Shown here: piece by piece, positions 1 through 64,000 of the stretch
Numbering within the stretch: the stretch's first letter is position 1
Layout: every line of letters starts with the position of its first letter
Assembly (NCBI RefSeq): GCF_011064285.1
Contig: NZ_CP049331.1
Span: forward strand, 2,418,001-2,482,000
DNA length: 64,000 bases
Source of the DNA: Vibrio ziniensis
Lineage (GTDB): Bacteria > Pseudomonadota > Gammaproteobacteria > Enterobacterales > Vibrionaceae
Direction of reading: 5' to 3'
The notes under the pieces: generated by a model
What the model saw: the letters and a program-made list of their open reading frames with translations, nothing else
Database searches by the model: none
Told to the model about the DNA's origin: nothing
Translations under genes and position numbers: made by a program

Positions 1-1759
1 CAATACGTACAGGAGCTTTACCTTCACGTTTTAAACGAGGGTTAATCAGCCCTAAAGCCCAATCAATAATAGTTAAGGTACGTAATCCCAAGAAGTCGAA
101 CTTAACCAGACCAGCCGTTTCTACGTCATTCTTATCAAATTGGGTAACTGGAAAATGGCCTTCTGCATCAGCATAGATAGGCGCAAAGTCGGTAATAGTG
201 GTTGGCGAAATTACCACACCACCAGCGTGCTTACCGGCATTTCGAGTACAACCTTCTAGAATTCGACATTTATCAATCAGCTCTTTTACTTCCTCATCAG
301 AGTTATATAACTCCGGAAGTGCAGGCTCCGCTTTAAATGCCTTTTCCAGTGTCATGCCAGGATCTGGCGGAATAAGCTTAGAAATACGATCGACAAAGCC
401 AAACGGGTGTCCCAGTACACGACCTACGTCACGAATAACCGCTTTGGCCGCCATAGTACCGAAAGTAATGATCTGTGATACTGCATCACGTCCGTACATT
501 TCTGCCACGTGGTCAATAACTTGATCACGCTTATCCATACAGAAATCGACGTCGAAATCGGGCATTGACACACGTTCTGGGTTTAGGAATCGTTCGAATA
601 GTAAGTCATATTCGAGCGGATCGAGATCGGTGATTTTCAGCGCATACGCCACTAATGAACCAGCACCTGAACCACGCCCTGGCCCCACAGGAATATTGTT
701 ATCTTTAGACCACTGGATGAACTCCATTACGATCAAGAAGTAACCAGGGAATCCCATGTTGTTAATAACTTCAAGCTCAACTTGCAGACGTTCATCATAT
801 TCAGGTCGACGCTCTGCGCGCACTTCTGGATCAGGAAATAAAAATTCTAAACGATCTTCCAAGCCTTCTTCTGATTTTTTAACCAGGTATTCCGTTTCAA
901 GCATCCCTTCCGTCGGGAATGCAGGAAGGAAGTATTCACCTAAACGCACAGTCACGTTACAGCGCTTAGCAATCTCTACTGTGTTTTGCAGTGCTTCTGG
1001 GATATCAGCAAATAGCTCGCACATCTCTTCTTCTGAGCGTAAGTATTGCTGAGGGCTGTAAAGTTTAGGTCTACGAGGATCTTCTAATGTGAAACCATCG
1101 TGAATCGCTACGCGAATTTCATGTGCTTCAAAGAATTCTTCTGTGAGAAATACCACTTCGTTCGTGGCAACCACAGGAATGCCTTCTTTCTCAGCCACTT
1201 CTAACGCAAAGTGAAGGTAGCTTTCTTCATCAGCCCGACCAGTACGAGTAAGCTCAATGTAGAAATGATCAGCAAAATAGGTCTGATAAAACTCCACGCA
1301 CTTATCAACCAGCGGCTGATTACCTTTAAGCAGAGCTTTACCAATTTCGCCCTGCTTGCCGCCTGACAAAATGATCAAACCTTCGGCATGCTTGATTAAC
1401 CATTCCTTATCAAGCACAGGTTGATGCTGCACATGCCCACGCAGATATGCTTCTGAAATCAGCAAGGTCAGATTTTTATAACCAACATTGTTTTTCGCTA
1501 GGATAGTCAGTTTGGTTAACTCATCACCAAACTCTTCGGAGCGCATGGTGAAATCAGCACCGATGATAGGTTTCACACCGCAGTTATGCGCCGTGCCATA
1601 GAACTTAACTAAGCCACATAAGTTGGTAAAGTCGGTTAATGCCATCGCTGGCATGCCCATTTCAGCCACTTTTTTAACCAAAGGAGGCACTTTTGACAGG
1701 CCGTCAACCATGGAGAAATCACTGTGAATGCGTAAGTGGATAAACTTAGGGTCTGACAT
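1..1759 (-). CDS. dnaE: DNA polymerase III alpha subunit, N-terminal part
   Basis: This is the catalytic subunit of the replicative polymerase. About 586 N-terminal residues are present and the rest lies beyond the left edge. The protein begins [20 protein letters not shown], the PHP-domain opening of DnaE. The polymerase palm follows, with [16 protein letters not shown] and the [13 protein letters not shown] aspartate motif, then [12 protein letters not shown]. It lies 76 bp downstream of rnhB in the same direction, as in other enterobacteria and vibrios, and is probably cotranscribed with it. No defect is visible in the part present. Confidence 0.97.
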
Positions 1760-1835
1760 TCAATTCTGTCCTAGATACTCGATATTCGCGGTTATTAATC
1801 AGTATTCTACGTGAATACAAAACGTATTGCAGGGC

Positions 1836-2474
1836 TTATTCCAGGCCTAAAGCACGTTTTACTGGTCCAAAACTTCTGCGATGTTGCTCAATCACACCAT
1901 TTTGTTCAATGGCTTCAAAATGTGCTTTGGTTGGATAGCCTTTATGTTTGGCAAAGCCGAACTGAGGATACTCTTTATCCAGCTCTTCCATCTCTTGGTC
2001 ACGAACCACTTTGGCAATGATCGAAGCGGCACTAATTTGCGCAACACGTAAGTCACCTTTAACAACCGCAATCGCGTCCATCGATAGCTTCGGTACTTTA
2101 TTACCATCAATCAATACTAGATCAGGCTTGATGCCTAACCCTTCTACTGCACGCTGCATAGCCACCATAGTAGCTTGAAAGATATTCAACTCATCGATTT
2201 CTCTTGGGCTGCAACGACCAACAGACCATGCCAAAGCTTTTTCTTTGATTTCAGGCAGCAGAGCAAGACGTTTTTTCTCGCTTAACTTCTTCGAATCATT
2301 CAATCCTTCTATCGGATTATTTGGATCTAGAATCACTGCAGCAGTAACCACGTCGCCAACTAATGGTCCTCGACCAACTTCGTCAACACCGGCAATAAAT
2401 TGGTAACCTTGTGGAATCTCAAATGGAGGTAGCTCTTGTGCAGGCTTCTTCGCCACAGTCTTATTTGTCACCAT
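1836..2474 (-). CDS. rnhB: Ribonuclease HII
   Basis: It removes ribonucleotides embedded in DNA and RNA from RNA-DNA hybrids. The protein has 212 residues, with the RNase HII core [15 protein letters not shown] supplying the first catalytic Asp-Glu pair, then [10 protein letters not shown] and [10 protein letters not shown] run of about 15 residues precedes the core, so a slightly later start is possible. The gene begins two bases after lpxB ends, so translation is probably coupled. Confidence 0.96.
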
Positions 2475-2476
2475 AA

Positions 2477-3628
2477 TTACGCTTTCTCAATCAATTTCAG
2501 TACAGCATGGGCAGCTTGTTCATCCGCACCTTTGCGTATCCATTGGTGCATTTCAGCAAACTTATCCAACATAACTTGGTTATCACCATCCAGTAAGTTG
2601 CTTACATGATGTACCAAGTTTTCAACAGTACAATCGTGCTGTAGTAGCTCTTTCACTAGCTCTTGTTCCGCCAAAATGTTCGGTAACGATACGTAAGGCG
2701 TTTTCACCAGACGCTTGGCTAATAAGTACGTTAATGCATTTACGCGATATCCCACAACCATAGGGCGTTTTAAGAGCATACATTCAAGAGCAACCGTTCC
2801 TGAAGCCAAAAGTACCGCATCTGAAGCCGTAATAACATTACGCGCCGTATCATCTACCAAGACAAAATCAAGCTCTGGTGCTGTCTCTTTCCAAGCGGCT
2901 TCAAACTGCTCTCGGCGTTTTTGATTGACTAAAGCCACAACAAACCCAAGCTCAGGATATTTCTCACGTAGTTTCTTACACGTTTCAATGAAAGGCTGAG
3001 CAAGCATTTTCATCTCGCCACCACGACTTCCCGGCAGTACCGCAAGCCAACGACGCGAAGAATCTAATCCAAGTAATTCCTGTGCTGGCAATTTATCATT
3101 TTGCATCGGAATTGAATCTGCCAACGTGTGGCCGATAAATTCACAAGGAACTGCAAATTTGTCGTAGAAAGCCTTTTCAAACGGCAAAAAAGCTAAAACG
3201 AGATTGGTTGCAGCCGCAATTTTAAAAATGCGCTTTTGGCGCCAAGCCCATACAGAAGGACTGACATAATGGACAGTTTTGATGCCTGCATTTTTCAGGT
3301 CTAATTCAAGGCGTAAGTTAAAGTCAGGCGCATCAATACCAACAAACACATCGGGTGGATTATCCGTAAAGTACTTTACTAACTCAGCTTTTACTTTCAG
3401 CAATCGAGATAAGCGACCGAGTACTTCGACTAACCCCATTACGGATAGCTCTTCCATATCAAATAGAGATTCACACCCTTGAGCTATCATCTTTGGACCG
3501 CCAATGCCGACAAATTCTGCATCAGGGTATTGCTGCTTAATTGCTTTGATAAAGCCTTCACCTAACGTATCGCCAGACATTTCGCCGGCCACAATACCGA
3601 CACGTAGCGGCTTTCTCACTTCAGACAT
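2477..3628 (-). CDS. lpxB: Lipid-A-disaccharide synthase
   Basis: This GT19 glycosyltransferase condenses UDP-diacylglucosamine with lipid X to make the lipid A disaccharide at the inner membrane. It has 383 residues, close to the usual 380-390. Visible family motifs are [17 protein letters not shown] near the N terminus, [27 protein letters not shown] and [21 protein letters not shown]. Normally it follows lpxA directly. Here a 432-bp gap with a terminator and two repeats separates it from lpxA, so lpxB-rnhB-dnaE may use its own promoter. Confidence 0.97.
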
Positions 3629-3685
3629 ATTTTTAGCCTTAAATGGATTAGAAGAACGGTAAGATTATGTCATCTTTGCTCTTGG

Positions 3686-3789
3686 TTCTCCTCCTCTGAT
3701 GAGGAGGGAGCTAGAGGGGTTGATGTCTGCTGGCCTTAATGAGATTCAGCGGAAGCCCCCTCCAAGCCTACCCTTCGAAAAGGGAGGAG
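3686..3789. repeat. Intergenic repeat with paired G/C-rich palindromic arms (copy 1)
   Basis: The left arm reads CTCCTCctctgatGAGGAG and runs into GGGAGCTAGAGGGG. The right arm reads CCCCCTCCAAGCCTACCC, then CCCTTcgaaAAGGG and GGAG. The outer arms can pair with each other or each fold on itself. A second, diverged copy lies at 21629-21717. This is the general form of BIME/REP-like intergenic repeats. The MITE-like element at 3790 follows without a gap. Confidence 0.7.
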
Positions 3790-3966
3790 TTATACCATTC
3801 TGGAAAATTTCCGGATCAGTGAATGGGCGTCGATAAGCAAACCCTCCGAACCATGGATGGCTCGGCGGAGCTTCAGGGACGAATGAATGCGCGTTTGCGT
3901 TTGACGCCCATTCGCTGCTCGCCGATGCTCAGTCTGATCATATTTTTATCTAGGATGGTATTATAA
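3790..3966. repeat. MITE-like dispersed repeat of about 177 bp (copy 1)
   Basis: The ends are inverted repeats: TTATACCATTCT on the left and AGGATGGTATTATAA on the right. Internal inverted repeats are GAATGGGCGTC (3821-3831) and GACGCCCATTC (3903-3913), around a core containing CCATGGATGG and CAGGGACGAAT. A second copy at 47048-47222, in the same orientation, differs at only a few internal positions. It has no coding capacity, so it looks like a non-autonomous element. Confidence 0.85.
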
Positions 3967-4003
3967 CACTTCTGACAGAATGCCAACCGCGGCCCTTAAA
4001 ACA

Positions 4004-4037
4004 CAAAAAGACCGCAGCCATTAAGCTGCGATCTTTT
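4004..4037 (-). terminator. Intrinsic terminator after lpxA
   Basis: Read on the minus strand, the stem AAGATCGCAGC/GCTGCGGTCTT has a short TTAATG loop, one G-U pair and a T run. It begins about 25 bases after the lpxA stop, so part of the lpxD-fabZ-lpxA transcription should end before lpxB. Confidence 0.8.
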
Positions 4038-4060
4038 CCAATGGTCAGTTCAATCGAAAA

Positions 4061-4849
4061 TTAACGAATGATGCCACGTTCCGTTTTTTCCAGAATGGCA
4101 ACAAAACGTTCAACAGCCGGCCACTCTTGTGCCATTTCTTTCAGTACAGGCAATACTTCTGCTTGAGTTTTACCTGAACGGTAGATTTCTTTGTAGGCTT
4201 GTTGAATCGCACGAATCTCAGCTTTTTCAAACCCATTACGTTTCAAACCGACTAAGTTCAAGCCGAAAGGCGTTGCATGGTTACCTTGCGCCAATACATA
4301 AGCTGGTACATCCTGCACAACCGCAGAGCAACCACCAACATAAGCATAAGCGCCAACCGTACAGAATGGGTGAATTGCTGATAGTGCCATTACACCAGCA
4401 TTATCTTCAACCGTTACATGTCCGCCAAGAATTGCATTGTTACCAATGTGAGTGTTGTTACCCACCACACAGTCATGAGCAATATGCGCATTAACACACA
4501 GCAGGTTATCATTACCTACCACTGTCGTTGCTTTATCTTGAACTGTACCACGATGGATTTGAACGGCTTCACGGATCACGTTGCGATCACCGATAACCAC
4601 TGTTGTATCTTCACCGCCATACTTTTTATCTTGGTTTTCTTCACCAATAACAGCATGTGGGAAAATACGGTTTTCTTTGCCGATAACCGTGTTACCTTTG
4701 ATAACGACGTGTGACATCACTTCTGTGTTGTCACCGATTTTTACACCAGAAGTGATATAAGTGAATGGGCCAACCGTTACGTTAGCTCCAATCACTGCAC
4801 CCTCTTCAATAACGGCGCTTGGATGGATTTGTGCTGTTTCGTGAATCAT
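4061..4849 (-). CDS. lpxA: UDP-N-acetylglucosamine acyltransferase
   Basis: It carries out the first step of lipid A synthesis, moving a 3-hydroxyacyl chain from ACP to UDP-GlcNAc. It has 262 residues from the start [18 protein letters not shown], which equals the length of E. coli LpxA. An upstream in-frame ATG would overlap fabZ and is not favoured. Left-handed beta-helix hexapeptide repeats run through the first 190 residues. The active-site region contains NAHIAHDC, and [12 protein letters not shown] and LKRNGF follow. It starts one base after the fabZ stop codon. Confidence 0.97.
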
Positions 4850-4850
4850 A

Positions 4851-5309
4851 TTAAAACTCTCTACGTGCACATTTTAGTTCAGCAGAACACACTACTTCAC
4901 CGTCAACTTTCGCTACGCCATTAAACAGAGCGATACCACGGCGTTCTTTCAAGAATTCCACTTCGATAATCAGTTGGTCACCAGGAACCACAGGTTTACG
5001 GAATTTTGCGTTGTCGATACTAGCAAAATAGTAAAGTTCATTTTCTTTAGAAGCACCAAAAGATTTAAACGCTAATAAACCAGTCGCTTGAGCCATAGCT
5101 TCAAGAATCAATACACCAGGAAAAATCGGCAGCTGAGGGAAATGACCAGTAAACTGAGGTTCATTTACTGAAACGTTTTTCAGACCAACGAGGTATTTAC
5201 CTTCTTCGTAATCGGTTACGCGATCTATTAACAAAAATGGATAGCGGTGAGGAAGCAGCTCCTGAATTTCGGTGATATTCATCGTTTTCTTTTCAGTAGT
5301 CAAAGTCAT
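4851..5309 (-). CDS. fabZ: 3-hydroxyacyl-[ACP] dehydratase FabZ
   Basis: It dehydrates 3-hydroxyacyl-ACP in fatty acid synthesis and competes with the lipid A branch for 3-hydroxymyristoyl-ACP. The hotdog fold shows [14 protein letters not shown], then [20 protein letters not shown] with the catalytic His and Glu. The start [15 protein letters not shown] (152 residues) was chosen by family alignment. ATGs four codons upstream and at MNITEI are alternatives. It sits between lpxD and lpxA in the usual order. Confidence 0.96.
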
Positions 5310-5354
5310 ATTCCTATTCATTAAATTTTCAAAATTCTTTCGGCATTATAGACG

Positions 5355-5379
5355 AAAAAGACTCGCACTTTGCGAGCCT
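5355..5379 (-). terminator. Terminator-like hairpin between lpxD and fabZ
   Basis: On the minus strand AGGCTCGCA and TGCGAGTCT pair around a three-base loop with one G-U pair. A short T run (5355-5358) follows. It may attenuate read-through from lpxD into fabZ. Confidence 0.6.
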
Positions 5380-5407
5380 TATCGACAAAGGTCTGTAAAA
5401 TATGCCA

Positions 5408-6442
5408 TTAAGCGTCGTTTTTTTGCGCTAATTGCTTTTCAACTTCTTTCAGACGCTTGTTCATTTCATCAATGCGATGAACGCGAGTTGCAGTCTTACG
5501 CCACTCTTTGTTAGTTTGCAAAGGTATACCAGACGAATACATGCCTTTCTCTTCGATGCTGCGCATAACCATACCCATACCTGTGATGGTGACACCATCC
5601 GCGATAGTAATATGACCATTTATAACGCTTGCACCACCAATAATGCAGTACTTACCAATATGAGTACTTCCAGCCACTACTGTACCACCAGCCATTGCTG
5701 TACCATATCCGATGTGCACGTTATGAGCGATCTGTAACTGGTTATCAAGAATCACATTGTCTTCAATCACAGTATCGTCTAATGCACCACGGTCAATAGT
5801 CGTACAAGCACCAATTTCAACGCGGTTGCCTATCTTTACTGACCCAATTTGTGGAATTTTAATCCACTCTCCGCGCTCATTGGCGTAGCCAAAACCATCA
5901 GAGCCAATCACCGTACTCGATTGAATCAAGCAGTCAGAACCGATTTCAACACCATGGTATATGCTTACATTCGCCCAAAGTTTTGTGTTATTACCCAGTT
6001 TGGCATTTTTACCGATAAAACATCCAGCACCGATAATAACATCGTTACCCAGTTCAACACCTGACTCCACTACTGCGTTAGCGCCAATAGACACATTTGT
6101 ACCCATAACCACATCGTCAGCAACAACGGCACTTGGTGCAACGCCATTTTGAGCCGGTGCAGGGGTAAGATCTAAAGCTTGAGCAACCTTAGCAAAGGCA
6201 ACATACGGGTCAGCTACAACCAAAACATTTGATGGACACAGCGTTCGCTCTGACTCTTTCACCATCAACACTGTCGCTTTTGATGCCGCTAAATGTTTGC
6301 TGTATTTAGGATTCGACAAAAAGGTTACATCACCTTCTTGTGCGCTATCCATTGGAGCTACGCGATGGATAATAGCATTGCTATCACCGTGTAGCTCACC
6401 GCCGGTAATTGCTGCTAGTTCAGCTAAAGTCAGTGTTTTCAT
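5408..6442 (-). CDS. lpxD: UDP-3-O-(3-hydroxymyristoyl)glucosamine N-acyltransferase
   Basis: It carries out the third step of lipid A synthesis, N-acylation of UDP-3-O-acylglucosamine. It has 344 residues. The N-terminal uridine-binding domain contains [11 protein letters not shown] and ATVLMV. A hexapeptide-repeat beta-helix follows, with the catalytic-histidine region around [14 protein letters not shown], and then an acidic/basic helical tail. The [14 protein letters not shown] segment is typical of LpxD. It lies 32 bp downstream of skp. Confidence 0.97.
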
Positions 6443-6474
6443 GTTTAATTGCTACTTGTGTTTATAAGAGCTAT

Positions 6475-6984
6475 TTATTTGATTTCTTTAATTACTTTTT
6501 CTGAAATATTGAATTCAGGCTTACCGTATTGCATAGCGCTGATATCAATAATCATATCGTAACCTTCTTTCTCTGCCACTTTTTTCACTGCATCTTGAAT
6601 AATGTGGAATAACTTCTGCTTTTCTTCAGCTTCACGTTGTGCCGATGCTTTATCCAGTGCTTGAGCTTTGATTTTGTAAGTGCTGTCTAATTGGCCAATG
6701 TCGATACGTAGTTTCTCAACTTCATCTTGACTCATTAGCGCAGAATCTCGTTTCAGCTTTTCAATTTTTGTCTTTGCTTCCGCTTGGATACTTTGCAGTT
6801 CAGCAGCTTTGTCTTCAAACTCCGCTTTCATTTGCTGCAATACAACTTCTCGCTGAGGTAGAGCTTGGAACACTTGAGCTGTATTGATGTAACCGACTTT
6901 TTGTGCGGCTTCAGCTGCATTTGCGAACATTGATGTGCTAAGAACAAGAAGACTAACACCTGCAGCTTTGATCATATTTTTCAA
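6475..6984 (-). CDS. skp: Periplasmic chaperone Skp (OmpH)
   Basis: This periplasmic holdase carries unfolded outer-membrane proteins to the Bam complex. It has 169 residues, with a signal peptide ending near ANAAEA and then the mature start AQKVGYINTAQVFQALP. A long charged coiled-coil region follows (about residues 45-125), making the tentacles of the trimer. The C terminus AMQYGKPEFNISEKVIKEIK closes the trimer body. It lies 14 bp downstream of bamA, its functional partner. Confidence 0.95.
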   Translation of the reverse strand: MKNMIKAAGVSLLVLSTSMFANAAEAAQKVGYINTAQVFQALPQREVVLQQMKAEFEDKAAELQSIQAEAKTKIEKLKRDSALMSQDEVEKLRIDIGQLDSTYKIKAQALDKASAQREAEEKQKLFHIIQDAVKKVAEKEGYDMIIDISAMQYGKPEFNISEKVIKEIK

Positions 6985-6998
6985 AATACTTTCCTCTA

Positions 6999-9413
6999 TT
7001 AGAACGTTTTACCGATGGTAAATGTGAAGAACTCTTCATCATCACCTTCGTAAATTTTTATAGGTTTAGCCAACGAGAATACTAGTGGTCCCATTGGTGA
7101 CATCCATTGTAATGCTACACCGTAAGATGAACGGTAATTTGTTGGATCAGAGTAGTCATAGTAATACTCATCACCGTAGTCTGCACCACCATCTCGGTAG
7201 TCAAATTCTGTATCCCACACACTCGCCATATCAAAGAAGATACTGGTGCGAATTTGGGCGCGAGCTTCGTCTGACGCAAACGGAGTTGGGAAAATCAATT
7301 CCACACTACCCAATGCAACCGCGTTACCGCCTACAGAGTCATCAGAAGCGACGTCCGAGCCGTTATTCGAACTTGAGTAGTCACGATACACAGCTTTAGG
7401 ACCTGCCGAGTTAGAACCAAATCCTCGTAAACTAGTAAAGCCGCCAGCATAGAAGTTTTCATAGAACGGAAACAAGTTATCTTGACCGTCTGTTTGACCG
7501 TATCCATTACCATAACCCAGTCGACCACGAAGCAACAAAGCAAACTCATGTTTCTTCGTTAACGGGAAGTACTGGCGAACATCATACTGCAATTTAAAGA
7601 ACTGTGCGTCAGAGCCAGGTACGGTTACTTTATAATATGCACGTTGATAGTTACCAGCCGTAGGGAAATAACCTTTGTTGAGGTTATTACGAGTCCACGA
7701 AAGGTTAATATCAAAATCGTTGGTAATCAGGCTGCCATCACTGCCAATGTTGTTCTCTTGTGCAATCAGGAATTGCTCAACTTGCAGATATGGCGATAAA
7801 TTGCCGATTTTGTTATGGGTATAGCCAATGCCAAACTCAAAACGATTCAGCTCATCAAATGGGAATCCCCATGTCAGGCTAGTACCATAACTTTCGTTGG
7901 TATAGTCAACAATACCCGCTTCTGAAGCTTCATAAATGTTGTAAAAGACTTTACCACCTAGGCTAACACCATCGAGGTTCCAGTATGGATCTCGATACTC
8001 TAGCGTTACGTTTTTTTGGTAATCGTTGGTCATTGCACTAATACCAACGCGATTACCTGTGCCAAGGAAGTTATCTTGTTGTAAACCTATCTGGAAGCTG
8101 ACACCGGACTCAGTACCATAACCGATACCGAAGTTTATACTGCCGGAGTTTGCCTCTTTAACGGTATATACCAAGTCTACCTGATCATCACTACCAGGCA
8201 CGCGCACAGTCTGCACATCCACAGTTTCAAAGAAACCAAGGCGGTTCAGACGAGACTTACCTGTATCAATCGCTTTTGAGCTTAGCCAACTACCTTCCAT
8301 TTGACGCATTTCACGACGAAGTACTTCGTCACGGGTTGCGTTATTACCAACGAAACGAATGTCACGAACATAGATACGTTTACCCGCCTCCACGTTGACA
8401 ATTAAAGAAACTTCTTTCGTTTCATCATTAAACTCTGGAATAGTACGCACTTGTGGGTATGCGTACCCCGCTTCACCAAGAACTCGCTTCACGCTTTCTT
8501 CAAGCTGAGTGACAGAAGAACCGTTATATGTTTCACCATTTTCGAAAGGGATCAGTGACTTGAACTCGGCTTCTTTGCCGATCAATTCACCTCTGAACTT
8601 TACATCTTTAACAGTATAAGGTTCACCTTCATTCAAATTTAAGGTGATATAAACACCTTTTTTGTCAGGAGAAATCGAAACGTTAGTTGATTCAACTTGA
8701 AACTTTAGATAGCCACGATCCAGATAGTATGATCGTAAAGCTTCAATATCCCCGGCTAACACTTGCTTCTGATATTTGTCATCAGAGAGGAAGTTCCACC
8801 AAGCGACATCAACATTAAGGTTAAAGCGAGACAACAGCAGTGCGTCAGAGAAAACTTCGTTACCTATAAAGTTGATCTGCTGAATTTTTGCCGATACACC
8901 TTCAGTGAAGACAAACTTTAAATCCGCTCGATTACGTGGCAAAGGAGTGACAACCGCGCGAACTGTCGCGTTATACTTACCCACACTGTAATAAAAGTCT
9001 TCAAGGCCTTTTTCAATGTTACTGAGCGTTGTACGATCTAAAGCTTCGCCAACTCGAATGCCCGAAGCATCAAGGTTTTGCTGAAGCTGTTCTTCTTTAA
9101 TTGCTTTGTTACCAGAGAAAGAAACCGTTGCAATAGTTGGACGCTCTTTGACATCAACAACTAAAACATCTCCGTCTCTTAGTACTTTTACATCTTCAAA
9201 GTTTCCTGATGTATAAAGCGCTTTAATAATCCCCGCTACATCTTGAGAATCGACAGTGTCACCGATACGAACTGGCATTTTCAACAAAGCAGCACCAAGC
9301 GCTACTCGTTGTAATCCGTTGATCTGAATGTCCTGCACAACAAAACTTTCGGCACTGTTCGCAGACATGCTGGTTGCGAGTAGTGTCGCGAAAAGGATCT
9401 TTTTCATTGCCAT
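6999..9413 (-). CDS. bamA: Outer-membrane protein assembly factor BamA
   Basis: This is the core of the Bam complex, which folds beta-barrel proteins into the outer membrane. It has 804 residues. A signal peptide ends around ANSAES and is followed by five POTRA repeats to about residue 425. The 16-strand barrel then carries the conserved lid motif in GFTSLRGFGS. The terminal strand ends in FTFTIGKTF with the usual final Phe. A second ATG two codons in (MKKILFATLL) may be the real start. It lies between rseP and skp, as in E. coli. Confidence 0.97.
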   Translation of the reverse strand: MAMKKILFATLLATSMSANSAESFVVQDIQINGLQRVALGAALLKMPVRIGDTVDSQDVAGIIKALYTSGNFEDVKVLRDGDVLVVDVKERPTIATVSFSGNKAIKEEQLQQNLDASGIRVGEALDRTTLSNIEKGLEDFYYSVGKYNATVRAVVTPLPRNRADLKFVFTEGVSAKIQQINFIGNEVFSDALLLSRFNLNVDVAWWNFLSDDKYQKQVLAGDIEALRSYYLDRGYLKFQVESTNVSISPDKKGVYITLNLNEGEPYTVKDVKFRGELIGKEAEFKSLIPFENGETYNGSSVTQLEESVKRVLGEAGYAYPQVRTIPEFNDETKEVSLIVNVEAGKRIYVRDIRFVGNNATRDEVLRREMRQMEGSWLSSKAIDTGKSRLNRLGFFETVDVQTVRVPGSDDQVDLVYTVKEANSGSINFGIGYGTESGVSFQIGLQQDNFLGTGNRVGISAMTNDYQKNVTLEYRDPYWNLDGVSLGGKVFYNIYEASEAGIVDYTNESYGTSLTWGFPFDELNRFEFGIGYTHNKIGNLSPYLQVEQFLIAQENNIGSDGSLITNDFDINLSWTRNNLNKGYFPTAGNYQRAYYKVTVPGSDAQFFKLQYDVRQYFPLTKKHEFALLLRGRLGYGNGYGQTDGQDNLFPFYENFYAGGFTSLRGFGSNSAGPKAVYRDYSSSNNGSDVASDDSVGGNAVALGSVELIFPTPFASDEARAQIRTSIFFDMASVWDTEFDYRDGGADYGDEYYYDYSDPTNYRSSYGVALQWMSPMGPLVFSLAKPIKIYEGDDEEFFTFTIGKTF

Positions 9414-9459
9414 ACGTATTTGAGTTATTCCTTACTACAGCTTTGCCATGGATAATCAA

Positions 9460-10818
9460 TCACAGGCGAGTAAAATCGTTAAATAATGCAACTGCCATCA
9501 AAGAGAATATGATAGCGCCGCCAATTCGATAGCCCATTTCTTGTACTTTTTCTGGTACCGGGCGGCGAGTAACGCCTTCAATAGCAAAAAACAGTAGGTG
9601 TCCACCATCCAACATAGGTAGGGGTACCAAATTTATAATTCCCAAATTCACACTAATCAGTGCTAAAAAACCCAAGAAATAAACCAAGCCATAATCGGCT
9701 GTCGTTCCTGCGCCTTTGGCAATCGAAATAGGGCCACTTAAGTTATTTAGGCCAACATCACCGACAATCAGTTTTTTCAACATATTGATCGTTAAACCAA
9801 TAACTTGACCGGTTTTTTCGACCGCTTTACCAACCGATTCAAATACACCATATTGGAGATCAAAGCGATAGCTTTCAGGCCATTCTGCAACTTCAGGTGC
9901 GATACCAGCAAAACCGATCACTTTTCCTTGAGCAATATTCTTTGCTTGCGGAATTAAAACCAGCGATAACATTTCACCTTGTCTGTCTATCTTTAGCTGA
10001 AGTGGCATATTAGGGCTATTTTGAATAGCCGTTACGACCTGTTGCCAATCATTGATAGGGTTACCATCAATATGAGTCAGCACATCTCCTATCTGCAAAC
10101 CTGCAAGTTCACCAGCACCACCTTGAGATACACTCAATAAAGACATATATATTTCAGGGGTATAAGGTTTAAAACCTAAGGCCTCCATAGCAGACTCTGA
10201 TTCTGGGTCAAAGTTCCATTCAGACAGATCTAAAGTTTTAATTTCGTCGAGTCCAACACCTTGTTGAGAAGTCACTGTCATGGTCAATTGCTTATCACCG
10301 ATATGGTCAATCAAGCCCATATTTACGGTTTCCCAATTCAGAGTTTCAACGCCTGAAACAGATTTAATTTGCATTCCAGGCTCAAGCCCCGCTTGAGCGG
10401 AGATAGAATGAGGGATGATTTGACCAATGACAGGTTTAACGGTTGGTACACCAACAAGAAAAACAATCCAATAGGCAAAAATAGCGAACAAGAAGTTAAA
10501 TGCCGGACCAGCGGCTACAATAGCGGAGCGTTTCCATAACGGCTTTTTATCGAATGCGTAACCCTGTTCTTCAACTGAAACGTCGTCAACACGGCCATCG
10601 AGCATTTTAACGAACCCACCGAGCGGGATCATGGAGATACTGTATTCCGTACCATCCTTACCAACTTTGCTCCAAATCGACTTACCGAAGCCAATTGAGA
10701 ATTTTTCGACTTTAACGCCACACTTTCTAGCTACCCAGAAATGTCCAAATTCATGCACCGCGACTAAGATGCCAAGGGCAACGATAAAGGAGACGAAATT
10801 CCACAGAATGCCACTCAT
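9460..10818 (-). CDS. rseP: Site-2 intramembrane zinc protease RseP
   Basis: It cleaves the anti-sigma factor RseA within the inner membrane to release the envelope-stress sigma factor RpoE. It has 452 residues. The first membrane segment carries the zinc motif HEFGH, two PDZ domains occupy about residues 120-300, and the C-terminal membrane segment carries LPMLDGGHL with the third zinc ligand. Its ATG overlaps the dxr stop region by four bases, so translation is probably coupled. Confidence 0.97.
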
Positions 10819-12023
10819 AATATACGCTCTTTCAGTACTTGATTTGCTAGCTTGCGAGCCATTGTATCTAGCTCTAACAGGCTTTCCAAGTCATAGGAAT
10901 GTAACTGGTTATTAGTACGACATGCTTGAGACAATACAGTTTCATTAATTCGAGCAATATCTGTAAAACGAATTTGCCCTTTCAAAAATGCCTCAACAGC
11001 AATCTCATTCGCCGCATTAAGTGAAGTGGTTGCATGCTGACCTTCATAACAAGCATCAATAGCCAATTTCAAGCAAGGATAACGTCCATAGTCAACCTCC
11101 ATGAATGTCAGCTCACTCAGACGTGTAAAATCTAGCGGATTCACATTCGCACTGACACGATTTGGATAAGCCATTGTAAATGCAATAGGAGTCGCCATAT
11201 CCGGCTCACCCATTTGTGCAATGACAGACCCATCTTTAAATTGCACCATGGAATGAATAACCGACTGAGGATGAATCAAGACTTTAAGCTGCTCTCTTGA
11301 TGCATTAAATAGCCATTTAGCCTCAATATATTCTAAGCCTTTGTTCATCATGGTTGCTGAATCAACGGAAATTTTGGGTCCCATAGACCAATTGGGATGT
11401 GCAATGGCTTGTGCTGGAGTAACACTGGATAGAGAGCTGATGTCACTATAGCGGAAAGGACCACCCGATCCCGTAAGCAAAATATGCGACACACCATTAG
11501 AGGTAAGATCACAGCGACCAAGTTGAGTCTGAATCTTTGTAGGCAGGCACTGGAAAATAGCATTGTGTTCACTGTCGACAGGCAATAACTCAGCGCCATA
11601 TTGTTCAACCGCATCGATGAACAGCTGGCCAGACATGACTAGCGCTTCTTTATTAGCAAGCAATATACGTTTACCAGCTTTTACCGCAGCCATGGTAGGC
11701 ACTAAGCCTGCTGCGCCAACAATAGCGGCCATAACCGTATCGACTTCAGGCATTGAAGCTACGTGACACATAGAATCAACGCCATAAGACACTTCAGTGC
11801 CAAGTTTGAGTTCTGCTAACTGTAGAGAGAGTTGTTTTGCCGCTTCTGCTGTTGCCATGACTGCATATTTCGGCTTCCATATCAGGCAGAGCTCACGCAT
11901 TTTTTCAACGTTAACACCCGCAGCTAAAGCAACAATTTCAAATTGTTCTGGATTTTCTTTCACTACTTTAAGCGTGCTAGCACCTATAGAGCCTGTTGCA
12001 CCAAGAATCGTTAACTTACGCAT
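10815..12023 (-). CDS. dxr: 1-deoxy-D-xylulose 5-phosphate reductoisomerase
   Basis: It converts DXP to MEP with NADPH, the committed step of the non-mevalonate isoprenoid pathway. The start [17 protein letters not shown] (402 residues) puts the NADPH loop at the N terminus. An in-frame ATG 16 codons earlier adds a sequence unlike the family and overlaps a terminator. Metal and substrate motifs are [32 protein letters not shown] and [12 protein letters not shown]. Confidence 0.97.
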
Positions 12024-12044
12024 AGCAAAACCGTTGTTAATAAT

Positions 12045-12070
12045 AAAAATGGGCAAGACACACTTGCCCA
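12045..12070 (-). terminator. Terminator-like hairpin between cdsA and dxr
   Basis: On the minus strand TGGGCAAG-tgtgt-CTTGCCCA is followed by five T residues. It lies immediately after the cdsA stop codon and before the dxr ribosome binding region. It probably reduces rather than abolishes read-through. Confidence 0.65.
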
Positions 12071-12074
12071 CCTG

Positions 12075-12917
12075 TTAAAGTATGAAGTAAAGAGAAGCGA
12101 AAACAGGGAATGCAGCGGTCAAACTGTCAATACGGTCAAGAACTCCACCATGCCCTGGGATAATGTTACTGCTATCTTTAATACCAGAAACACGTTTGAA
12201 CATACTCTCGACTAAGTCACCTAGTACTGAAATAACAACCGTTAACAGAATAGTCACTAGCATCACAGGGACAGAGGTGAATTGAATACTAAATAGATCC
12301 GCAAATATCCAACCAACTAACATCGCTGCAACTACACCACCTAATAAGCCTTCAATAGTTTTATTAGGACTTACGGCGGGTGCCATTTTATGTTTACCGA
12401 AACTTTTGCCAACGAAATATGCACCACTGTCTGCTGCCCACACGATAAAGCAGACAAATAACACTAATCGAGCACCGTGATATGAATCTAAAGCGATATT
12501 TTCAGCACGAAGGAACACTACACTCCAAAAAAACGGAATGAGAGTAAGAAGCCCAAAGAGGTGGCGCAGAAAGCTGGAGTTTTCCCACCAAGGGCGAGAC
12601 TTAGGGTAGCTTATTGCTAAAAAGCTGGAAAATAGCCACCACAGACTACCAATGATGAGTAACACATAGTGAGAGTCATTAAGAGAATGAAACGAGATCC
12701 CATCGGGAGCCAGCCAGACGTAGCTTGCTATACCTACAATAACTGCAGGAACTAATGCAAGATAACGAGAAGAGGCATTAACAAATTGAGTCCATTCCCA
12801 AGAACCAATAATAGTCACAGTCGCTAATGCAACCATGAACCAAGGAAGAGAGAGATAAAAAATGGCTAAAATCACCAAAGGTGCAAGTATGAGCGCTGTA
12901 ATTATTCTTTGCTTCAA
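12075..12917 (-). CDS. cdsA: Phosphatidate cytidylyltransferase (CDP-diglyceride synthase)
   Basis: It makes CDP-diacylglycerol from phosphatidate and CTP, the branch point of phospholipid synthesis. It has 280 residues with several hydrophobic membrane segments. The C-terminal family signature has SMFKRVSGIKDSSNIIPGHG followed by GVLDRIDSL. It follows uppS by 15 bases, so polyprenyl and phospholipid precursor synthesis share a transcript. Confidence 0.96.
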   Translation of the reverse strand: MKQRIITALILAPLVILAIFYLSLPWFMVALATVTIIGSWEWTQFVNASSRYLALVPAVIVGIASYVWLAPDGISFHSLNDSHYVLLIIGSLWWLFSSFLAISYPKSRPWWENSSFLRHLFGLLTLIPFFWSVVFLRAENIALDSYHGARLVLFVCFIVWAADSGAYFVGKSFGKHKMAPAVSPNKTIEGLLGGVVAAMLVGWIFADLFSIQFTSVPVMLVTILLTVVISVLGDLVESMFKRVSGIKDSSNIIPGHGGVLDRIDSLTAAFPVFASLYFIL

Positions 12918-12932
12918 ACTTTAAATCCTATT

Positions 12933-13685
12933 TTATTTTTCCATCAATGCCTTGATTTGTTCACCAGTGCAACCAAAACGGCGCTCGCGATTAACAAACC
13001 AAGTCACTGCTTCAACTAAACTTTCTTCGCCAAATTCTGGCCAATAAGTCGGAGTGAAATACAATTCAGCATAAGCCAACTGCCACAACATAAAGTTGCT
13101 GATGCGGCATTCGCCACCAGTACGAATCATTAAATCAACGGCTGGAATATCAGACATAGTTAGATGTTCGCGGATAGTTTCTTCAGTTATATCCGAAGGA
13201 ACCAACTCACCGTGGGCAACTTTTTCAGCAATACTTCTGGTTGCCTGTGTAATATCCCACTGACCACCATAATTCGCTGCGATATTAATCAACATCCCTG
13301 TATTATCTTTTGTCAGTTCTTCTGCTTGAGCAATTTTGTTTTGCAAGCGTTCACTAAAACGACTTTTGTCGCCAATAATACGTAGGCGTAATTTATTTTT
13401 ATGCAGCTTCTTAACTTCCGTTGTCAGAACTGTCATAAACAGCTCCATCAACAACCCTACCTCATCTTCAGGACGGCGCCAGTTTTCACTACTAAATGCG
13501 AATAACGTGATGGCTTTAATGCCTAAACGAGCTGCTGTAGAAATCGTTTTACGAACCGAAGATACACCATTCTTATGTCCGAAAACACGAGGTTTGCCCT
13601 GCTCTTTAGCCCAACGACCATTGCCATCCATAATGACAGCGATATGTTGTGGTAAAGCTTCTTGAGAGAGTTGCGAATTTTGCAT
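12933..13685 (-). CDS. uppS: Undecaprenyl diphosphate synthase
   Basis: This cis-prenyltransferase makes the C55 carrier lipid for peptidoglycan and LPS. It has 250 residues. The N-terminal [20 protein letters not shown] holds the catalytic Asp and the diphosphate-binding loop. The C-terminal [20 protein letters not shown] carries the second substrate motif. The Cys sits where I would expect Gln (TGGEQRISN), a small deviation of unknown effect. It lies between frr and cdsA. Confidence 0.96.
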
Positions 13686-13728
13686 AAGGAAGTTTTGACG
13701 ATAAAAAGATGATGAAGAGTAGCATAGT

Positions 13729-13757
13729 TAAACGCTGTGCTGCGAGCACAGCGTTTA
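13729..13757 (-). terminator. Hairpin between frr and uppS
   Basis: An 11-13 bp perfect stem, AAACGCTGTGC/GCACAGCGTTT, surrounds a five-base loop. Only three T residues follow on the minus strand, so it may be a weak terminator, an attenuator or an mRNA-stability hairpin. Confidence 0.5.
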
Positions 13758-13779
13758 TATTATTGAAAGTTATGAGAGA

Positions 13780-14337
13780 TTAAACTTCCATCAGTTCTTT
13801 TTCTTTTGCTGCAAGAACTTCATCGATTTTCTTCACAGCTAAGTCTGTTAGTTTTTGAATTTCGTCTTGTGCTTTACGATCTTCGTCTTCAGAGATTTCT
13901 TTATCTTTAAGCAGCGCTTTAAGATCTCCGTTTGCATCACGACGAATGTTACGAACAGCCACTCGACCGCCTTCCGCTTCACCACGTACGATCTTGACTA
14001 GATCACGACGACGTTCTTCTGTTAGTGGCGGAAGTGGAACACGGATGATAGTACCCGCTGACATAGGGTTCAGACCTAGATCTGATGCCATAATAGCTTT
14101 TTCCACTTTTGGCGTTAGCTCTCGATCAAATACAGTGATTGCTAGCGTTCGTGCGTCTTCAGCAACAATGTTTGCAACTTGTGTTAAAGGCGTTGGAGCA
14201 CCGTAGTACTCAACAGAGATGCCAGAAAGTATGCTTGGGTGAGCACGACCAGTACGAATCTTAGAAAGGGTGTTCTTTAGTGCTTCAACACTTTTGTCCA
14301 TACGCTCTTGAGCGTCTTTTTTAATCTCATTAATCAC
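13780..14337 (-). CDS. frr: Ribosome recycling factor
   Basis: With EF-G it splits post-termination ribosomes. Its 185 residues match the standard length. Family landmarks are [48 protein letters not shown] and [11 protein letters not shown]. It lies 42 bp downstream of pyrH, the normal order. Confidence 0.97.
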
Positions 14338-14379
14338 AATTTCACCTTAATTCTTGTTTCATCTAGAGAGTGATCATAC

Positions 14380-15105
14380 TTAGGCGCTGATCAGCGTACC
14401 TTCCGCTTCACCCATAACCACACGGCGTAGAGAGCCAGGCTTGTTCATATTGAATACACGGATTGGCATGCCGTGATCACGGGCCAATGTAAATGCTGCT
14501 AAATCCATTACTTTCAGTTCTTTGTCAAGAACGTCACTGTATGAAAGTTTATCATACAATTGCGCATCAGGGTTAGCTACTGGGTCAGCAGAGAATACAC
14601 CGTCAACTTTGGTTGCTTTTAGTACGATATCAGCTTCGATCTCGATACCACGTAAGCATGCTGCTGAATCGGTGGTGAAGAATGGGTTACCTGTACCAGC
14701 TGAAAAAATAACAACACGGCCACCACGTAACTGGCTGATAGCATCTGCCCAGTTGTAATCGTCACATACACCGTTCAAAGGAATAGCAGACATTACACGA
14801 GCATTTACGTATGCACGGTGAAGTGCATCACGCATTGCCAAACCATTCATTACTGTCGCTAACATCCCCATGTGGTCACCCACAACGCGGTTCATACCTG
14901 CTTTAGCCAGACCAGCACCACGGAATAAGTTACCGCCACCGATAACAACACCCACTTGTACACCAAGCTCTACCAGTTCTTTCACTTCTTGAGCCATACG
15001 ATCAAGAACGGCTGGATCGATACCAAAACCTTCTTCACCTTGAAGCGCTTCACCGCTAAGTTTTAACAGAATACGTTGATATACTGGTTTAGGGTTCGTT
15101 GTCAT
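14380..15105 (-). CDS. pyrH: Uridylate kinase
   Basis: It phosphorylates UMP to UDP and belongs to the amino-acid-kinase fold. It has 241 residues. The nucleotide loops are [10 protein letters not shown] and [14 protein letters not shown], and the UMP-binding region is [14 protein letters not shown]. The [11 protein letters not shown] segment is typical. It lies in the tsf-pyrH-frr order, separated from tsf by a strong hairpin at 15239-15270. Confidence 0.97.
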
Positions 15106-15238
15106 GGACTTTACCTTCCAAAGAGAGTTGTTGATTAACAGTCATGAATAGGCTTACTCAAGTAAGCACATTCGTCACGGTTAAACAGTTCGCTTAGTTA
15201 TACAAATTAGCTAACTAAACATTCACTGGCTTATTCGT

Positions 15239-15270
15239 GAAAAGACCGTAGCCTTGGCTACGGTCTTTTT
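15239..15270 (-). terminator. Intrinsic terminator after tsf
   Basis: A perfect 13-bp stem, AAAGACCGTAGCC/GGCTACGGTCTTT, with a two-base loop has T/A runs on both sides. It follows tsf by about 20 bases and separates rpsB-tsf from pyrH-frr. Confidence 0.8.
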
Positions 15271-15289
15271 ATAAGCGATTCGCTAAGGA

Positions 15290-16132
15290 TTAACCTTTTT
15301 GAGCCAATGCTACTTCTTCTGCGAAGCTTAGGCCTTCAGCTTTCTCGATACCTTCACCTACTTCTAGGCGTACGAAAGTAACTACAGAAGCACCACGCTC
15401 TTTAAGGATTTCACCAACAGATTTCTTAGGTTCCATTACGAATGGTTGACCAGTTAGAGAAACTTCGCCAGTGAATTTCTTCATGCGGCCTTCAACCATT
15501 TTCTCTGCGATTTCTTTTGGCTTGCCTTCGTTCATAGCGATTTCAACTTGAACTTCACGCTCTTTAGCAACTACGTCAGCAGGTACGTCTTCTGGGTTAA
15601 CGTATTCTGGACGAGAAGCCGCTACGTGCATAGCAACGTGTTTTAGAGTTTCTGCATCGCCTTCACCAGCTACAACCACACCGATTTTTTCGCCATGACG
15701 GTAAGAAGCTAGAGCAGCACCTTCAACGTATTGTACGCGACGGATAGCTACGTTTTCGCCGATTTTAGCTACTAGAGCAACGCGAGTTTCTTCAAATTTA
15801 GCTTGTAGTTCTTCAACAGAAGCTTTAGAAACTAGTGCGTCTTCAGCAACTTGGTTAACGAATGCAGTAAAGTTAGAATCTTTTGCTACGAAGTCTGTTT
15901 GACAGTTAACTTCTAGAAGAACAGCTACACCGTTTGCTTCTTTAATAGCGATAGTACCTTCAGCAGCTACGTTGCCTGCTTTTTTAGCAGCTTTAGCAGC
16001 GCCAGACTTACGCATGTTTTCAATCGCTAGCTCGATGTCACCGTTTGTTTCAACAAGCGCTTTTTTACATTCCATCATACCTGCGCCAGTACGTTCGCGC
16101 AGTTCTTTTACTAGAGCAGCAGTAACAGCCAT
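15290..16132 (-). CDS. tsf: Elongation factor Ts
   Basis: This is the nucleotide exchange factor for EF-Tu. Its 280 residues are normal for vibrios. It begins [20 protein letters not shown] with the UBA-like N-terminal domain, followed by [20 protein letters not shown]. The core holds the [10 protein letters not shown] segment that touches EF-Tu. It is cotranscribed with rpsB through an attenuator-like hairpin at 16166-16197. Confidence 0.98.
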
Positions 16133-16165
16133 TCTCTATTCCTCAGTTAAATTCTGGATAAGGTA

Positions 16166-16197
16166 AAAATTGAGGGCCTACATTATCGGCCCCCAAT
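16166..16197 (-). terminator. rpsB-tsf intergenic attenuator hairpin
   Basis: On the minus strand ATTGGGGGCC and GGCCCTCAAT pair with one G-U pair, followed by a T5 run. It would lower tsf expression relative to rpsB, as is known for this operon in E. coli. Confidence 0.65.
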
Positions 16198-16263
16198 ACT
16201 AACTATAACCTAGCATATGTTTCAGTTTTTGACGCATACACTAAGTGAGACTCGGAGCCGCTA

Positions 16264-16995
16264 TTATTCAGCTTCTACGAAACCGTCTTTTTCAGCAACT
16301 ACAGCAGCTACGTCTTTGTTACGGCCTTCATTTACAGATTCAGCCGCAGCGTTTAGGTATAGTTGTACTGCACGGATTGCGTCGTCGTTACCTGGGATAA
16401 CGTAGTCAACGCCGTCTGGATTAGAGTTAGTATCAACAACCGCGAATACTGGAATACCTAGGTTGTTTGCTTCTTTAACTGCGATGTGCTCGTGATCAGC
16501 GTCGATTACGAATAGAGCGTCTGGAAGACCGCCCATCTCTTTGATACCACCAAGAGATTTCTCTAGCTTCTCCATTTCACGAGTACGCATTAGAGCTTCT
16601 TTCTTAGTTAGTTTGTCGAAAGTACCGTCTGTAGACTGTGCTTCAAGATCTTTTAGACGCTTGATTGATTGACGAACAGTTTTCCAGTTAGTTAGCATAC
16701 CACCTAACCAACGGTTGTTTACGTAGTATTGGTTGCTTGCAAGAGCAGCTTCTTTAACAGCTTCAGATGCAGCGCGTTTAGTACCTACGAAAAGAACTTT
16801 ACCTTTTTTCTCGCCAATTTTAACTAGCTCAGCTAGAGCTTCGTTGAACATTGGTACAGTTTTTTCTAGGTTGATGATGTGAACGCGGTTACGAGCACCG
16901 AAAATGAATGGCTTCATTTTTGGGTTCCAGTAACGAGTTTGGTGACCGAAGTGAACACCAGCTTTCAGCATATCGCGCATTGATACAGTTGCCAT
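16264..16995 (-). CDS. rpsB: Small ribosomal subunit protein uS2
   Basis: This component of the 30S subunit has 243 residues from the start [20 protein letters not shown]. An upstream in-frame ATG lies in the leader and lacks family similarity. Conserved stretches include [38 protein letters not shown] and the segment with [26 protein letters not shown] ribosome binding site precedes the chosen ATG. Confidence 0.98.
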
Positions 16996-17162
16996 TATAA
17001 AATCCTCTATGGGGTTAGGCCTCCACATCCCCCATGCATCCGACTCCTAAGCTAATACTTGGAGCACCCCGGAACACGTGTCGGAATGTGTGTGATTTAA
17101 GATAAAAGTTAATGGACCAAACTCTGATTCGCCGTTAAAGAAGAAAACAGACCTTGATTCCG
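16996..17162 (-). promoter_or_regulatory. rpsB 5' leader, probable S2 autoregulatory region
   Basis: About 165 nt of untranslated leader separate the likely promoter at 17169-17174 from rpsB. It is G-rich and structured, with segments such as CACGTGTTCCGGGGTGCTCC and GCATGGGGGATGTGGAGGCC. In gammaproteobacteria S2 binds its own leader to repress rpsB-tsf. I infer the same role from position and length and have not checked the fold. Confidence 0.55.
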
Positions 17163-17174
17163 GCGCGCTTTATA
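17162..17174 (-). promoter_or_regulatory. rpsB promoter: -10 box and GC-rich discriminator
   Basis: On the minus strand TATAAA is followed directly by GCGCGCC. A G/C-only discriminator is the hallmark of stringently controlled ribosomal promoters. No convincing -35 hexamer was found, so the call rests on the -10 box and discriminator. Confidence 0.5.
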
Positions 17175-17318
17175 CCATATTTTTCACCTTTATGGCTAGA
17201 AAAAAATGCCTTTCACTTGCTGACTGTTGACTCTCACTCAAGTGAAAAAACGATAAATAATGCGCTACCCTTAATGATAGTCGATGACGATCAAAACAAT
17301 TCTTATTTGAGTGTTTCC

Positions 17319-17346
17319 TTGCGCTTCCACTTTCCACTGATACAAT
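17319..17346 (+). promoter_or_regulatory. Probable map promoter
   Basis: TTGCGC at 17319-17324 and TACAAT at 17341-17346 are separated by 16 bases. The predicted start is about 45 bases upstream of the map ATG. The rest of 17175-17318, between the divergent rpsB and map promoters, shows no other feature. Confidence 0.5.
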
Positions 17347-17395
17347 AACGCGATTAGCACGCACCAAGTGCAAACATGTATATAGAGTAAAGCTG

Positions 17396-18238
17396 ATGTC
17401 TGTAAAAATTAAGAATGCTGAAGAAATAGAAAAAATGCGCGTTGCTGGCCGCCTAGCAGCAGAAGTTCTAGAAATTATTGAACCTTATGTAAAACCAGGT
17501 GTGACCACTGAAGAGTTGGATCAAATCTGCCACAAGCATATCACTGAAGTTCAAGGCGCAATTCCAGCACCTCTCAATTATCATGGCTACCCTAAATCGA
17601 TTTGTACCTCAATCAATCACATCGTGTGTCACGGTATTCCTGCTACTCAGGATACTACGTTTGGTCAAATCTCTCGCCCAGCGGTACTGAAAGATGGTGA
17701 TATTCTTAATATTGATATCACGGTTATCAAAGACGGTTACCATGGCGATACATCGAAGATGTTCCTTGTTGGTGAGGTTTCGCCTGCAGATAAACGTCTA
17801 TGTATGGTTGCTCAAGAGAGCTTGTACCTATCACTGAAGAAAGTGAAACCAGGCATCCAACTTGGTGAAATCGGTACAACGATTGAGAAATACATCAAGA
17901 CCAACAATAAGAATAACCCAAGCACGAAATTTTCTATCGTACGCGACTACTGTGGCCACGGTATTGGTGCTGGATTTCATGAAGAGCCACAAGTGGTTCA
18001 CTACAAAAACAGCGATCGTACTATCCTTCGCGAAGGTATGACATTTACTATCGAACCAATGATCAATGCTGGTAAATTCGGCTGTCGTTTAGATGACGAA
18101 GATGATTGGACTGTATACACAGCAGATGGCAAGAAATCGGCTCAGTGGGAACATACTATTTTAGTGACAGCTGACGGCTGTGAAATCCTAACGTTACGTG
18201 CGGAAGAATCACTACCACGTTTCTTAGTTAACGCTTAA
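17396..18238 (+). CDS. map: Type I methionine aminopeptidase
   Basis: It removes the initiator methionine from nascent proteins. It has 280 residues. The two-metal site is visible in DGDILNIDITVIKDGYHGDT (two Asp ligands), HGIGAGFHEEP (His), FTIEPMINAG (Glu) and SAQWEHTILV (Glu). The extra residues compared with the 264 of E. coli lie mostly in the middle and at the C terminus. It is divergent from rpsB and monocistronic, ending in a clear terminator. Confidence 0.97.
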   Translation: MSVKIKNAEEIEKMRVAGRLAAEVLEIIEPYVKPGVTTEELDQICHKHITEVQGAIPAPLNYHGYPKSICTSINHIVCHGIPATQDTTFGQISRPAVLKDGDILNIDITVIKDGYHGDTSKMFLVGEVSPADKRLCMVAQESLYLSLKKVKPGIQLGEIGTTIEKYIKTNNKNNPSTKFSIVRDYCGHGIGAGFHEEPQVVHYKNSDRTILREGMTFTIEPMINAGKFGCRLDDEDDWTVYTADGKKSAQWEHTILVTADGCEILTLRAEESLPRFLVNA

Positions 18239-18266
18239 ACGCCGACAAAATTGAATCTCAACAAAA

Positions 18267-18293
18267 ATATCCCTGTTCGCAGGGATATTTTTT
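18267..18293 (+). terminator. map terminator
   Basis: ATATCCCTG-TTCG-CAGGGATAT with a UUCG tetraloop is followed by a T run. It lies about 30 bases after the map stop codon. Confidence 0.9.
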
Positions 18294-18362
18294 TATCTGT
18301 TACTATCTGGTAGATTCATTTCAACAAATATTTAATTGTGATCTCAAAAACGAGATACCAGC

Positions 18363-21002
18363 ATGGATGCTTTAACTATGCCTTTTCAGTCTCCCTTAAC
18401 TTTTTCTGATGAACAACTCACCATTAGTGAGTTAAAACAGCAGCTCGAACATTTTGCTCAATATCAGAAGCAAGAGTTTTTAAACCATCACCCTGTTACC
18501 GATCTCGTTCTCGGACGTTCGGAGTATATGGACTTACTCCTTCATCGTTTATGGCAGCATTTCGGTTTTATGGACATTGCGGAACTGGGTTTAGTCGCGG
18601 TAGGCGGCTACGGACGAGGAGAGCTTCATCCACTGTCAGATATCGATATTTTGATCATATCGAACAACAAAATCGCTGAGGAGACCGAACGAAAAGTCAG
18701 CGAATTTATTACCCTGCTTTGGGATCTACGCTTAGAAGTGGGACACGCAGTTCGCACCGTTGATGAATGTTCAGAAATTGGTCGTGCTGATTTAACGGTT
18801 GCAACCAATTTACAGGAGGCTCGTCTACTCGCAGGCAGCGAGGAGACCTTCCACCGTTTAAAAATGCTGATTCACTCCGAATCCTTCTGGCCAAGTGAAA
18901 CTTTCTACAAAGCTAAGATTCAAGAGCAACGAGAACGCCATGCTCGTTATCACGATACGACTTACAACCTTGAGCCTGACATCAAATCTACCCCTGGTGG
19001 TCTGCGCGATATTCACACCTTAAGCTGGGTTGCTCGCCGACATTTTGGTGCTACCTCCCTTTATGAAATGAGCCGCTACGGTTTTTTAACAGATGCAGAA
19101 TATCGCGAACTGGTTGAATGCCAAGATTTCTTGTGGCGTGTGCGTTTTGCTCTGCACATGGAACTTAAACGTTATGATAACCGCCTGACTTTTGGCCTTC
19201 AGGCTCAGGTAGCCGAACATCTTGGTTTCACCGGTGAAGGTAACCGCGCAGTTGAAATGATGATGAAAGAGTTCTATCGCACCGTTCGTCGTGTTGCGGA
19301 GCTCAACAAAATGCTCCTCAAACTGTTTGATCAGGCCATCCTAAATAATGGTGAAGAGTGCGAACCAGAGATTCTAGACGAAGATTTCCAACGTCGTGGT
19401 AATTTGATTGAGGCTAGAAAACCGGCCTTATTCCAAGCAAGACCTGAAACGATTTTGGATATGTTCCTGCACATTGCGAATGACTCAACCATAGATGGTG
19501 TTGCTCCGGCAACCATGCGCCAATTGCGTACTGCGCGACGTCGTTTAAACAAGTTTTTGCACACAATCCCAGAAGCTCGCGATAAGTTCATTGAACTGGT
19601 TCGTCATCCAAATGCGCTGCACAGAGCTTTCAGCTTGATGCATAAACTAGGTGTACTAGCTGCTTATCTGCCGCAATGGAGCCAAATCGTAGGTCAGATG
19701 CAATTTGACCTGTTCCACGCCTACACCGTTGATGAACATAGTATCCGCTTGCTCAAGCACATTAACACCTTTAGTGACCCTGCAAACCACGATAAACATC
19801 CAATCTGTTGCGAGATCTATCCTAAGTTGCAGAAAAAAGAGCTACTCATTCTTGCTGCGATCTTCCATGACATCGCGAAAGGACGAGGAGGAGATCACTC
19901 AGAGATCGGCGCGGTAGAAGCCTATGATTTCTGTATTGAACATGGGCTTTCAAAACCAGAAGCCAAACTGGTCTCTTGGCTGGTGCTCAATCACCTTCTG
20001 ATGTCTGTCACAGCACAGCGTCGAGATATATACGATCCTGAAGTCATCATCGAATTTGCGAAAAAAGTGCGTGACGAAGAATACTTAGAATATTTGGTAT
20101 GTTTAACCGTCGCTGATATCTGCGCGACCAACCCTGAACTTTGGAACAGTTGGAAGAGAACCCTGCTCGCTGAGCTTTTCTATTCCACTCAGCGAGCTCT
20201 ACGCCGCGGATTAGAGAACCCTGTGGATGTGCGTGACCGTATTCGCCACAACCAGCAGCTTTCTTCAGCTTTACTGCGCAAAGAAGGCTTTACCAGCAGA
20301 GAAATAGAACTGCTGTGGCAACGTTTTAAAGCAGACTACTTCTTACGCCATACCCATAAACAAATTGCATGGCATTGTACCCACTTACTGCGTCATCAAG
20401 ATCCAACGCAGCCTTTGGTTTTGATGAGTAAGAAAGCCACTCGTGGTGGTACAGAAATATTTATCTACACCAAAGATCAACCGTCTTTATTCGCCAAAGT
20501 GGTTGGTGAACTGGATAGACGTAACCTTAACGTTCACGATGCACAAATCATGACCAGCAAAGATGGTTATGTACTCGATACATTTATGGTGCTTGACCAA
20601 AATGGAGCCGTAATTGAAGAAGCTCGTCATCAAGCGTTAATCAAGCACATTATTAATGTGCTTAAAAATGAAAAAGTGCTCGAACTTAAAACTCGTCGTC
20701 TTCCTCGTCAATTGAAGCATTTTACTGTTAAAACTAAGATCGACTTTTTACCTACGAGAAGTAAGAAACGCACACTTATGGAATTTGTGGCACTCGATAC
20801 GCCAGGGCTACTTGCGACCGTAGGTGCAACATTCTCCGAGCTAAACTTGGATCTTCATGCTGCGAAGATCACTACAATGGGTGAGCGAGCTGAAGACTTA
20901 TTCATTCTAACTAGCCCACTCGGTAATAAGCTCAGTGAAGAAGAAGAGTCACTTTTACGCGAACGATTAATTGCCAATGTTTCGGAGCTGGCACCTGATT
21001 AA
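18363..21002 (+). CDS. glnD: PII uridylyltransferase / uridylyl-removing enzyme
   Basis: This is the nitrogen sensor that adds UMP to PII when glutamine is low and removes it when glutamine is high. It has 879 residues. The N-terminal nucleotidyltransferase has GGYGRGELHPLSDIDILI. The HD domain has the metal site in IFHDIAKGRGGDHSEIG. Two C-terminal ACT domains start near FIYTKDQPSLFAKVVGELDR and FVALDTPGLLATVGATFSEL. MPFQSPL, five codons in, is an alternative start. It follows map, as in E. coli. Confidence 0.97.
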   Translation: MDALTMPFQSPLTFSDEQLTISELKQQLEHFAQYQKQEFLNHHPVTDLVLGRSEYMDLLLHRLWQHFGFMDIAELGLVAVGGYGRGELHPLSDIDILIISNNKIAEETERKVSEFITLLWDLRLEVGHAVRTVDECSEIGRADLTVATNLQEARLLAGSEETFHRLKMLIHSESFWPSETFYKAKIQEQRERHARYHDTTYNLEPDIKSTPGGLRDIHTLSWVARRHFGATSLYEMSRYGFLTDAEYRELVECQDFLWRVRFALHMELKRYDNRLTFGLQAQVAEHLGFTGEGNRAVEMMMKEFYRTVRRVAELNKMLLKLFDQAILNNGEECEPEILDEDFQRRGNLIEARKPALFQARPETILDMFLHIANDSTIDGVAPATMRQLRTARRRLNKFLHTIPEARDKFIELVRHPNALHRAFSLMHKLGVLAAYLPQWSQIVGQMQFDLFHAYTVDEHSIRLLKHINTFSDPANHDKHPICCEIYPKLQKKELLILAAIFHDIAKGRGGDHSEIGAVEAYDFCIEHGLSKPEAKLVSWLVLNHLLMSVTAQRRDIYDPEVIIEFAKKVRDEEYLEYLVCLTVADICATNPELWNSWKRTLLAELFYSTQRALRRGLENPVDVRDRIRHNQQLSSALLRKEGFTSREIELLWQRFKADYFLRHTHKQIAWHCTHLLRHQDPTQPLVLMSKKATRGGTEIFIYTKDQPSLFAKVVGELDRRNLNVHDAQIMTSKDGYVLDTFMVLDQNGAVIEEARHQALIKHIINVLKNEKVLELKTRRLPRQLKHFTVKTKIDFLPTRSKKRTLMEFVALDTPGLLATVGATFSELNLDLHAAKITTMGERAEDLFILTSPLGNKLSEEEESLLRERLIANVSELAPD

Positions 21003-21163
21003 AACTGTTACAAATAGCGATCTTGTCCACAAGTTAATCGATTTACGCAAAATCAGCTATCTAACACACTTCGAGACTGCTACATTTAACTCAGGGTCTG
21101 TGTAAATTTCAAACTATTCAGATCCTGTAAAATTGATGTAAAACACAAACCTAGAGGTCGCTT

Positions 21164-21544
21164 ATGTTTCCACACCTCAATGGCTTAGGAATCCAAGATC
21201 CTAGCCAGATAGAACGCTACTCTTTACGCCAAGAGGCGCAAAAAGATGTGTTAAAAATCTACTTTAAGAAGCAAAAAGGTGAATTATTCGCCAAAAGTGT
21301 AAAGTTTAAATACCCAAGGCAGAAAAAAAGCGTTTTGGTTGACAGTGGAAGTCATCAATATAAAGAGATCACAGAAATCAACCGCAACTTAACGTTGATT
21401 ATTGATGAACTCAACAAAATAACCCGACCAGAGACACCAGAAGAAATCGATGTAAAACAGAAGATTTTGAAAGATCTTCGCCACTTGGAGAAAGTGGTTG
21501 CAAGCAAGATAGCGGAAATCGAAGCAGACCTCGAAAAACTTTAG
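21164..21544 (+). CDS. yaeH: UPF0325 family protein YaeH
   Basis: This 126-residue soluble protein of unknown function is the clear counterpart of E. coli YaeH. Conserved stretches are [34 protein letters not shown], the LIIDELNKI segment and [20 protein letters not shown]. It is highly charged and probably helical at the C terminus. A GAGGT ribosome binding site lies seven bases before the ATG, and a strong terminator follows. The 160 bp between it and glnD are otherwise featureless. Confidence 0.9.
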
Positions 21545-21583
21545 TGCTACGTAAGGCATTAGGTATCAAAGAAACGGTTAGAG

Positions 21584-21610
21584 AAAAGGTTCCCAAAGGG
21601 AACCTTTTTT
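21584..21610 (+). terminator. yaeH terminator
   Basis: AAAAGGTTCCC-aaa-GGGAACCTTTTTT is a textbook intrinsic terminator about 40 bases after the yaeH stop codon. Confidence 0.9.
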
Positions 21611-21628
21611 AGTTTTCAGATAATAATT

Positions 21629-21717
21629 CTCCCCCTTTTTAAGGGGGAGTTAGAGGGGGTAATGTTCCACAATAGTGAAAGAAACCCCACCCAGCCTCCC
21701 CTTCAAAAGGGGAGGAG
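21629..21717. repeat. Intergenic repeat with paired palindromic arms (copy 2)
   Basis: The left palindrome CTCCCCCTTtttAAGGGGGAG and the right palindrome CTCCCCTTcaaAAGGGGAG flank a spacer. The GAGGGGGT and ACCCCACCC flanks can also pair across it. The layout matches the more diverged copy at 3686-3789. It ends two bases from the pgpA stop codon and may also act as the 3' hairpin for pgpA. Confidence 0.75.
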
Positions 21718-21719
21718 CA

Positions 21720-22223
21720 TTAAATCCAGCCAGACCAATAACCCACAAGGCCAAGACTCACTGCGGACATCACACCAGCCACTAAATCATCAATCATAAT
21801 GCCTAGACCACCGTGAACACGTTTATCTAGCCAGCCAATCGGCCATGGTTTTACCATGTCAAAAAAGCGGAACAGAACAAAGCCCGTTAAGATCCATTTC
21901 CAATCAAAAACAGGCAGATTAAACAGTGGAACCACCAGCATAGTTATCCAAAAACCAGCAAACTCATCCCACACAATCGAACCATGGTCGTGCACTTTCA
22001 TGTCATCGGAAGTGATCTGACAAATTCTGATACCAACGATACTGGCAACAATCACAACAGCAACATACAGCCACAATGGCAGCTGCACCAACAACAAGTA
22101 GAATGGAACTGAGGCAAGAGTCCCCATAGTGCCCGGCACAACTGGCGATAACCCGCTACCAAAACCTGTTGCGAGTAGATGCCAAGGGTTACTCAATGAA
22201 ATTAATGATTTAGGGTTAGTCAT
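21720..22223 (-). CDS. pgpA: Phosphatidylglycerophosphatase A
   Basis: This inner-membrane enzyme dephosphorylates phosphatidylglycerophosphate. It has 167 residues with three or four membrane segments. Family motifs are GSGLSPVVPGTMGTLASVP, VWDEFAGFWITM, FRFFDMVKPWPIGWLDK and GLGIMIDDLVAGV. It overlaps thiL by four bases and is the last gene of the rib-nusB-thiL-pgpA run. Confidence 0.95.
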   Translation of the reverse strand: MTNPKSLISLSNPWHLLATGFGSGLSPVVPGTMGTLASVPFYLLLVQLPLWLYVAVVIVASIVGIRICQITSDDMKVHDHGSIVWDEFAGFWITMLVVPLFNLPVFDWKWILTGFVLFRFFDMVKPWPIGWLDKRVHGGLGIMIDDLVAGVMSAVSLGLVGYWSGWI

Positions 22224-23194
22224 ACGTCTGCCTTAAAATGATCGTATCCTTCCAGAGACCAATCTAGCTTTTTGCCTTTGTGGTGTAATTCAAATGTTCC
22301 AAGCGGTCGAATTTGTCCAATACAAGTCACTTTGGTTCCGGTATGCGAAAGAGCGCTCTCAAGAGAACCTTTATTGCGTTCTGGAACCGTAAAACATAGC
22401 TCATACTCTTCACCGCTAGTTAAAGCACATTGCTGCGCCGCTGAGATATCGCCCATAAACTGCAGTAACTCTTTGGAAATAGGTAGTAAGCTAGTATCGA
22501 TTGAAGCACCGACTTGTGAACGATTTAAGATATGTCTTAAGTCAGCAATAAGACCATCAGAAATATCAATCGCAGCAGATGCCAAATTGAGTAGCGCCTG
22601 CCCAGCCAATACTCTTGGATGAGAGATATAATGACGTTTTTCCAGCTCCAAAGCGAAAGGTTCATGTCTTTTCACATCATCAAGAACAACGCTTAACCCC
22701 GCTTTACTGTCACCTAGTTCGCCCGTGACGTAAACCCAGTCACCGACTTTTGCGCCAGAACGGGTAAGAGCTCGATTGTCCGGTACAAAGCCCTGAACAG
22801 TTAAGCTAATACTCAACGGTCCTTTGGTTGTATCACCGCCAATCAACTGAATATTGTAGTAGTTGGCGAGCTCGAAAAAGGCATCACAAAATGGCTTTAG
22901 CCAAGCCTCATCAATACTGGGTAACGTCAGCGCCATCGAAACCCATGCTGGTGTCGCACCCATTGCTGCCAAATCACTGATGTTTGAAGCCAATGCTTTA
23001 TGAGCAACCCACGCCGGATTAGCGTTCGCTAAGAAGTGAGTGCCTGCGACTAAGGTATCTGTACTGATGGCTATACGTACACCTTCTGGTGCTTTCACTA
23101 TCGCACAATCATCCCCGAGCGAAAGATGCACATCTTTGCGCTGAGTTTGACGAGCAGAAAAATATTTATCGATTAGGTTAAATTCACCAAACAT
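22220..23194 (-). CDS. thiL: Thiamine-monophosphate kinase
   Basis: It makes thiamine diphosphate from thiamine monophosphate and ATP. The start MFGEFNLIDKYF (324 residues) matches the E. coli N terminus. An ATG ten codons upstream would extend it without family similarity. Motifs include LGDDCAIV, the metal/ATP segment ISTDTLVAGTHFL, IGGDTTKGPLSISL and IDISDGLIADLRHI. It is separated from nusB by a terminator-like hairpin. Confidence 0.95.
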   Translation of the reverse strand: MFGEFNLIDKYFSARQTQRKDVHLSLGDDCAIVKAPEGVRIAISTDTLVAGTHFLANANPAWVAHKALASNISDLAAMGATPAWVSMALTLPSIDEAWLKPFCDAFFELANYYNIQLIGGDTTKGPLSISLTVQGFVPDNRALTRSGAKVGDWVYVTGELGDSKAGLSVVLDDVKRHEPFALELEKRHYISHPRVLAGQALLNLASAAIDISDGLIADLRHILNRSQVGASIDTSLLPISKELLQFMGDISAAQQCALTSGEEYELCFTVPERNKGSLESALSHTGTKVTCIGQIRPLGTFELHHKGKKLDWSLEGYDHFKADV

Positions 23195-23240
23195 TCGGTC
23201 ATTCCAATCCTGTCGAAAAGACATCTAATATTCACGATAT

Positions 23241-23267
23241 AAAAAAGGTCAGCAATTGCTGACCTTT
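23241..23267 (-). terminator. Terminator-like hairpin after nusB
   Basis: AAAGGTCAGC-AATT-GCTGACCTTT is followed on the minus strand by a T run. It lies between nusB and thiL and probably causes partial termination. Confidence 0.75.
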
Positions 23268-23282
23268 CTATACTAAATCGAA

Positions 23283-23753
23283 TTACGATTTTTTACGTAC
23301 GTGAGGCGCTGCTTTATCAAGCACACCGTTGACAAACTTATGGCTATCTTCCGCTGCGAATACTTTCGCTAGCTCAATCGCTTCATTGATAACCACTTTA
23401 TAAGGTACATCATCACGACGAGTCATCTCGTACATTGCAAGACGGAGCAGTGCTAGCTCCATCATGTCTAAGTCTTGCATTGGGCGAGAGACAAAAGGTC
23501 TTAGCTTGCTATCAAGTTCCGTGTGGTTAAGCACGACACCCGCTAAAAGGTCGCGGAAATACACAACGTCAGTTTCTGGAGCAGCTAGAGCTGGTTCAGA
23601 TGCGTGATGCTCTTCTTCATCATACTTACCGTTGGATAAAAATTGCTCCTCAATTGTTGCAACATTATCTTTAGTAATTTGCCACGAATAAATAGCTTGT
23701 AGCGCAAATTGACGTGCATTACGACGTGCGGCTGGTTTCACACTGGCCCCCAT
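23283..23753 (-). CDS. nusB: Transcription antitermination factor NusB
   Basis: With NusE/S10 it binds boxA RNA in rRNA operons. It has 156 residues, an all-helical fold with a basic N terminus ([16 protein letters not shown]). The C-terminal part [19 protein letters not shown] and [12 protein letters not shown] is characteristic. An acidic insertion ([17 protein letters not shown]) makes it longer than the 139 residues of E. coli NusB. It shares one base with ribH. Confidence 0.96.
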
Positions 23754-24223
23754 TAGGAATCTATTTCAGAAAGAACGTTAATCATCTCAAGTGCGCTTAG
23801 TGCAGCTTCTGCACCCTTATTACCAGCCTTGGTTCCTGCGCGTTCAATAGCTTGATCGATTGTATCAACAGTTAGGACACCAAATGCTACTGGAATGCTG
23901 AATTCCATAGACACTTGCGCCAAACCTTTATTCATTTCACTACAAACATAGTCAAAGTGTGGTGTACCACCACGGATCACTGAGCCTAGAGAAACGATAG
24001 CGTCAAATTTACCTGTTTTTGCTACACGTTGTGCAGTCAATGGTAGTTCTACTGCACCAGGGCAACGAACAACGGTAATGTTATCGTCACTCACCTGTCC
24101 GTGACGCTTTAAAGTGTCGATGGCACCAGACAATAGACTCTCGTTAATAAAACTGTTGAAACGAGAAATCACAATCGCAACTTTTGCATTTGGTGCTGGG
24201 AAACCACCTTCTATCACTTTCAT
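23753..24223 (-). CDS. ribH: 6,7-dimethyl-8-ribityllumazine synthase
   Basis: It is the penultimate step of riboflavin synthesis and forms icosahedral shells in many bacteria. It has 156 residues. Active-site segments are [44 protein letters not shown] and [21 protein letters not shown] weak inverted repeat (AACCCG/CGGGTT, 24367-24394) lies in the 215-bp gap after ribBX. Confidence 0.97.
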
Positions 24224-24438
24224 AAGCTTTCCTTTAACTCTGGTTCATCAAGTGAGAATCGCCGGATTCTAGCATAAGTTTGTGAGCTATATCTAATGGA
24301 AATTGGCTCGCTTAGTTTCGAATAACCAACATTCAATCACTTGAAATAAATACTCTGATGAATTTTAACCCGCAATAGAAAGCTAGTACGGGTTTATTTT
24401 AATGTGTAGCCGTTGATTTGTTCGTAAACGTATTCAAC

Positions 24439-25548
24439 CTACTCGCAAACATACTCAACCACGTTTAGACCAAAGCCGCCTAACGCGTGGTATTTTTTAC
24501 TTGGAGACGAAAGCAAACGCATATCACTAACACCTAAGTCTGCAAGAATTTGTGAACCCACACCTACACGGCGTGAAGTACCCTGTTTCTTCGCCATTGC
24601 AGGCGCATCGCCACTGTCTTGCTGTTCAAATGTTTTGATGCGGTGAACCAGTAAATCACTAGACTCTTCGTTGCCTAAAATCACCAACACACCGCCTTCT
24701 TCGGCGATACGTTGCATTGCACTTTGCAAAGTCCAACTACGATCAGAACTTCTGTTGCTGTGAAGAATATCAGTGAAGGTATCTTGTAGGTGTACGCGAA
24801 CTAACGGTGCGCTCTCAGTCAAATCACCTTTCTGCATCGCAAAGTGCACTTGATTATCAATGATGTCACGGTAAGTAACCAGTTCAAACTCACCATATTC
24901 GGTTGGCAATTTACACTTGGCGACACGTTCAATCGTAGTTTCGGTGTTGTTGCGGTACTCAATGAGAGCGGCAATTGTACCAAGTTTGATATCGTGCTTC
25001 TCAGCAAAGATTTCTAAGTCAGGACGACGAGCCATGCTGCCGTCTTCTTTTAGAATTTCAACAATGACCGATGCAGGTTCTAAACCTGCAAGACGAGCCA
25101 AATCACAACCCGCTTCCGTATGACCAGCGCGAACTAATACACCGCCATCTTGAGCGGTTAACGGGAAAATATGCCCCGGCTGAACCAAATCCGACGCTTT
25201 TGCACCTTTTGCCACTGCTGCTTGAACCGTACGCGAACGGTCTGCGGCTGAAATACCCGTAGTCACTCCTTCAGCTGCTTCAATTGATACCGTGAAAGCT
25301 GTGCTGTACTGAGCGTTATTGTCTTGCACCATGGGTGGCAAGCCCAATGTTTCACAACGTTCTTTGGTCATAGTAAGGCAAATCAAGCCTCGACCGTGCG
25401 TCGCCATGAAGTTAATTGCTTCAGGAGTAATATGTTCCGCTGCGATGATCATATCACCTTCGTTTTCGCGGTCTTCGTCATCCATTAGGATAACCATCTT
25501 ACCAAGGCGAATATCTTCAATAATTTCTTGAGGCGTACTAATTGGCAT
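24439..25548 (-). CDS. ribB: 3,4-dihydroxy-2-butanone-4-phosphate synthase fused to a degenerate GTP cyclohydrolase II domain (RibBX type)
   Basis: The N-terminal half (about residues 1-200) is an intact DHBP synthase with [20 protein letters not shown] and [11 protein letters not shown]. The C-terminal half is related to RibA but lacks its zinc and catalytic residues. Where RibA has the Cys-rich LTGDALFSLRCDCG, this protein has [17 protein letters not shown]. The arginine/glycine motif RQEGRNIGL is also gone. It should therefore make DHBP but not open GTP. Such proteins are known as RibBX. A separate ribA must lie elsewhere in the genome. Confidence 0.93.
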
Positions 25549-25613
25549 CGTTTTTTTGTCCTATTGTTAGCCGCTTATGCATGTTCCATTTAAGTAATTC
25601 AATGGAAGCAGAG

Positions 25614-26270
25614 TTAAGCAAATCCGTTCTGTTGCAGAAATTCCATCGTTAATCGAGATTCAGATGATTTAGACTGCTCTCGACCTTGTAGCAAACGCTC
25701 CAAATAGCGCGCTAACACATCCACTTCCAAATTCACTTTGCGACCGACTTGGAATGAATCAATCGTTGTTTCCTGAGTGGTGTGGGGAACAATGGTTAAT
25801 TTAAAAGAATTTTTACGTAGGTCATTGACAGTTAGACTAATACCATCAACGGTAATTGAGCCTTTCTCTGCAACGTATTTATTCAGTTCTTCAGGCAGTT
25901 CAACCCAAAATTCGATAGCTCGACCAACGATGTTGCGTTCAACAATCTCGCCGACACCATCAACGTGACCAGAAACAATGTGCCCACCAAAACGTGTCGT
26001 CGGTAGCATGGCTTTTTCTAAGTTCACTTTATCGCCAGCTTTATAACTGGCAAAACCGGATTTATTTAAGGTTTCTAATGACAAATCAGCACTATAGCTC
26101 GAGTCATTAAAAGCAACCACTGTCAGGCATACGCCATTGGTCGCGATACTGTCGCCCAATTTAACATCTGACATATCCAGCTTACCGACATTCACAGTAA
26201 TAGTGACATCTTCGCCTTTAGGTGTGATTGCGGTAAGTTGGCCGACCGCTTCGACTATTCCAGTAAACAT
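25614..26270 (-). CDS. ribE: Riboflavin synthase alpha chain
   Basis: It dismutates two lumazines to riboflavin. It has 218 residues and two similar lumazine-binding repeats, beginning MFTGIVEAVGQL and GGHIVSGHVDGVGEIV. Each has a TxxGxSLTV-like segment (SIATNGVCLTVV, SITVDGISLTVN). It lies five bases after ribD. Some species name it ribC. Confidence 0.96.
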   Translation of the reverse strand: MFTGIVEAVGQLTAITPKGEDVTITVNVGKLDMSDVKLGDSIATNGVCLTVVAFNDSSYSADLSLETLNKSGFASYKAGDKVNLEKAMLPTTRFGGHIVSGHVDGVGEIVERNIVGRAIEFWVELPEELNKYVAEKGSITVDGISLTVNDLRKNSFKLTIVPHTTQETTIDSFQVGRKVNLEVDVLARYLERLLQGREQSKSSESRLTMEFLQQNGFA

Positions 26271-26274
26271 AGTG

Positions 26275-27399
26275 TTAATCTTTTCTTTTTAAGTCAGTGG
26301 GTTTTGGTATAGCAACAATGCGGATGTCAGAACCAACCAGTCGACACTCTTTTATTTCGAGATCCATGACTTGCTGCATGTCGGTTAGACCCAGAGCACC
26401 AAACAGACCTCGACCATCACTTCCCATTATTTTAGGTGCCAAATACAAAACTAGCTCATCGACCAACTGCTCTTGCAGCAGAGATTTCGCCAATGTTGCA
26501 CCTGCCTCAACCCAAATATGGTTGATATTGTGTGTCTTGGCTAATGTTGCCAAAGTTTGGCGCATATCTAACTGACCATGAGCATTCACTTCAACCGTTA
26601 CGTCAGCATTTTCATCACTGACTCGTATTACTGGCGAAGGAGATGCATAAAGCGCCAACTGAGAATGCAGTTTATTCTGTCTGTCTAAAATGACGCGAAC
26701 AGGCTGACGTAGTTCGGTTTCCGGATACACATCTTTGATACTTGCAGGAAGCTCATTCCAACGAACGGTTAAGGATGCATTGTCATCAATAACCGTTTGA
26801 CTGGTAGACAAAATAGCCCCCGCTTGCGCGCGGTAATGCTGCACATTTTGCCGAGCTTGTTGAGAGGTAATCCATTGGCTTTTGCCATTCGATAACGCGG
26901 TTTGTCCATCGATACTGGAGGCCATTTTCAATTGAACGAACGGAACTCCCGTTTGCATACGCTTGATAAACGCAGGGTTCAAGGCTTTAGCATCAGCTTC
27001 AAGTAAACCTACCTCGACCTCAATTCCCGCTTCTCGCAACATTTGAATACCGCGCCCTGAGACCTGAGGATTCGGATCTTGCATTGCGCAAATGACTTTA
27101 GATACACCCGCTTTTATCAAACCTTCCGCACATGGAGGTGTACGACCGTAATGAGAGCAAGGCTCTAAAGTAACATAAGCAGTGGCACCACGAGATCGCT
27201 CACCTGCCATACGCAAAGCATGAACTTCAGCATGAGGTTCACCCGCTCGGTAATGGAAACCTTCCCCCAAGATGGTGTCACCTTGAGTGATCACACAACC
27301 AACATTGGGATTAGGCGCAGTGGTAAAACGACCTTTTTGAGCAAGCTTTATCGCTCGCGTCATCATTTGGTGATCAAAAGGGGTAAACATCGTCATCAT
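26275..27399 (-). CDS. ribD: Bifunctional riboflavin deaminase/reductase RibD
   Basis: It deaminates and then reduces the product of GTP cyclohydrolase II. It has 374 residues. The N-terminal deaminase carries its zinc site in PHAEVHAL and LEPCSHYGRTPPC. The C-terminal reductase has LKMASSIDGQTALSNGKSQW and the IWVEAGATLAKSLL segment. Three ATGs within the first four codons make the exact start uncertain. It follows nrdR by 33 bases. Confidence 0.96.
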   Translation of the reverse strand: MMTMFTPFDHQMMTRAIKLAQKGRFTTAPNPNVGCVITQGDTILGEGFHYRAGEPHAEVHALRMAGERSRGATAYVTLEPCSHYGRTPPCAEGLIKAGVSKVICAMQDPNPQVSGRGIQMLREAGIEVEVGLLEADAKALNPAFIKRMQTGVPFVQLKMASSIDGQTALSNGKSQWITSQQARQNVQHYRAQAGAILSTSQTVIDDNASLTVRWNELPASIKDVYPETELRQPVRVILDRQNKLHSQLALYASPSPVIRVSDENADVTVEVNAHGQLDMRQTLATLAKTHNINHIWVEAGATLAKSLLQEQLVDELVLYLAPKIMGSDGRGLFGALGLTDMQQVMDLEIKECRLVGSDIRIVAIPKPTDLKRKD

Positions 27400-27432
27400 C
27401 TATTCGTAATCAGGTAAATTCGTAAACTGTTG

Positions 27433-27882
27433 CTAGTCTTCCAGCTTGGCAATTTCTTCACCAAACTCACGTACATCTTCAAAGCTACGATAAACCGAAG
27501 CAAAGCGAATATAAGCCACTTTATCTAACTCTTTTAGCGCATCCATAACGAGGTTACCAATCAGTTGACTTGGTACTTCTCGCTCACCAGTCGCTCTCAG
27601 TTTCGACTTAATAGTACTGATCGCAAGCTCAATAGAATCTGCGCTTACAGGACGTTTTTCCAATGCACGTTGTAAGCCACCAATCATTTTGTCTTCATCA
27701 AACGGTTCGCGATTGCCATTAGATTTAATCACTCTTGGCATCACTAATTCGGCAGTCTCAAACGTAGTAAAACGTTCGCTGCAAGCAAGACATTGGCGGC
27801 GGCGGCGAACTTGGTGTCCATCAGCCACAAGACGGGAATCGATTACTTTCGTATCGTTTTCAGAACAAAAAGGACAATGCAT
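27433..27882 (-). CDS. nrdR: Transcriptional repressor NrdR
   Basis: This ATP/dATP-sensing repressor of ribonucleotide reductase genes has 149 residues. The N-terminal zinc ribbon is CPFC...[12 protein letters not shown]. The ATP-cone domain starts near [20 protein letters not shown]. It is the first gene of the rib cluster, the common proteobacterial layout. Confidence 0.97.
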
Positions 27883-27936
27883 ACCACCTCCATAGTAAGA
27901 ACATCAGTTTACAGGATTCACTAATATTAAGAAAAC

Positions 27937-27958
27937 AAAAAGGGGCGTCATACGCCCC
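27937..27958 (-). terminator. proA terminator
   Basis: GGGGCGT-atg-ACGCCCC is followed on the minus strand by TTTTT. It lies about 60 bases after the proA stop codon and before nrdR. Confidence 0.85.
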
Positions 27959-28015
27959 ATTTCAATCGATTAATTGCTTAAATTACAGCATATAACTTAT
28001 GTTCGACACGAGTAA

Positions 28016-29266
28016 TTAAGTTCGAGATAAGTAATTCGCCTTACCTACCCATTTGTAACTGGTGAGCTCTTCTAACCCCATTGGACCACGGGCATGCAGT
28101 TTCTGAGTCGATACCGCAACTTCCGCCCCCAATCCGAATTGAGCACCGTCAGTAAAACGCGTTGACGCATTAACATAAACAGCAGCTGAACCTGCGGTAT
28201 TGATGAATTTCTCGGCGTTAAACAGATCGTTTGTCATAATGGCATCTGAATGGCTAGCATTGTGTTCACGCATATGGTCAATCGCTTCATCCACGTTTTG
28301 CACCACTTTTACACCTAGGGTGTAACTTAGCCATTCAGTATCAAAGTCACCATCTTGAGCATCACGAATATTATTCGCGGTCTGCATTAATGCTTTCGCT
28401 TTCGGCTCCGCGACAAATGTGACTTTATCATTAAGTTTTGCGATCAGTTTTTCCAACAAAGGCTGAGCAATGTCCTGATGAACCAAAAGCGTATCAAGCG
28501 CATTACATGCAGATGGTCGCTGAACTTTTGCATTTTCAATCACATCTACGGTTTTGTCTAAATCTGCGCTTAGGTCAACATAGATATGGCTGATACCAAA
28601 ACCACCGATAATGACTGGGATAGTGCTGTTTTCTTTACACATTTTGTGCAAACCAGCCCCACCACGAGGAATGATCATATCCACGTAATCATCCAGTTTG
28701 AGTAACTGAGAAACCAATTCGCGATCCGGTTTTTCAATGTACTGTACCGAAGCAGCTGGCAGTTGCGCTTTTTGCAAAGCAGATTGGATGACTTTCACCA
28801 ATTCCATATTGGAGAAAAAGGTTTCTTTACCGCCACGCAGTATGGAGGCATTACCCGTTTTGAGACACAAAGCGGCGATATCGATAGTCACGTTTGGTCG
28901 CGCTTCGTAGATTACACCAACCACACCAAGTGGCACTCGACGACGAGATAGTGACATCCCATTTTCCAGTACCTTACTGTCTATCTCACTGCCTACAGGG
29001 TCATTTAAACTAATCACATTACGGACATCGTTAGCGATCCCCGCTAAACGTTCTTTGTTCAGTAGCAGACGATCAAGTAATGCTTCGGATAAACCCGCGT
29101 CACGGCCGAGTTCAATATCTTTAGCATTTGCGCTTAAAATGACATCCGCATTAGCTTCAAGCTCATCAGCAATAATAGATAGTGCTTGGTTTTTCTGAGC
29201 AGTTGTAGCGGTAGCCAGTTGAAAAGCCGCGTCTTTCGCCGCCTTTCCCATAATTGTTAAATCCAT
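28016..29266 (-). CDS. proA: Gamma-glutamyl phosphate reductase
   Basis: It is the second step of proline synthesis and reduces glutamyl phosphate to the semialdehyde. It has 416 residues of the aldehyde-dehydrogenase fold. Conserved features are [32 protein letters not shown] and the catalytic cysteine in [15 protein letters not shown]. The C-terminal [20 protein letters not shown] is typical. It lies 13 bases after proB. Confidence 0.97.
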
Positions 29267-29279
29267 GCCTATCCTCGAT

Positions 29280-30413
29280 TTATTCTTGGATCACGACCAT
29301 ATCATCTCGGTGCACGACTTCTGAGCCGTAATCATAACCAAGAATGTCGATAATCATTTTACTGTGCTTGCCTGCAATCTTTGCCAAATCTGTATTTGAA
29401 TATGCAGCTATACCACGCGCCACCAACTTTCCGGCTTTATCGGTCACTCGAACAACTTCGCCACGAGAAAACTGTCCGCGAACACTCACCACACCTTTGG
29501 CAAGCAAACTACTGCCTTTCTCATTTACCGCATTTACCGCGCCGTCATCGATGATGATATCACCAGAAGCAGACGGCCCCGCTAAAATCCAACGTTTGCG
29601 ATTCTCTAAAGACTCTTCTAATGGTAAGAAGCGAGTACCTTGCGGCATATCACTCAGTGAATCAAAAATGACGTTTTCACCACGGCCAGCAGCAATAATC
29701 ACTTCAATACCTGCTCGGCGAGCAATATCGGCGGCTTGAAGTTTGGTTGCCATACCACCCGTGCCTAATGTCGTACCACTACCACCAGCGATTTTACGCA
29801 AGGTATCATCAATGGTTTTGACTTCTTTGATCAGCTCCGCATTAGGATCTTTGCGAGGGTCCGCAGTAAACAGACCTTTTTGATCGGTCAGAAGCAGAAG
29901 CTTATCCGCTCCACACAAAATTCCTACAAGGGCAGACAGGTTGTCATTATCCCCCACTTTGATTTCGCTAGTTGCAACTGCATCATTTTCATTAACCACG
30001 GGAATAATGCCGTGTTCAACCAAAGCATTAATGGTATCGCGAGCATTTAAGAAGCGCTCACGATCTTCAAGATCGGCGCGGGTTAACAACATTTGGCCAA
30101 TTTTGATACCGTAAATAGCAAACAGAGATTCCCAAACTTGAATCAGCTGACTTTGACCAACTGCTGCAAGCAACTGTTTGCTCGACATTGCGTTGGGCAG
30201 TGCGGGGTAACCTAAATGTTCACGGCCTGCTGCAATTGCACCTGAAGATACAATTACCACTGAATGGCCTTGCTTTTTCAGTTCTGCACACTGGCGAGCA
30301 AGCTCAACCATATGGGCTCTATCAAGAGCGAGTGTGCCACCGGTAAGAACACTGGTTCCTAATTTCACAACGACAGTTTGCGCTGTAGTTCCGCTTTGCT
30401 GGTTCGTTTTCAT
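29280..30413 (-). CDS. proB: Glutamate 5-kinase
   Basis: It is the first, proline-feedback-inhibited step of proline synthesis. The start [20 protein letters not shown] (377 residues) has a GAAGAAGG ribosome binding site just upstream. The longer reading frame of 33 extra codons overlaps the crl terminator and is not supported. The kinase core has [18 protein letters not shown] and NENDAV. A C-terminal PUA domain (about residues 275-377) carries [20 protein letters not shown]. Confidence 0.96.
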
Positions 30414-30483
30414 GCCTTCTTCTTCAAATTGAAAACAGTTAAGAGAAGATGTTTTAGCAATCAACTGCGTTAAGCACAAGAAG

Positions 30484-30508
30484 AAAAAGGTGCTAAATAG
30501 CACCTTTT
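30484..30508 (-). terminator. crl terminator
   Basis: AAAGGTGCT and AGCACCTTT form a 9-bp stem followed on the minus strand by TTTTT. It lies about 30 bases after the crl stop codon and upstream of proB. Confidence 0.85.
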
Positions 30509-30536
30509 GCATTCAGTAACATTCAAATAGCTAAAA

Positions 30537-30926
30537 TCATACAAATTCTACTGACTCTTCGTGCATAGAAAGTGATAAACCAAAACGTTCATCTAATGTT
30601 TGCTTTAGCTTCTGATGAAACTCTTCTCTATTTTGTATAACCTCAGACAACGCTGACTCTGGAATCGCTTTCGCTTCCCATTCGCCCGCTAAGTTATAAC
30701 GGCCTGATTGATATTTTGCCTCATATCCAGATTCAGTTTCATCGAGCTCCATCCACCAGCCCCAAAACTCACGTTTCTCTGGCGTTTTTCTGTCATCCAC
30801 ACAGGCGGCTAAACAATCAAACAAATAGCTACCTTCTTTACATTTTCCTTCACGTAAATAAGGGCCTATTGCTTTAAAAGCAGATAACAAACGGTAGTGC
30901 GTCGGATTTTTCGTCCCTTCTGGCAT
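30537..30926 (-). CDS. crl: Sigma factor-binding protein Crl
   Basis: It binds RpoS and favours formation of RpoS-RNA polymerase in stationary phase. The start MPEGTKNPTHYRLL (129 residues) was chosen because GGAG lies seven bases upstream. An ATG six codons earlier is possible. Family features include FKAIGPYLREGKC, FDCLAACVDD and REFWGWWMELDETESGYEAK. Its place between frsA and proBA is the classical one. Confidence 0.93.
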   Translation of the reverse strand: MPEGTKNPTHYRLLSAFKAIGPYLREGKCKEGSYLFDCLAACVDDRKTPEKREFWGWWMELDETESGYEAKYQSGRYNLAGEWEAKAIPESALSEVIQNREEFHQKLKQTLDERFGLSLSMHEESVEFV

Positions 30927-31032
30927 AGGATTCTCCATTTCCATATATAAGAATAAATATCACTACTATTTATATGCCTTAAAAGTCATATAAATAACGC
31001 AAATATCACTCTTAACTAATTTAGGAAAAATG

Positions 31033-32283
31033 TCACCTACAGAGTTCTTCTTGAAGCCATTTTATCGCTAAATCGAGGGATTGCTCATATCCTTGTGTAA
31101 TTGTCTTGCTTTTTATCTGTTTAGCTTTTCCTCCCTGACTAAAAAGTGCCACCAATTGATTGTCTGAATGTGGTGACACCGGATCGCCTTCCAAACCTAC
31201 AGCCAAAATCGGTACTTTTGTTCGTCGGCTGCTTAAGAAGCCTTGTGTTTTCAACGACCAAGCTTTCATTTGACCAGATAAACTATCAATATCGACCGCA
31301 TCTTTACCTAATCGTGAAGCCAATATGTCGAGATACATTTTAGGCATCTGCTTCAATTTGGTTGGAGATGACCACACATCATGTATCGGTGCACCAATCG
31401 CGACACACGCTTTGACTTTTTCCTGCTCTAGAAATGACAGACGAACCATAGCGTTTCCGCCAAAACGGAAACCAATTAGACCAATGCAAAAATGATCAAC
31501 CCAAGGCACATCGGCCAATTGATTAATCACCGCTTGATGCAGACAAGATGTATCTTCAGTCAGCGGCCATTGCGAACTGTGGCCGATAGAAGGCATATCG
31601 ATGGTTAACATTGCAATATCATGCTTTGCCAAGTAGTCACGGAAAAGTCGCCACATGTCAGTTTGCAAGCTATCTAAACCAGCGCTAACAATCACAACTG
31701 GGTGAGGCTTATCTGTATTCGTGAGATGTAAGTAGCCAGAAAATTTCTTGCTCTGATAAGTAAAATCTAATTTTTTAACAGTAAAACTGGTTAACTCAGC
31801 AGCCTCTGAATAAGCCTTGCTTGCTAACACCTGGGCTTGCAAAGCCAAATTATCATTCTTTAAATGCGGATAGCCGGCGATGCTAAAACAGAGCGATGCT
31901 TTAAAGAGTTCCTCTGCAGCAGCGTCACCTTCCAATGCAGAAGATGTTTTTTGATACTGCATACCAAGACGTGTCCATTCAAATGCCCAGTTACCATTAT
32001 GGTAACCCATGACAGTATCAAGCCAGTCATCATCCGTACGTGAATGAGTGGATGAAGCAATACGAGCCAACACTTCTTCTTGCTCGATAGGATTCACCCC
32101 CTGCCATACCCATTGCAGACGGCGCACGTTTCGGTACCAAGAATAGCCTTCTTGCTTTTTCTTGTTTTGCAAAAATTCTAAATTGCTAGGCATGTATTGA
32201 GTCAGCGCCGACGTTTCCTTAGCCTGTTTCCGCTTTACAAACAACGTCTCTGACAAATTTATATTGTTATCTTCTTCAGACAT
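31033..32283 (-). CDS. frsA: Esterase-like protein FrsA (fermentation-respiration switch)
   Basis: This 416-residue cytosolic alpha/beta-hydrolase-fold protein interacts with the glucose-specific PTS protein EIIA in enterics and vibrios. The nucleophile elbow reads GLIGFRFGGNA, with Arg where serine hydrolases have Ser. It is therefore unlikely to use a classical Ser triad. The same elbow is a family trait as far as I recall. Its enzymatic role has been disputed. It is next to crl and gpt, as in other vibrios. Confidence 0.92.
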   Translation of the reverse strand: MSEEDNNINLSETLFVKRKQAKETSALTQYMPSNLEFLQNKKKQEGYSWYRNVRRLQWVWQGVNPIEQEEVLARIASSTHSRTDDDWLDTVMGYHNGNWAFEWTRLGMQYQKTSSALEGDAAAEELFKASLCFSIAGYPHLKNDNLALQAQVLASKAYSEAAELTSFTVKKLDFTYQSKKFSGYLHLTNTDKPHPVVIVSAGLDSLQTDMWRLFRDYLAKHDIAMLTIDMPSIGHSSQWPLTEDTSCLHQAVINQLADVPWVDHFCIGLIGFRFGGNAMVRLSFLEQEKVKACVAIGAPIHDVWSSPTKLKQMPKMYLDILASRLGKDAVDIDSLSGQMKAWSLKTQGFLSSRRTKVPILAVGLEGDPVSPHSDNQLVALFSQGGKAKQIKSKTITQGYEQSLDLAIKWLQEELCR

Positions 32284-32330
32284 AACCCAGTCTCGCTAAA
32301 TAAACGATTTATTTGTTTTATATAGTAATA

Positions 32331-32360
32331 AAAAAAATGACCCAAGAAAGGGTCATTTTT
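32331..32360 (-). terminator. gpt terminator
   Basis: AATGACCC-tttctt-GGGTCATT is followed on the minus strand by a run of seven to eight T. It lies about 55 bases after the gpt stop codon and is nearly symmetric. Confidence 0.85.
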
Positions 32361-32412
32361 AAGTAAATGCTATTTTTCAATAAAGCTGCGTTTAAACACA
32401 AGCTATGAAGGT

Positions 32413-32877
32413 TTATTTGCGCTTACGATTCACTGGTTCAACGAAAGATAGTTGCATATCCCATGGCTGTTCAATCCAAGTATCTTGTTCGATGTCTACG
32501 ATGTACTCATCAACCAACTCTTTACCTGCTGGCTTTGCACATACGGTAACGAACTTAGCTTTTGGATACATCTCGCGAATTTTGCGTGCTGTATCGCCGC
32601 TATCAACCAAATCATCAACGATAAGGAAGCCTTCTCCGTCATGCTCTGGTGCTTTTAGTACTTTCATATCACGCTGGTGATCGTGGTCGTAGCTAGAAAT
32701 ACATACTGTATCTACATAGCGAATACCCAGCTCACGAGCAAGAATAGCTGCTGGTACTAAACCACCGCGGCTAACACCTAGGATACCTTTCCATTGTTCT
32801 GCTGGCATTTGACGCTCAGCGAGTTCACGACAATAGTTCTGCATATTGTCCCAAGTGATAACGAATTTTTTGCTCAT
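32413..32877 (-). CDS. gpt: Xanthine-guanine phosphoribosyltransferase
   Basis: It salvages guanine, xanthine and hypoxanthine using PRPP. It has 154 residues. The PRPP-binding motif is [20 protein letters not shown], and the start of the core is [20 protein letters not shown]. The length matches E. coli Gpt. The neighbouring purine permease suggests a purine salvage pair. Confidence 0.95.
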
Positions 32878-32937
32878 TGTAATAAACCTAATTTAATACA
32901 TGTTATGCGTGATGAATTTCACCACGCCATTAAAATC

Positions 32938-34227
32938 TTAAGCGAAAATCAACTTAGCCAAGAAGATAGCAGTCATAAACCACACACTAGCTGAGATCTC
33001 ACGACCTTTACCGCTCAGCACTTTGATTGCGGTGTAAGAGATGAAGCCTAACACAATACCTTCAGCGATAGAGTAAGTTAGAGGCATCAGCAAACAAGTT
33101 ACCACTACTGGAGCTGCTTCTGAAAGATCTCGCCAGTCAACACCTACTAGACCAGACATCATTAAAATAGCAACGTAGAACAGAGCACCTGCTGTTGCGT
33201 AAGCTGGAATCATCCCCGCTAATGGCGAGAAGAATAATGCAAGAAGGAACAAAATGCCAACTACAACTGCGGTTAAACCAGTACGGCCACCAGCAGCCAC
33301 ACCCGCAGTACTTTCTACGAAAGATGTTGTATTTGAAGTACCAAGCAATGCACCGATAGACGTTGCTGTAGAGTCAGCAAGTAGCGCTTTGTTCAAGCGA
33401 GGAATTTTGCCGTCTTTACCGATTAAATTAGCTTTAGTTGCAACACCAACTAGCGTGCCTGCTGTATCAAATAGGTCAACAAACAAGAATGCGAAGATAA
33501 CTGAAATCATACCGATGTTGAAAACACCAGCAAAATCAAGTTGTAGGAAAGTAGGTGCAATGCTTGGTGGAGCAGACATAATGCCATGCCATTGAACGTC
33601 ACCAAAGATGATACCTAAACCAGTGGTAAGCAGAATGGCAATCAATACAGCGCCTTTAATACCGCGGTTAACCAAACCAATAGTCAGGAAGAAACTTACC
33701 GCAGCAAGTACAGGAGAAAGGCTAGTAAAATCACCTACTGATACTAATGTCGCTGGGTTATCTACAACGATTTTTGCATTTTGCAGAGCAATAAATGCCA
33801 AGAACAGACCGATACCAGCAGAGATACCCGTTCTTAGAGACATTGGAATGGAGTTAATAATCCATTCACGAATCTTAAACAGGCTCAAAATAATGAAAAG
33901 CACACCAGAGCAGAATACAGCGGCTAGTGCTACTTGCCATGTATAACCCATTCCAAGTACAACAGAATAAGTGAAGAAAGCGTTTAAGCCCATGCCAGGC
34001 GCTTGAGCGATTGGGTAGTTAGCAACAAAACCCATGATGAAACAGCCAATTGCTGCTGCTAAACAGGTTGCCACAAATACTGCACCCTGATCCATGCCAG
34101 TTGCAGATAAAATAGCAGGGTTTACAAAAATAATGTAAGCCATTGTCAGGAATGTAGTTACACCTGCAATGATCTCAGTGCGCAGGTTTGTGCTGTTTTC
34201 ACTGAGTTTAAAGAGCCTTTCCAGCAT
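32938..34227 (-). CDS. NCS2-family purine permease (AzgA type)
   Basis: This 429-residue transporter has about 12-14 membrane segments. The N terminus LRTEIIAGVTTFLTMAYIIF and the motifs NYPIAQAPGMGLNAFFTY and TATSIGALLGTSNTTSFVES place it in the AzgA branch, which carries adenine, hypoxanthine or guanine. It is upstream of gpt in the same direction with a 60-bp gap. A PurR-like box lies just upstream. The exact substrate cannot be read from sequence. Confidence 0.9.
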   Translation of the reverse strand: MLERLFKLSENSTNLRTEIIAGVTTFLTMAYIIFVNPAILSATGMDQGAVFVATCLAAAIGCFIMGFVANYPIAQAPGMGLNAFFTYSVVLGMGYTWQVALAAVFCSGVLFIILSLFKIREWIINSIPMSLRTGISAGIGLFLAFIALQNAKIVVDNPATLVSVGDFTSLSPVLAAVSFFLTIGLVNRGIKGAVLIAILLTTGLGIIFGDVQWHGIMSAPPSIAPTFLQLDFAGVFNIGMISVIFAFLFVDLFDTAGTLVGVATKANLIGKDGKIPRLNKALLADSTATSIGALLGTSNTTSFVESTAGVAAGGRTGLTAVVVGILFLLALFFSPLAGMIPAYATAGALFYVAILMMSGLVGVDWRDLSEAAPVVVTCLLMPLTYSIAEGIVLGFISYTAIKVLSGKGREISASVWFMTAIFLAKLIFA

Positions 34228-34249
34228 GATCGAGTCCTAATAAAGGTAA

Positions 34250-34265
34250 AAGTAAACGGTTGCGT
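34250..34265 (-). promoter_or_regulatory. Candidate PurR operator upstream of the purine permease
   Basis: On the minus strand ACGCAACCGTTTACTT matches 13 of 16 positions of the enterobacterial PurR box ACGCAAACGTTTGCGT, including the central CG. It lies about 23 bases upstream of the permease start. Confidence 0.5.
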
Positions 34266-34433
34266 AATCGATTGGGCGCAAATTATAAAGACATCGGATC
34301 ACAAATTCCAGACCGAATTTATGCTGATTTCAAAAGTATGTATAGGAAATTATGCAAGAAAGGTCATAAAGAAGCAGTATATTTTACTTACAAATAGATA
34401 CATTGTTAAAATAATGTAACACCACCACAATAA

Positions 34434-34463
34434 CTCTACCTATGAGTATTAACATAGGTAGAG
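34434..34463. other. Perfect hairpin downstream of the TRAP operon
   Basis: CTCTACCTATG and CATAGGTAGAG form an 11-bp perfect stem with an eight-base loop. It lies about 15 bases after the dctM stop codon. There is no T run on the minus strand, so it may stabilise the mRNA 3' end instead of being a standard intrinsic terminator. Confidence 0.6.
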
Positions 34464-34478
34464 CATGGGATGGTTATA

Positions 34479-35798
34479 TCAAACCATGACCTTATTAGGC
34501 AGCCACGTGACAATGTCCGGAAATAACATACAGATGATAAGCACTAGCAATTGAACCAATATAAATGGTGTTACTGACTTATACAGATCCATCATGGTTA
34601 TGCCTTTGGGAGCAATTCCTTTCAAATAAAACAACGCAAAGCCATAAGGAGGGGTCTGGACAGCGATAACAATATTTAAAATCATCAGTACACCAAACCA
34701 AATAGGATCATAGCCAAGAGCAACCGCCACTGGTGTGAATATAGGAGCACACATCAGTACGATGATGAACTCATCAATAATGAATCCTAAAAGCAGCATG
34801 ATAACCTGAAACATCATGATGATAACGATAGGTGGTAAATCTAGATCTCGAGTGAACCCTGATACCATTCCCTGTATCCCCATCAGCAGATGGAAGTTAC
34901 TAAAGACAGAAGCTCCTAATATTATCCACATAGCAACACTGACTAACATTGCCGTTTGCATACCAGACTTCATAAGGATTTCTGGTTTAAAACGCTTAAA
35001 CAGAATAGATAATAGAATGGCGCCAGCAACGCCTAACGCACCAGACTCCGTTGGGGTCGCAATGCCTGCAATAATGCTTCCGAGAACCACAACAATCAGA
35101 GCAAACGAAGAGGCACCATCACGAATCGTTTTGAATAACTGGTAGCCTTTGGGGATTTCAATGTCATTGTCAGAATCAAATGGGGCACGTTCCGGCTTAA
35201 TTTTACAGCTGATTACCACATAACTAATCAATAAAATAATCGTTATGAAAGCAGGCACCATGGCACCAAGGAACATTTTACCTACTGAGTTTTGAGTAGC
35301 GGAGGCAAACATGATCATTGGAATGCTTGGGGGAATTAGAATTCCCAAAGAGCCACCAGCCATAATTACACCGAGAGCCAGTTTCTTATCATAACCGCGG
35401 TCAAGCATAGGCTTTAAAGCAATACTGCTCGACGTCATGATCCCAGCGCCAATAATACCAACCATAGCGCCAATCATTGAGCATACACCGATAACACTGA
35501 TTGCTAGAGACCCGCGCACACGACCAATCATCAGCTGACTAGCATTAAACATTGCATCCCCGATTCCAGAACGGGTAAGTATTTGTCCCATATAGATATA
35601 GAGAGGGATCGCAAGAAGTATGAAGTTAAAAAAGGTACTCTCAACAGTAGTTGGAATAATATTAAACAGTGCCTCCCCCCAAACTAAATAGCCAACCCCC
35701 ATCGCTATTCCGCCCAGAGCTAATCCAACCTGAGCCCCAAGAGCAAATGAGGCTAAAATGCAGCCCAACAGGGTCAAAGTTAACATCTCAATTCCCAT
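34479..35798 (-). CDS. dctM: TRAP transporter large membrane subunit (DctM/SiaM type)
   Basis: This is the sodium-coupled permease subunit of a tripartite ATP-independent periplasmic transporter. The start MGIEMLTLTLLG (439 residues) has an AAGGAGA ribosome binding site. Upstream in-frame codons lie inside dctQ. About 11-12 membrane segments are visible, and the segment GGSLGILIPPSIPMIMFA is a DctM hallmark. It overlaps dctQ by 11 bases. It belongs to the dctP-dctQ-dctM operon, divergent from gabD-gabT. Confidence 0.93.
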   Translation of the reverse strand: MGIEMLTLTLLGCILASFALGAQVGLALGGIAMGVGYLVWGEALFNIIPTTVESTFFNFILLAIPLYIYMGQILTRSGIGDAMFNASQLMIGRVRGSLAISVIGVCSMIGAMVGIIGAGIMTSSSIALKPMLDRGYDKKLALGVIMAGGSLGILIPPSIPMIMFASATQNSVGKMFLGAMVPAFITIILLISYVVISCKIKPERAPFDSDNDIEIPKGYQLFKTIRDGASSFALIVVVLGSIIAGIATPTESGALGVAGAILLSILFKRFKPEILMKSGMQTAMLVSVAMWIILGASVFSNFHLLMGIQGMVSGFTRDLDLPPIVIIMMFQVIMLLLGFIIDEFIIVLMCAPIFTPVAVALGYDPIWFGVLMILNIVIAVQTPPYGFALFYLKGIAPKGITMMDLYKSVTPFILVQLLVLIICMLFPDIVTWLPNKVMV

Positions 35799-36405
35799 TT
35801 GTGCTCTCCTTGTCAAAAACAGAATGTAATTGATCGCTATCAACCTTAAATGGCTGCTCTTCCAATGCTATGTGTTGGTGAACTTCGCCATTCAGCTCGC
35901 GGCCTTTGATCAAAAAGAACAGATTAGAAATCAATTCCGTGGAATACTGGAGGATAAAAATCACAGCAGAAACGGTAATCATCAACCAGAAATGATGCAT
36001 GGCAGGCGCCCATTCGCTCTGTGTTTTGTAGCCGAATTTTAAACTCTCAAAAAACATCTCAGAACAGATTTTCGCCATCACACTTAGAAAACCAATGGCA
36101 ATCACGCCAGTAAACAGGTCAAATACACGACGCGTTTTTTCAGAAACTTTAGCGTAAATAATATCTACGTTGATGTGTGCTTCTTTCTGCTGAGCGTAGG
36201 CACCACCTAAAGCAGAAATATAGCCAAATAAGAACAGTGACGAGTCATAACTCCAAATTGTCGGCTTGTCTAAGATGTAGCGAGCAAAGACTTCGTAGAA
36301 CACAATCGCCGCCAACACAGGAAGTAAATAAGAAACTGAACGTCCGATAAGACCAACAATGTACTTTATGAACTGACAATACTTCAGTAAAAGGGCTTCC
36401 ATCAT
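35788..36405 (-). CDS. dctQ: TRAP transporter small membrane subunit (DctQ type)
   Basis: This four-helix membrane subunit pairs with DctM. It has 205 residues from the start MMEALLLKYCQFIK, preceded by AGGGGA. The longer frame begins inside a terminator hairpin. Family features include FARYILDKPTIWSYDSSLFL, EAHINVDIIYAKVSEKTRRV and the ALGGAYA segment. A terminator-like hairpin upstream should keep its expression below that of dctP. Confidence 0.9.
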   Translation of the reverse strand: MMEALLLKYCQFIKYIVGLIGRSVSYLLPVLAAIVFYEVFARYILDKPTIWSYDSSLFLFGYISALGGAYAQQKEAHINVDIIYAKVSEKTRRVFDLFTGVIAIGFLSVMAKICSEMFFESLKFGYKTQSEWAPAMHHFWLMITVSAVIFILQYSTELISNLFFLIKGRELNGEVHQHIALEEQPFKVDSDQLHSVFDKESTNGN

Positions 36406-36418
36406 ACAAATTTCCCCT

Positions 36419-36453
36419 AAAAAAACAGGTGATCCCCTCCCGGAGCTCACCTG
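36419..36453 (-). terminator. Intercistronic terminator between dctP and dctQ
   Basis: On the minus strand CAGGTGA and TCACCTG enclose a 14-base loop, followed by T7. It lies between dctP and dctQM in the same operon. It would give more of the periplasmic binding protein than of the membrane subunits. Confidence 0.7.
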
Positions 36454-36463
36454 ATTCAATCCA

Positions 36464-37480
36464 TTACTCTTGTTCTAAAATCTCAACAAGTTGTTTTGAG
36501 TATTTGTCTTCACTTGCATACTCTTTTGCTAATGTCAGTCCTGCATTTCTCCATGCTGCAATATCTTCATCTGATGGTTTAGGGCTCCATTTCAAACCTT
36601 TTGCTTCCATTTCAGCAACTGCTTTAGATTCCCATAGTTTAGATTTCGACATTTGTTCTTGAGCATGAACAGCCGTGGCTGCTTTTACAATCGCTTGCAA
36701 ATCTGCTGGCAGTTTCTTCCACTCTTTCTGATTGACAACGATAGGCAGAACCTGGGCACCAGCAAGCGGTACTGGGTACATGTATTTCGCCACTTCCACA
36801 TGGTTACCATCGCGGTGGTCAATCATATTTGAACCGATAGAACCATCGATAACCCCTGTTGCTAAAGAGGTGTAAATTTCACTCCATGCCAATGACACTG
36901 GTGCTGCACCAAGATTACGCAAGAACTTACCGTAGGCACCCGGCGCACGGATTTTCAACCCTTTAAAGTCTTCAATTGAATTGATCGGCTCTTTCGTAAT
37001 GATATAGACCGGAGGCTGAATATAAGGGTCTAACCATGTTAAACCTTGAGAAGCGTAAGCTTGTTCCATGATTTTGCCGAAGCCTTTATCGTGAAACAGT
37101 GTTGTCAGCTCTGCCACATCAGAAGTACCACCCGGTAAACCAACTTCTACAACACCAGCAGGAAACTCACCAGCATGCATAGGCTGAAAAGGAGCACCCA
37201 TAGTAATAAGCCCCGATTTCACAGCACTTAAAATACCGCTAGTACCCACACCTTCACCAGAATACAGCACCTGTACGGCGATTCGGCCATTAGACATCGC
37301 TTCAATGTTTTTCGCTAAATCTTCATAGACCTCACCAAAGGCGGTACCACGGCCATAAAGGTTCGCAAATCGCCAGTTATATTCAGCTGCCATGCTGGCG
37401 GCGGAAGTCACTAATGCGCTGACACCAATGGCCGCTGCGAATGCGACTTTGGCTAGTTTATTTCCTTTCATTCCTAGCAT
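36464..37480 (-). CDS. dctP: TRAP transporter periplasmic solute-binding protein (DctP type)
   Basis: This 338-residue secreted protein has a signal peptide ending near ASMAAEYNW. The DctP core includes EAMSNGRIAVQVLYSGEGVG and GLKIRAPGAYGKFLRNLGA. Arg178 (precursor numbering) in KIRAPG is the residue that binds substrate carboxylate in this family. SLATGVIDGSIG is also typical. Divergent gabD-gabT genes suggest the substrate is GABA or a compound broken down through GABA. That is inference from context, not from the binding site. Confidence 0.92.
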   Translation of the reverse strand: MLGMKGNKLAKVAFAAAIGVSALVTSAASMAAEYNWRFANLYGRGTAFGEVYEDLAKNIEAMSNGRIAVQVLYSGEGVGTSGILSAVKSGLITMGAPFQPMHAGEFPAGVVEVGLPGGTSDVAELTTLFHDKGFGKIMEQAYASQGLTWLDPYIQPPVYIITKEPINSIEDFKGLKIRAPGAYGKFLRNLGAAPVSLAWSEIYTSLATGVIDGSIGSNMIDHRDGNHVEVAKYMYPVPLAGAQVLPIVVNQKEWKKLPADLQAIVKAATAVHAQEQMSKSKLWESKAVAEMEAKGLKWSPKPSDEDIAAWRNAGLTLAKEYASEDKYSKQLVEILEQE

Positions 37481-37567
37481 AAAGAATCCCTCTTCATTTG
37501 CATTGTTACACTTTTGTTAGTGATTTATGTCTGAGATAAATATGAAGAACGGATTTGGAATGTGACA

Positions 37568-37641
37568 GTGCCAGTAAGGAAGTTGTTATGGTACCAGCAA
37601 GAAATTATTAGCTGGTACCACAGTTTTGACACAACTGGTAC
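37568..37641. promoter_or_regulatory. Symmetric four-half-site operator in the TRAP/gab divergent promoter region
   Basis: Two direct GTRCCAG sites (37568-37574, 37591-37597) are 23 bp apart. Two direct CTGGTAC sites (37612-37618, 37635-37641) are also 23 bp apart. The two pairs mirror each other exactly about 37604.5. The inner sites extend to a perfect 10-bp inverted repeat, TGGTACCAGC/GCTGGTACCA. The probable ligand is the GabR-like regulator encoded at 40534, since MocR proteins bind direct repeats such as ATACCA. Confidence 0.75.
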
Positions 37642-37702
37642 TTAAATCCTGTGAAGTTTTAAGACTACCATGCATACAACAGCCTACAAAAGAGACACAA
37701 AC

Positions 37703-39130
37703 ATGGACCAAATCATTAACAAATCACTCCTTAAAGCAACTTGCCCTGCGAGTGATGATGCGATTGCAATCATTAATCCGGCTACTGATGAAGTTCTTGC
37801 TTATATCCCGTCAGTAGATACCAAAACAATTTGCTCTCTGATCAGCGCTTCTAAACAAGCTCAAATACTGTGGCAGGATAAAAGTGCTGCAGAACGTTCA
37901 GTTATTCTCAAGCGTTGGTACGATTTAATGGTTCAAAATGCCGACGACTTAGCTCGTATCATGACACTAGAACAAGGTAAACCTTTAGCTGAAGCAAAAG
38001 GTGAAGTGATGTATGGGGCTTCATTTATTCAGTGGTTTGCTGAGGAAGGGAAACGGGTTTACGGAGATACGATTCCCTCTCCAACAGGTAATAAACGCCT
38101 GATGACAGTAAAACAACCTGTTGGTATTGCAGCAGCCATTACACCGTGGAATTTCCCTATTGCAATGATTACCCGCAAAGCAGCTCCAGCTTTAGCTGCT
38201 GGTTGCAGTTTCATAGTCAAACCGGCAAACCAAACCCCACTTTCAGCCTACGCAACCGCAGAACTCGCTTATCAGGCCGGATTACCAAAAGACTTATTGA
38301 TCATTGTTAACAATCACTCTTCTGTGGCTGTGGGCGAGATCCTATGTACTCACGAAGACATTAAAAAGCTTTCCTTTACGGGTTCAACTGAAGTAGGGCG
38401 TTATCTGATAAACCAATGTGCAAGCACCATTAAGCGAACCTCAATGGAACTTGGTGGTAATGCGCCATTCATCGTCTTTGATGATGCTGATGTTGAACAG
38501 GCGGTAAAAGGAGCTATTGCTTCTAAATTCCGCAATGCAGGGCAAACCTGCGTGTGCGCGAACCGCTTTTACGTACAAGATGGAATTTACGATCAGTTTG
38601 TCGAAAAGTTCATTGCTGCCGTGTCTGAACTAAAAATGGGTAACGGTCTAGAGCCTGGTGTCAGCATTGGTCCTCTGATTGATATCAAAGCGAAAAAGAG
38701 TGTCCTTAGCTATATAGAAAATGCCGTTAAGCAAGGTGCAAAAATTGCACTGGGTGGTAAAGCTGAACATGGTTTGTTTGTTCAGCCGACCATCCTAACT
38801 GAGGTCACTCAAGACATGGACATTACCCAAACCGAACTTTTCGGGCCTGTCGCACCAATTATTCGCTTCTCAAATGATCAGGAACTGATCGAAAAAGCGA
38901 ATGACACTATCTACGGGCTAGCAAGCTACTTCTACACCGAAAATATCAAACGAGCCTTCACTATCGCGGAAAAACTGGAATACGGCATGGTAGGAATTAA
39001 TGAGGGTCTGATTTCAAATGAAGTCGCTCCATTTGGCGGTGTAAAACAATCCGGTTTTGGCCGTGAGGGTGCAAAACAAGGCATCGATGAATATCTCAAC
39101 ATTAAATATCTCTGTTTCGGCGGCTTTTAA
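37703..39130 (+). CDS. gabD: NAD(P)-dependent succinate-semialdehyde dehydrogenase
   Basis: It oxidises succinate semialdehyde to succinate in GABA breakdown. The start MDQIINKSLLKATCPA (475 residues) has AGAGA upstream. An ATG 11 codons earlier is weaker. Aldehyde-dehydrogenase landmarks are ITPWNFPIAMITRKAAPALA, FTGSTEVGRYL, the general base in MELGGNAPFIVFDDADVEQA and the catalytic Cys in NAGQTCVCANRFYV. The C-terminal APFGGVKQSGFGREG is typical. It is the first gene of gabD-gabT-regulator. Confidence 0.94.
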   Translation: MDQIINKSLLKATCPASDDAIAIINPATDEVLAYIPSVDTKTICSLISASKQAQILWQDKSAAERSVILKRWYDLMVQNADDLARIMTLEQGKPLAEAKGEVMYGASFIQWFAEEGKRVYGDTIPSPTGNKRLMTVKQPVGIAAAITPWNFPIAMITRKAAPALAAGCSFIVKPANQTPLSAYATAELAYQAGLPKDLLIIVNNHSSVAVGEILCTHEDIKKLSFTGSTEVGRYLINQCASTIKRTSMELGGNAPFIVFDDADVEQAVKGAIASKFRNAGQTCVCANRFYVQDGIYDQFVEKFIAAVSELKMGNGLEPGVSIGPLIDIKAKKSVLSYIENAVKQGAKIALGGKAEHGLFVQPTILTEVTQDMDITQTELFGPVAPIIRFSNDQELIEKANDTIYGLASYFYTENIKRAFTIAEKLEYGMVGINEGLISNEVAPFGGVKQSGFGREGAKQGIDEYLNIKYLCFGGF

Positions 39131-39177
39131 TCTTCGCTAGCAACTGACCGATAACCACTGACTAAGGACAATCAATT

Positions 39178-40449
39178 ATGACCAATATGGAATGGCAAAG
39201 CCGTAAGGAAAAAGTCGTCGCTAAAGGTATGGCGAACCTTGCTCCTATTTATGCGGCTAAAGCAAAAAATGCATTAATTACGGATATCGAAGGTAAAGAG
39301 TATATCGACTTTGCTGCAGGTATCGCAGTTAACAATACGGGTCATTCAAACCCTCGTATCGTAGCAGCAGTCAAGGAGCAACTAGAGTTATTCAGCCACA
39401 CTTGTTCGATGGTCACTCCCTACACCAGTTTTGTTGAACTTGCCGAGCAAGTGGTTGATATTGCACCGGGTGACTTCGAGAAAAAAGCCGCATTTCTTAC
39501 AACGGGTGCAGAAGCAGTTGAAAATGCAATAAAATTTGCTCGTGCACATACTGGTCGTAGTGGTGTGATTGCTTTTAAAGGCGGATTTCATGGTCGTACC
39601 AACTTATGTATGGGACTAACAGGTAAAGTGGCACCATACAAAGCAGGATTCGGTCCTTTTCCAAATGAAATTTACCACCTGCCCTATCCCAATCAATACC
39701 ATGGCATTAGCGAAGAACAAAGTTTGTCTGCATTAGCGGATTTATTTGCCTGTGATATTGAACCATCCCGTGTTGCGGCGATCATTTTTGAACCTATTCA
39801 GGGCGAAGGTGGTTTCTACCAAGCTCCCAATACATGGGTAAGTGAACTGCGTAACCTCTGTGACAAACATGGCATTGTGCTTATCTGCGATGAAATCCAA
39901 ACTGGTTTTGCGCGTACAGGTAAGCTGTTTGCTTGTGAATACTTCGATGCAAAACCAGATTTAATCACGATGGCAAAAGGTATTGCAGGCGGTTTCCCTC
40001 TATCTGGCGTTGTCGGCAAAGCAGAAATTATGGATTCAGCTAATCCGGGCGGTATCGGCGGCACTTATGCTGGTTCACCACTAGCTTGTCGTGCGGCACT
40101 TGAAGTTATCAAAATCGTAAAAGAGGATAACTTGTGCGAGCGAGCTCAACAAATTGGTTCTCAATTCAAAGAGATACTGACAGAAATGCAAAAAGAGATA
40201 GCTCAAATAGGTGATATTCGTCAGGTTGGCGCTATGATTGCGATTGAACTCAATGATCCAACAACGGGACAACCACTTGCAGATCTGACTAAACAACTGG
40301 TATTAAAGAGTAACCAGCAAGGTCTTATTCTTCTTTCTTGTGGTGTAAAAGGGAATGTTATTCGCTTCCTTCCACCGTTAACAATTGAACCAGAATTAGT
40401 GTCAAAAGGGCTGGAGATCGTTAAATCGCAACTACAGTCGCTGATATAA
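39178..40449 (+). CDS. gabT: 4-aminobutyrate aminotransferase (GabT/PuuE type)
   Basis: This PLP enzyme moves the amino group of GABA to 2-oxoglutarate, giving succinate semialdehyde for GabD. It has 423 residues. Motifs include FAAGIAVNNTGHSNPRIV, LTTGAEAVENAIKFARAHTG, EPIQGEGGFYQAP, CDEIQTGFARTGKLFACEYF and the PLP lysine in LITMAKGIAGGFPLSGV. It lies 47 bp after gabD. Activity on related omega-amino acids such as 5-aminovalerate cannot be excluded. Confidence 0.93.
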   Translation: MTNMEWQSRKEKVVAKGMANLAPIYAAKAKNALITDIEGKEYIDFAAGIAVNNTGHSNPRIVAAVKEQLELFSHTCSMVTPYTSFVELAEQVVDIAPGDFEKKAAFLTTGAEAVENAIKFARAHTGRSGVIAFKGGFHGRTNLCMGLTGKVAPYKAGFGPFPNEIYHLPYPNQYHGISEEQSLSALADLFACDIEPSRVAAIIFEPIQGEGGFYQAPNTWVSELRNLCDKHGIVLICDEIQTGFARTGKLFACEYFDAKPDLITMAKGIAGGFPLSGVVGKAEIMDSANPGGIGGTYAGSPLACRAALEVIKIVKEDNLCERAQQIGSQFKEILTEMQKEIAQIGDIRQVGAMIAIELNDPTTGQPLADLTKQLVLKSNQQGLILLSCGVKGNVIRFLPPLTIEPELVSKGLEIVKSQLQSLI

Positions 40450-40533
40450 TAATGCAGTCGAGAGAAAGTGTTCAGGATTCCACTTTCTCTCCTTTTGGAC
40501 TCTAGATGCGGCGGTTATATAAGCAGGAAAGCT

Positions 40534-42315
40534 ATGCTGTATCAATTTATTCATATCGACTCACAAGACTCACGGACACTGCAAGATCAGATAAAAAGTG
40601 ATATTGCAAAAGCCATATTCGCTGGTTTTGTTCCAAAGCAAACCAGCATCACTTCTTCACGCCAATTAGCCGAAAAACTCAAAGTATCCCGTAATACGAT
40701 TTTACGCGTTTACGAACAGTTAGCCGAAGAAGGCGTACTCATACCCATCGAAAGAAAAGGTTATTACGTCAATCCCCAGCTCGAGCTGAAGAAACCGTCA
40801 TCCGATCAGCAAAGTGGGCGTCCAATTTCATCACTCAACTGGGATCATTACTTAAACAATGAACAATCGCTTTCAGCGGCTTCTGTAAAAGATCTTTCCA
40901 ACTACCCTTATTTGTTTGTTAACGGCATGGTCGATGAAGATCTATTTCCTGTTAGTGAGTGGCGCAAATGCAGCATTCAATCTTTAAACAAAAGTAATCA
41001 CCGCAGTTGGACATCAAGCCATAACGACTATGAAGAGTTAATTGAGCAGATACGAACTCGTGTGCTGACTAAACGGGGAATATTTGTTAACCAAGAAAAC
41101 ATTGCCATTACACTTGGTTGCCAAAATAGTCTTTATTACCTCACTCGTTTATTAGTTTCGAAAACAACGTCAGTAGGAATGGAAAACCCAGGCTACCCAG
41201 AAGCATTTCTTCAGTTTCAAGCTCGCAGAGCAAATGTAATACCCATAGATGTCGATGCAAAAGGGTTGGTCGTCGATTCCCGGCTTAATCACTGTAATTT
41301 GGTTTATACAACCCCTAGCAATCAATTCCCAACCACAGTTCGAATGTCACCAGAAAGACGTAAGGCACTGATTGACTCAGCGAACGAGCATGACTTTTTG
41401 ATTATCGAAGACGATTTTGAACATGATGTGAACTTCATTGAAAATAGCTGTCCTCCTTTGAGGTGTGAGTATCCAACAGAACGAATTATCTACATATCCA
41501 GTTTCACCTCGACCATTGCGCCTGGTCTACGTATTGGTTTTATCGTTGCAGCATCACCGCTAATCGACCAAATTAAAGCTCTACAGGTACGTACCCACAG
41601 TCTTCCCCCAAAAAGTAACTGTCAAACCTTAGCTCTGTTTCTGAGTCTGGGATACTACGACATGCTGACTCAAAAACTACTCAAGCGATATAGAGAAAAA
41701 TGGCTAACGATGGAGAAGGCAATGAACTATTACTTTCCTCAGTCGGGTGTTACGCCGTCGTTAGCTGGAACGGCATTTTGGGTTGATTATAAAGAAGGGT
41801 TTGATGCAACTCGCTTTGAGCGACTCGCAGAAGAGAATGGTATTTTGATTAATAACGGGCAGAAGTATTACTGCTGTAACCACAAAAACAACAGCTTCAG
41901 ACTGAGTTTCCAGTCAATTCGTACCGAGAATATACGAACAGGTATTGCTCAACTGGCTCGCATAGCTAAAGAAGTGTTGCCCAATGTTAGCTTGGCCGAA
42001 TGCTTAGAAGCACCATTAACAGGACAGCAAATCAGGGCAATGGTAACCAATAAAACATTGCTATCAAAAGATTGCTTCAATATTCCTTACAGGATCACTC
42101 TTCAAGCAGATGGGAAGATGATTGGAATATCCGATCGACCCAATGATATAGATGAGGGGTACTGGTGGGTTGAAAATGACAAATTTGTTTACCAATGGCG
42201 TAATTGGCAATTTTCAGATATTCGACACATTACGATCGTTTATGAAAACAATGAACTGAAACGCTTTGATGAGGAAGGCTACTTCATTGGAGAAGTCAGC
42301 TTTATTGATGAGTAA
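40534..42315 (+). CDS. GabR/MocR-family regulator lacking the PLP lysine, with an extra C-terminal domain
   Basis: The start MLYQFIHIDSQDSRTLQDQI (593 residues) has AGGAAAG upstream. Residues 1-75 form a GntR-type winged helix (SSRQLAEKLKVSRNTILRVY). About 100-470 is an aminotransferase-like domain with TTPSNQFPTTV. Where GabR proteins have the PLP-Schiff-base Lys in FSKT, this has FTST, so Ser326. Phe295 replaces the Tyr that holds the PLP ring hydroxyl. Arg456 in FRLSF is kept. A tail from about 485 (LTGQQIRAMV ... GYWWVENDKFVYQWRNWQF) is an added domain I cannot name. It is tandem with gabT and probably controls both divergent operons. Confidence 0.85.
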   Translation: MLYQFIHIDSQDSRTLQDQIKSDIAKAIFAGFVPKQTSITSSRQLAEKLKVSRNTILRVYEQLAEEGVLIPIERKGYYVNPQLELKKPSSDQQSGRPISSLNWDHYLNNEQSLSAASVKDLSNYPYLFVNGMVDEDLFPVSEWRKCSIQSLNKSNHRSWTSSHNDYEELIEQIRTRVLTKRGIFVNQENIAITLGCQNSLYYLTRLLVSKTTSVGMENPGYPEAFLQFQARRANVIPIDVDAKGLVVDSRLNHCNLVYTTPSNQFPTTVRMSPERRKALIDSANEHDFLIIEDDFEHDVNFIENSCPPLRCEYPTERIIYISSFTSTIAPGLRIGFIVAASPLIDQIKALQVRTHSLPPKSNCQTLALFLSLGYYDMLTQKLLKRYREKWLTMEKAMNYYFPQSGVTPSLAGTAFWVDYKEGFDATRFERLAEENGILINNGQKYYCCNHKNNSFRLSFQSIRTENIRTGIAQLARIAKEVLPNVSLAECLEAPLTGQQIRAMVTNKTLLSKDCFNIPYRITLQADGKMIGISDRPNDIDEGYWWVENDKFVYQWRNWQFSDIRHITIVYENNELKRFDEEGYFIGEVSFIDE

Positions 42316-42330
42316 TATCAAACTGCAAGC

Positions 42331-42548
42331 AAAAAAAACGCCACCTGAGATACAGATGGCGGTGAATCATATTGACCAACTTGGTCAAAAACAAATTCCA
42401 ATAAAGGGGGTGAACACTACTGTTCAAATCACATGCATTTGGTCTCACTCACCAAAGCTTGTGGGGGTGTAACATTAATAGATTGACATAACATCTTTCT
42501 TTAACATTACGAGGGTAAACTCGCTTCTAAGCATTCGCTTTCGAATTG
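42331..42548 (-). ncRNA. Candidate small regulatory RNA
   Basis: On the minus strand a promoter (TTGTAA at 42577-42582, TATATT at 42555-42560, 16-bp spacing) leads into a stretch without a supported gene. It folds into TTTGGT/ACCAAA (42438-42456), TGAACA/TGTTCA (42411-42426), TTGACCA/TGGTCAA (42372-42388) and a terminator CGCCATCT/AGGTGGCG plus T8 (42331-42361). Two CACCCCC motifs (42463-42469, 42406-42412) could pair with GGGGGUG-like ribosome binding sites. I do not recognise it as a named sRNA. The remaining bases up to pepD show no other feature. Confidence 0.6.
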
Positions 42549-42585
42549 GTTATTAATATACCACATAGAAAAAATATTACAAATT

Positions 42586-42607
42586 TATAGTGAGTAAAAT
42601 CACAATT
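42586..42607. promoter_or_regulatory. Candidate CRP site upstream of the sRNA promoter
   Basis: AGTGA-N6-TCACA at 42589-42604 matches the CRP consensus TGTGA-N6-TCACA on the minus strand except at the last base. Its centre is about 48 bp upstream of the predicted sRNA start, not at a canonical -41.5 or -61.5 position. The start may therefore be misplaced by a few bases. Confidence 0.45.
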
Positions 42608-42908
42608 TGTTTATTAATCCTACAAATTACTCGGAATAAAATGTAATAAAATTACAAAAAAATGTTTTGTTTTTGAAGTCAGTAGCAAAATTAATGCAAC
42701 TTATTGAGTAGGAGAATTATAGTTTTAAATGTACCACTCAGTTTCGATTCAACATCTACCGAAAAATCCCCATCTATGCTACTACTCGATTTAATGACTC
42801 AATGGTATGCTGTGACGCAAATATTGCCCCGCCAGACAGGTTATTTCTCTAAATTAACAACCTCTCTCTACTATTTAATCGGGGTATAGATAAATAAAGG
42901 AGTCATCT

Positions 42909-44381
42909 ATGTCTGAGTTTCATTCTGAAATTAGTAACCTATCACCAACTCCAGTTTGGCAATTTTTCGATAAAATCTGTTCCATCCCGCACCCTTCAAA
43001 GCATGAAGAAGCACTAGCTCAAGCCATTATCGGTTGGGTAACGGAACTTGGTTTAGACGTTCGTCGTGATGCAACAGGCAACCTATTTATTAAAAAGCCT
43101 GCAACACCAGGAATGGAAAACAAGAAAGGTGTGGTACTGCAAGCACATATCGATATGGTTCCTCAGAAGAACGAAGATACCGACCATGACTTCACTAAAG
43201 ATCCTATCCAACCTTATATTGATGGCGAATGGGTGACAGCAAAAGGCACAACACTCGGTGCTGACAACGGCATGGGTATGGCGGCTTGTTTAGCAGTACT
43301 TGCTTCCACTGACATTAAACATGGGCCACTGGAAGTGCTGCTGACTATAGATGAAGAAGCGGGTATGAATGGTGCTTTCGGCCTTGAGGAGGGTTGGTTA
43401 GAAGGTGAAATTCTTCTTAATACCGATTCTGAGCAAGAAGGCGAAGTCTACATGGGCTGTGCTGGCGGTGTTGATGCTTCAATCAAGTTCGACATCAAGC
43501 GTGAAGCTATTCCGTCAAACTTTATTACTCGCCAACTTGTTCTTAAAGGTCTAAAAGGCGGTCACTCAGGTTGTGATATCCATACAGGTCGAGGCAACGC
43601 AAATAAATTACTCGCTCGTTTCTTAGCAGGCCACGCAAACGAACTGGATCTTCGCTTAGTGGAGTTCCGTGGAGGTAGCTTACGTAACGCTATTCCACGT
43701 GAAGCATTTGTTACTGTCGCACTTCCTGCGGAAAATGAAGCTAAATTAGTAGAGCTTTATAGCTTCTATACAGACCTACTCAAATCAGAGCTTGGTAAGG
43801 TTGAAACCAATATAGTAACGTTTAATGAAGCAAAAGCCGTTGATTTAGATATGTTCGCACTTGCTGATCAAAAACGTTTCATTGCCGCAGTTAATGCTTG
43901 TCCAAACGGAGTGATCCGTATGAGTGATGAAATTGAAGGCGTCGTAGAAACTTCATTAAACGTGGGCGTGATTACCACCGAACAAAACCAAGTAACCGTA
44001 CTGTGCCTAATTCGTTCGCTGATCGATTCTGGCCGTAGCCAAGTAGAAGGCATGTTAGCATCCGTTGCAGAGCTGGCAGGCGCTTCAATTCGATTCTCTG
44101 GTGGTTATCCTGGCTGGAAACCAGATGCTGATTCTGAAATTATGCACGTCTTCCGTGATATGTATGAAGGTATCTACGGTAACAAACCAAATATCATGGT
44201 CATCCATGCAGGTCTAGAGTGTGGTCTGTTTAAAAAGCCTTATCCAAATATGGACATGGTTTCATTTGGTCCAACAATCAAATTCCCACATTCTCCGGAT
44301 GAAAAAGTGAAAATCGACACTGTTGAATTATTCTGGGAACAAATGATTGCGCTACTAGAAAATATCCCAGCTAAATCTTAA
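42909..44381 (+). CDS. pepD: Cytosol nonspecific dipeptidase (aminoacyl-histidine dipeptidase)
   Basis: This M20-family zinc dipeptidase (peptidase D, carnosinase-like) cleaves Xaa-His and other dipeptides. It has 490 residues. Metal-site motifs are VLQAHIDMVPQKN, TLGADNGMGMAACLAV and LTIDEEAGMNGAFGLE, then LNTDSEQEGEVYMGCAGG. The C-terminal VIHAGLECGLFKKPYPNMDM and SFGPTIKFPHSPDEKV are typical. An AAGGAG ribosome binding site precedes the ATG. It stands alone and ends in a terminator. Confidence 0.96.
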   Translation: MSEFHSEISNLSPTPVWQFFDKICSIPHPSKHEEALAQAIIGWVTELGLDVRRDATGNLFIKKPATPGMENKKGVVLQAHIDMVPQKNEDTDHDFTKDPIQPYIDGEWVTAKGTTLGADNGMGMAACLAVLASTDIKHGPLEVLLTIDEEAGMNGAFGLEEGWLEGEILLNTDSEQEGEVYMGCAGGVDASIKFDIKREAIPSNFITRQLVLKGLKGGHSGCDIHTGRGNANKLLARFLAGHANELDLRLVEFRGGSLRNAIPREAFVTVALPAENEAKLVELYSFYTDLLKSELGKVETNIVTFNEAKAVDLDMFALADQKRFIAAVNACPNGVIRMSDEIEGVVETSLNVGVITTEQNQVTVLCLIRSLIDSGRSQVEGMLASVAELAGASIRFSGGYPGWKPDADSEIMHVFRDMYEGIYGNKPNIMVIHAGLECGLFKKPYPNMDMVSFGPTIKFPHSPDEKVKIDTVELFWEQMIALLENIPAKS

Positions 44382-44409
44382 GTTTTTAACAGAAAAGCCT
44401 GACACCAAG

Positions 44410-44434
44410 CCGAAGCTCAATGCTTCGGTTTTTT
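44410..44434 (+). terminator. pepD terminator
   Basis: CCGAAGC-tcaat-GCTTCGG is followed by TTTTTT, about 30 bases after the pepD stop codon. Confidence 0.9.
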
Positions 44435-44504
44435 GCGAATTGAACAAAAAAAATTTGTCGATACGGACATTTTTTTTCATTAGCGAGAGAATAATCACTG
44501 CTGT

Positions 44505-44603
44505 TAGAGTGCGCGTCCTTGAAGTTCCCAGAGAAGTTCACCACACTCTATTCAAGGCATTACGTCTTCACGACGCATATGCGGGCTGTTCTCCATTTCA
44601 GCC
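44505..44603 (+). promoter_or_regulatory. Structured leader upstream of the RimK operon
   Basis: TAGAGTG (44505-44511) is complementary to CACTCTA (44544-44550). CCTTGAA (44517-44523) is complementary to TTCAAGG (44551-44557). The pairs interleave, so they are either a pseudoknot or alternative folds. Further hairpins follow, with CGTC/GACG near 44563-44574 and GGCTG/CAGCC (44584-44603), before the first gene at 44640. It resembles a cis-regulatory leader but matches no riboswitch class I know. Confidence 0.45.
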
Positions 44604-44639
44604 TTAAATAAATTCCAAACAAAACACTAAGATACTGCG

Positions 44640-45083
44640 ATGAAAGAAAAAATGACTGTCGGATGGCGAGAGAGACTTAGCCTTCCAGGGTTAGGTATTG
44701 AGAAAATTAAAGCAAAAATCGATACCGGAGCCCGCACATCTTGCTTACACGCATTTAAGTTAGAAAGCTTTACTAAAGAAGATAAACTTTGGGTACGCTT
44801 CTGGATCCACCCAAATCAACACGACGTGGATACAGTTGTAGTTTGTGAGGCTGAAGTAATAGCAGAGAGAACAGTACGAGACTCAGGTGGTCATGAAGAA
44901 TCTCGTTACGTTATTAAGTCCGACATCTGCTTAGGCGGACAAACGTGGTCTGCTGAAATTACATTAACAAATAGAGAAAATATGGCATTTCGCATGCTTT
45001 TAGGTCGCACCGCGATGCATCATAGGATTATCGTTGATCCAACCGCATCGTTTTTAATTCCTTTTGAGGCACCCAAGTTATGA
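44640..45083 (+). CDS. Retropepsin-like protein of the PF05618 family (RimB-like)
   Basis: This 147-residue protein belongs to the group annotated as putative ATP-dependent zinc protease. It has the aspartic-protease motif in [15 protein letters not shown] and the second conserved block [16 protein letters not shown]. Relatives sit beside RimK. In Pseudomonas such a protein, RimB, is reported to modulate RimK-dependent modification of ribosomal protein S6. Its stop overlaps the rimK ATG by four bases. MTVGWRERL, four codons in, is another possible start. Confidence 0.85.
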
Positions 45084-45985
45084 AAATTGGTATTCTGTCA
45101 CGCAACTCTTCGCTATATTCAACCAAGCGACTAATTGAAGCTTGTAAGCAGCGTGGACACGAAGTAAAAGTGATTGATGCTTTACGTTGTTACATGAATA
45201 TCAATTCAGACCAACCTGAAATCCATTTCAAGGGTGAAGAGCTGGCTGGATTTGATGCGATTATTCCTCGAATTGGCGCATCGGTAACCTTCTATGGTAC
45301 TGCTGTATTACGCCAATTTGAAATGATGGGTGTATACCCAGCAAACGAATCTGTAGCGATCAGCCGTTCAAGAGATAAGTTGCGCTCAATGCAACTATTG
45401 TCTCGTAGAGGGATTGGTATGCCAATAACAGGTTTTGCTAGTAAGCCTGATGATGTTAAAGACTTATTAGACATGGTAGGCGGCGCGCCCGTTGTTATTA
45501 AATTGCTTGAAGGCACTCAAGGGATCGGCGTTGTTCTTGCCGAAACTCGCAAAGCGGCGGAGAGTGTTATCGAAGCGTTCATGGGCCTGAAAGCGAACAT
45601 CATGGTTCAAGAATATATTAAAGAAGCAGGCGGTGCGGATATTCGCTGTTTCGTCATTGGTGATAAAGTTATCGCCGCAATGAAGCGACAAGGGGCAGAA
45701 GGCGAGTTCCGTTCTAACCTTCACCGTGGTGGTTCAGCATCGTTGGTCAAGATCACACCACAAGAACGTAAAACAGCTATCGAAGCCGCTAAAATCATGG
45801 GGCTGAATGTCGCTGGTGTTGATTTACTTCGCTCAGCAAGAGGACCATTGGTCATGGAAGTAAACTCATCTCCAGGCTTAGAAGGCATTGAAGCTGCGAC
45901 CGGTAAAGATATCGCCGGAATGATTGTCGAATTTCTAGAAAAAAATGCGGCAAGTAAAAGGACAAAAACACGTGGTAAAGGCTAG
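45080..45985 (+). CDS. rimK: RimK-type ATP-grasp glutamate ligase
   Basis: It adds glutamate residues to the C terminus of ribosomal protein S6 in E. coli and can make poly-glutamate. Its 301 residues match that family. The ATP-grasp core has [40 protein letters not shown] and the metal site in [15 protein letters not shown]. It is translationally coupled to the retropepsin-like gene before it and overlaps the AstE-like gene after it. Confidence 0.94.
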
Positions 45986-47051
45986 AACATACAAGAACGC
46001 AGCATACGAATTTCTGGGGGAGAAAATTCCCCCAGCAACCAAACAAGTCATTGAATTGGAAGGAGCGAAACTCTATACCCACTCGCCCCTTTCCATTCCT
46101 ATTGAAATCATTCATGGCGCTTTACCGGGTCCAGTGCTTATGGTCAACGCAGCCATCCATGGTGATGAACTCAACGGTGTTGAGATCGTAAGACAACTGA
46201 TTAATTCCATCGATCCTAAAAAACTAAAAGGTACTCTGATTACCGTACCTATTGTTAACGTATTCGGCTTTATTCATAAGTCACGTTACTTACCAGATAG
46301 ACGTGATTTAAACCGTTGCTTCCCAGGCAGCGACAGCGGCTCTCTGGCTTCACGAATGGCGCACATCTTCTTTTCTCAAGTCGCCCTCAAATGTGATTAC
46401 ATTATTGACCTGCATACCGGTGCTATTCACCGCACTAACTTACCGCAGATTCGCGCAGACCTAAGCAATCCGGAAACACTGCGTATCGCTCAAGCCTTTG
46501 CTACCCCTGTAATTCTCGACTCTCCATTAAGAATGGGCTCTTTACGTAGTGAAGCCGAGAAATCGGGTATTACCGTATTAACCTATGAAGCAGGTGAAGC
46601 GCTTCGCTTTGAACCGATCGCAATCAGTGCTGGCGTCGTTGGTGTGAAACGAGTAATGCAGGCAATTGGCATGCTAAGAGCAAGTCGTAAGAAACTACCC
46701 AACTCAGTCATTGCTAAATCGACCAGCTGGTTACGTGCAGAAGCTGATGGCATTTTGCGTACCGTCGTCTCACTAGGTGACCGAGTGGCAAAAGGTCAAG
46801 TATTGGCGTACATCAACTCACCTTTAGGCAACGTTGAAGTTGAAGTGAAAGCGAATAAAGGCGGTATTGTTATCGGTCAGCAAACGCTACCACTAGTGAA
46901 TGAGGGTGATGCTGTATTCCATCTCGCATACTTCACACAAGATGACGATATGGTTGAACAGCTAGTCGGTGACTTTATTGAAGAAGTGATTGAAGTGGAT
47001 TTGGAGCCTCTGACTACAGGTCAGATAATGCCGCCTTCACCATCGGAATAA
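45972..47051 (+). CDS. Succinylglutamate desuccinylase/aspartoacylase-family zinc hydrolase
   Basis: This 359-residue M14-like zinc hydrolase could remove an acyl or glutamyl group. The zinc ligands are visible in [18 protein letters not shown] and [13 protein letters not shown], with [11 protein letters not shown] between. A C-terminal barrel-sandwich segment ([20 protein letters not shown]) resembles a lipoyl-type domain. The GTG start is preceded by AAAGGA; an ATG at 45945 would give 368 residues but has no ribosome binding site. Its stop codon lies inside the left end of the repeat at 47048. The substrate is unknown. Confidence 0.85.
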
Positions 47052-47222
47052 TACCATTCTGGAAAATTTCCTGATCAGTGAATGGGCGTCGATAAGCAAA
47101 CCCTCTGAGCCATGGATGGCTCGGCGGAGCTTCAGGGACGAATGAATGCGCGTTTGCGTTTGACGCCCATTCGCTGCTCGCCGATGCTCAGTCTGATCAT
47201 ATTTTTATCTAGGATGGAATAA
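47048..47222. repeat. MITE-like dispersed repeat of about 175 bp (copy 2)
   Basis: This is the same element as at 3790-3966, in the same orientation. It differs inside by only a few substitutions, such as CCTG for CCGG and CTGAGCC for CCGAACC. The stop codon TAA of the AstE-like gene is at 47049-47051, within the terminal inverted repeat. The right end reads AGGATGGAATAA instead of AGGATGGTATTATAA. Confidence 0.85.
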
Positions 47223-47248
47223 CGAGATATTCTTAGCTCTCGTTTTTC

Positions 47249-47294
47249 ACTCAATAAAAAACCTTGGTATCACTACCAAGGTTTTTTATTGAGT
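47249..47294. terminator. Bidirectional terminator between the AstE-like and NSS genes
   Basis: ACTCAATAAAAAACCTTGGTA and its reverse complement form a stem of about 20 bp with a four-base loop. A/T runs on both sides let it act on both convergent transcripts. Confidence 0.9.
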
Positions 47295-47301
47295 GATTGG
47301 A

Positions 47302-48657
47302 TTAACCAAATGAAGCCCAAATTACGGTTGCTACCAAAATAGGACAGACAAACTTCACATACCAAGGCCAGATTTTGCCAAATGTGCTTTGGCGGAATTC
47401 AGGGAAGCCTTGCTCTAACTCGTTAAGCTTAGCGTTGCGATTCCACACCCAACCACCAAACAAACAGAACATCAAAGCCGCAGTCGGTTGCAGATATTGC
47501 GTTGCCGTAGTCGCGACTAGACCGAACAGCTCGCCGAAGTTATAGACAATCACCACACTAAGCAGTGCAATTAAGCCACCTAACACCCAACTGGTTGACG
47601 TACGTTTAGTGTTAAAACGTTCTGATACCAACGCTACCGGACATTCCAACATGGAGATTGATGAAGTCAAAGCAGCAATCGTCAGTAGTAAGAAGAACAC
47701 GATGGCAAACAATTGTCCAAACACGCCCAAGCTATCAAACATTAACGGCAGAACAGTGAAAACAAGCGTATCAGAGCTCAGCAGAGAACCATCTGCGGCA
47801 TAAATCTGAACACCTTTATTCATCGCAACGAACATAGCAGGAAGAACCACTAGGCCTGCGATAAAGGCAACGCCTGTATCCACCAAAGTAACATTCATCG
47901 CCATTTTAGGCAGGTTCTCTTTCTTACTTAGATAAGAACCATAAATCAACATTGAACAGCCGCCTATGGTTAACGAAAAAAATCCCTGCCCCATTGCCGC
48001 TAAAATCATCTTACGGTCGAAAATCTTATCAAAATCTGGCACTAAGTAATGTTGCAAACCTTCAATTGCGCCCGGTTGCATAATAATATAAATAAACAGC
48101 ACACCAAACAGAACAAACAGAGCTGGCATTAGTCGAGTTGACCATTTTTCAATGCCCTGCTTAACACCACCTTGAACGATCAAGATGGTCAAAACATAAA
48201 ATACAATAGTGCCGAATAGATTACGCTCAACGCTAAAACCTTTGAACCAAGCCGTAGCGCTTTCCATGCCTAGCAAATCAGTGATAGCCCCCAACATGAA
48301 ACAGATTATCCATCCGCCAACAATGCTATAAAACGCCAAAACGGCACTTGGTACACTCAGACCTAACCAACCCACGAAAGCACCCGCTTTTTTAGCCGTA
48401 GGATTAGCCGTTAGTGAACGCATACTATCTACTGGGTTCGCTTGCCCTGAACGGCCAATAGCCATTTCGACCACCAACATAGGGAATGCAACCACTAAAA
48501 TGAGAACCAAATAGACTAATAGGAATGCGCCACCACCATTGCTGGCTGCTTGAGTGGGAAACCCCCAGATATTGCCAAGGCCAACTGCAGCGCCTGCTGC
48601 GGCCAATACAAACCCAAGACGTGAACCAAAAGTTTCGCGGGTATTACTCGATGTCAT
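47302..48657 (-). CDS. Neurotransmitter:sodium symporter family transporter
   Basis: This 451-residue LeuT-fold permease has about 11-12 membrane segments. The N-terminal GFVLAAAGAAVGLGNIWGFP and ASNGGGAFLLVYLVL carry the unwound first helix and sodium-binding residues. Bacterial members usually import amino acids such as tryptophan, tyrosine or leucine; the substrate here is not evident. It has its own terminator. Confidence 0.9.
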   Translation of the reverse strand: MTSSNTRETFGSRLGFVLAAAGAAVGLGNIWGFPTQAASNGGGAFLLVYLVLILVVAFPMLVVEMAIGRSGQANPVDSMRSLTANPTAKKAGAFVGWLGLSVPSAVLAFYSIVGGWIICFMLGAITDLLGMESATAWFKGFSVERNLFGTIVFYVLTILIVQGGVKQGIEKWSTRLMPALFVLFGVLFIYIIMQPGAIEGLQHYLVPDFDKIFDRKMILAAMGQGFFSLTIGGCSMLIYGSYLSKKENLPKMAMNVTLVDTGVAFIAGLVVLPAMFVAMNKGVQIYAADGSLLSSDTLVFTVLPLMFDSLGVFGQLFAIVFFLLLTIAALTSSISMLECPVALVSERFNTKRTSTSWVLGGLIALLSVVIVYNFGELFGLVATTATQYLQPTAALMFCLFGGWVWNRNAKLNELEQGFPEFRQSTFGKIWPWYVKFVCPILVATVIWASFG

Positions 48658-48782
48658 TACTACTCACAAATATCACCAAACTAGTTGGCTAGTACAATAA
48701 AGAAAAACGCATCATGATACAATGAGCCGCAGAATAGTTTGCTGATATATTGAGCAATAATTTATCTTTTATCGTGTATTTT

Positions 48783-50336
48783 CTACTTTACACCGATGAA
48801 AGACTCTATTTTTGAGTTGAAATTTTGCACAACATACTGATTTCGACCTCTATCCTTGGCGAGATAGAGTGCTATATCTGCTTGGTGAAACATTTCTTGA
48901 TAACGTTTAATGCTTGGATTTTCTACATGAACGCCACCAATACTGATTGATAAGTAGGGATGATTTTTAATTGGAGCACAAGGATGGGGAATTCTTAAAT
49001 GTGCGACCGCATCTTTTATTTTTTGGGCATACATTTCAATGTTAAGTGGAATATCACTAGCAAATACAACGCAGAATTCCTCACCACCAAAACGAGCCAC
49101 AACTTTGTCACCATTGTACTCAACACAATCGAGAGCTTTAGCAACTTGCTTTAATACATTATCACCATCCAGATGGCTCAAGTTGTCGTTGTATAATTTG
49201 AAATAATCGATATCAACTAAAAATAAAGCTAAATATTTGAAATGATATTCTTCAATAAAACTAACGAGCTGCCGCTCTAAATGACGGCGATTAGAAATTT
49301 CAGTTAATGAATCATGCTCCGACTGCCAACGTAAACTTTCGTGGCTTTGCTCTAGATCTATCATGATTCTATTGATAGTACGCGCAAACTTCTTCATTTC
49401 CTTAGAAATAAAAGAAGATTCATCCGGCATTTTTCCACCATGCAATTGGAATTTTTCCAATACTCGTATTGCGTTTGTTACGGGCTTAACAAGACTCTGC
49501 ACCAACAGTAAATTGATGAAATAAAACATAATAGAAAAAGCTAAAAGAGCATAGACCTCCTCCCAAACGATGAAACTAGGTAACTTAACTCTATGAAAAA
49601 CCTTAATAACAACGCTGGAATTACCACTGTAATCAACTTCTAACACATATGAAATATTTGTAACTGGCTTTATCTCTATTTCACGACCACTCTCAACCAA
49701 TATTTCCACATGAATGCCCGTCGCCTTTTGGATCATATCTTCAAATTGACGAGATAATCTTTTAAAGAAAATTAAGTAACCTTTATCGCACTGGTCTGCA
49801 TCACTGGTGCAAACTCGGGTTGTAGCTACTAAATATGGGGAATTATTAATAACAATAAAACGAACAACTGCCTTTACAACATCGACACTTTGCTGCTCAG
49901 CTTCAGCCAAAATAGTTTGAAAATAAGGTGAGTAAGTATCGGAATCAATCAGCGCATTGTTTTCAACATCAAGCTCTTTCCCCCACACTAACTCTTTATT
50001 TGGATTGAATATAAAAAAGCCATCAATGACCTGAGAAGTAAGAGCGTGAAGACCAACGCTGTTATCAATGAACTCTTGCGTTGGATAACGAATAAAATTC
50101 GCCATATCGTTCCAAGCTGCGTAATCAACCATTGAGTCACCCATTTTTTCCTGAGTAATATCAATAACGGTTTCAACTCGGGTGACTTCTTCTTGTTGTA
50201 ATTCTAAAGACTGCGAAATATGACGATCATACGTCCACAAATACTTAAATACGAGATAGCAAGTAACGAAACACACAACAACTATCATCGCGGTTATTGC
50301 ACTTATCCAACGCACACTAATATTGTTAAATATCAT
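48783..50336 (-). CDS. Membrane diguanylate cyclase with CHASE4-like sensor
   Basis: This 517-residue membrane protein probably makes cyclic di-GMP. Membrane segments lie at about residues 8-30 and 260-282. The periplasmic region between them includes MVDYAAWNDMANFI, a pattern of CHASE4 sensor domains. A linker of about 60 residues follows. The GGDEF domain has DSLTEISNRRHLERQL and an intact active site, GGEEF at 417-421. The RxxD inhibition site is absent before it. It stands alone; the ligand is unknown. Confidence 0.88.
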   Translation of the reverse strand: MIFNNISVRWISAITAMIVVVCFVTCYLVFKYLWTYDRHISQSLELQQEEVTRVETVIDITQEKMGDSMVDYAAWNDMANFIRYPTQEFIDNSVGLHALTSQVIDGFFIFNPNKELVWGKELDVENNALIDSDTYSPYFQTILAEAEQQSVDVVKAVVRFIVINNSPYLVATTRVCTSDADQCDKGYLIFFKRLSRQFEDMIQKATGIHVEILVESGREIEIKPVTNISYVLEVDYSGNSSVVIKVFHRVKLPSFIVWEEVYALLAFSIMFYFINLLLVQSLVKPVTNAIRVLEKFQLHGGKMPDESSFISKEMKKFARTINRIMIDLEQSHESLRWQSEHDSLTEISNRRHLERQLVSFIEEYHFKYLALFLVDIDYFKLYNDNLSHLDGDNVLKQVAKALDCVEYNGDKVVARFGGEEFCVVFASDIPLNIEMYAQKIKDAVAHLRIPHPCAPIKNHPYLSISIGGVHVENPSIKRYQEMFHQADIALYLAKDRGRNQYVVQNFNSKIESFIGVK

Positions 50337-50357
50337 CTCACCTTCAAAACACGCTAA

Positions 50358-50386
50358 AGAAAAAGGAGCGCTTTATGCGCTCCTTT
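50358..50386 (-). terminator. yggN terminator
   Basis: AAAGGAGCGC-ataaa-GCGCTCCTTT is followed on the minus strand by TT and CTTT. It lies between yggN and the CHASE4-GGDEF gene. Confidence 0.85.
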
Positions 50387-50389
50387 AGT

Positions 50390-51133
50390 TTAGATCGTAA
50401 ACACTTGGTAGTTCTTTAGTTCAGGTATCTTTTTGTGCAATTCTTGCTCTTGCTCAACAATATCATCGAGGGATTCACACAATTCTTTGCCTTCTTTTTC
50501 CACGTTTGCCTGATGCTCTTTCAGACGAGCTTCAAACTTAGCGGTAAGCTCACTCATGGTATTGCCCAACTCTGTCAAGTTAATACCCCCATCCTGCTTC
50601 ATCTTTTCAGACACAGCATCAAAGGCACTTGAGAAAAACTCCTGACTAAACAGTGCTTTTGCTTTCTCAAAATCTTGCTCCCACTGTTGAGTCATCGATT
50701 CAAAAGTATTGGCTGGCAATACAAAATCTTCACCTTGATAATAACGGCTTTCTATATCTGCAAAAAACGTTTTCATCGATTGCTTAACATCTTCAAATGC
50801 ATTTGGAGAATTAATACTTGCGGCAACGTCATCCAATAGGTCATTAGCAACATCCATCCCCTTATGTGCTAATTCCTTAGCGCGGGGAACCGCTGAACTT
50901 ACACTTTCTCGGTAAGATTGGATGGCTTGTTGTTGAGAACTGTCTAACTCAATTTGTTCACCATGCAGATAGAGACGATTTCCCTCATCCATCACTGCGG
51001 TATCACCGTTAGTTGTGTGAATTTCAACACTTGAACCATTAAGATGAACTTCATTTTGTACATCGACTTTACACTGAGCTGCCCAAACAGATGAGCTACA
51101 CAACAATGAAGTGAGTAAAATTGTTTTTTTCAT
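50390..51133 (-). CDS. yggN: DUF2884 family protein YggN
   Basis: This 247-residue exported protein has a signal peptide ending near SSVWAAQ. After a short region with CKVDVQNEVHLNGSSVEIH, most of it is charged and probably helical, with a coiled-coil-like C terminus rich in Glu and Lys. It resembles E. coli YggN, of unknown function. It is monocistronic with a strong terminator. Apart from the signal peptide, no residues point to an activity. Confidence 0.8.
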   Translation of the reverse strand: MKKTILLTSLLCSSSVWAAQCKVDVQNEVHLNGSSVEIHTTNGDTAVMDEGNRLYLHGEQIELDSSQQQAIQSYRESVSSAVPRAKELAHKGMDVANDLLDDVAASINSPNAFEDVKQSMKTFFADIESRYYQGEDFVLPANTFESMTQQWEQDFEKAKALFSQEFFSSAFDAVSEKMKQDGGINLTELGNTMSELTAKFEARLKEHQANVEKEGKELCESLDDIVEQEQELHKKIPELKNYQVFTI

Positions 51134-51306
51134 AGACGTCTCTATATAAAATTTTGTTCAACAATATCGGATATTGCTCGCTAATACGTTAACGCAATGT
51201 TAGTTATTTTAATCTATTAGTACATGGACGCAGAGATATAAAAGTGAGCATTACTCCACACCTAATTTGCTTTGAAGCCTGTTTGCCATCGCCTACACGG
51301 CAAAAC

Positions 51307-52374
51307 TTAAAAGAAACTCAGTTGCTTCGATTGTTCTTCAGGTTTTAACATCACCGATAACCCAAGTAAGCGAATCTCCCTTCCCTTCTGTCGTTTGAGA
51401 ACGTCACTGAGCAGCTGTTTAAAATCATTCAGTTCTAATTGAGGATGAATATGTTCAATAGTGGTGAGCTGGAAGTCGGCAAACTTAACCTTTATTCCCT
51501 GCTTGATGATCGATCTATCTGGGCTCGCTTTGGTTAACCTCATATCAAGTTCAGGAAACAGTTTGTCCTCGATAACCTGCCAGCACTCTTCATAAGTTGA
51601 GATGTTGTGGCTAAAGGTACGTTCTACGCCAACAGATTTTCGTTCTCTCTCAACAATCACTTCTCGATTATCTATACCGTGGCTTTTTTTCCACAACGAG
51701 GCCCCTAGGCGTCCAAACTGTCTCAATAACTCACGATAATCGCTGTTTTTGATATCTTCGCAAAGATAAAACCCCGCCCGGTGAAGCTTTTCCAAACTCA
51801 CTTTGCCAACACCGGGAATTTTTTCTAATGGTAGTTTATCTACTGTTGTTTGTACTTCTTCCGGAGTGATAACGAACTGCCCATTAGGCTTGTTGATATC
51901 CGAGGCGACTTTCGCCAAAAACTTCAACGGAGCCACTCCTGCTGACGCAGTGAGTTCAAGCTCATTCCAAATATCTTTGCGAATGGCTTGGGCTATCAAG
52001 GTCGCACTACCTTGGCAAATATCCACATTGGTAACATCGAGAAAAGCTTCGTCTAAAGACAAGGGTTCAATGATTGAAGTATAGCGCTGAAAAATAGTGT
52101 GGATTTTACGCGATACCTCCTTATATACAGACATTCTTCCAGGAACAACCAATAGCTGGGGACATAGTTTCAGAGCCTGAGCGGTAGGCATAGCCGAGCG
52201 CACACCATACTTGCGAGCTTCATAGTTACAAGTGCTCAGAACACCTCTTTGCTTTTCATTACCACCAACAGCTAACGGCCTGCCACGATAATTGGGGTTA
52301 TCACGCATCTCTACAGCTGCATAAAAACAATCCATATCAATATGAATAATTTTTCTTGTCGATTGTTGTTCCAC
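51307..52374 (-). CDS. dinB: DNA polymerase IV
   Basis: This Y-family translesion polymerase has 355 residues. The catalytic acidic residues are in IHIDMDCFYAAVEMRD and LSLDEAFLDVT. The little-finger domain has VGVERTFSHNIS. The C terminus KQLSFF fits a beta-clamp-binding motif. A perfect LexA box lies 16 bp upstream of the start codon, so it should be SOS-induced. The gaps on both sides show no other gene. Confidence 0.97.
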   Translation of the reverse strand: MEQQSTRKIIHIDMDCFYAAVEMRDNPNYRGRPLAVGGNEKQRGVLSTCNYEARKYGVRSAMPTAQALKLCPQLLVVPGRMSVYKEVSRKIHTIFQRYTSIIEPLSLDEAFLDVTNVDICQGSATLIAQAIRKDIWNELELTASAGVAPLKFLAKVASDINKPNGQFVITPEEVQTTVDKLPLEKIPGVGKVSLEKLHRAGFYLCEDIKNSDYRELLRQFGRLGASLWKKSHGIDNREVIVERERKSVGVERTFSHNISTYEECWQVIEDKLFPELDMRLTKASPDRSIIKQGIKVKFADFQLTTIEHIHPQLELNDFKQLLSDVLKRQKGREIRLLGLSVMLKPEEQSKQLSFF

Positions 52375-52389
52375 ATATCACCAATATAA

Positions 52390-52405
52390 CTGTATATAAA
52401 CACAG
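52390..52405 (-). promoter_or_regulatory. LexA box of dinB
   Basis: CTGT-ATATAAAC-ACAG fits the SOS box CTGT-N8-ACAG exactly. It lies just upstream of dinB. Confidence 0.85.
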
Positions 52406-52572
52406 TCATTGTAGAAGCTTTTCTACTAAAACGAAAACATCTTTCTTACAGTGACTAAATACCGAAACAGTCTGTCACTTAATCATCTTATTCCTACATC
52501 TGATAAATCAGTTCTAATGTATAAAAGGCACCCTTATCACTCGGCATCGTACTCAATCAAGGTAAAGCTATC

Positions 52573-53796
52573 GTGAATCGTTCAAGCAATTCTGTACTCG
52601 TTATAGATGGAAGTCGTATTTTTCGTAATTACCTTAGCACTCATCTATCTGCTCTAGGCTTTAAAGTCTTTGTGTGCCAGGACTTAGCAGAAACTAAGCA
52701 AACGCTTGAAGTACGAACTGACTTTGTTTTTGTAGTCTCTTGCTACCATCTCCTTGATGCTGAAGATGGTGAAGTGATCGATCTGCTGTTAGAAAATAAT
52801 CTCAAGGTCGTTGTACTAACGGCTAAATTTGAGCAGGAAACTCGTCAGGAGTTTCTTAAGAAAGGAGTGCTTGATTACATTCTAAAAGATAGCCTCAGCT
52901 CAGTTCAGTACGTAATTCCATTTGCAAAACGGATTAAAAACAACCAATTCCATCATGCATTAGTGGTAGACGACAGTGCTATGATGCGTCGAACTATATG
53001 TCAGCTTCTTGAATCACAGTACATTCGTACGATTCAAGCTTGTAATGGTGAAGAGGCGCTGCAACAACTGACCAATAATCCGCATATCAGCCTTATTATT
53101 AGTGACAACTACATGCCTGAGATGACAGGGCTTGAAATGATACGTGAAATCAGACGTCATTCTATTCACGATGATATTTCTATTCTTGGTTTATCAGGTT
53201 CGGATGATAAAACCATGACCGCGCAGTATCTAAAGGCGGGGGCCAATGATTTTTTACATAAACCGTTTAATCAAGAAGAACTGTTTTGCCGTGTAAACCA
53301 ACTGCTTAATATGCAGGAAGCAACCAAAGAGCTATTTAAACTTGCGAACCAAGATGCTTTAACTGGTTTATGGAACCGACGTTACCTGTTCGATACCATA
53401 GGTAAAAATGTTGCAGACCGCTGCATTGCAATGCTTGATATCGATTTCTTCAAAAAGGTTAATGATAACTACGGCCATGATGGCGGTGACGCAGCGTTGA
53501 CTCATATTTCAGGTATGCTCAAAGCTTTTTTTGGCGACCAGATTGTTGCTCGATTTGGAGGTGAAGAATTCTGTATCCACTATCGTGGCGAATTCGAAAA
53601 ATTCTGTAAGCAACTTGAGCGTATGCGTCGTTGTATCGAAGCAGATCATGTTGAGCATCAAGGGCAAGTTATTAAATACACTATCAGTATTGGCGCTACA
53701 TCGATGGAAGGGACACTTGGAGAACAGATAAAAGTTGCTGATATGCGCTTGTACAAGGCGAAAGAAAGCGGCCGGAATCAGCTCATCAATTCCTAA
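52573..53796 (+). CDS. Response regulator with two receiver domains and a GGDEF domain
   Basis: This 407-residue cytosolic protein probably makes cyclic di-GMP. The first receiver domain (about 6-120) has Ser56-Cys57 where the phosphorylated Asp should be, so it is a pseudo-receiver. The second (about 125-245) is intact, with ALVVDDSAMMRRTI and Asp178 in LIISDNYMPEMTG. The GGDEF domain has LTGLWNRRYLFDTI and GGEEF at 329-333, without an RxxD inhibition site. No partner kinase gene is adjacent. Confidence 0.9.
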   Translation: MNRSSNSVLVIDGSRIFRNYLSTHLSALGFKVFVCQDLAETKQTLEVRTDFVFVVSCYHLLDAEDGEVIDLLLENNLKVVVLTAKFEQETRQEFLKKGVLDYILKDSLSSVQYVIPFAKRIKNNQFHHALVVDDSAMMRRTICQLLESQYIRTIQACNGEEALQQLTNNPHISLIISDNYMPEMTGLEMIREIRRHSIHDDISILGLSGSDDKTMTAQYLKAGANDFLHKPFNQEELFCRVNQLLNMQEATKELFKLANQDALTGLWNRRYLFDTIGKNVADRCIAMLDIDFFKKVNDNYGHDGGDAALTHISGMLKAFFGDQIVARFGGEEFCIHYRGEFEKFCKQLERMRRCIEADHVEHQGQVIKYTISIGATSMEGTLGEQIKVADMRLYKAKESGRNQLINS

Positions 53797-53810
53797 ACAG
53801 TTTAAAAAGA

Positions 53811-53843
53811 AAAGGGTTCTATCAAATGATAGAACCCTTTTTT
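53811..53843. terminator. Terminator after the double-receiver GGDEF gene
   Basis: AAAGGGTTCTATC-aaat-GATAGAACCCTTT with flanking T and A runs is strong and usable in both directions. It serves the GGDEF gene and the convergent nqrM transcript. Confidence 0.9.
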
Positions 53844-53858
53844 GTAGCATTTCAAAAC

Positions 53859-54092
53859 TTATGCAATACGGTCTTTTTCCCAAGCAGCGAGCTTCTCAGC
53901 TCTTACCGCTTCGCGAGCTTCGCGCTTTTTACGTGCATCGCATGGTTCTGGACAGTTACACACTTTCTCAATGCCCACAGCACCTAAGCCGCCGCAGCTG
54001 CCTTTCACAACTTTCTTCTGGAAAATATAACCAACAGCCATCGCTGTAATTACTGCCAGAAAAACGCCAAAAGTAATCAGAAACGTACTCAT
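53859..54092 (-). CDS. nqrM: Na+-NQR maturation protein NqrM
   Basis: This 77-residue protein has one N-terminal membrane segment (LITFGVFLAVITAMAVGYIF) and a cysteine cluster, GSCGG followed by VCNCPEPCDARKK. NqrM (formerly DUF539) is needed to build the iron centre in the NqrD/NqrE membrane pair. It lies 18 bp after apbE at the end of the nqr region, the usual arrangement. Confidence 0.92.
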   Translation of the reverse strand: MSTFLITFGVFLAVITAMAVGYIFQKKVVKGSCGGLGAVGIEKVCNCPEPCDARKKREAREAVRAEKLAAWEKDRIA

Positions 54093-54110
54093 AATGACAA
54101 ACTCACTTCG

Positions 54111-55118
54111 TTATTTGCGGTTTAAGAATGGTTTGAATGCGCTCGAAGAAACCTCTTCAAAACCGTCATCCGTTTTCACAATCATAAACACAGGAATGTT
54201 GTTTTGCTCTGCGATCTCAATACCTTTCACTTCGCCTAGCACCATTAACCCTGTAGCAAGACCATCCGCTGTCATACAAGATTTATCTAATACCGTCACC
54301 GAAACAACACGGTTATTGATTGGGCGTCCTGTTTGAGGGTCGATAATGTGTGAATAACGCACACCATCACGCTCAAAATAGTTACGGTAGTCTCCTGATG
54401 TCGCAATCGCGTAGTCGCCCGGCTCTATGATTTCTTGAATCGTACGTTCATCAACGGTTGGCTTCTCTACTGCGATACGCCAGCCAACACCTTCACGATT
54501 TACGCCTTTAAGACGGATTTCTCCACCTACTTCAACCATGTAGTTATTGATGCCTTGAGACTCGATATAGTCAGCAACCACATCAACACCCCAACCTTTT
54601 GCAATGGTAGAAAGGTCAACATACAAGTGAGGTAGGTCTTTACTTAGCATGTTACCTTCAACGCTAAGATGCTCAATACCTATGTTCGCTTTGCGCTCTG
54701 CCAACTCTTCATCAGTAGGAACCACTTCAGGGCGCGCTTCTGGGCCAAACCCCCAAAGGTTAACCAATGGACCTACAGTGACATCTAAAGCACCTAAAGT
54801 CACACCGTTCAAACGAATCGCTTCACGAACGACAGTTGCCGTCTGAGGTGATACTTCAACCGGAGTGGTATCTTGGAACTGATTAAAACGGCTAAGCTCT
54901 GACGTTTTGCGATATGTTGACATCTGGTCGTTTACTTCTTCAAGTAACCGATCGATCTCTTTATGCAAATCATCAGATGATGGAATGCCATCTTGCTGGA
55001 GATACTTAATGTTGTACGTAGTGCCCATCGTTGGGCCACTTAAATGCACTTGCTCGACCGGTTTTTCACAACCAGCTAAAAGCAATAAAGAAGCTAATGC
55101 AACAAGCCAAGTTTTCAC
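54111..55118 (-). CDS. apbE: FAD:protein FMN transferase ApbE
   Basis: It attaches FMN covalently to threonines of NqrB and NqrC. It has 335 residues with a lipoprotein signal (LLLLAGCEKP), so it is probably anchored facing the periplasm. Family motifs are GPTMGTTYNIKY, YVDLSTIAKGWGVDVVADYI, VEVGGEIRLKG, YSHIIDPQTGRP and SCMTADGLATGLMVLG. It follows nqrF, with a terminator between. Confidence 0.96.
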   Translation of the reverse strand: MKTWLVALASLLLLAGCEKPVEQVHLSGPTMGTTYNIKYLQQDGIPSSDDLHKEIDRLLEEVNDQMSTYRKTSELSRFNQFQDTTPVEVSPQTATVVREAIRLNGVTLGALDVTVGPLVNLWGFGPEARPEVVPTDEELAERKANIGIEHLSVEGNMLSKDLPHLYVDLSTIAKGWGVDVVADYIESQGINNYMVEVGGEIRLKGVNREGVGWRIAVEKPTVDERTIQEIIEPGDYAIATSGDYRNYFERDGVRYSHIIDPQTGRPINNRVVSVTVLDKSCMTADGLATGLMVLGEVKGIEIAEQNNIPVFMIVKTDDGFEEVSSSAFKPFLNRK

Positions 55119-55204
55119 TTGTTTACTCCTATTGAGGTAAGTAGATATAGAGAATCCATGTGTATATCACACATAAACCTTACGAGATTCTCTATACAAA
55201 CTTG

Positions 55205-55238
55205 AAAAAATTATGGCTGACTCATTTGAGTCAGCCAT
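55205..55238 (-). terminator. nqr operon terminator
   Basis: ATGGCTGACTC and GAGTCAGCCAT form an 11-bp stem with a four-base loop, followed on the minus strand by AA and TTTTTT. It lies about 20 bases after nqrF. apbE-nqrM may be expressed by read-through or from its own promoter. Confidence 0.85.
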
Positions 55239-55260
55239 TTAATCAGACACTTAACGGGGA

Positions 55261-56484
55261 TTAACCACCGAAGTCATCCAACAAGATGTTTTCATCTTCT
55301 ACACCAAGGTCTTTCAGCATGCCAATAACAGCTGCGTTCATCATCGGTGGGCCACACATGTAGTATTCACAATCTTCAGGAGCTTCGTGATCCTTCAGAT
55401 AGTTTTCGTACAGTACGTTGTGGATGAAACCAGTGTAACCATCCCAGTTATCTTCTGGTTGCGGATCTGATAGCGCACAATGCCATACAAAGTTGTCATT
55501 TTCAGCCGCTAGGCCGTCAAAATCTTCTACGTAGAACATTTCACGTTTAGAACGCGCACCATACCAGTAAGACATCTTACGCTTAGATTTCAGACGTTTT
55601 AGCTGATCGAAGATATGTGAACGCATTGGAGCCATACCAGCACCACCGCCTACAAACACCATTTCAGCATCAGTATCTTTCGCGAAGAACTCACCAAATG
55701 GACCAGAAATAGTACATTTATCACCCGCTTTTAGAGACCAGATGTACGAAGACATTTGACCTGGTGGTACATTCGGGTTGTTTGGTGGCGGAGTCGCAAT
55801 ACGTACGTTAAGCATGATAATGCCGAACTCTTCTGGGTAGTTAGCCATAGAGTACGCACGAATGATGTCTTCATTTACCTTAGACTCGTAGCGGAACAGG
55901 TTGAACTTGTCCCAGTCGCCACGGTACTTTTCAGGTACATCGTAATCCGCATATTTTACATGGTGAGCAGGTGCTTCAATCTGGATGTAACCACCAGCAC
56001 GGAAAGGTACTGATTCGCCATCTGGAATTTGTAGCTTAAGCTCTTTAATGAATGTCGCTTTGTTATCGTTAGAGATAACTGTACATTCCCACTTCTTAAC
56101 ACCGAAGATCTCTTCTGGAAGTTCGATCTCCATGTCCGTTTTCACGGCAACCTGACACGCTAAACGCTCGCCTTCACGAGCTTCACCTTTAGTAATGTGG
56201 TCAAGCTCAGTCGGTAGAATGTCACCACCGCCAGATTTAATTTTTACGCGACACTGACCACATGAGCCACCGCCACCACATGCCGATGATACGAAAACGC
56301 CAGAACTCGCCAATGCGCCAAGAAGTTTGCCGCCTGGAGAAGTAACGATCGATTTGTCTGCATCGCCATTGATTGAGATTGTAATGTCACCTGTTGGTAC
56401 TAGCTTAGATTTAGCGAAAAGAATCACTAGAACTAGCGCTAGAACAATCAGAGTAAACATCACTACACCAAGAATAATGTCCAT
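55261..56484 (-). CDS. nqrF: Na+-NQR subunit F (NADH dehydrogenase, FAD/2Fe-2S)
   Basis: It is the electron entry subunit, which oxidises NADH. It has 407 residues, with an N-terminal membrane helix. A ferredoxin domain has the 2Fe-2S cysteines in [15 protein letters not shown] and ERLACQV. The FAD domain has [13 protein letters not shown], and the NADH domain has [19 protein letters not shown] and [12 protein letters not shown]. It is the last of the six nqr genes. Confidence 0.98.
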
Positions 56485-56517
56485 TGACTATTCCTTAATT
56501 GTTGCGGTTTACCCGTC

Positions 56518-57114
56518 TTACAGTTGAACACCAGAGAATGACATAAAGCCAAGCGCCATTAGACCAGCAGTGATAAAGGTAATACCTAGACCACGAAGAC
56601 CTGGAGGCACATCTGAATACTTCATTTTCTCACGGATACCTGCAAGAGCGACGATAGCTAGCATCCAGCCCAAACCTGAACCGAAACCGTATACTACAGA
56701 CTCTCCGAAGTTGTAATCACGCTGAACCATGAAAGATACACCACCAAAGATTGCACAGTTAACTGTGATCAGTGGTAGGAAGATACCTAACGCGTTGTAC
56801 AGAGGTGGGAAGAAACGGTCTAAGATCATTTCTAGAATCTGTACTAATGCAGCGATTACACCGATAAAGGTAATGAAGTTAAGGAAACTTAAATCCACAC
56901 CTTCAGCAAGCGCATCTGGTTTAAGAACGAGGTTGTAAACTAGGTTGTTCACAGGAACAGAAATGGTTAATACCACTGTTACCGCAATACCTAGACCAAA
57001 TGATGTCTTAACTTTCTTCGATACCGCCAAGAAGGTACACATACCCAAGAAGAAAGACAGTGCCATGTTCTCGATGAAAATCGATTTCACCAGCAAACTA
57101 ATATAATGTTCCAT
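56518..57114 (-). CDS. nqrE: Na+-NQR subunit E
   Basis: It is a six-helix membrane subunit. It has 198 residues, including the conserved [20 protein letters not shown] with a cysteine that ligates iron at the NqrD/NqrE interface. [20 protein letters not shown] is typical. It lies seven bases after nqrD. Confidence 0.97.
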
Positions 57115-57121
57115 GACAACC

Positions 57122-57754
57122 TTACTCCTTCGCTTCTACTTGTTCAGGCTTGAAGGTACGAATCGCCCAAATCATAAATCCGATCAGGAAGAACGCAGAA
57201 GGTGCTAATAGCATCAAACCGTTTGGCTGGTACCAACCGCCGTCTTTAATAAGAGGCAGTACTTCCATACCAAATAGCTTGCCAGAACCTAGAAGCTCAC
57301 GGAAGAAACCAACACTGATAAGCACGAAACCGTAACCTAGACCGTTACCAATACCATCAATGAAAGACGGAATTGGTGCAGATTTCATTGCAAATGCTTC
57401 TGCACGACCCATTACGATACAGTTCGTAATGATAAGGCCTACGAATACTGAAAGTTGTTTAGAGATATCGTATAAATACGCTTTCAGTATTTGGTCTACC
57501 ACGATTACCAAAGATGCGATAACGGCCATCTGAACGATGATACGTACGCTGCTTGGAATGTGGTTACGGATTAACGAAACGAAGAAGTTCGACAATGCAG
57601 TTACAAACGTTACTGCAAGAGTCATAACGAAAGCCGTCTCTAGTTTGGTAGTCACTGCTAGAGCAGAACATACGCCAAGAACTTGTAGCGCGATTGGGTT
57701 GTTATCCAATACTGGCGCTAGAATGCTCTTTTTAAGATCTTTTGCGCTAGACAT
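57122..57754 (-). CDS. nqrD: Na+-NQR subunit D
   Basis: It is a membrane subunit that shares an inverted fold with NqrE. It has 210 residues. Conserved motifs are [19 protein letters not shown] and [16 protein letters not shown], with the iron-site cysteines. Its start shares one base with the nqrC stop. Confidence 0.97.
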
Positions 57755-58521
57755 TAGTTAAGACCTCCGTCACGAACTTTTGCTAGGAAAGGACCAAAGC
57801 CCATATCACCTAACCAGAAGTCAAATGTATGTTGAACACCATTACTGGTTAGCGTTGCACCTGAAAGAGCATCAACACCATGCTCAGAACCTTGTGGTGC
57901 GCCACCTTTTACTACTTTAATTGCAGGTTTGTGGTTCTCATCGAACAGTTTCTTACCTACAAATTGAGCACGCCAGTTAGGGTTTTCAACTTCACCACCC
58001 AATCCAGGAGTTTCGCCTTGTTCATAGTAAGTGATGCCAGAAACTGTATTACCGTCAGTTTCAACCGCAATGAATGCGTACATCATAGACCACAGGCCGT
58101 TACCGTGAATTGGTAGGATTACTTTAGACACTTGCTCGCCATCTTTTACAAGATAAACGATACCCGTGTTCGAGCGACGAATAATCTTCGCTACGTCTTG
58201 ATCTGATGAAAGCTTAACTGATGTTGCAGTATTTTTAGCCGCTTTACGCTGATCAAAAGTTGCTGCATTACCGTCAATAAAATCACCAGTATTAAGGTCA
58301 ACTAGACGAGGTTCGATGTACTTAGAGTACAATTCAGGAACCTTACCTTGCTCAGTGATACCAGCTACCTGAACGATTTTGCTTTGCTTATCAAGCACTG
58401 CATTCGCTTTCTGAGCGTCTCGCAGACCAACCGCTGCTGTCGATACGATGATTGAGCACACTAGGCTCAATGCGATAACAACAAACAGCGTTTTCTTAAT
58501 GCTATCGTTATTACTTGCCAT
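57754..58521 (-). CDS. nqrC: Na+-NQR subunit C
   Basis: It carries a covalent FMN. It has 255 residues: one membrane helix near the N terminus, then a periplasmic domain. The FMN is attached by ApbE to Thr223 in [34 protein letters not shown] is conserved. It overlaps nqrB by 11 bases. Confidence 0.97.
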
Positions 58522-59755
58522 AGCGCGATAATCTCCGCTTGATGTTTTTCTCTACCACAATATGGTCGAACAGAGGAGCAAACAGGTTAGCGAATAGGAT
58601 CGCTAGCATCATGCCTTCTGGGTATGCAGGGTTAACCACACGGATTAATACACACATAACACCAATCAAGATACCGTATGCCCATTTACCTTTATCTGTG
58701 AACGACGCTGATACAGGGTCCGTTGCCATGAAGAACATACCGAATGCGAAGCCACCCAGAACTAGGTGCCAATGCCAAGGCATGTTAAACATCATATTTG
58801 TGTCAGAACCAATCACGTTGAACAACGTAGAAAGAGCAATCATACCGATCATCACGCCAGCGATAATGCGCCATGAAGCAATACCCATGTAAACGATGAA
58901 AGCAGCACCAATTGCTAGAGCAAGCGTTGAAACTTCGCCGATTGAACCTGGAATATTACCAATGAATGCATCCATCCAAGTGATAGCTTGACCAGTTGCA
59001 GCATTCATCAGAGCACCGTTACCACCTTGAGCCCATTGGCTAAGAGCAGTAGCGCCAGAGAAACCATCTGCAGCAGTCCACACTAAATCACCAGAGATTT
59101 GTGCTGGGTATGCAAAGAATAGGAATGCACGACCTGCAAGCGCTGGGTTTAGGAAGTTACGACCAGTACCACCGAAAACTTCTTTAGCAACAACAACACC
59201 GAAGGTGATACCTAGTGCCGCTTGCCATAGAGGTAGTGTAGGTGGAACGATCAATGCGAAAAGGATAGAAGTTACAAAGAAACCTTCGTTAACTTCGTGC
59301 TTACGCACCATACAGAACAACACTTCCCAGAAGCCACCAACAATAAATACTGTTGCATAAATTGGAAGGAAGTATGTTGCACCCAGAAGCATTTTACTGC
59401 CCCAACCTGCATCAGACGACAGTGTACCGCCTAGCATTTCAGTCAGCCAGTAGTGCCAGTTACCATCGACGATAGTAGCCAGTTGATCACTTGCATACAT
59501 ATGCTGAAGTGCAGAGATAGCTTGACCACCAGCGTTGTACATACCCCAGAACATTGCTGGGAACACCGCTAACCAAACCATGATCATGATACGTTTTAAG
59601 TCAACGCTATCACGGACATGAGAGCTTCTCTTTGTCACAGTACCAGGCGTGTAAAACAAAGTTGCCGCTGCTTCATATAAAGCAAACCACTTCTCGTGTT
59701 TACCACCTGGCTCAAAGTGATGCTCGATGTCTTCAAGAAACTTTTTAAGGCCCAT
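58511..59755 (-). CDS. nqrB: Na+-NQR subunit B
   Basis: It is the largest membrane subunit, with riboflavin and covalent FMN, and forms the sodium path. It has 414 residues and about ten membrane helices. FMN is attached to Thr236 in [12 protein letters not shown]. Also conserved are [20 protein letters not shown] and FATDP-like [20 protein letters not shown]. It starts five bases after nqrA ends. Confidence 0.98.
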
Positions 59756-59760
59756 GAAAA

Positions 59761-61101
59761 TTACCCTTCTTTCTCAATCTTATCGAGGCATTCACGAAGT
59801 AACTGACCGTACTCGTATTTACCTGGACATACAAAGGTACACAATGCTAGATCTTCTTCGTCTAGTTCTAGTGCGCCAAGGCGTACTGCACTATCGGCGT
59901 CACCAGCACACAGATCACGAAGCAACAGAGTTGGCTCCATATCTAGCGGCATAACTTTTTCGTAGTTACCAATTGGCACCATTGCGCGATCACTACCGTT
60001 TGTTGTCGTTGTCATATTGAATAACTGACCTTTAAACAGGTGACCTAAGAATGAGCGAGTAACAGAGAACTTGTTCTTGCCAGGCATAGCCCAACCTAAG
60101 AACTCCTTCTCACGACCTTCGCGGAGAACAGACACCTGTAAGTGGTAACGACCCAAGTAAGCATGTGGACCAGTGGCTTTAGTGCCCGTTAGTACAGAGC
60201 CAGAGATCACGCGAACTTCGCCAGGCATCATTTCGCTATCCGTAAGTTGTTCTAGGCTTGCACCTATCACTGTACGAACTAAGCGAGGATTATTTACGAC
60301 AGGGCCAGCAAGAGAAATAACACGCTCGCTGTATAACTCACCAGTTAGGAACAATTTACCGACAGCGATAACGTCCTGGTAGTTAATGTACCATGCCACA
60401 TTTTCTGCATTGACAGGGTGCAGGAAATGCATGTGTGTACCAGCTAGACCAGCTGGGTGAGGACCGTCAAAGACATGTTCTTCAACATTGGACTGCGTTG
60501 AGCGTGGTAAGCTAGTACCTTTTTTACAAACGTACACTTTACCGTCAGTCAGAGCTGAAAGCACATCTAGGCCAGCAACGAAGGCTTCTGAATTGTCGTT
60601 AATGATAACTGTTGGCTCTGCGGCTAATGGATTAGTATCCATAGCAGTCACAAATATAGCCTTAGTTGTCGAATCAACGGCAGGAACCTTGCTAAACGGA
60701 CGAGTACGCAGCGATGTCCAAAGACCAGAATCGATCAGTTGAGTTTTCACCGCTTCACGGTCAAGACTTCCTAATTGATTGGCCTCAAACTTGTCGAACG
60801 TTACTTGGTCATCACCTGCAACTTCAACCACAACAGATTGAAGCACACGTTTTGCACCACGATTAATTTCAACAACTTTACCGCTGACTGGTGAAGTAAA
60901 CTTCACGCCTGGATTCTTCTTATCTTCAAAAAGAACTTGAGCTTTCTTTACTTCATCACCTACGCGAACATGCATAGTAGGACGCATGCCGACGTACTCT
61001 TCGCCAAGCAAGGCGACTTTGTTGATGGCTTTACCATCATTAATCACCTGGGATGGAGTTCCTGCAATAGGAAGGTCCAGCCCCTTTTTTATTGTAATCA
61101 T
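59761..61101 (-). CDS. nqrA: Na+-NQR subunit A
   Basis: It is the cytosolic subunit linked to ubiquinone reduction. The start [16 protein letters not shown] (446 residues) matches the family. An ATG 12 codons earlier has no family similarity. Landmarks are [40 protein letters not shown] and [20 protein letters not shown], with a C-terminal cysteine in [13 protein letters not shown]. It is the first gene of the nqr operon. Confidence 0.98.
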
Positions 61102-61159
61102 ACGCACTTGCACTACTTTATCGGGAAAAAGATTCATTCATTGCGCAAATTCGAGGCGG

Positions 61160-61230
61160 TGGTCATTACCACTTAAATTGGAAGTGTGTAATGACAAAAC
61201 TAAACCGTCTCTAGACACGACATTATTATA
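61160..61230 (-). promoter_or_regulatory. nqr operon promoter and leader hairpin
   Basis: On the minus strand TATAAT (61225-61230) is a consensus -10 box. No clear -35 box was found. In the predicted leader GTCATTACACACTT and AAGTGGTAATGAC (61160-61196) form an imperfect hairpin with one bulge, a possible operator or RNA structure. The remaining 61231-61585 is AT-rich and shows no gene. Confidence 0.45.
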
Positions 61231-61585
61231 TCTGTCCGCCTTGGTCATTAAACCACCAAAAGCGCAACATACTATTAAAAATCACATTACAGATTTGAGA
61301 TGAGATTTATCAAGGGCAGTAGTTTAGCACCTTTTACGAATGCGATGCCATTCAAGATCTCTAGATTCGTGATTTTATTTGGTCATTGATTCGTTTCAAG
61401 GGTGCATTAATAATCATTATTTTGATATGTCGCACAATTATTTTAGCCACCTAAAAAATACGGTTATTTTTACATTTTTATTTGAAAAAATAATAATTTC
61501 TTATGCCTTACCAAAACCCAAGTTGTATATAAACTGTTAAAAATTTAATCAACTAGAAGAAAAAAATCGCTCTACTAGATCACAA

Positions 61586-61888
61586 TTATCCACCCAAACA
61601 CATCGGACTATCTGGTGCTTTTTTCTTCAGCTCATCCCATTCTTGCGGAGTGTAGGTATGTATAGCGAGAGCATGAATATGATTACGTAGTTCCTCAGAT
61701 AACGTTTGGTTTACTTGGCGATGACGCATAATCAAACGTTGTCCTTCAAAGATAGACGTAACAATAATCGCTTTAAAGTGGCTTTCAGAGCCAGGGACTA
61801 CATTGTGCATGTAACTTTCATTCACAACCTGCAGATACTCTGGTTGAAATGTATCCTGCAGCTTAGTCTCAATGATTTCTTGGATCAT
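61586..61888 (-). CDS. bolA: BolA family protein
   Basis: This 100-residue protein is linked to iron-sulfur/glutaredoxin biology and stationary-phase morphology. The start [16 protein letters not shown] has GGGAG upstream; an ATG six codons earlier is less likely. Conserved features are [40 protein letters not shown] and [13 protein letters not shown], with the usual His. It is divergent from rlmG. Confidence 0.95.
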
Positions 61889-62072
61889 AATACTCCCTTG
61901 TCGCACACACTGACATTACAAAACTAACAAACAGTTTACTTTGGCTGCTTATACTTTGCCAAACACAAAGCGTTACTTCAGCAAACAATGTCTAAACCAA
62001 AGGTTTTGGTTTCTTGATCAACAAGCATTTGAGACAATAATAGTGTCTTTAACACTATCTATAGTTCCAAAT

Positions 62073-63203
62073 ATGAAAACTGAGCTTTCTCTACTTGATC
62101 GCACACTAACACTTCATCGCTTCCCTTTTCGCAATAACGAGCTATTACAAGCTTGGGATGCTGGCGATGAATACCTAATCACGCATGTTGAAGAGCTAGC
62201 CCTAACCTCATCAAAACGCATTTTGATTTTGAACGACTCATTTGGCGCACTCAGCTGCTGGTTTTCCGATCGACATGAAGTATTCATGATGAGTGATTCA
62301 TATATTGCTCATAAAGCGACACTGGAAAACTTAAAACGTAACTCTTGCACTGACGTGACACTTCTCAACACCATGGATGAGATACCTAGCAACATCGATT
62401 TGGTATTGATGCAAATTCCTAGGAACAATCGCCATCTGGTATGGATTCTAAGCAAACTTCGCCAATCAGTAGACGAAAAGTGCCCTATTATTTCTGTCAA
62501 CAAAGCGAAAGAAATTCATTCTTCAACACTGCAATTATTTGAAAAATACTTAGGAGCCACTAAGACATCCCTTGCATGGAAAAAACATCGTTTAGTGTTC
62601 TCTACTGCCGATTGCACACCAGTACAAAATGTTAGTGATGAAGTTGAATGGTCAGTCGAAAACGAAAACATGACGTTGGTAAATCTACCCAATGTCTATT
62701 CTGGAGAAAGCTTAGACCAAGGTGCTCGCTTGTTGCTAGATCACTTGCCAAGTGATGATTTGCGAGATTTTATCGACTTAGGTTGTGGCAATGGCGTTTT
62801 GTCAGTAAAACTGGCAAGACTCAACCCAAATGCTTCTATCACTTGTGTAGATGAGAGCTTCATGGCTGTTGAATCGGCCACAAGAAACCTCAAACAAAAT
62901 TTACAAACACAGCGTGAAATAACTTATGTTGCAAACAATTGCTTAGATGAATTTGAAAGTGACAGTGCTTCGTTTATCGTATGCAACCCACCTTTCCATC
63001 AACAGAAAGCAATCACTGACCATATCGCATGGCAAATGTTCTGTGATTCAAAGCAAGTTCTTAAAAAAGGAGGCAAATTATTGGTTATCGGCAACCGTCA
63101 CCTCGGATACGATATAAAACTTGCTCGCCTGTTCAGTCACGCACAAGTAAAGACTGTCGCTAGCGACAAAAAATTTGTTATCTTACAGGCTACTAAGTCA
63201 TAA
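62073..63203 (+). CDS. rlmG: 23S rRNA m2G1835 methyltransferase RlmG
   Basis: It is an SAM-dependent guanine-N2 methyltransferase for 23S rRNA position 1835 (E. coli numbering). The start MKTELSLLDRTLTLHRFPF gives 376 residues, matching E. coli; the upstream extension is not family-like. The N-terminal half is a degenerate duplicate methyltransferase domain. The C-terminal half has DLGCGNGVLSVKLARLNP and the catalytic CNPPFHQ motif. Confidence 0.95.
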   Translation: MKTELSLLDRTLTLHRFPFRNNELLQAWDAGDEYLITHVEELALTSSKRILILNDSFGALSCWFSDRHEVFMMSDSYIAHKATLENLKRNSCTDVTLLNTMDEIPSNIDLVLMQIPRNNRHLVWILSKLRQSVDEKCPIISVNKAKEIHSSTLQLFEKYLGATKTSLAWKKHRLVFSTADCTPVQNVSDEVEWSVENENMTLVNLPNVYSGESLDQGARLLLDHLPSDDLRDFIDLGCGNGVLSVKLARLNPNASITCVDESFMAVESATRNLKQNLQTQREITYVANNCLDEFESDSASFIVCNPPFHQQKAITDHIAWQMFCDSKQVLKKGGKLLVIGNRHLGYDIKLARLFSHAQVKTVASDKKFVILQATKS

Positions 63204-63242
63204 GCATGTTCAATGCATGCCACAATAATGAAAGGACTAACC

Positions 63243-63818
63243 ATGAAAAAACTGTTTATCGCAGTTTCTATAGCTTTATTGTCAGCTTGCTCTGCACCTC
63301 AACAACAGCAAGTGAATTTTACCCCTCAAGCTGTTATGAGTAACAGCGATATTGTGACTAACAGCAAATTTACTTTGGTCAGTAAAGACGTTCGCTCTGC
63401 ACAATATGTTGCGTTAGTTGATAGTGGCCACAACAACATTGAACCAGTTCATGCAAGACAAAACGTTCGAATTGCATTAGAAAATGCGCTAGCAAGTCAG
63501 TTTGATTCTCAAGGTTTTACCATTACGGTTAACAGTGAAAATACCATTACTCTCGAAATTCAAGAGTCTTTAGTTACCGTGACTCAATCCGCTTTGGAAA
63601 ATGAGATGAAGGGTAAAGTATTAATACAACTAACCGCAGAAACACCAAAAGGTAAGCTGGTCAAAAGCTATACTGGCACAGCCAATCGAACCAGTGCATT
63701 TAGTGCATCTACACAGGAAATAGAGCAAGTCCTAAACGATGTGATTAATCTGGTGCTGAAAGACATCGCAAACGATGCTGAACTACAAAACTACATGAAG
63801 GAACGTTTCCATGATTAA
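63243..63818 (+). CDS. yajG: YajG family lipoprotein
   Basis: This 191-residue outer-envelope lipoprotein has a signal peptide with lipobox ALLSACS. The start MKKLFIAVSIALLSACS has GAAAGG upstream; an ATG ten codons earlier is not needed. The mature part resembles E. coli YajG, of unknown function, with alternating beta-type segments and a helical C terminus. Its last codons overlap the start of the cyclophilin gene, so the two are probably cotranscribed. Confidence 0.85.
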   Translation: MKKLFIAVSIALLSACSAPQQQQVNFTPQAVMSNSDIVTNSKFTLVSKDVRSAQYVALVDSGHNNIEPVHARQNVRIALENALASQFDSQGFTITVNSENTITLEIQESLVTVTQSALENEMKGKVLIQLTAETPKGKLVKSYTGTANRTSAFSASTQEIEQVLNDVINLVLKDIANDAELQNYMKERFHD

Positions 63819-64000
63819 TAAATGGTTAGTCGCGCTCACCCTGACTGCAAGTGGCTTTGCTTGGGCAGGACCTAAAGTTGAGCTAGAAACTTCGTTAGGT
63901 GCATTCACAATAGAACTGAATGAAGAGCAAGCTCCAATCAGTTCAGCAAACTTCATTCGCTATGTTGAAGATGGTAGCTATGTCGGTACTATTTTCCACC
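63812..64000 (+). CDS. ppiA: Periplasmic peptidyl-prolyl cis-trans isomerase, cyclophilin type, N-terminal part
   Basis: The first 63 residues are present and the rest lies beyond the right edge. A signal peptide ending AWA precedes the cyclophilin opening KVELETSLGAFTIELNEEQA and the SSANFIRYVEDGSYVGTIFH segment. Signal peptide plus cyclophilin fold suggests PpiA, a periplasmic proline isomerase. The gene overlaps the end of yajG by seven bases. Confidence 0.88.

Follow-up and report, generated by a model that had tools for sequence, protein, structure and literature searches.

The window analyzed here, a stretch of 64,000 nucleotides of the Vibrio ziniensis genome, carries a gene for a MocR/GabR-type regulator downstream of gabD and gabT, with the genes of a TRAP transporter running in the opposite direction upstream of them (Table 1). 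The regulator starts at an ATG, with AGGA just 5' of it, and its relatives share their N-termini. The original prediction described a GntR-type DNA-binding domain followed by an aminotransferase-like domain, and both were recovered by Pfam above the family cut-offs: GntR scored 27.7 bits (cut-off 27), giving the N-terminal winged helix-turn-helix (wHTH) of MocR/GabR proteins, and Aminotran_1_2 scored 42.1 bits (cut-off 19.7), giving their fold type I domain. Across 18 distinct Vibrio members, 30 of the 72 wHTH positions from 10 to 81 are invariant, as are 124 of the 348 positions of the aminotransferase-like domain. By sequence, the best solved relatives of the regulator are 7pq9 and Bacillus subtilis GabR (4n0b); the phmmer alignment with the latter has an E value of 2e-36, and a profile alignment spans positions 6–478, reaching GabR residue 468. 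The NCBIfam GabR model gave 192.8 bits against a cut-off of 600, so the protein does not rank as a GabR orthologue, and the PdxR model NF052282 gave 309.8 bits over residues 16–474, under its cut-off of 320. The position of the Schiff-base lysine that marks the MocR/GabR subfamily is held by Ser326, for which reason its architecture is what places the regulator here, in a divergent MocR branch without the lysine rather than among the PLP-dependent MocR proteins. Its closest named relative is a protein of Vibrio sp. Y2-5 (95% identity), and among the 15 of 122 matches listed, the alignments with plasmid relatives end by residue 508, with no tail seen.

Table 1. Features of the regulator gene and the adjoining gab/TRAP locus (positions in the window)
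Feature	Position	Strand	Basis or remark
TRAP large permease (DctM)	34479..35843	-	NCBIfam TIGR00786, 296 bits (cut-off 268)
TRAP small permease (DctQ)	35788..36459	-	Named by conserved position between dctP and dctM
TRAP substrate-binding protein DctP	36464..37480	-	NCBIfam NF037995, 102.5 bits (cut-off 50); Pfam DctP
Operator-like element, dctP/gabD divergent promoter region	37568..37641	.	Four mirrored boxes
gabD, succinate-semialdehyde dehydrogenase	37670..39130	+	NCBIfam TIGR01780, 659 bits (cut-off 646)
gabT, 4-aminobutyrate transaminase	39178..40449	+	NCBIfam TIGR00700, 599 bits (cut-off 507)
MocR/GabR-type regulator gene without the PLP lysine	40534..42315	+	593 aa plus stop
GntR-type winged helix-turn-helix, about residues 10–82	40561..40779	+	Pfam GntR at 17–79
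Aminotransferase-like (fold type I) domain, about residues 130–477	40921..41964	+	Pfam Aminotran_1_2 at 137–471; GabR alignment
Asp293-Asp294-Phe295	41410..41418	+	Asp279 kept, Tyr281 replaced by Phe
Ser326, position of the PLP Schiff-base lysine	41509..41511	+	
Arg333, equivalent of the PLP-phosphate Arg319, kept	41530..41532	+	
Arg456, equivalent of GabR position 446	41899..41901	+	Kept in 68/70 distinct tailed proteins
C-terminal tail, residues 482–593, predicted helix plus 8-stranded lipocalin-like barrel	41977..42312	+	

In the phmmer alignment, Lys312 of GabR falls on Ser326 and Tyr281 on Phe295 with no gap between them, just as had been read from the window alone: the PLP lysine is replaced by serine, the Asp-Asp-Tyr motif reads Asp-Asp-Phe, and the spacing of 31 residues between the two positions is right. 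A tailed protein was found in 29 Vibrio genomes, the union of a genus-wide protein search and a tail-profile search of the family. The former gave a match including the tail in 24 of 196 Vibrio genomes at identities of at least 56%, with the tail-covering match in G010 starting only at residue 84, and the latter, run over 296 family genomes, found 25 Vibrio genomes and two of another genus. Residue 326 is Ser in 28 of the 29, Ala in one (G057), and Lys in none, which rules out a strain-specific mutation. The regulator ORF of G010 is broken into two (L079, 8646–10503). A misaligned lysine is likewise ruled out, by the gap-free stretch and by the search for a conserved lysine that could take over the Schiff-base position from elsewhere: within residues 126–479, only Lys389 and Lys395 are invariant among the 18 distinct Vibrio members, and both align away from that position. 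Judged by these alignments, no internal aldimine of lysine and PLP can form at the usual position, and the Vibrio clade is fixed for the absence of the lysine. The claim that the protein cannot sense its ligand in the way of GabR thus holds for transimination of a Lys-PLP internal aldimine at residue 326, which is chemically excluded with no lysine there; it goes too far for non-covalently held PLP, PMP, or a PLP-amine adduct, any of which could still be used.

The remainder of the Vibrio pocket is well preserved. The equivalents of Tyr205, Phe250, Asp279, and Arg319 of GabR (Tyr221, Phe265, Asp293, and Arg333), to which Table 2 of PMC6917764, a source available in part, assigns stacking on PLP and contacts to its ring, pyridine nitrogen, and phosphate, respectively, are each found in 18 of 18 distinct Vibrio members, and Arg456 is invariant too (18/18). 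All five positions would be invariant with a probability of about 0.006 if they were independent; active-site positions are seldom average, and this conservation gives a faint hint that a ligand, perhaps PLP, is still there. Residue 295 is Phe in 17 of the 18 members and Tyr in one, and by comparison with the loss of the lysine, the change from Tyr281 to Phe is, on the alignment, the lesser one. Arg456 had been taken as comparable to the carboxylate-binding arginine, an assignment that fails in the profile alignment, where it pairs with Ile446 of GabR and Arg430, which holds the carboxylate of GABA, pairs with Lys444. The PtsJ and EnuR clusters have Arg at position 446 (PMC6677901, Table 5, seen as an excerpt). 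The GABA-carboxylate triad His114/Arg207/Arg430 reads Asn130, Glu223, and Lys444 in the window protein and H/N/S/G, Glu only, and K/Q/R in the 18 distinct members; GABA binding through GabR's own triad is ruled out by these residues.

The tail of about 110 residues has WWVENDKFVYQWRNW at 544–558 and is found in all 29 Vibrio genomes; MocR proteins of other Vibrio species (32–39% identity) are without it. The proposed profile search for a known domain returned no Pfam family for the window tail at E values up to 1, and a tail profile run against the sequences of solved structures found nothing at E up to 10. Structure prediction, also proposed, succeeded for the tail alone (pLDDT 89, pTM 0.81) and was poor for the full-length protein (AlphaFold2, pLDDT 52), a model that served for no more than an early indication of tail strands. 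The former predicts that the tail folds into an eight-stranded barrel like that of lipocalins. A Foldseek search with this model returned nothing at E values up to 0.001; the fold neighbors of the model include 4i95, 4gzv, ToxS (8u2f), and TP0435 (4u3q), with 7–15% identity in the structural alignments, as well as the ToxR-ToxS heterodimer 8alo. Twelve tail positions are invariant across seven divergent sequences. The tail forms a domain of its own, for which a sensory role is conceivable, as had been suggested. Tail-like sequences were also seen apart from regulators: tail match G1138:C12:178404-178724 is a stand-alone 130-aa ORF with little beyond the tail domain, on a contig that also encodes a complete tailed regulator some 10 kb away (L183); two ORFs of 166 and 170 aa whose starts resemble signal peptides by eye match the tail profile (L068 and L069, E 6e-7 and 3e-6); and a 572-aa ORF with a nucleotidyl-cyclase-like start, again by eye, has two tail-resembling stretches near its end (L070, E 1e-4).

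The tail extends well beyond Vibrio. With the centre genomes counted in, the tail profile had matches in a sister family of the same order (32 of 216 genomes), in a second order of the phylum (14 of 180), and in a third order (13 of 177); except for two (130 and 279 aa), the matches listed in these three groups lie in ORFs of 599–765 aa. A profile built solely from Vibrio tails found five proteins in 369 genomes of the class, three of which are not MocR proteins. For comparison, 136 rows were reduced at 92% identity to 94 distinct proteins, 70 tailed and 24 untailed, with the short rows of 130 and 279 aa removed; the untailed set was chosen by similarity to the tailed profile or to the query. 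The lysine is kept in 41 of the 70 tailed proteins versus 24/24 untailed ones, Arg319 in 45 versus 24/24, and all four PLP contacts (Lys, Arg319, Asp279, and an aromatic residue at 205) are present together in only 6 of 70 versus 24/24. The idea that the tail simply replaces the lysine does not survive these counts, which rule out a plain coupling of tail present with lysine absent. The lysine is replaced by S (17 proteins), Q (3), R, E, and N (2 each), and A, H, and P (1 each), and in most lysine-less tailed lineages outside the Vibrio clade, further PLP contacts are gone as well. The loss of the lysine, as read from these alignments, is real, fixed in Vibrio, and wider than had been noticed, and marks a variant of MocR regulators.

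A careful tree was built from 93 rows, with seven trait columns removed and L002, an untailed protein of the window's own genome with a very long branch, left out. All tailed proteins lie on one side of one branch (support 100/99; all 200 bootstrap trees), and membership of the Vibrio regulator in a tailed MocR clade is well supported by the sequences. The lysine changes state at least six times and Arg319 at least four times; these changes fall among the tailed proteins because every untailed row has both residues, and the summed branch length is 33.7 for the tailed and 18.7 for the untailed part. A quick tree that included L002 gave five lysine, four Arg319, and two tail-label changes, and several of its inner forks joining lysine-less long-branch lineages are open, which leaves the number of independent losses uncertain. 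The changes are read as losses because no untailed row is without the lysine and the published clusters have it too: a survey of about 1,330 MocR sequences in three clusters, of which an excerpt was available, gives it as conserved in all (PMC6677901). Given that several tailed lineages have the lysine, the tail is most likely older than the loss of that residue, and was probably already in place when decay of the PLP site set in along several lineages. The tail arises once on the careful tree, so that its permitting the loss of PLP amounts to a single association.

The order gabD, gabT, regulator is kept in all 20 Vibrionaceae loci inspected (the window and L072–L090, out of 31 such genomes found; ORFs are split in L079 and L087), and divergent TRAP genes lie upstream in 17 of the 20. 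Among 63 loci (the window and 62 fetched), the neighbor clusters comprise a putative secreted beta-lactamase-fold hydrolase (46 loci), a C-N hydrolase (CNH, 39), a TonB receptor (39), gabT (38), gabD (37), an MFS transporter (33), and a TPR-sulfotransferase (31), whereas TRAP genes occur in 17, all in Vibrio. These counts are lower bounds, as the genes are mechanical ORFs in pieces of 6–20 kb (L217 gave no regulator ORF); the cluster names come from searches with one to three members each, and secretion of the hydrolase was judged by eye. Outside Vibrionaceae, the usual order is regulator, CNH, TonB, TPR-sulfotransferase, hydrolase, MFS, and the conserved neighbors were seen at L071, L083–L087, L121, L122, and L181–L220, not each gene everywhere. 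Against the Pfam Beta-lactamase family (cut-off 27), the hydrolase of L071 scored 37.0 and that of L122 fell below with 25.3, while that of L083 was not listed; NCBIfam gave no family for the L122 protein, and the hydrolase profile had one weak match among solved structures, related to class C beta-lactamases (E 9e-5). We conjecture that the locus acts on an amide or oligomer from which an omega-amino acid is released to feed GabT and GabD. Among the matches listed in a search of open-licence full texts, no title or abstract start dealt with this locus or with a MocR clade that has the tail or is without the lysine, and the excerpt of PMC10040529 has the searched terms only in separate rows of a table.

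An operator-like element lies between dctP and gabD, with boxes GTGCCAG at 37568, GGTACCAG at 37590, CTGGTACC at 37612, and CTGGTAC at 37635, mirrored and with like boxes 23 bp apart. In an alignment of this intergenic region from 16 loci, the element is strongly conserved in 15; the boxes of L084 lie inside the mechanical gabD ORF, which covers the region. The complete genome, of 4.65 Mb, has a single site with the arrangement GGTACCAG-N(8-30)-CTGGTACC. More CTGGTACC or GGTACCA boxes are found away from the gab locus, at 9552, 9623, and 57227 of the window, where the spacing of the main element is absent. Across 158 Vibrio genomes, which took in 18 of the 24 tailed genomes of the genus search and not the other six, a looser pattern of the element matched 18/18 genomes with the tailed gene versus 7/140 without it, and the strict form, a subset of the looser matches, 16/18 versus 0/140 (Fisher p 2e-18 and 5e-20, values that are too strong owing to genome kinship). 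All 18 genomes have one match 2.9–3.4 kb upstream of the regulator. In the sister Vibrionaceae genus (L072 and L073), CTGGTAC occurs only within genes. Outside Vibrio, CTGGTAC boxes number 14 in the gap between regulator and CNH (11 of 34 loci; 0.48 boxes expected from shuffled sequences) and 11 in that between CNH and TonB (11 of 31 loci; 0.12 expected), in a single orientation throughout and with 23-bp pairs in L188, L196, and L197. Nearly all of these boxes come from the sister family of the same order (L219 is the exception); the same two gaps have none in loci from the order of G758, and no box was found in 10 LysR-gabD, 8 gabT-regulator, 26 TonB-TPR, and 12 gaps before a divergent regulator. 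A candidate operator is thus well supported in Vibrio by its conservation and partly shared outside, and we infer that the regulator binds it directly.

We consider it somewhat probable that this is a functional MocR-type factor without an internal aldimine that controls GABA-type catabolism, with the barrel taking over all or part of the sensing. The winged helices of a dimer would bind the CTGGTAC boxes of the dctP-gabD region at their spacing of 23 bp, and the regulator would thereby control the divergent TRAP transporter and gabD-gabT genes upstream of its own. On the sequence evidence, no Lys-PLP internal aldimine can form at the usual place; the barrel, which going by the tree was probably gained ahead of the decay of the PLP site in several lineages, would have taken over ligand sensing wholly or partly and made the internal aldimine dispensable. 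The aminotransferase-like domain would be left mainly as a dimer scaffold, perhaps with a carboxylate-binding pocket at Arg456, and the ligand may be GABA, a related omega-amino acid, or a precursor imported by the TRAP system. By analogy, the EnuR variant Lys302His, which according to an excerpt of PMC8739950 no longer incorporates PLP and is a constitutive repressor, argues that loss of the lysine would abolish stable PLP binding. Weighing against this explanation, some tailed proteins, L094 and L124 among them, retain every one of the PLP contacts (6/70), most gaps examined outside Vibrio are without boxes, and a pocket otherwise invariant in Vibrio would be unexpected if the domain were a mere scaffold.

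That invariance is what speaks for a Vibrio clade that still uses vitamin B6 and, without the lysine, senses PLP, PMP, or an adduct of PLP and an amino acid formed beforehand, bound non-covalently in the pocket: the four PLP-contacting residues are kept in every member against about a third of the domain at large, and only Ser or Ala stands at the lysine position. We regard this reading as unlikely, though it deserves to be kept in mind, as EnuR Lys302His took up no PLP, most other lysine-less tailed lineages have lost further PLP contacts, and the kept pocket residues may serve the fold. The same EnuR variant, being a constitutive repressor, would fit a repressor or activator that responds to no ligand. 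The tail would in that case serve structure or contacts between proteins, and the output would depend on the amount of the regulator or on a different protein; such barrels also work in protein complexes, as in the ToxR-ToxS heterodimer. The 12 invariant tail positions over divergent sequences and the persistence of the tail beside catabolic genes, where an inducer is expected, make this quite improbable. That the gene is merely decaying, with the lysine loss a loss of function, seems hardly credible: the ORF is split in one of 29 Vibrio genomes (G010) and is full-length in the other 28, gene order and the operator-like element are kept in all 20 loci and 18 genomes searched, respectively, and the conservation of the wHTH points the same way.

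More broadly, and as a tentative proposal that we hold to be rather less than probable, a MocR clade may have swapped its sensor, a fused barrel standing in for covalent PLP that was lost repeatedly, with a pseudo-aminotransferase as scaffold and, in many genomes, a conserved locus for which the papers searched gave no description. The tailed clade is a natural experiment in how an enzyme-derived sensor can change its chemistry, with the architecture kept and cofactor residues lost repeatedly; in the Vibrio tailed regulators, operator and target genes are kept alongside the loss of a cofactor residue. For annotation, the label "PLP-dependent aminotransferase family protein" need not mean that PLP is bound.

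To our knowledge, the MocR factors studied to date sense by means of PLP. GabR of B. subtilis (4n0b, 5t4j, 5x03) resembles the regulator in its wHTH and aminotransferase-like domains, its association with gabT/gabD, the equivalents of Asp279 and Arg319, and aromatic residues at positions 205 and 250; it differs in that its Lys312 is absent from the Vibrio regulator, which has an extra C-terminal domain, and in that His114, Arg207, and Arg430 correspond there to a variable, an invariant acidic, and a K/Q/R position. The proteobacterial GabR, GabR2, and OapR regulons of PMC5320631 likewise pair MocR proteins with gabT/gabD-type targets; in the available part of that paper, no tail or lysine loss is mentioned and TRAP transporters appear for TauR2 only, and its main text lacks the words "Vibrio" and "lysine". 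For lipocalin-like barrels, no sequence-profile relation to the tail was found. Untailed Vibrio MocR proteins (L028–L033, 36–39% identity) share the architecture up to about residue 480–500, and unlike the tailed regulator, all six end without a tail and retain the lysine, in SKS, together with DDY and Arg319. PdxR-like MocR regulators (NF052282) are the closest curated model by score, compared with which the Vibrio regulator is without the PLP lysine, carries a tail, and is adjoined by gabT and gabD.
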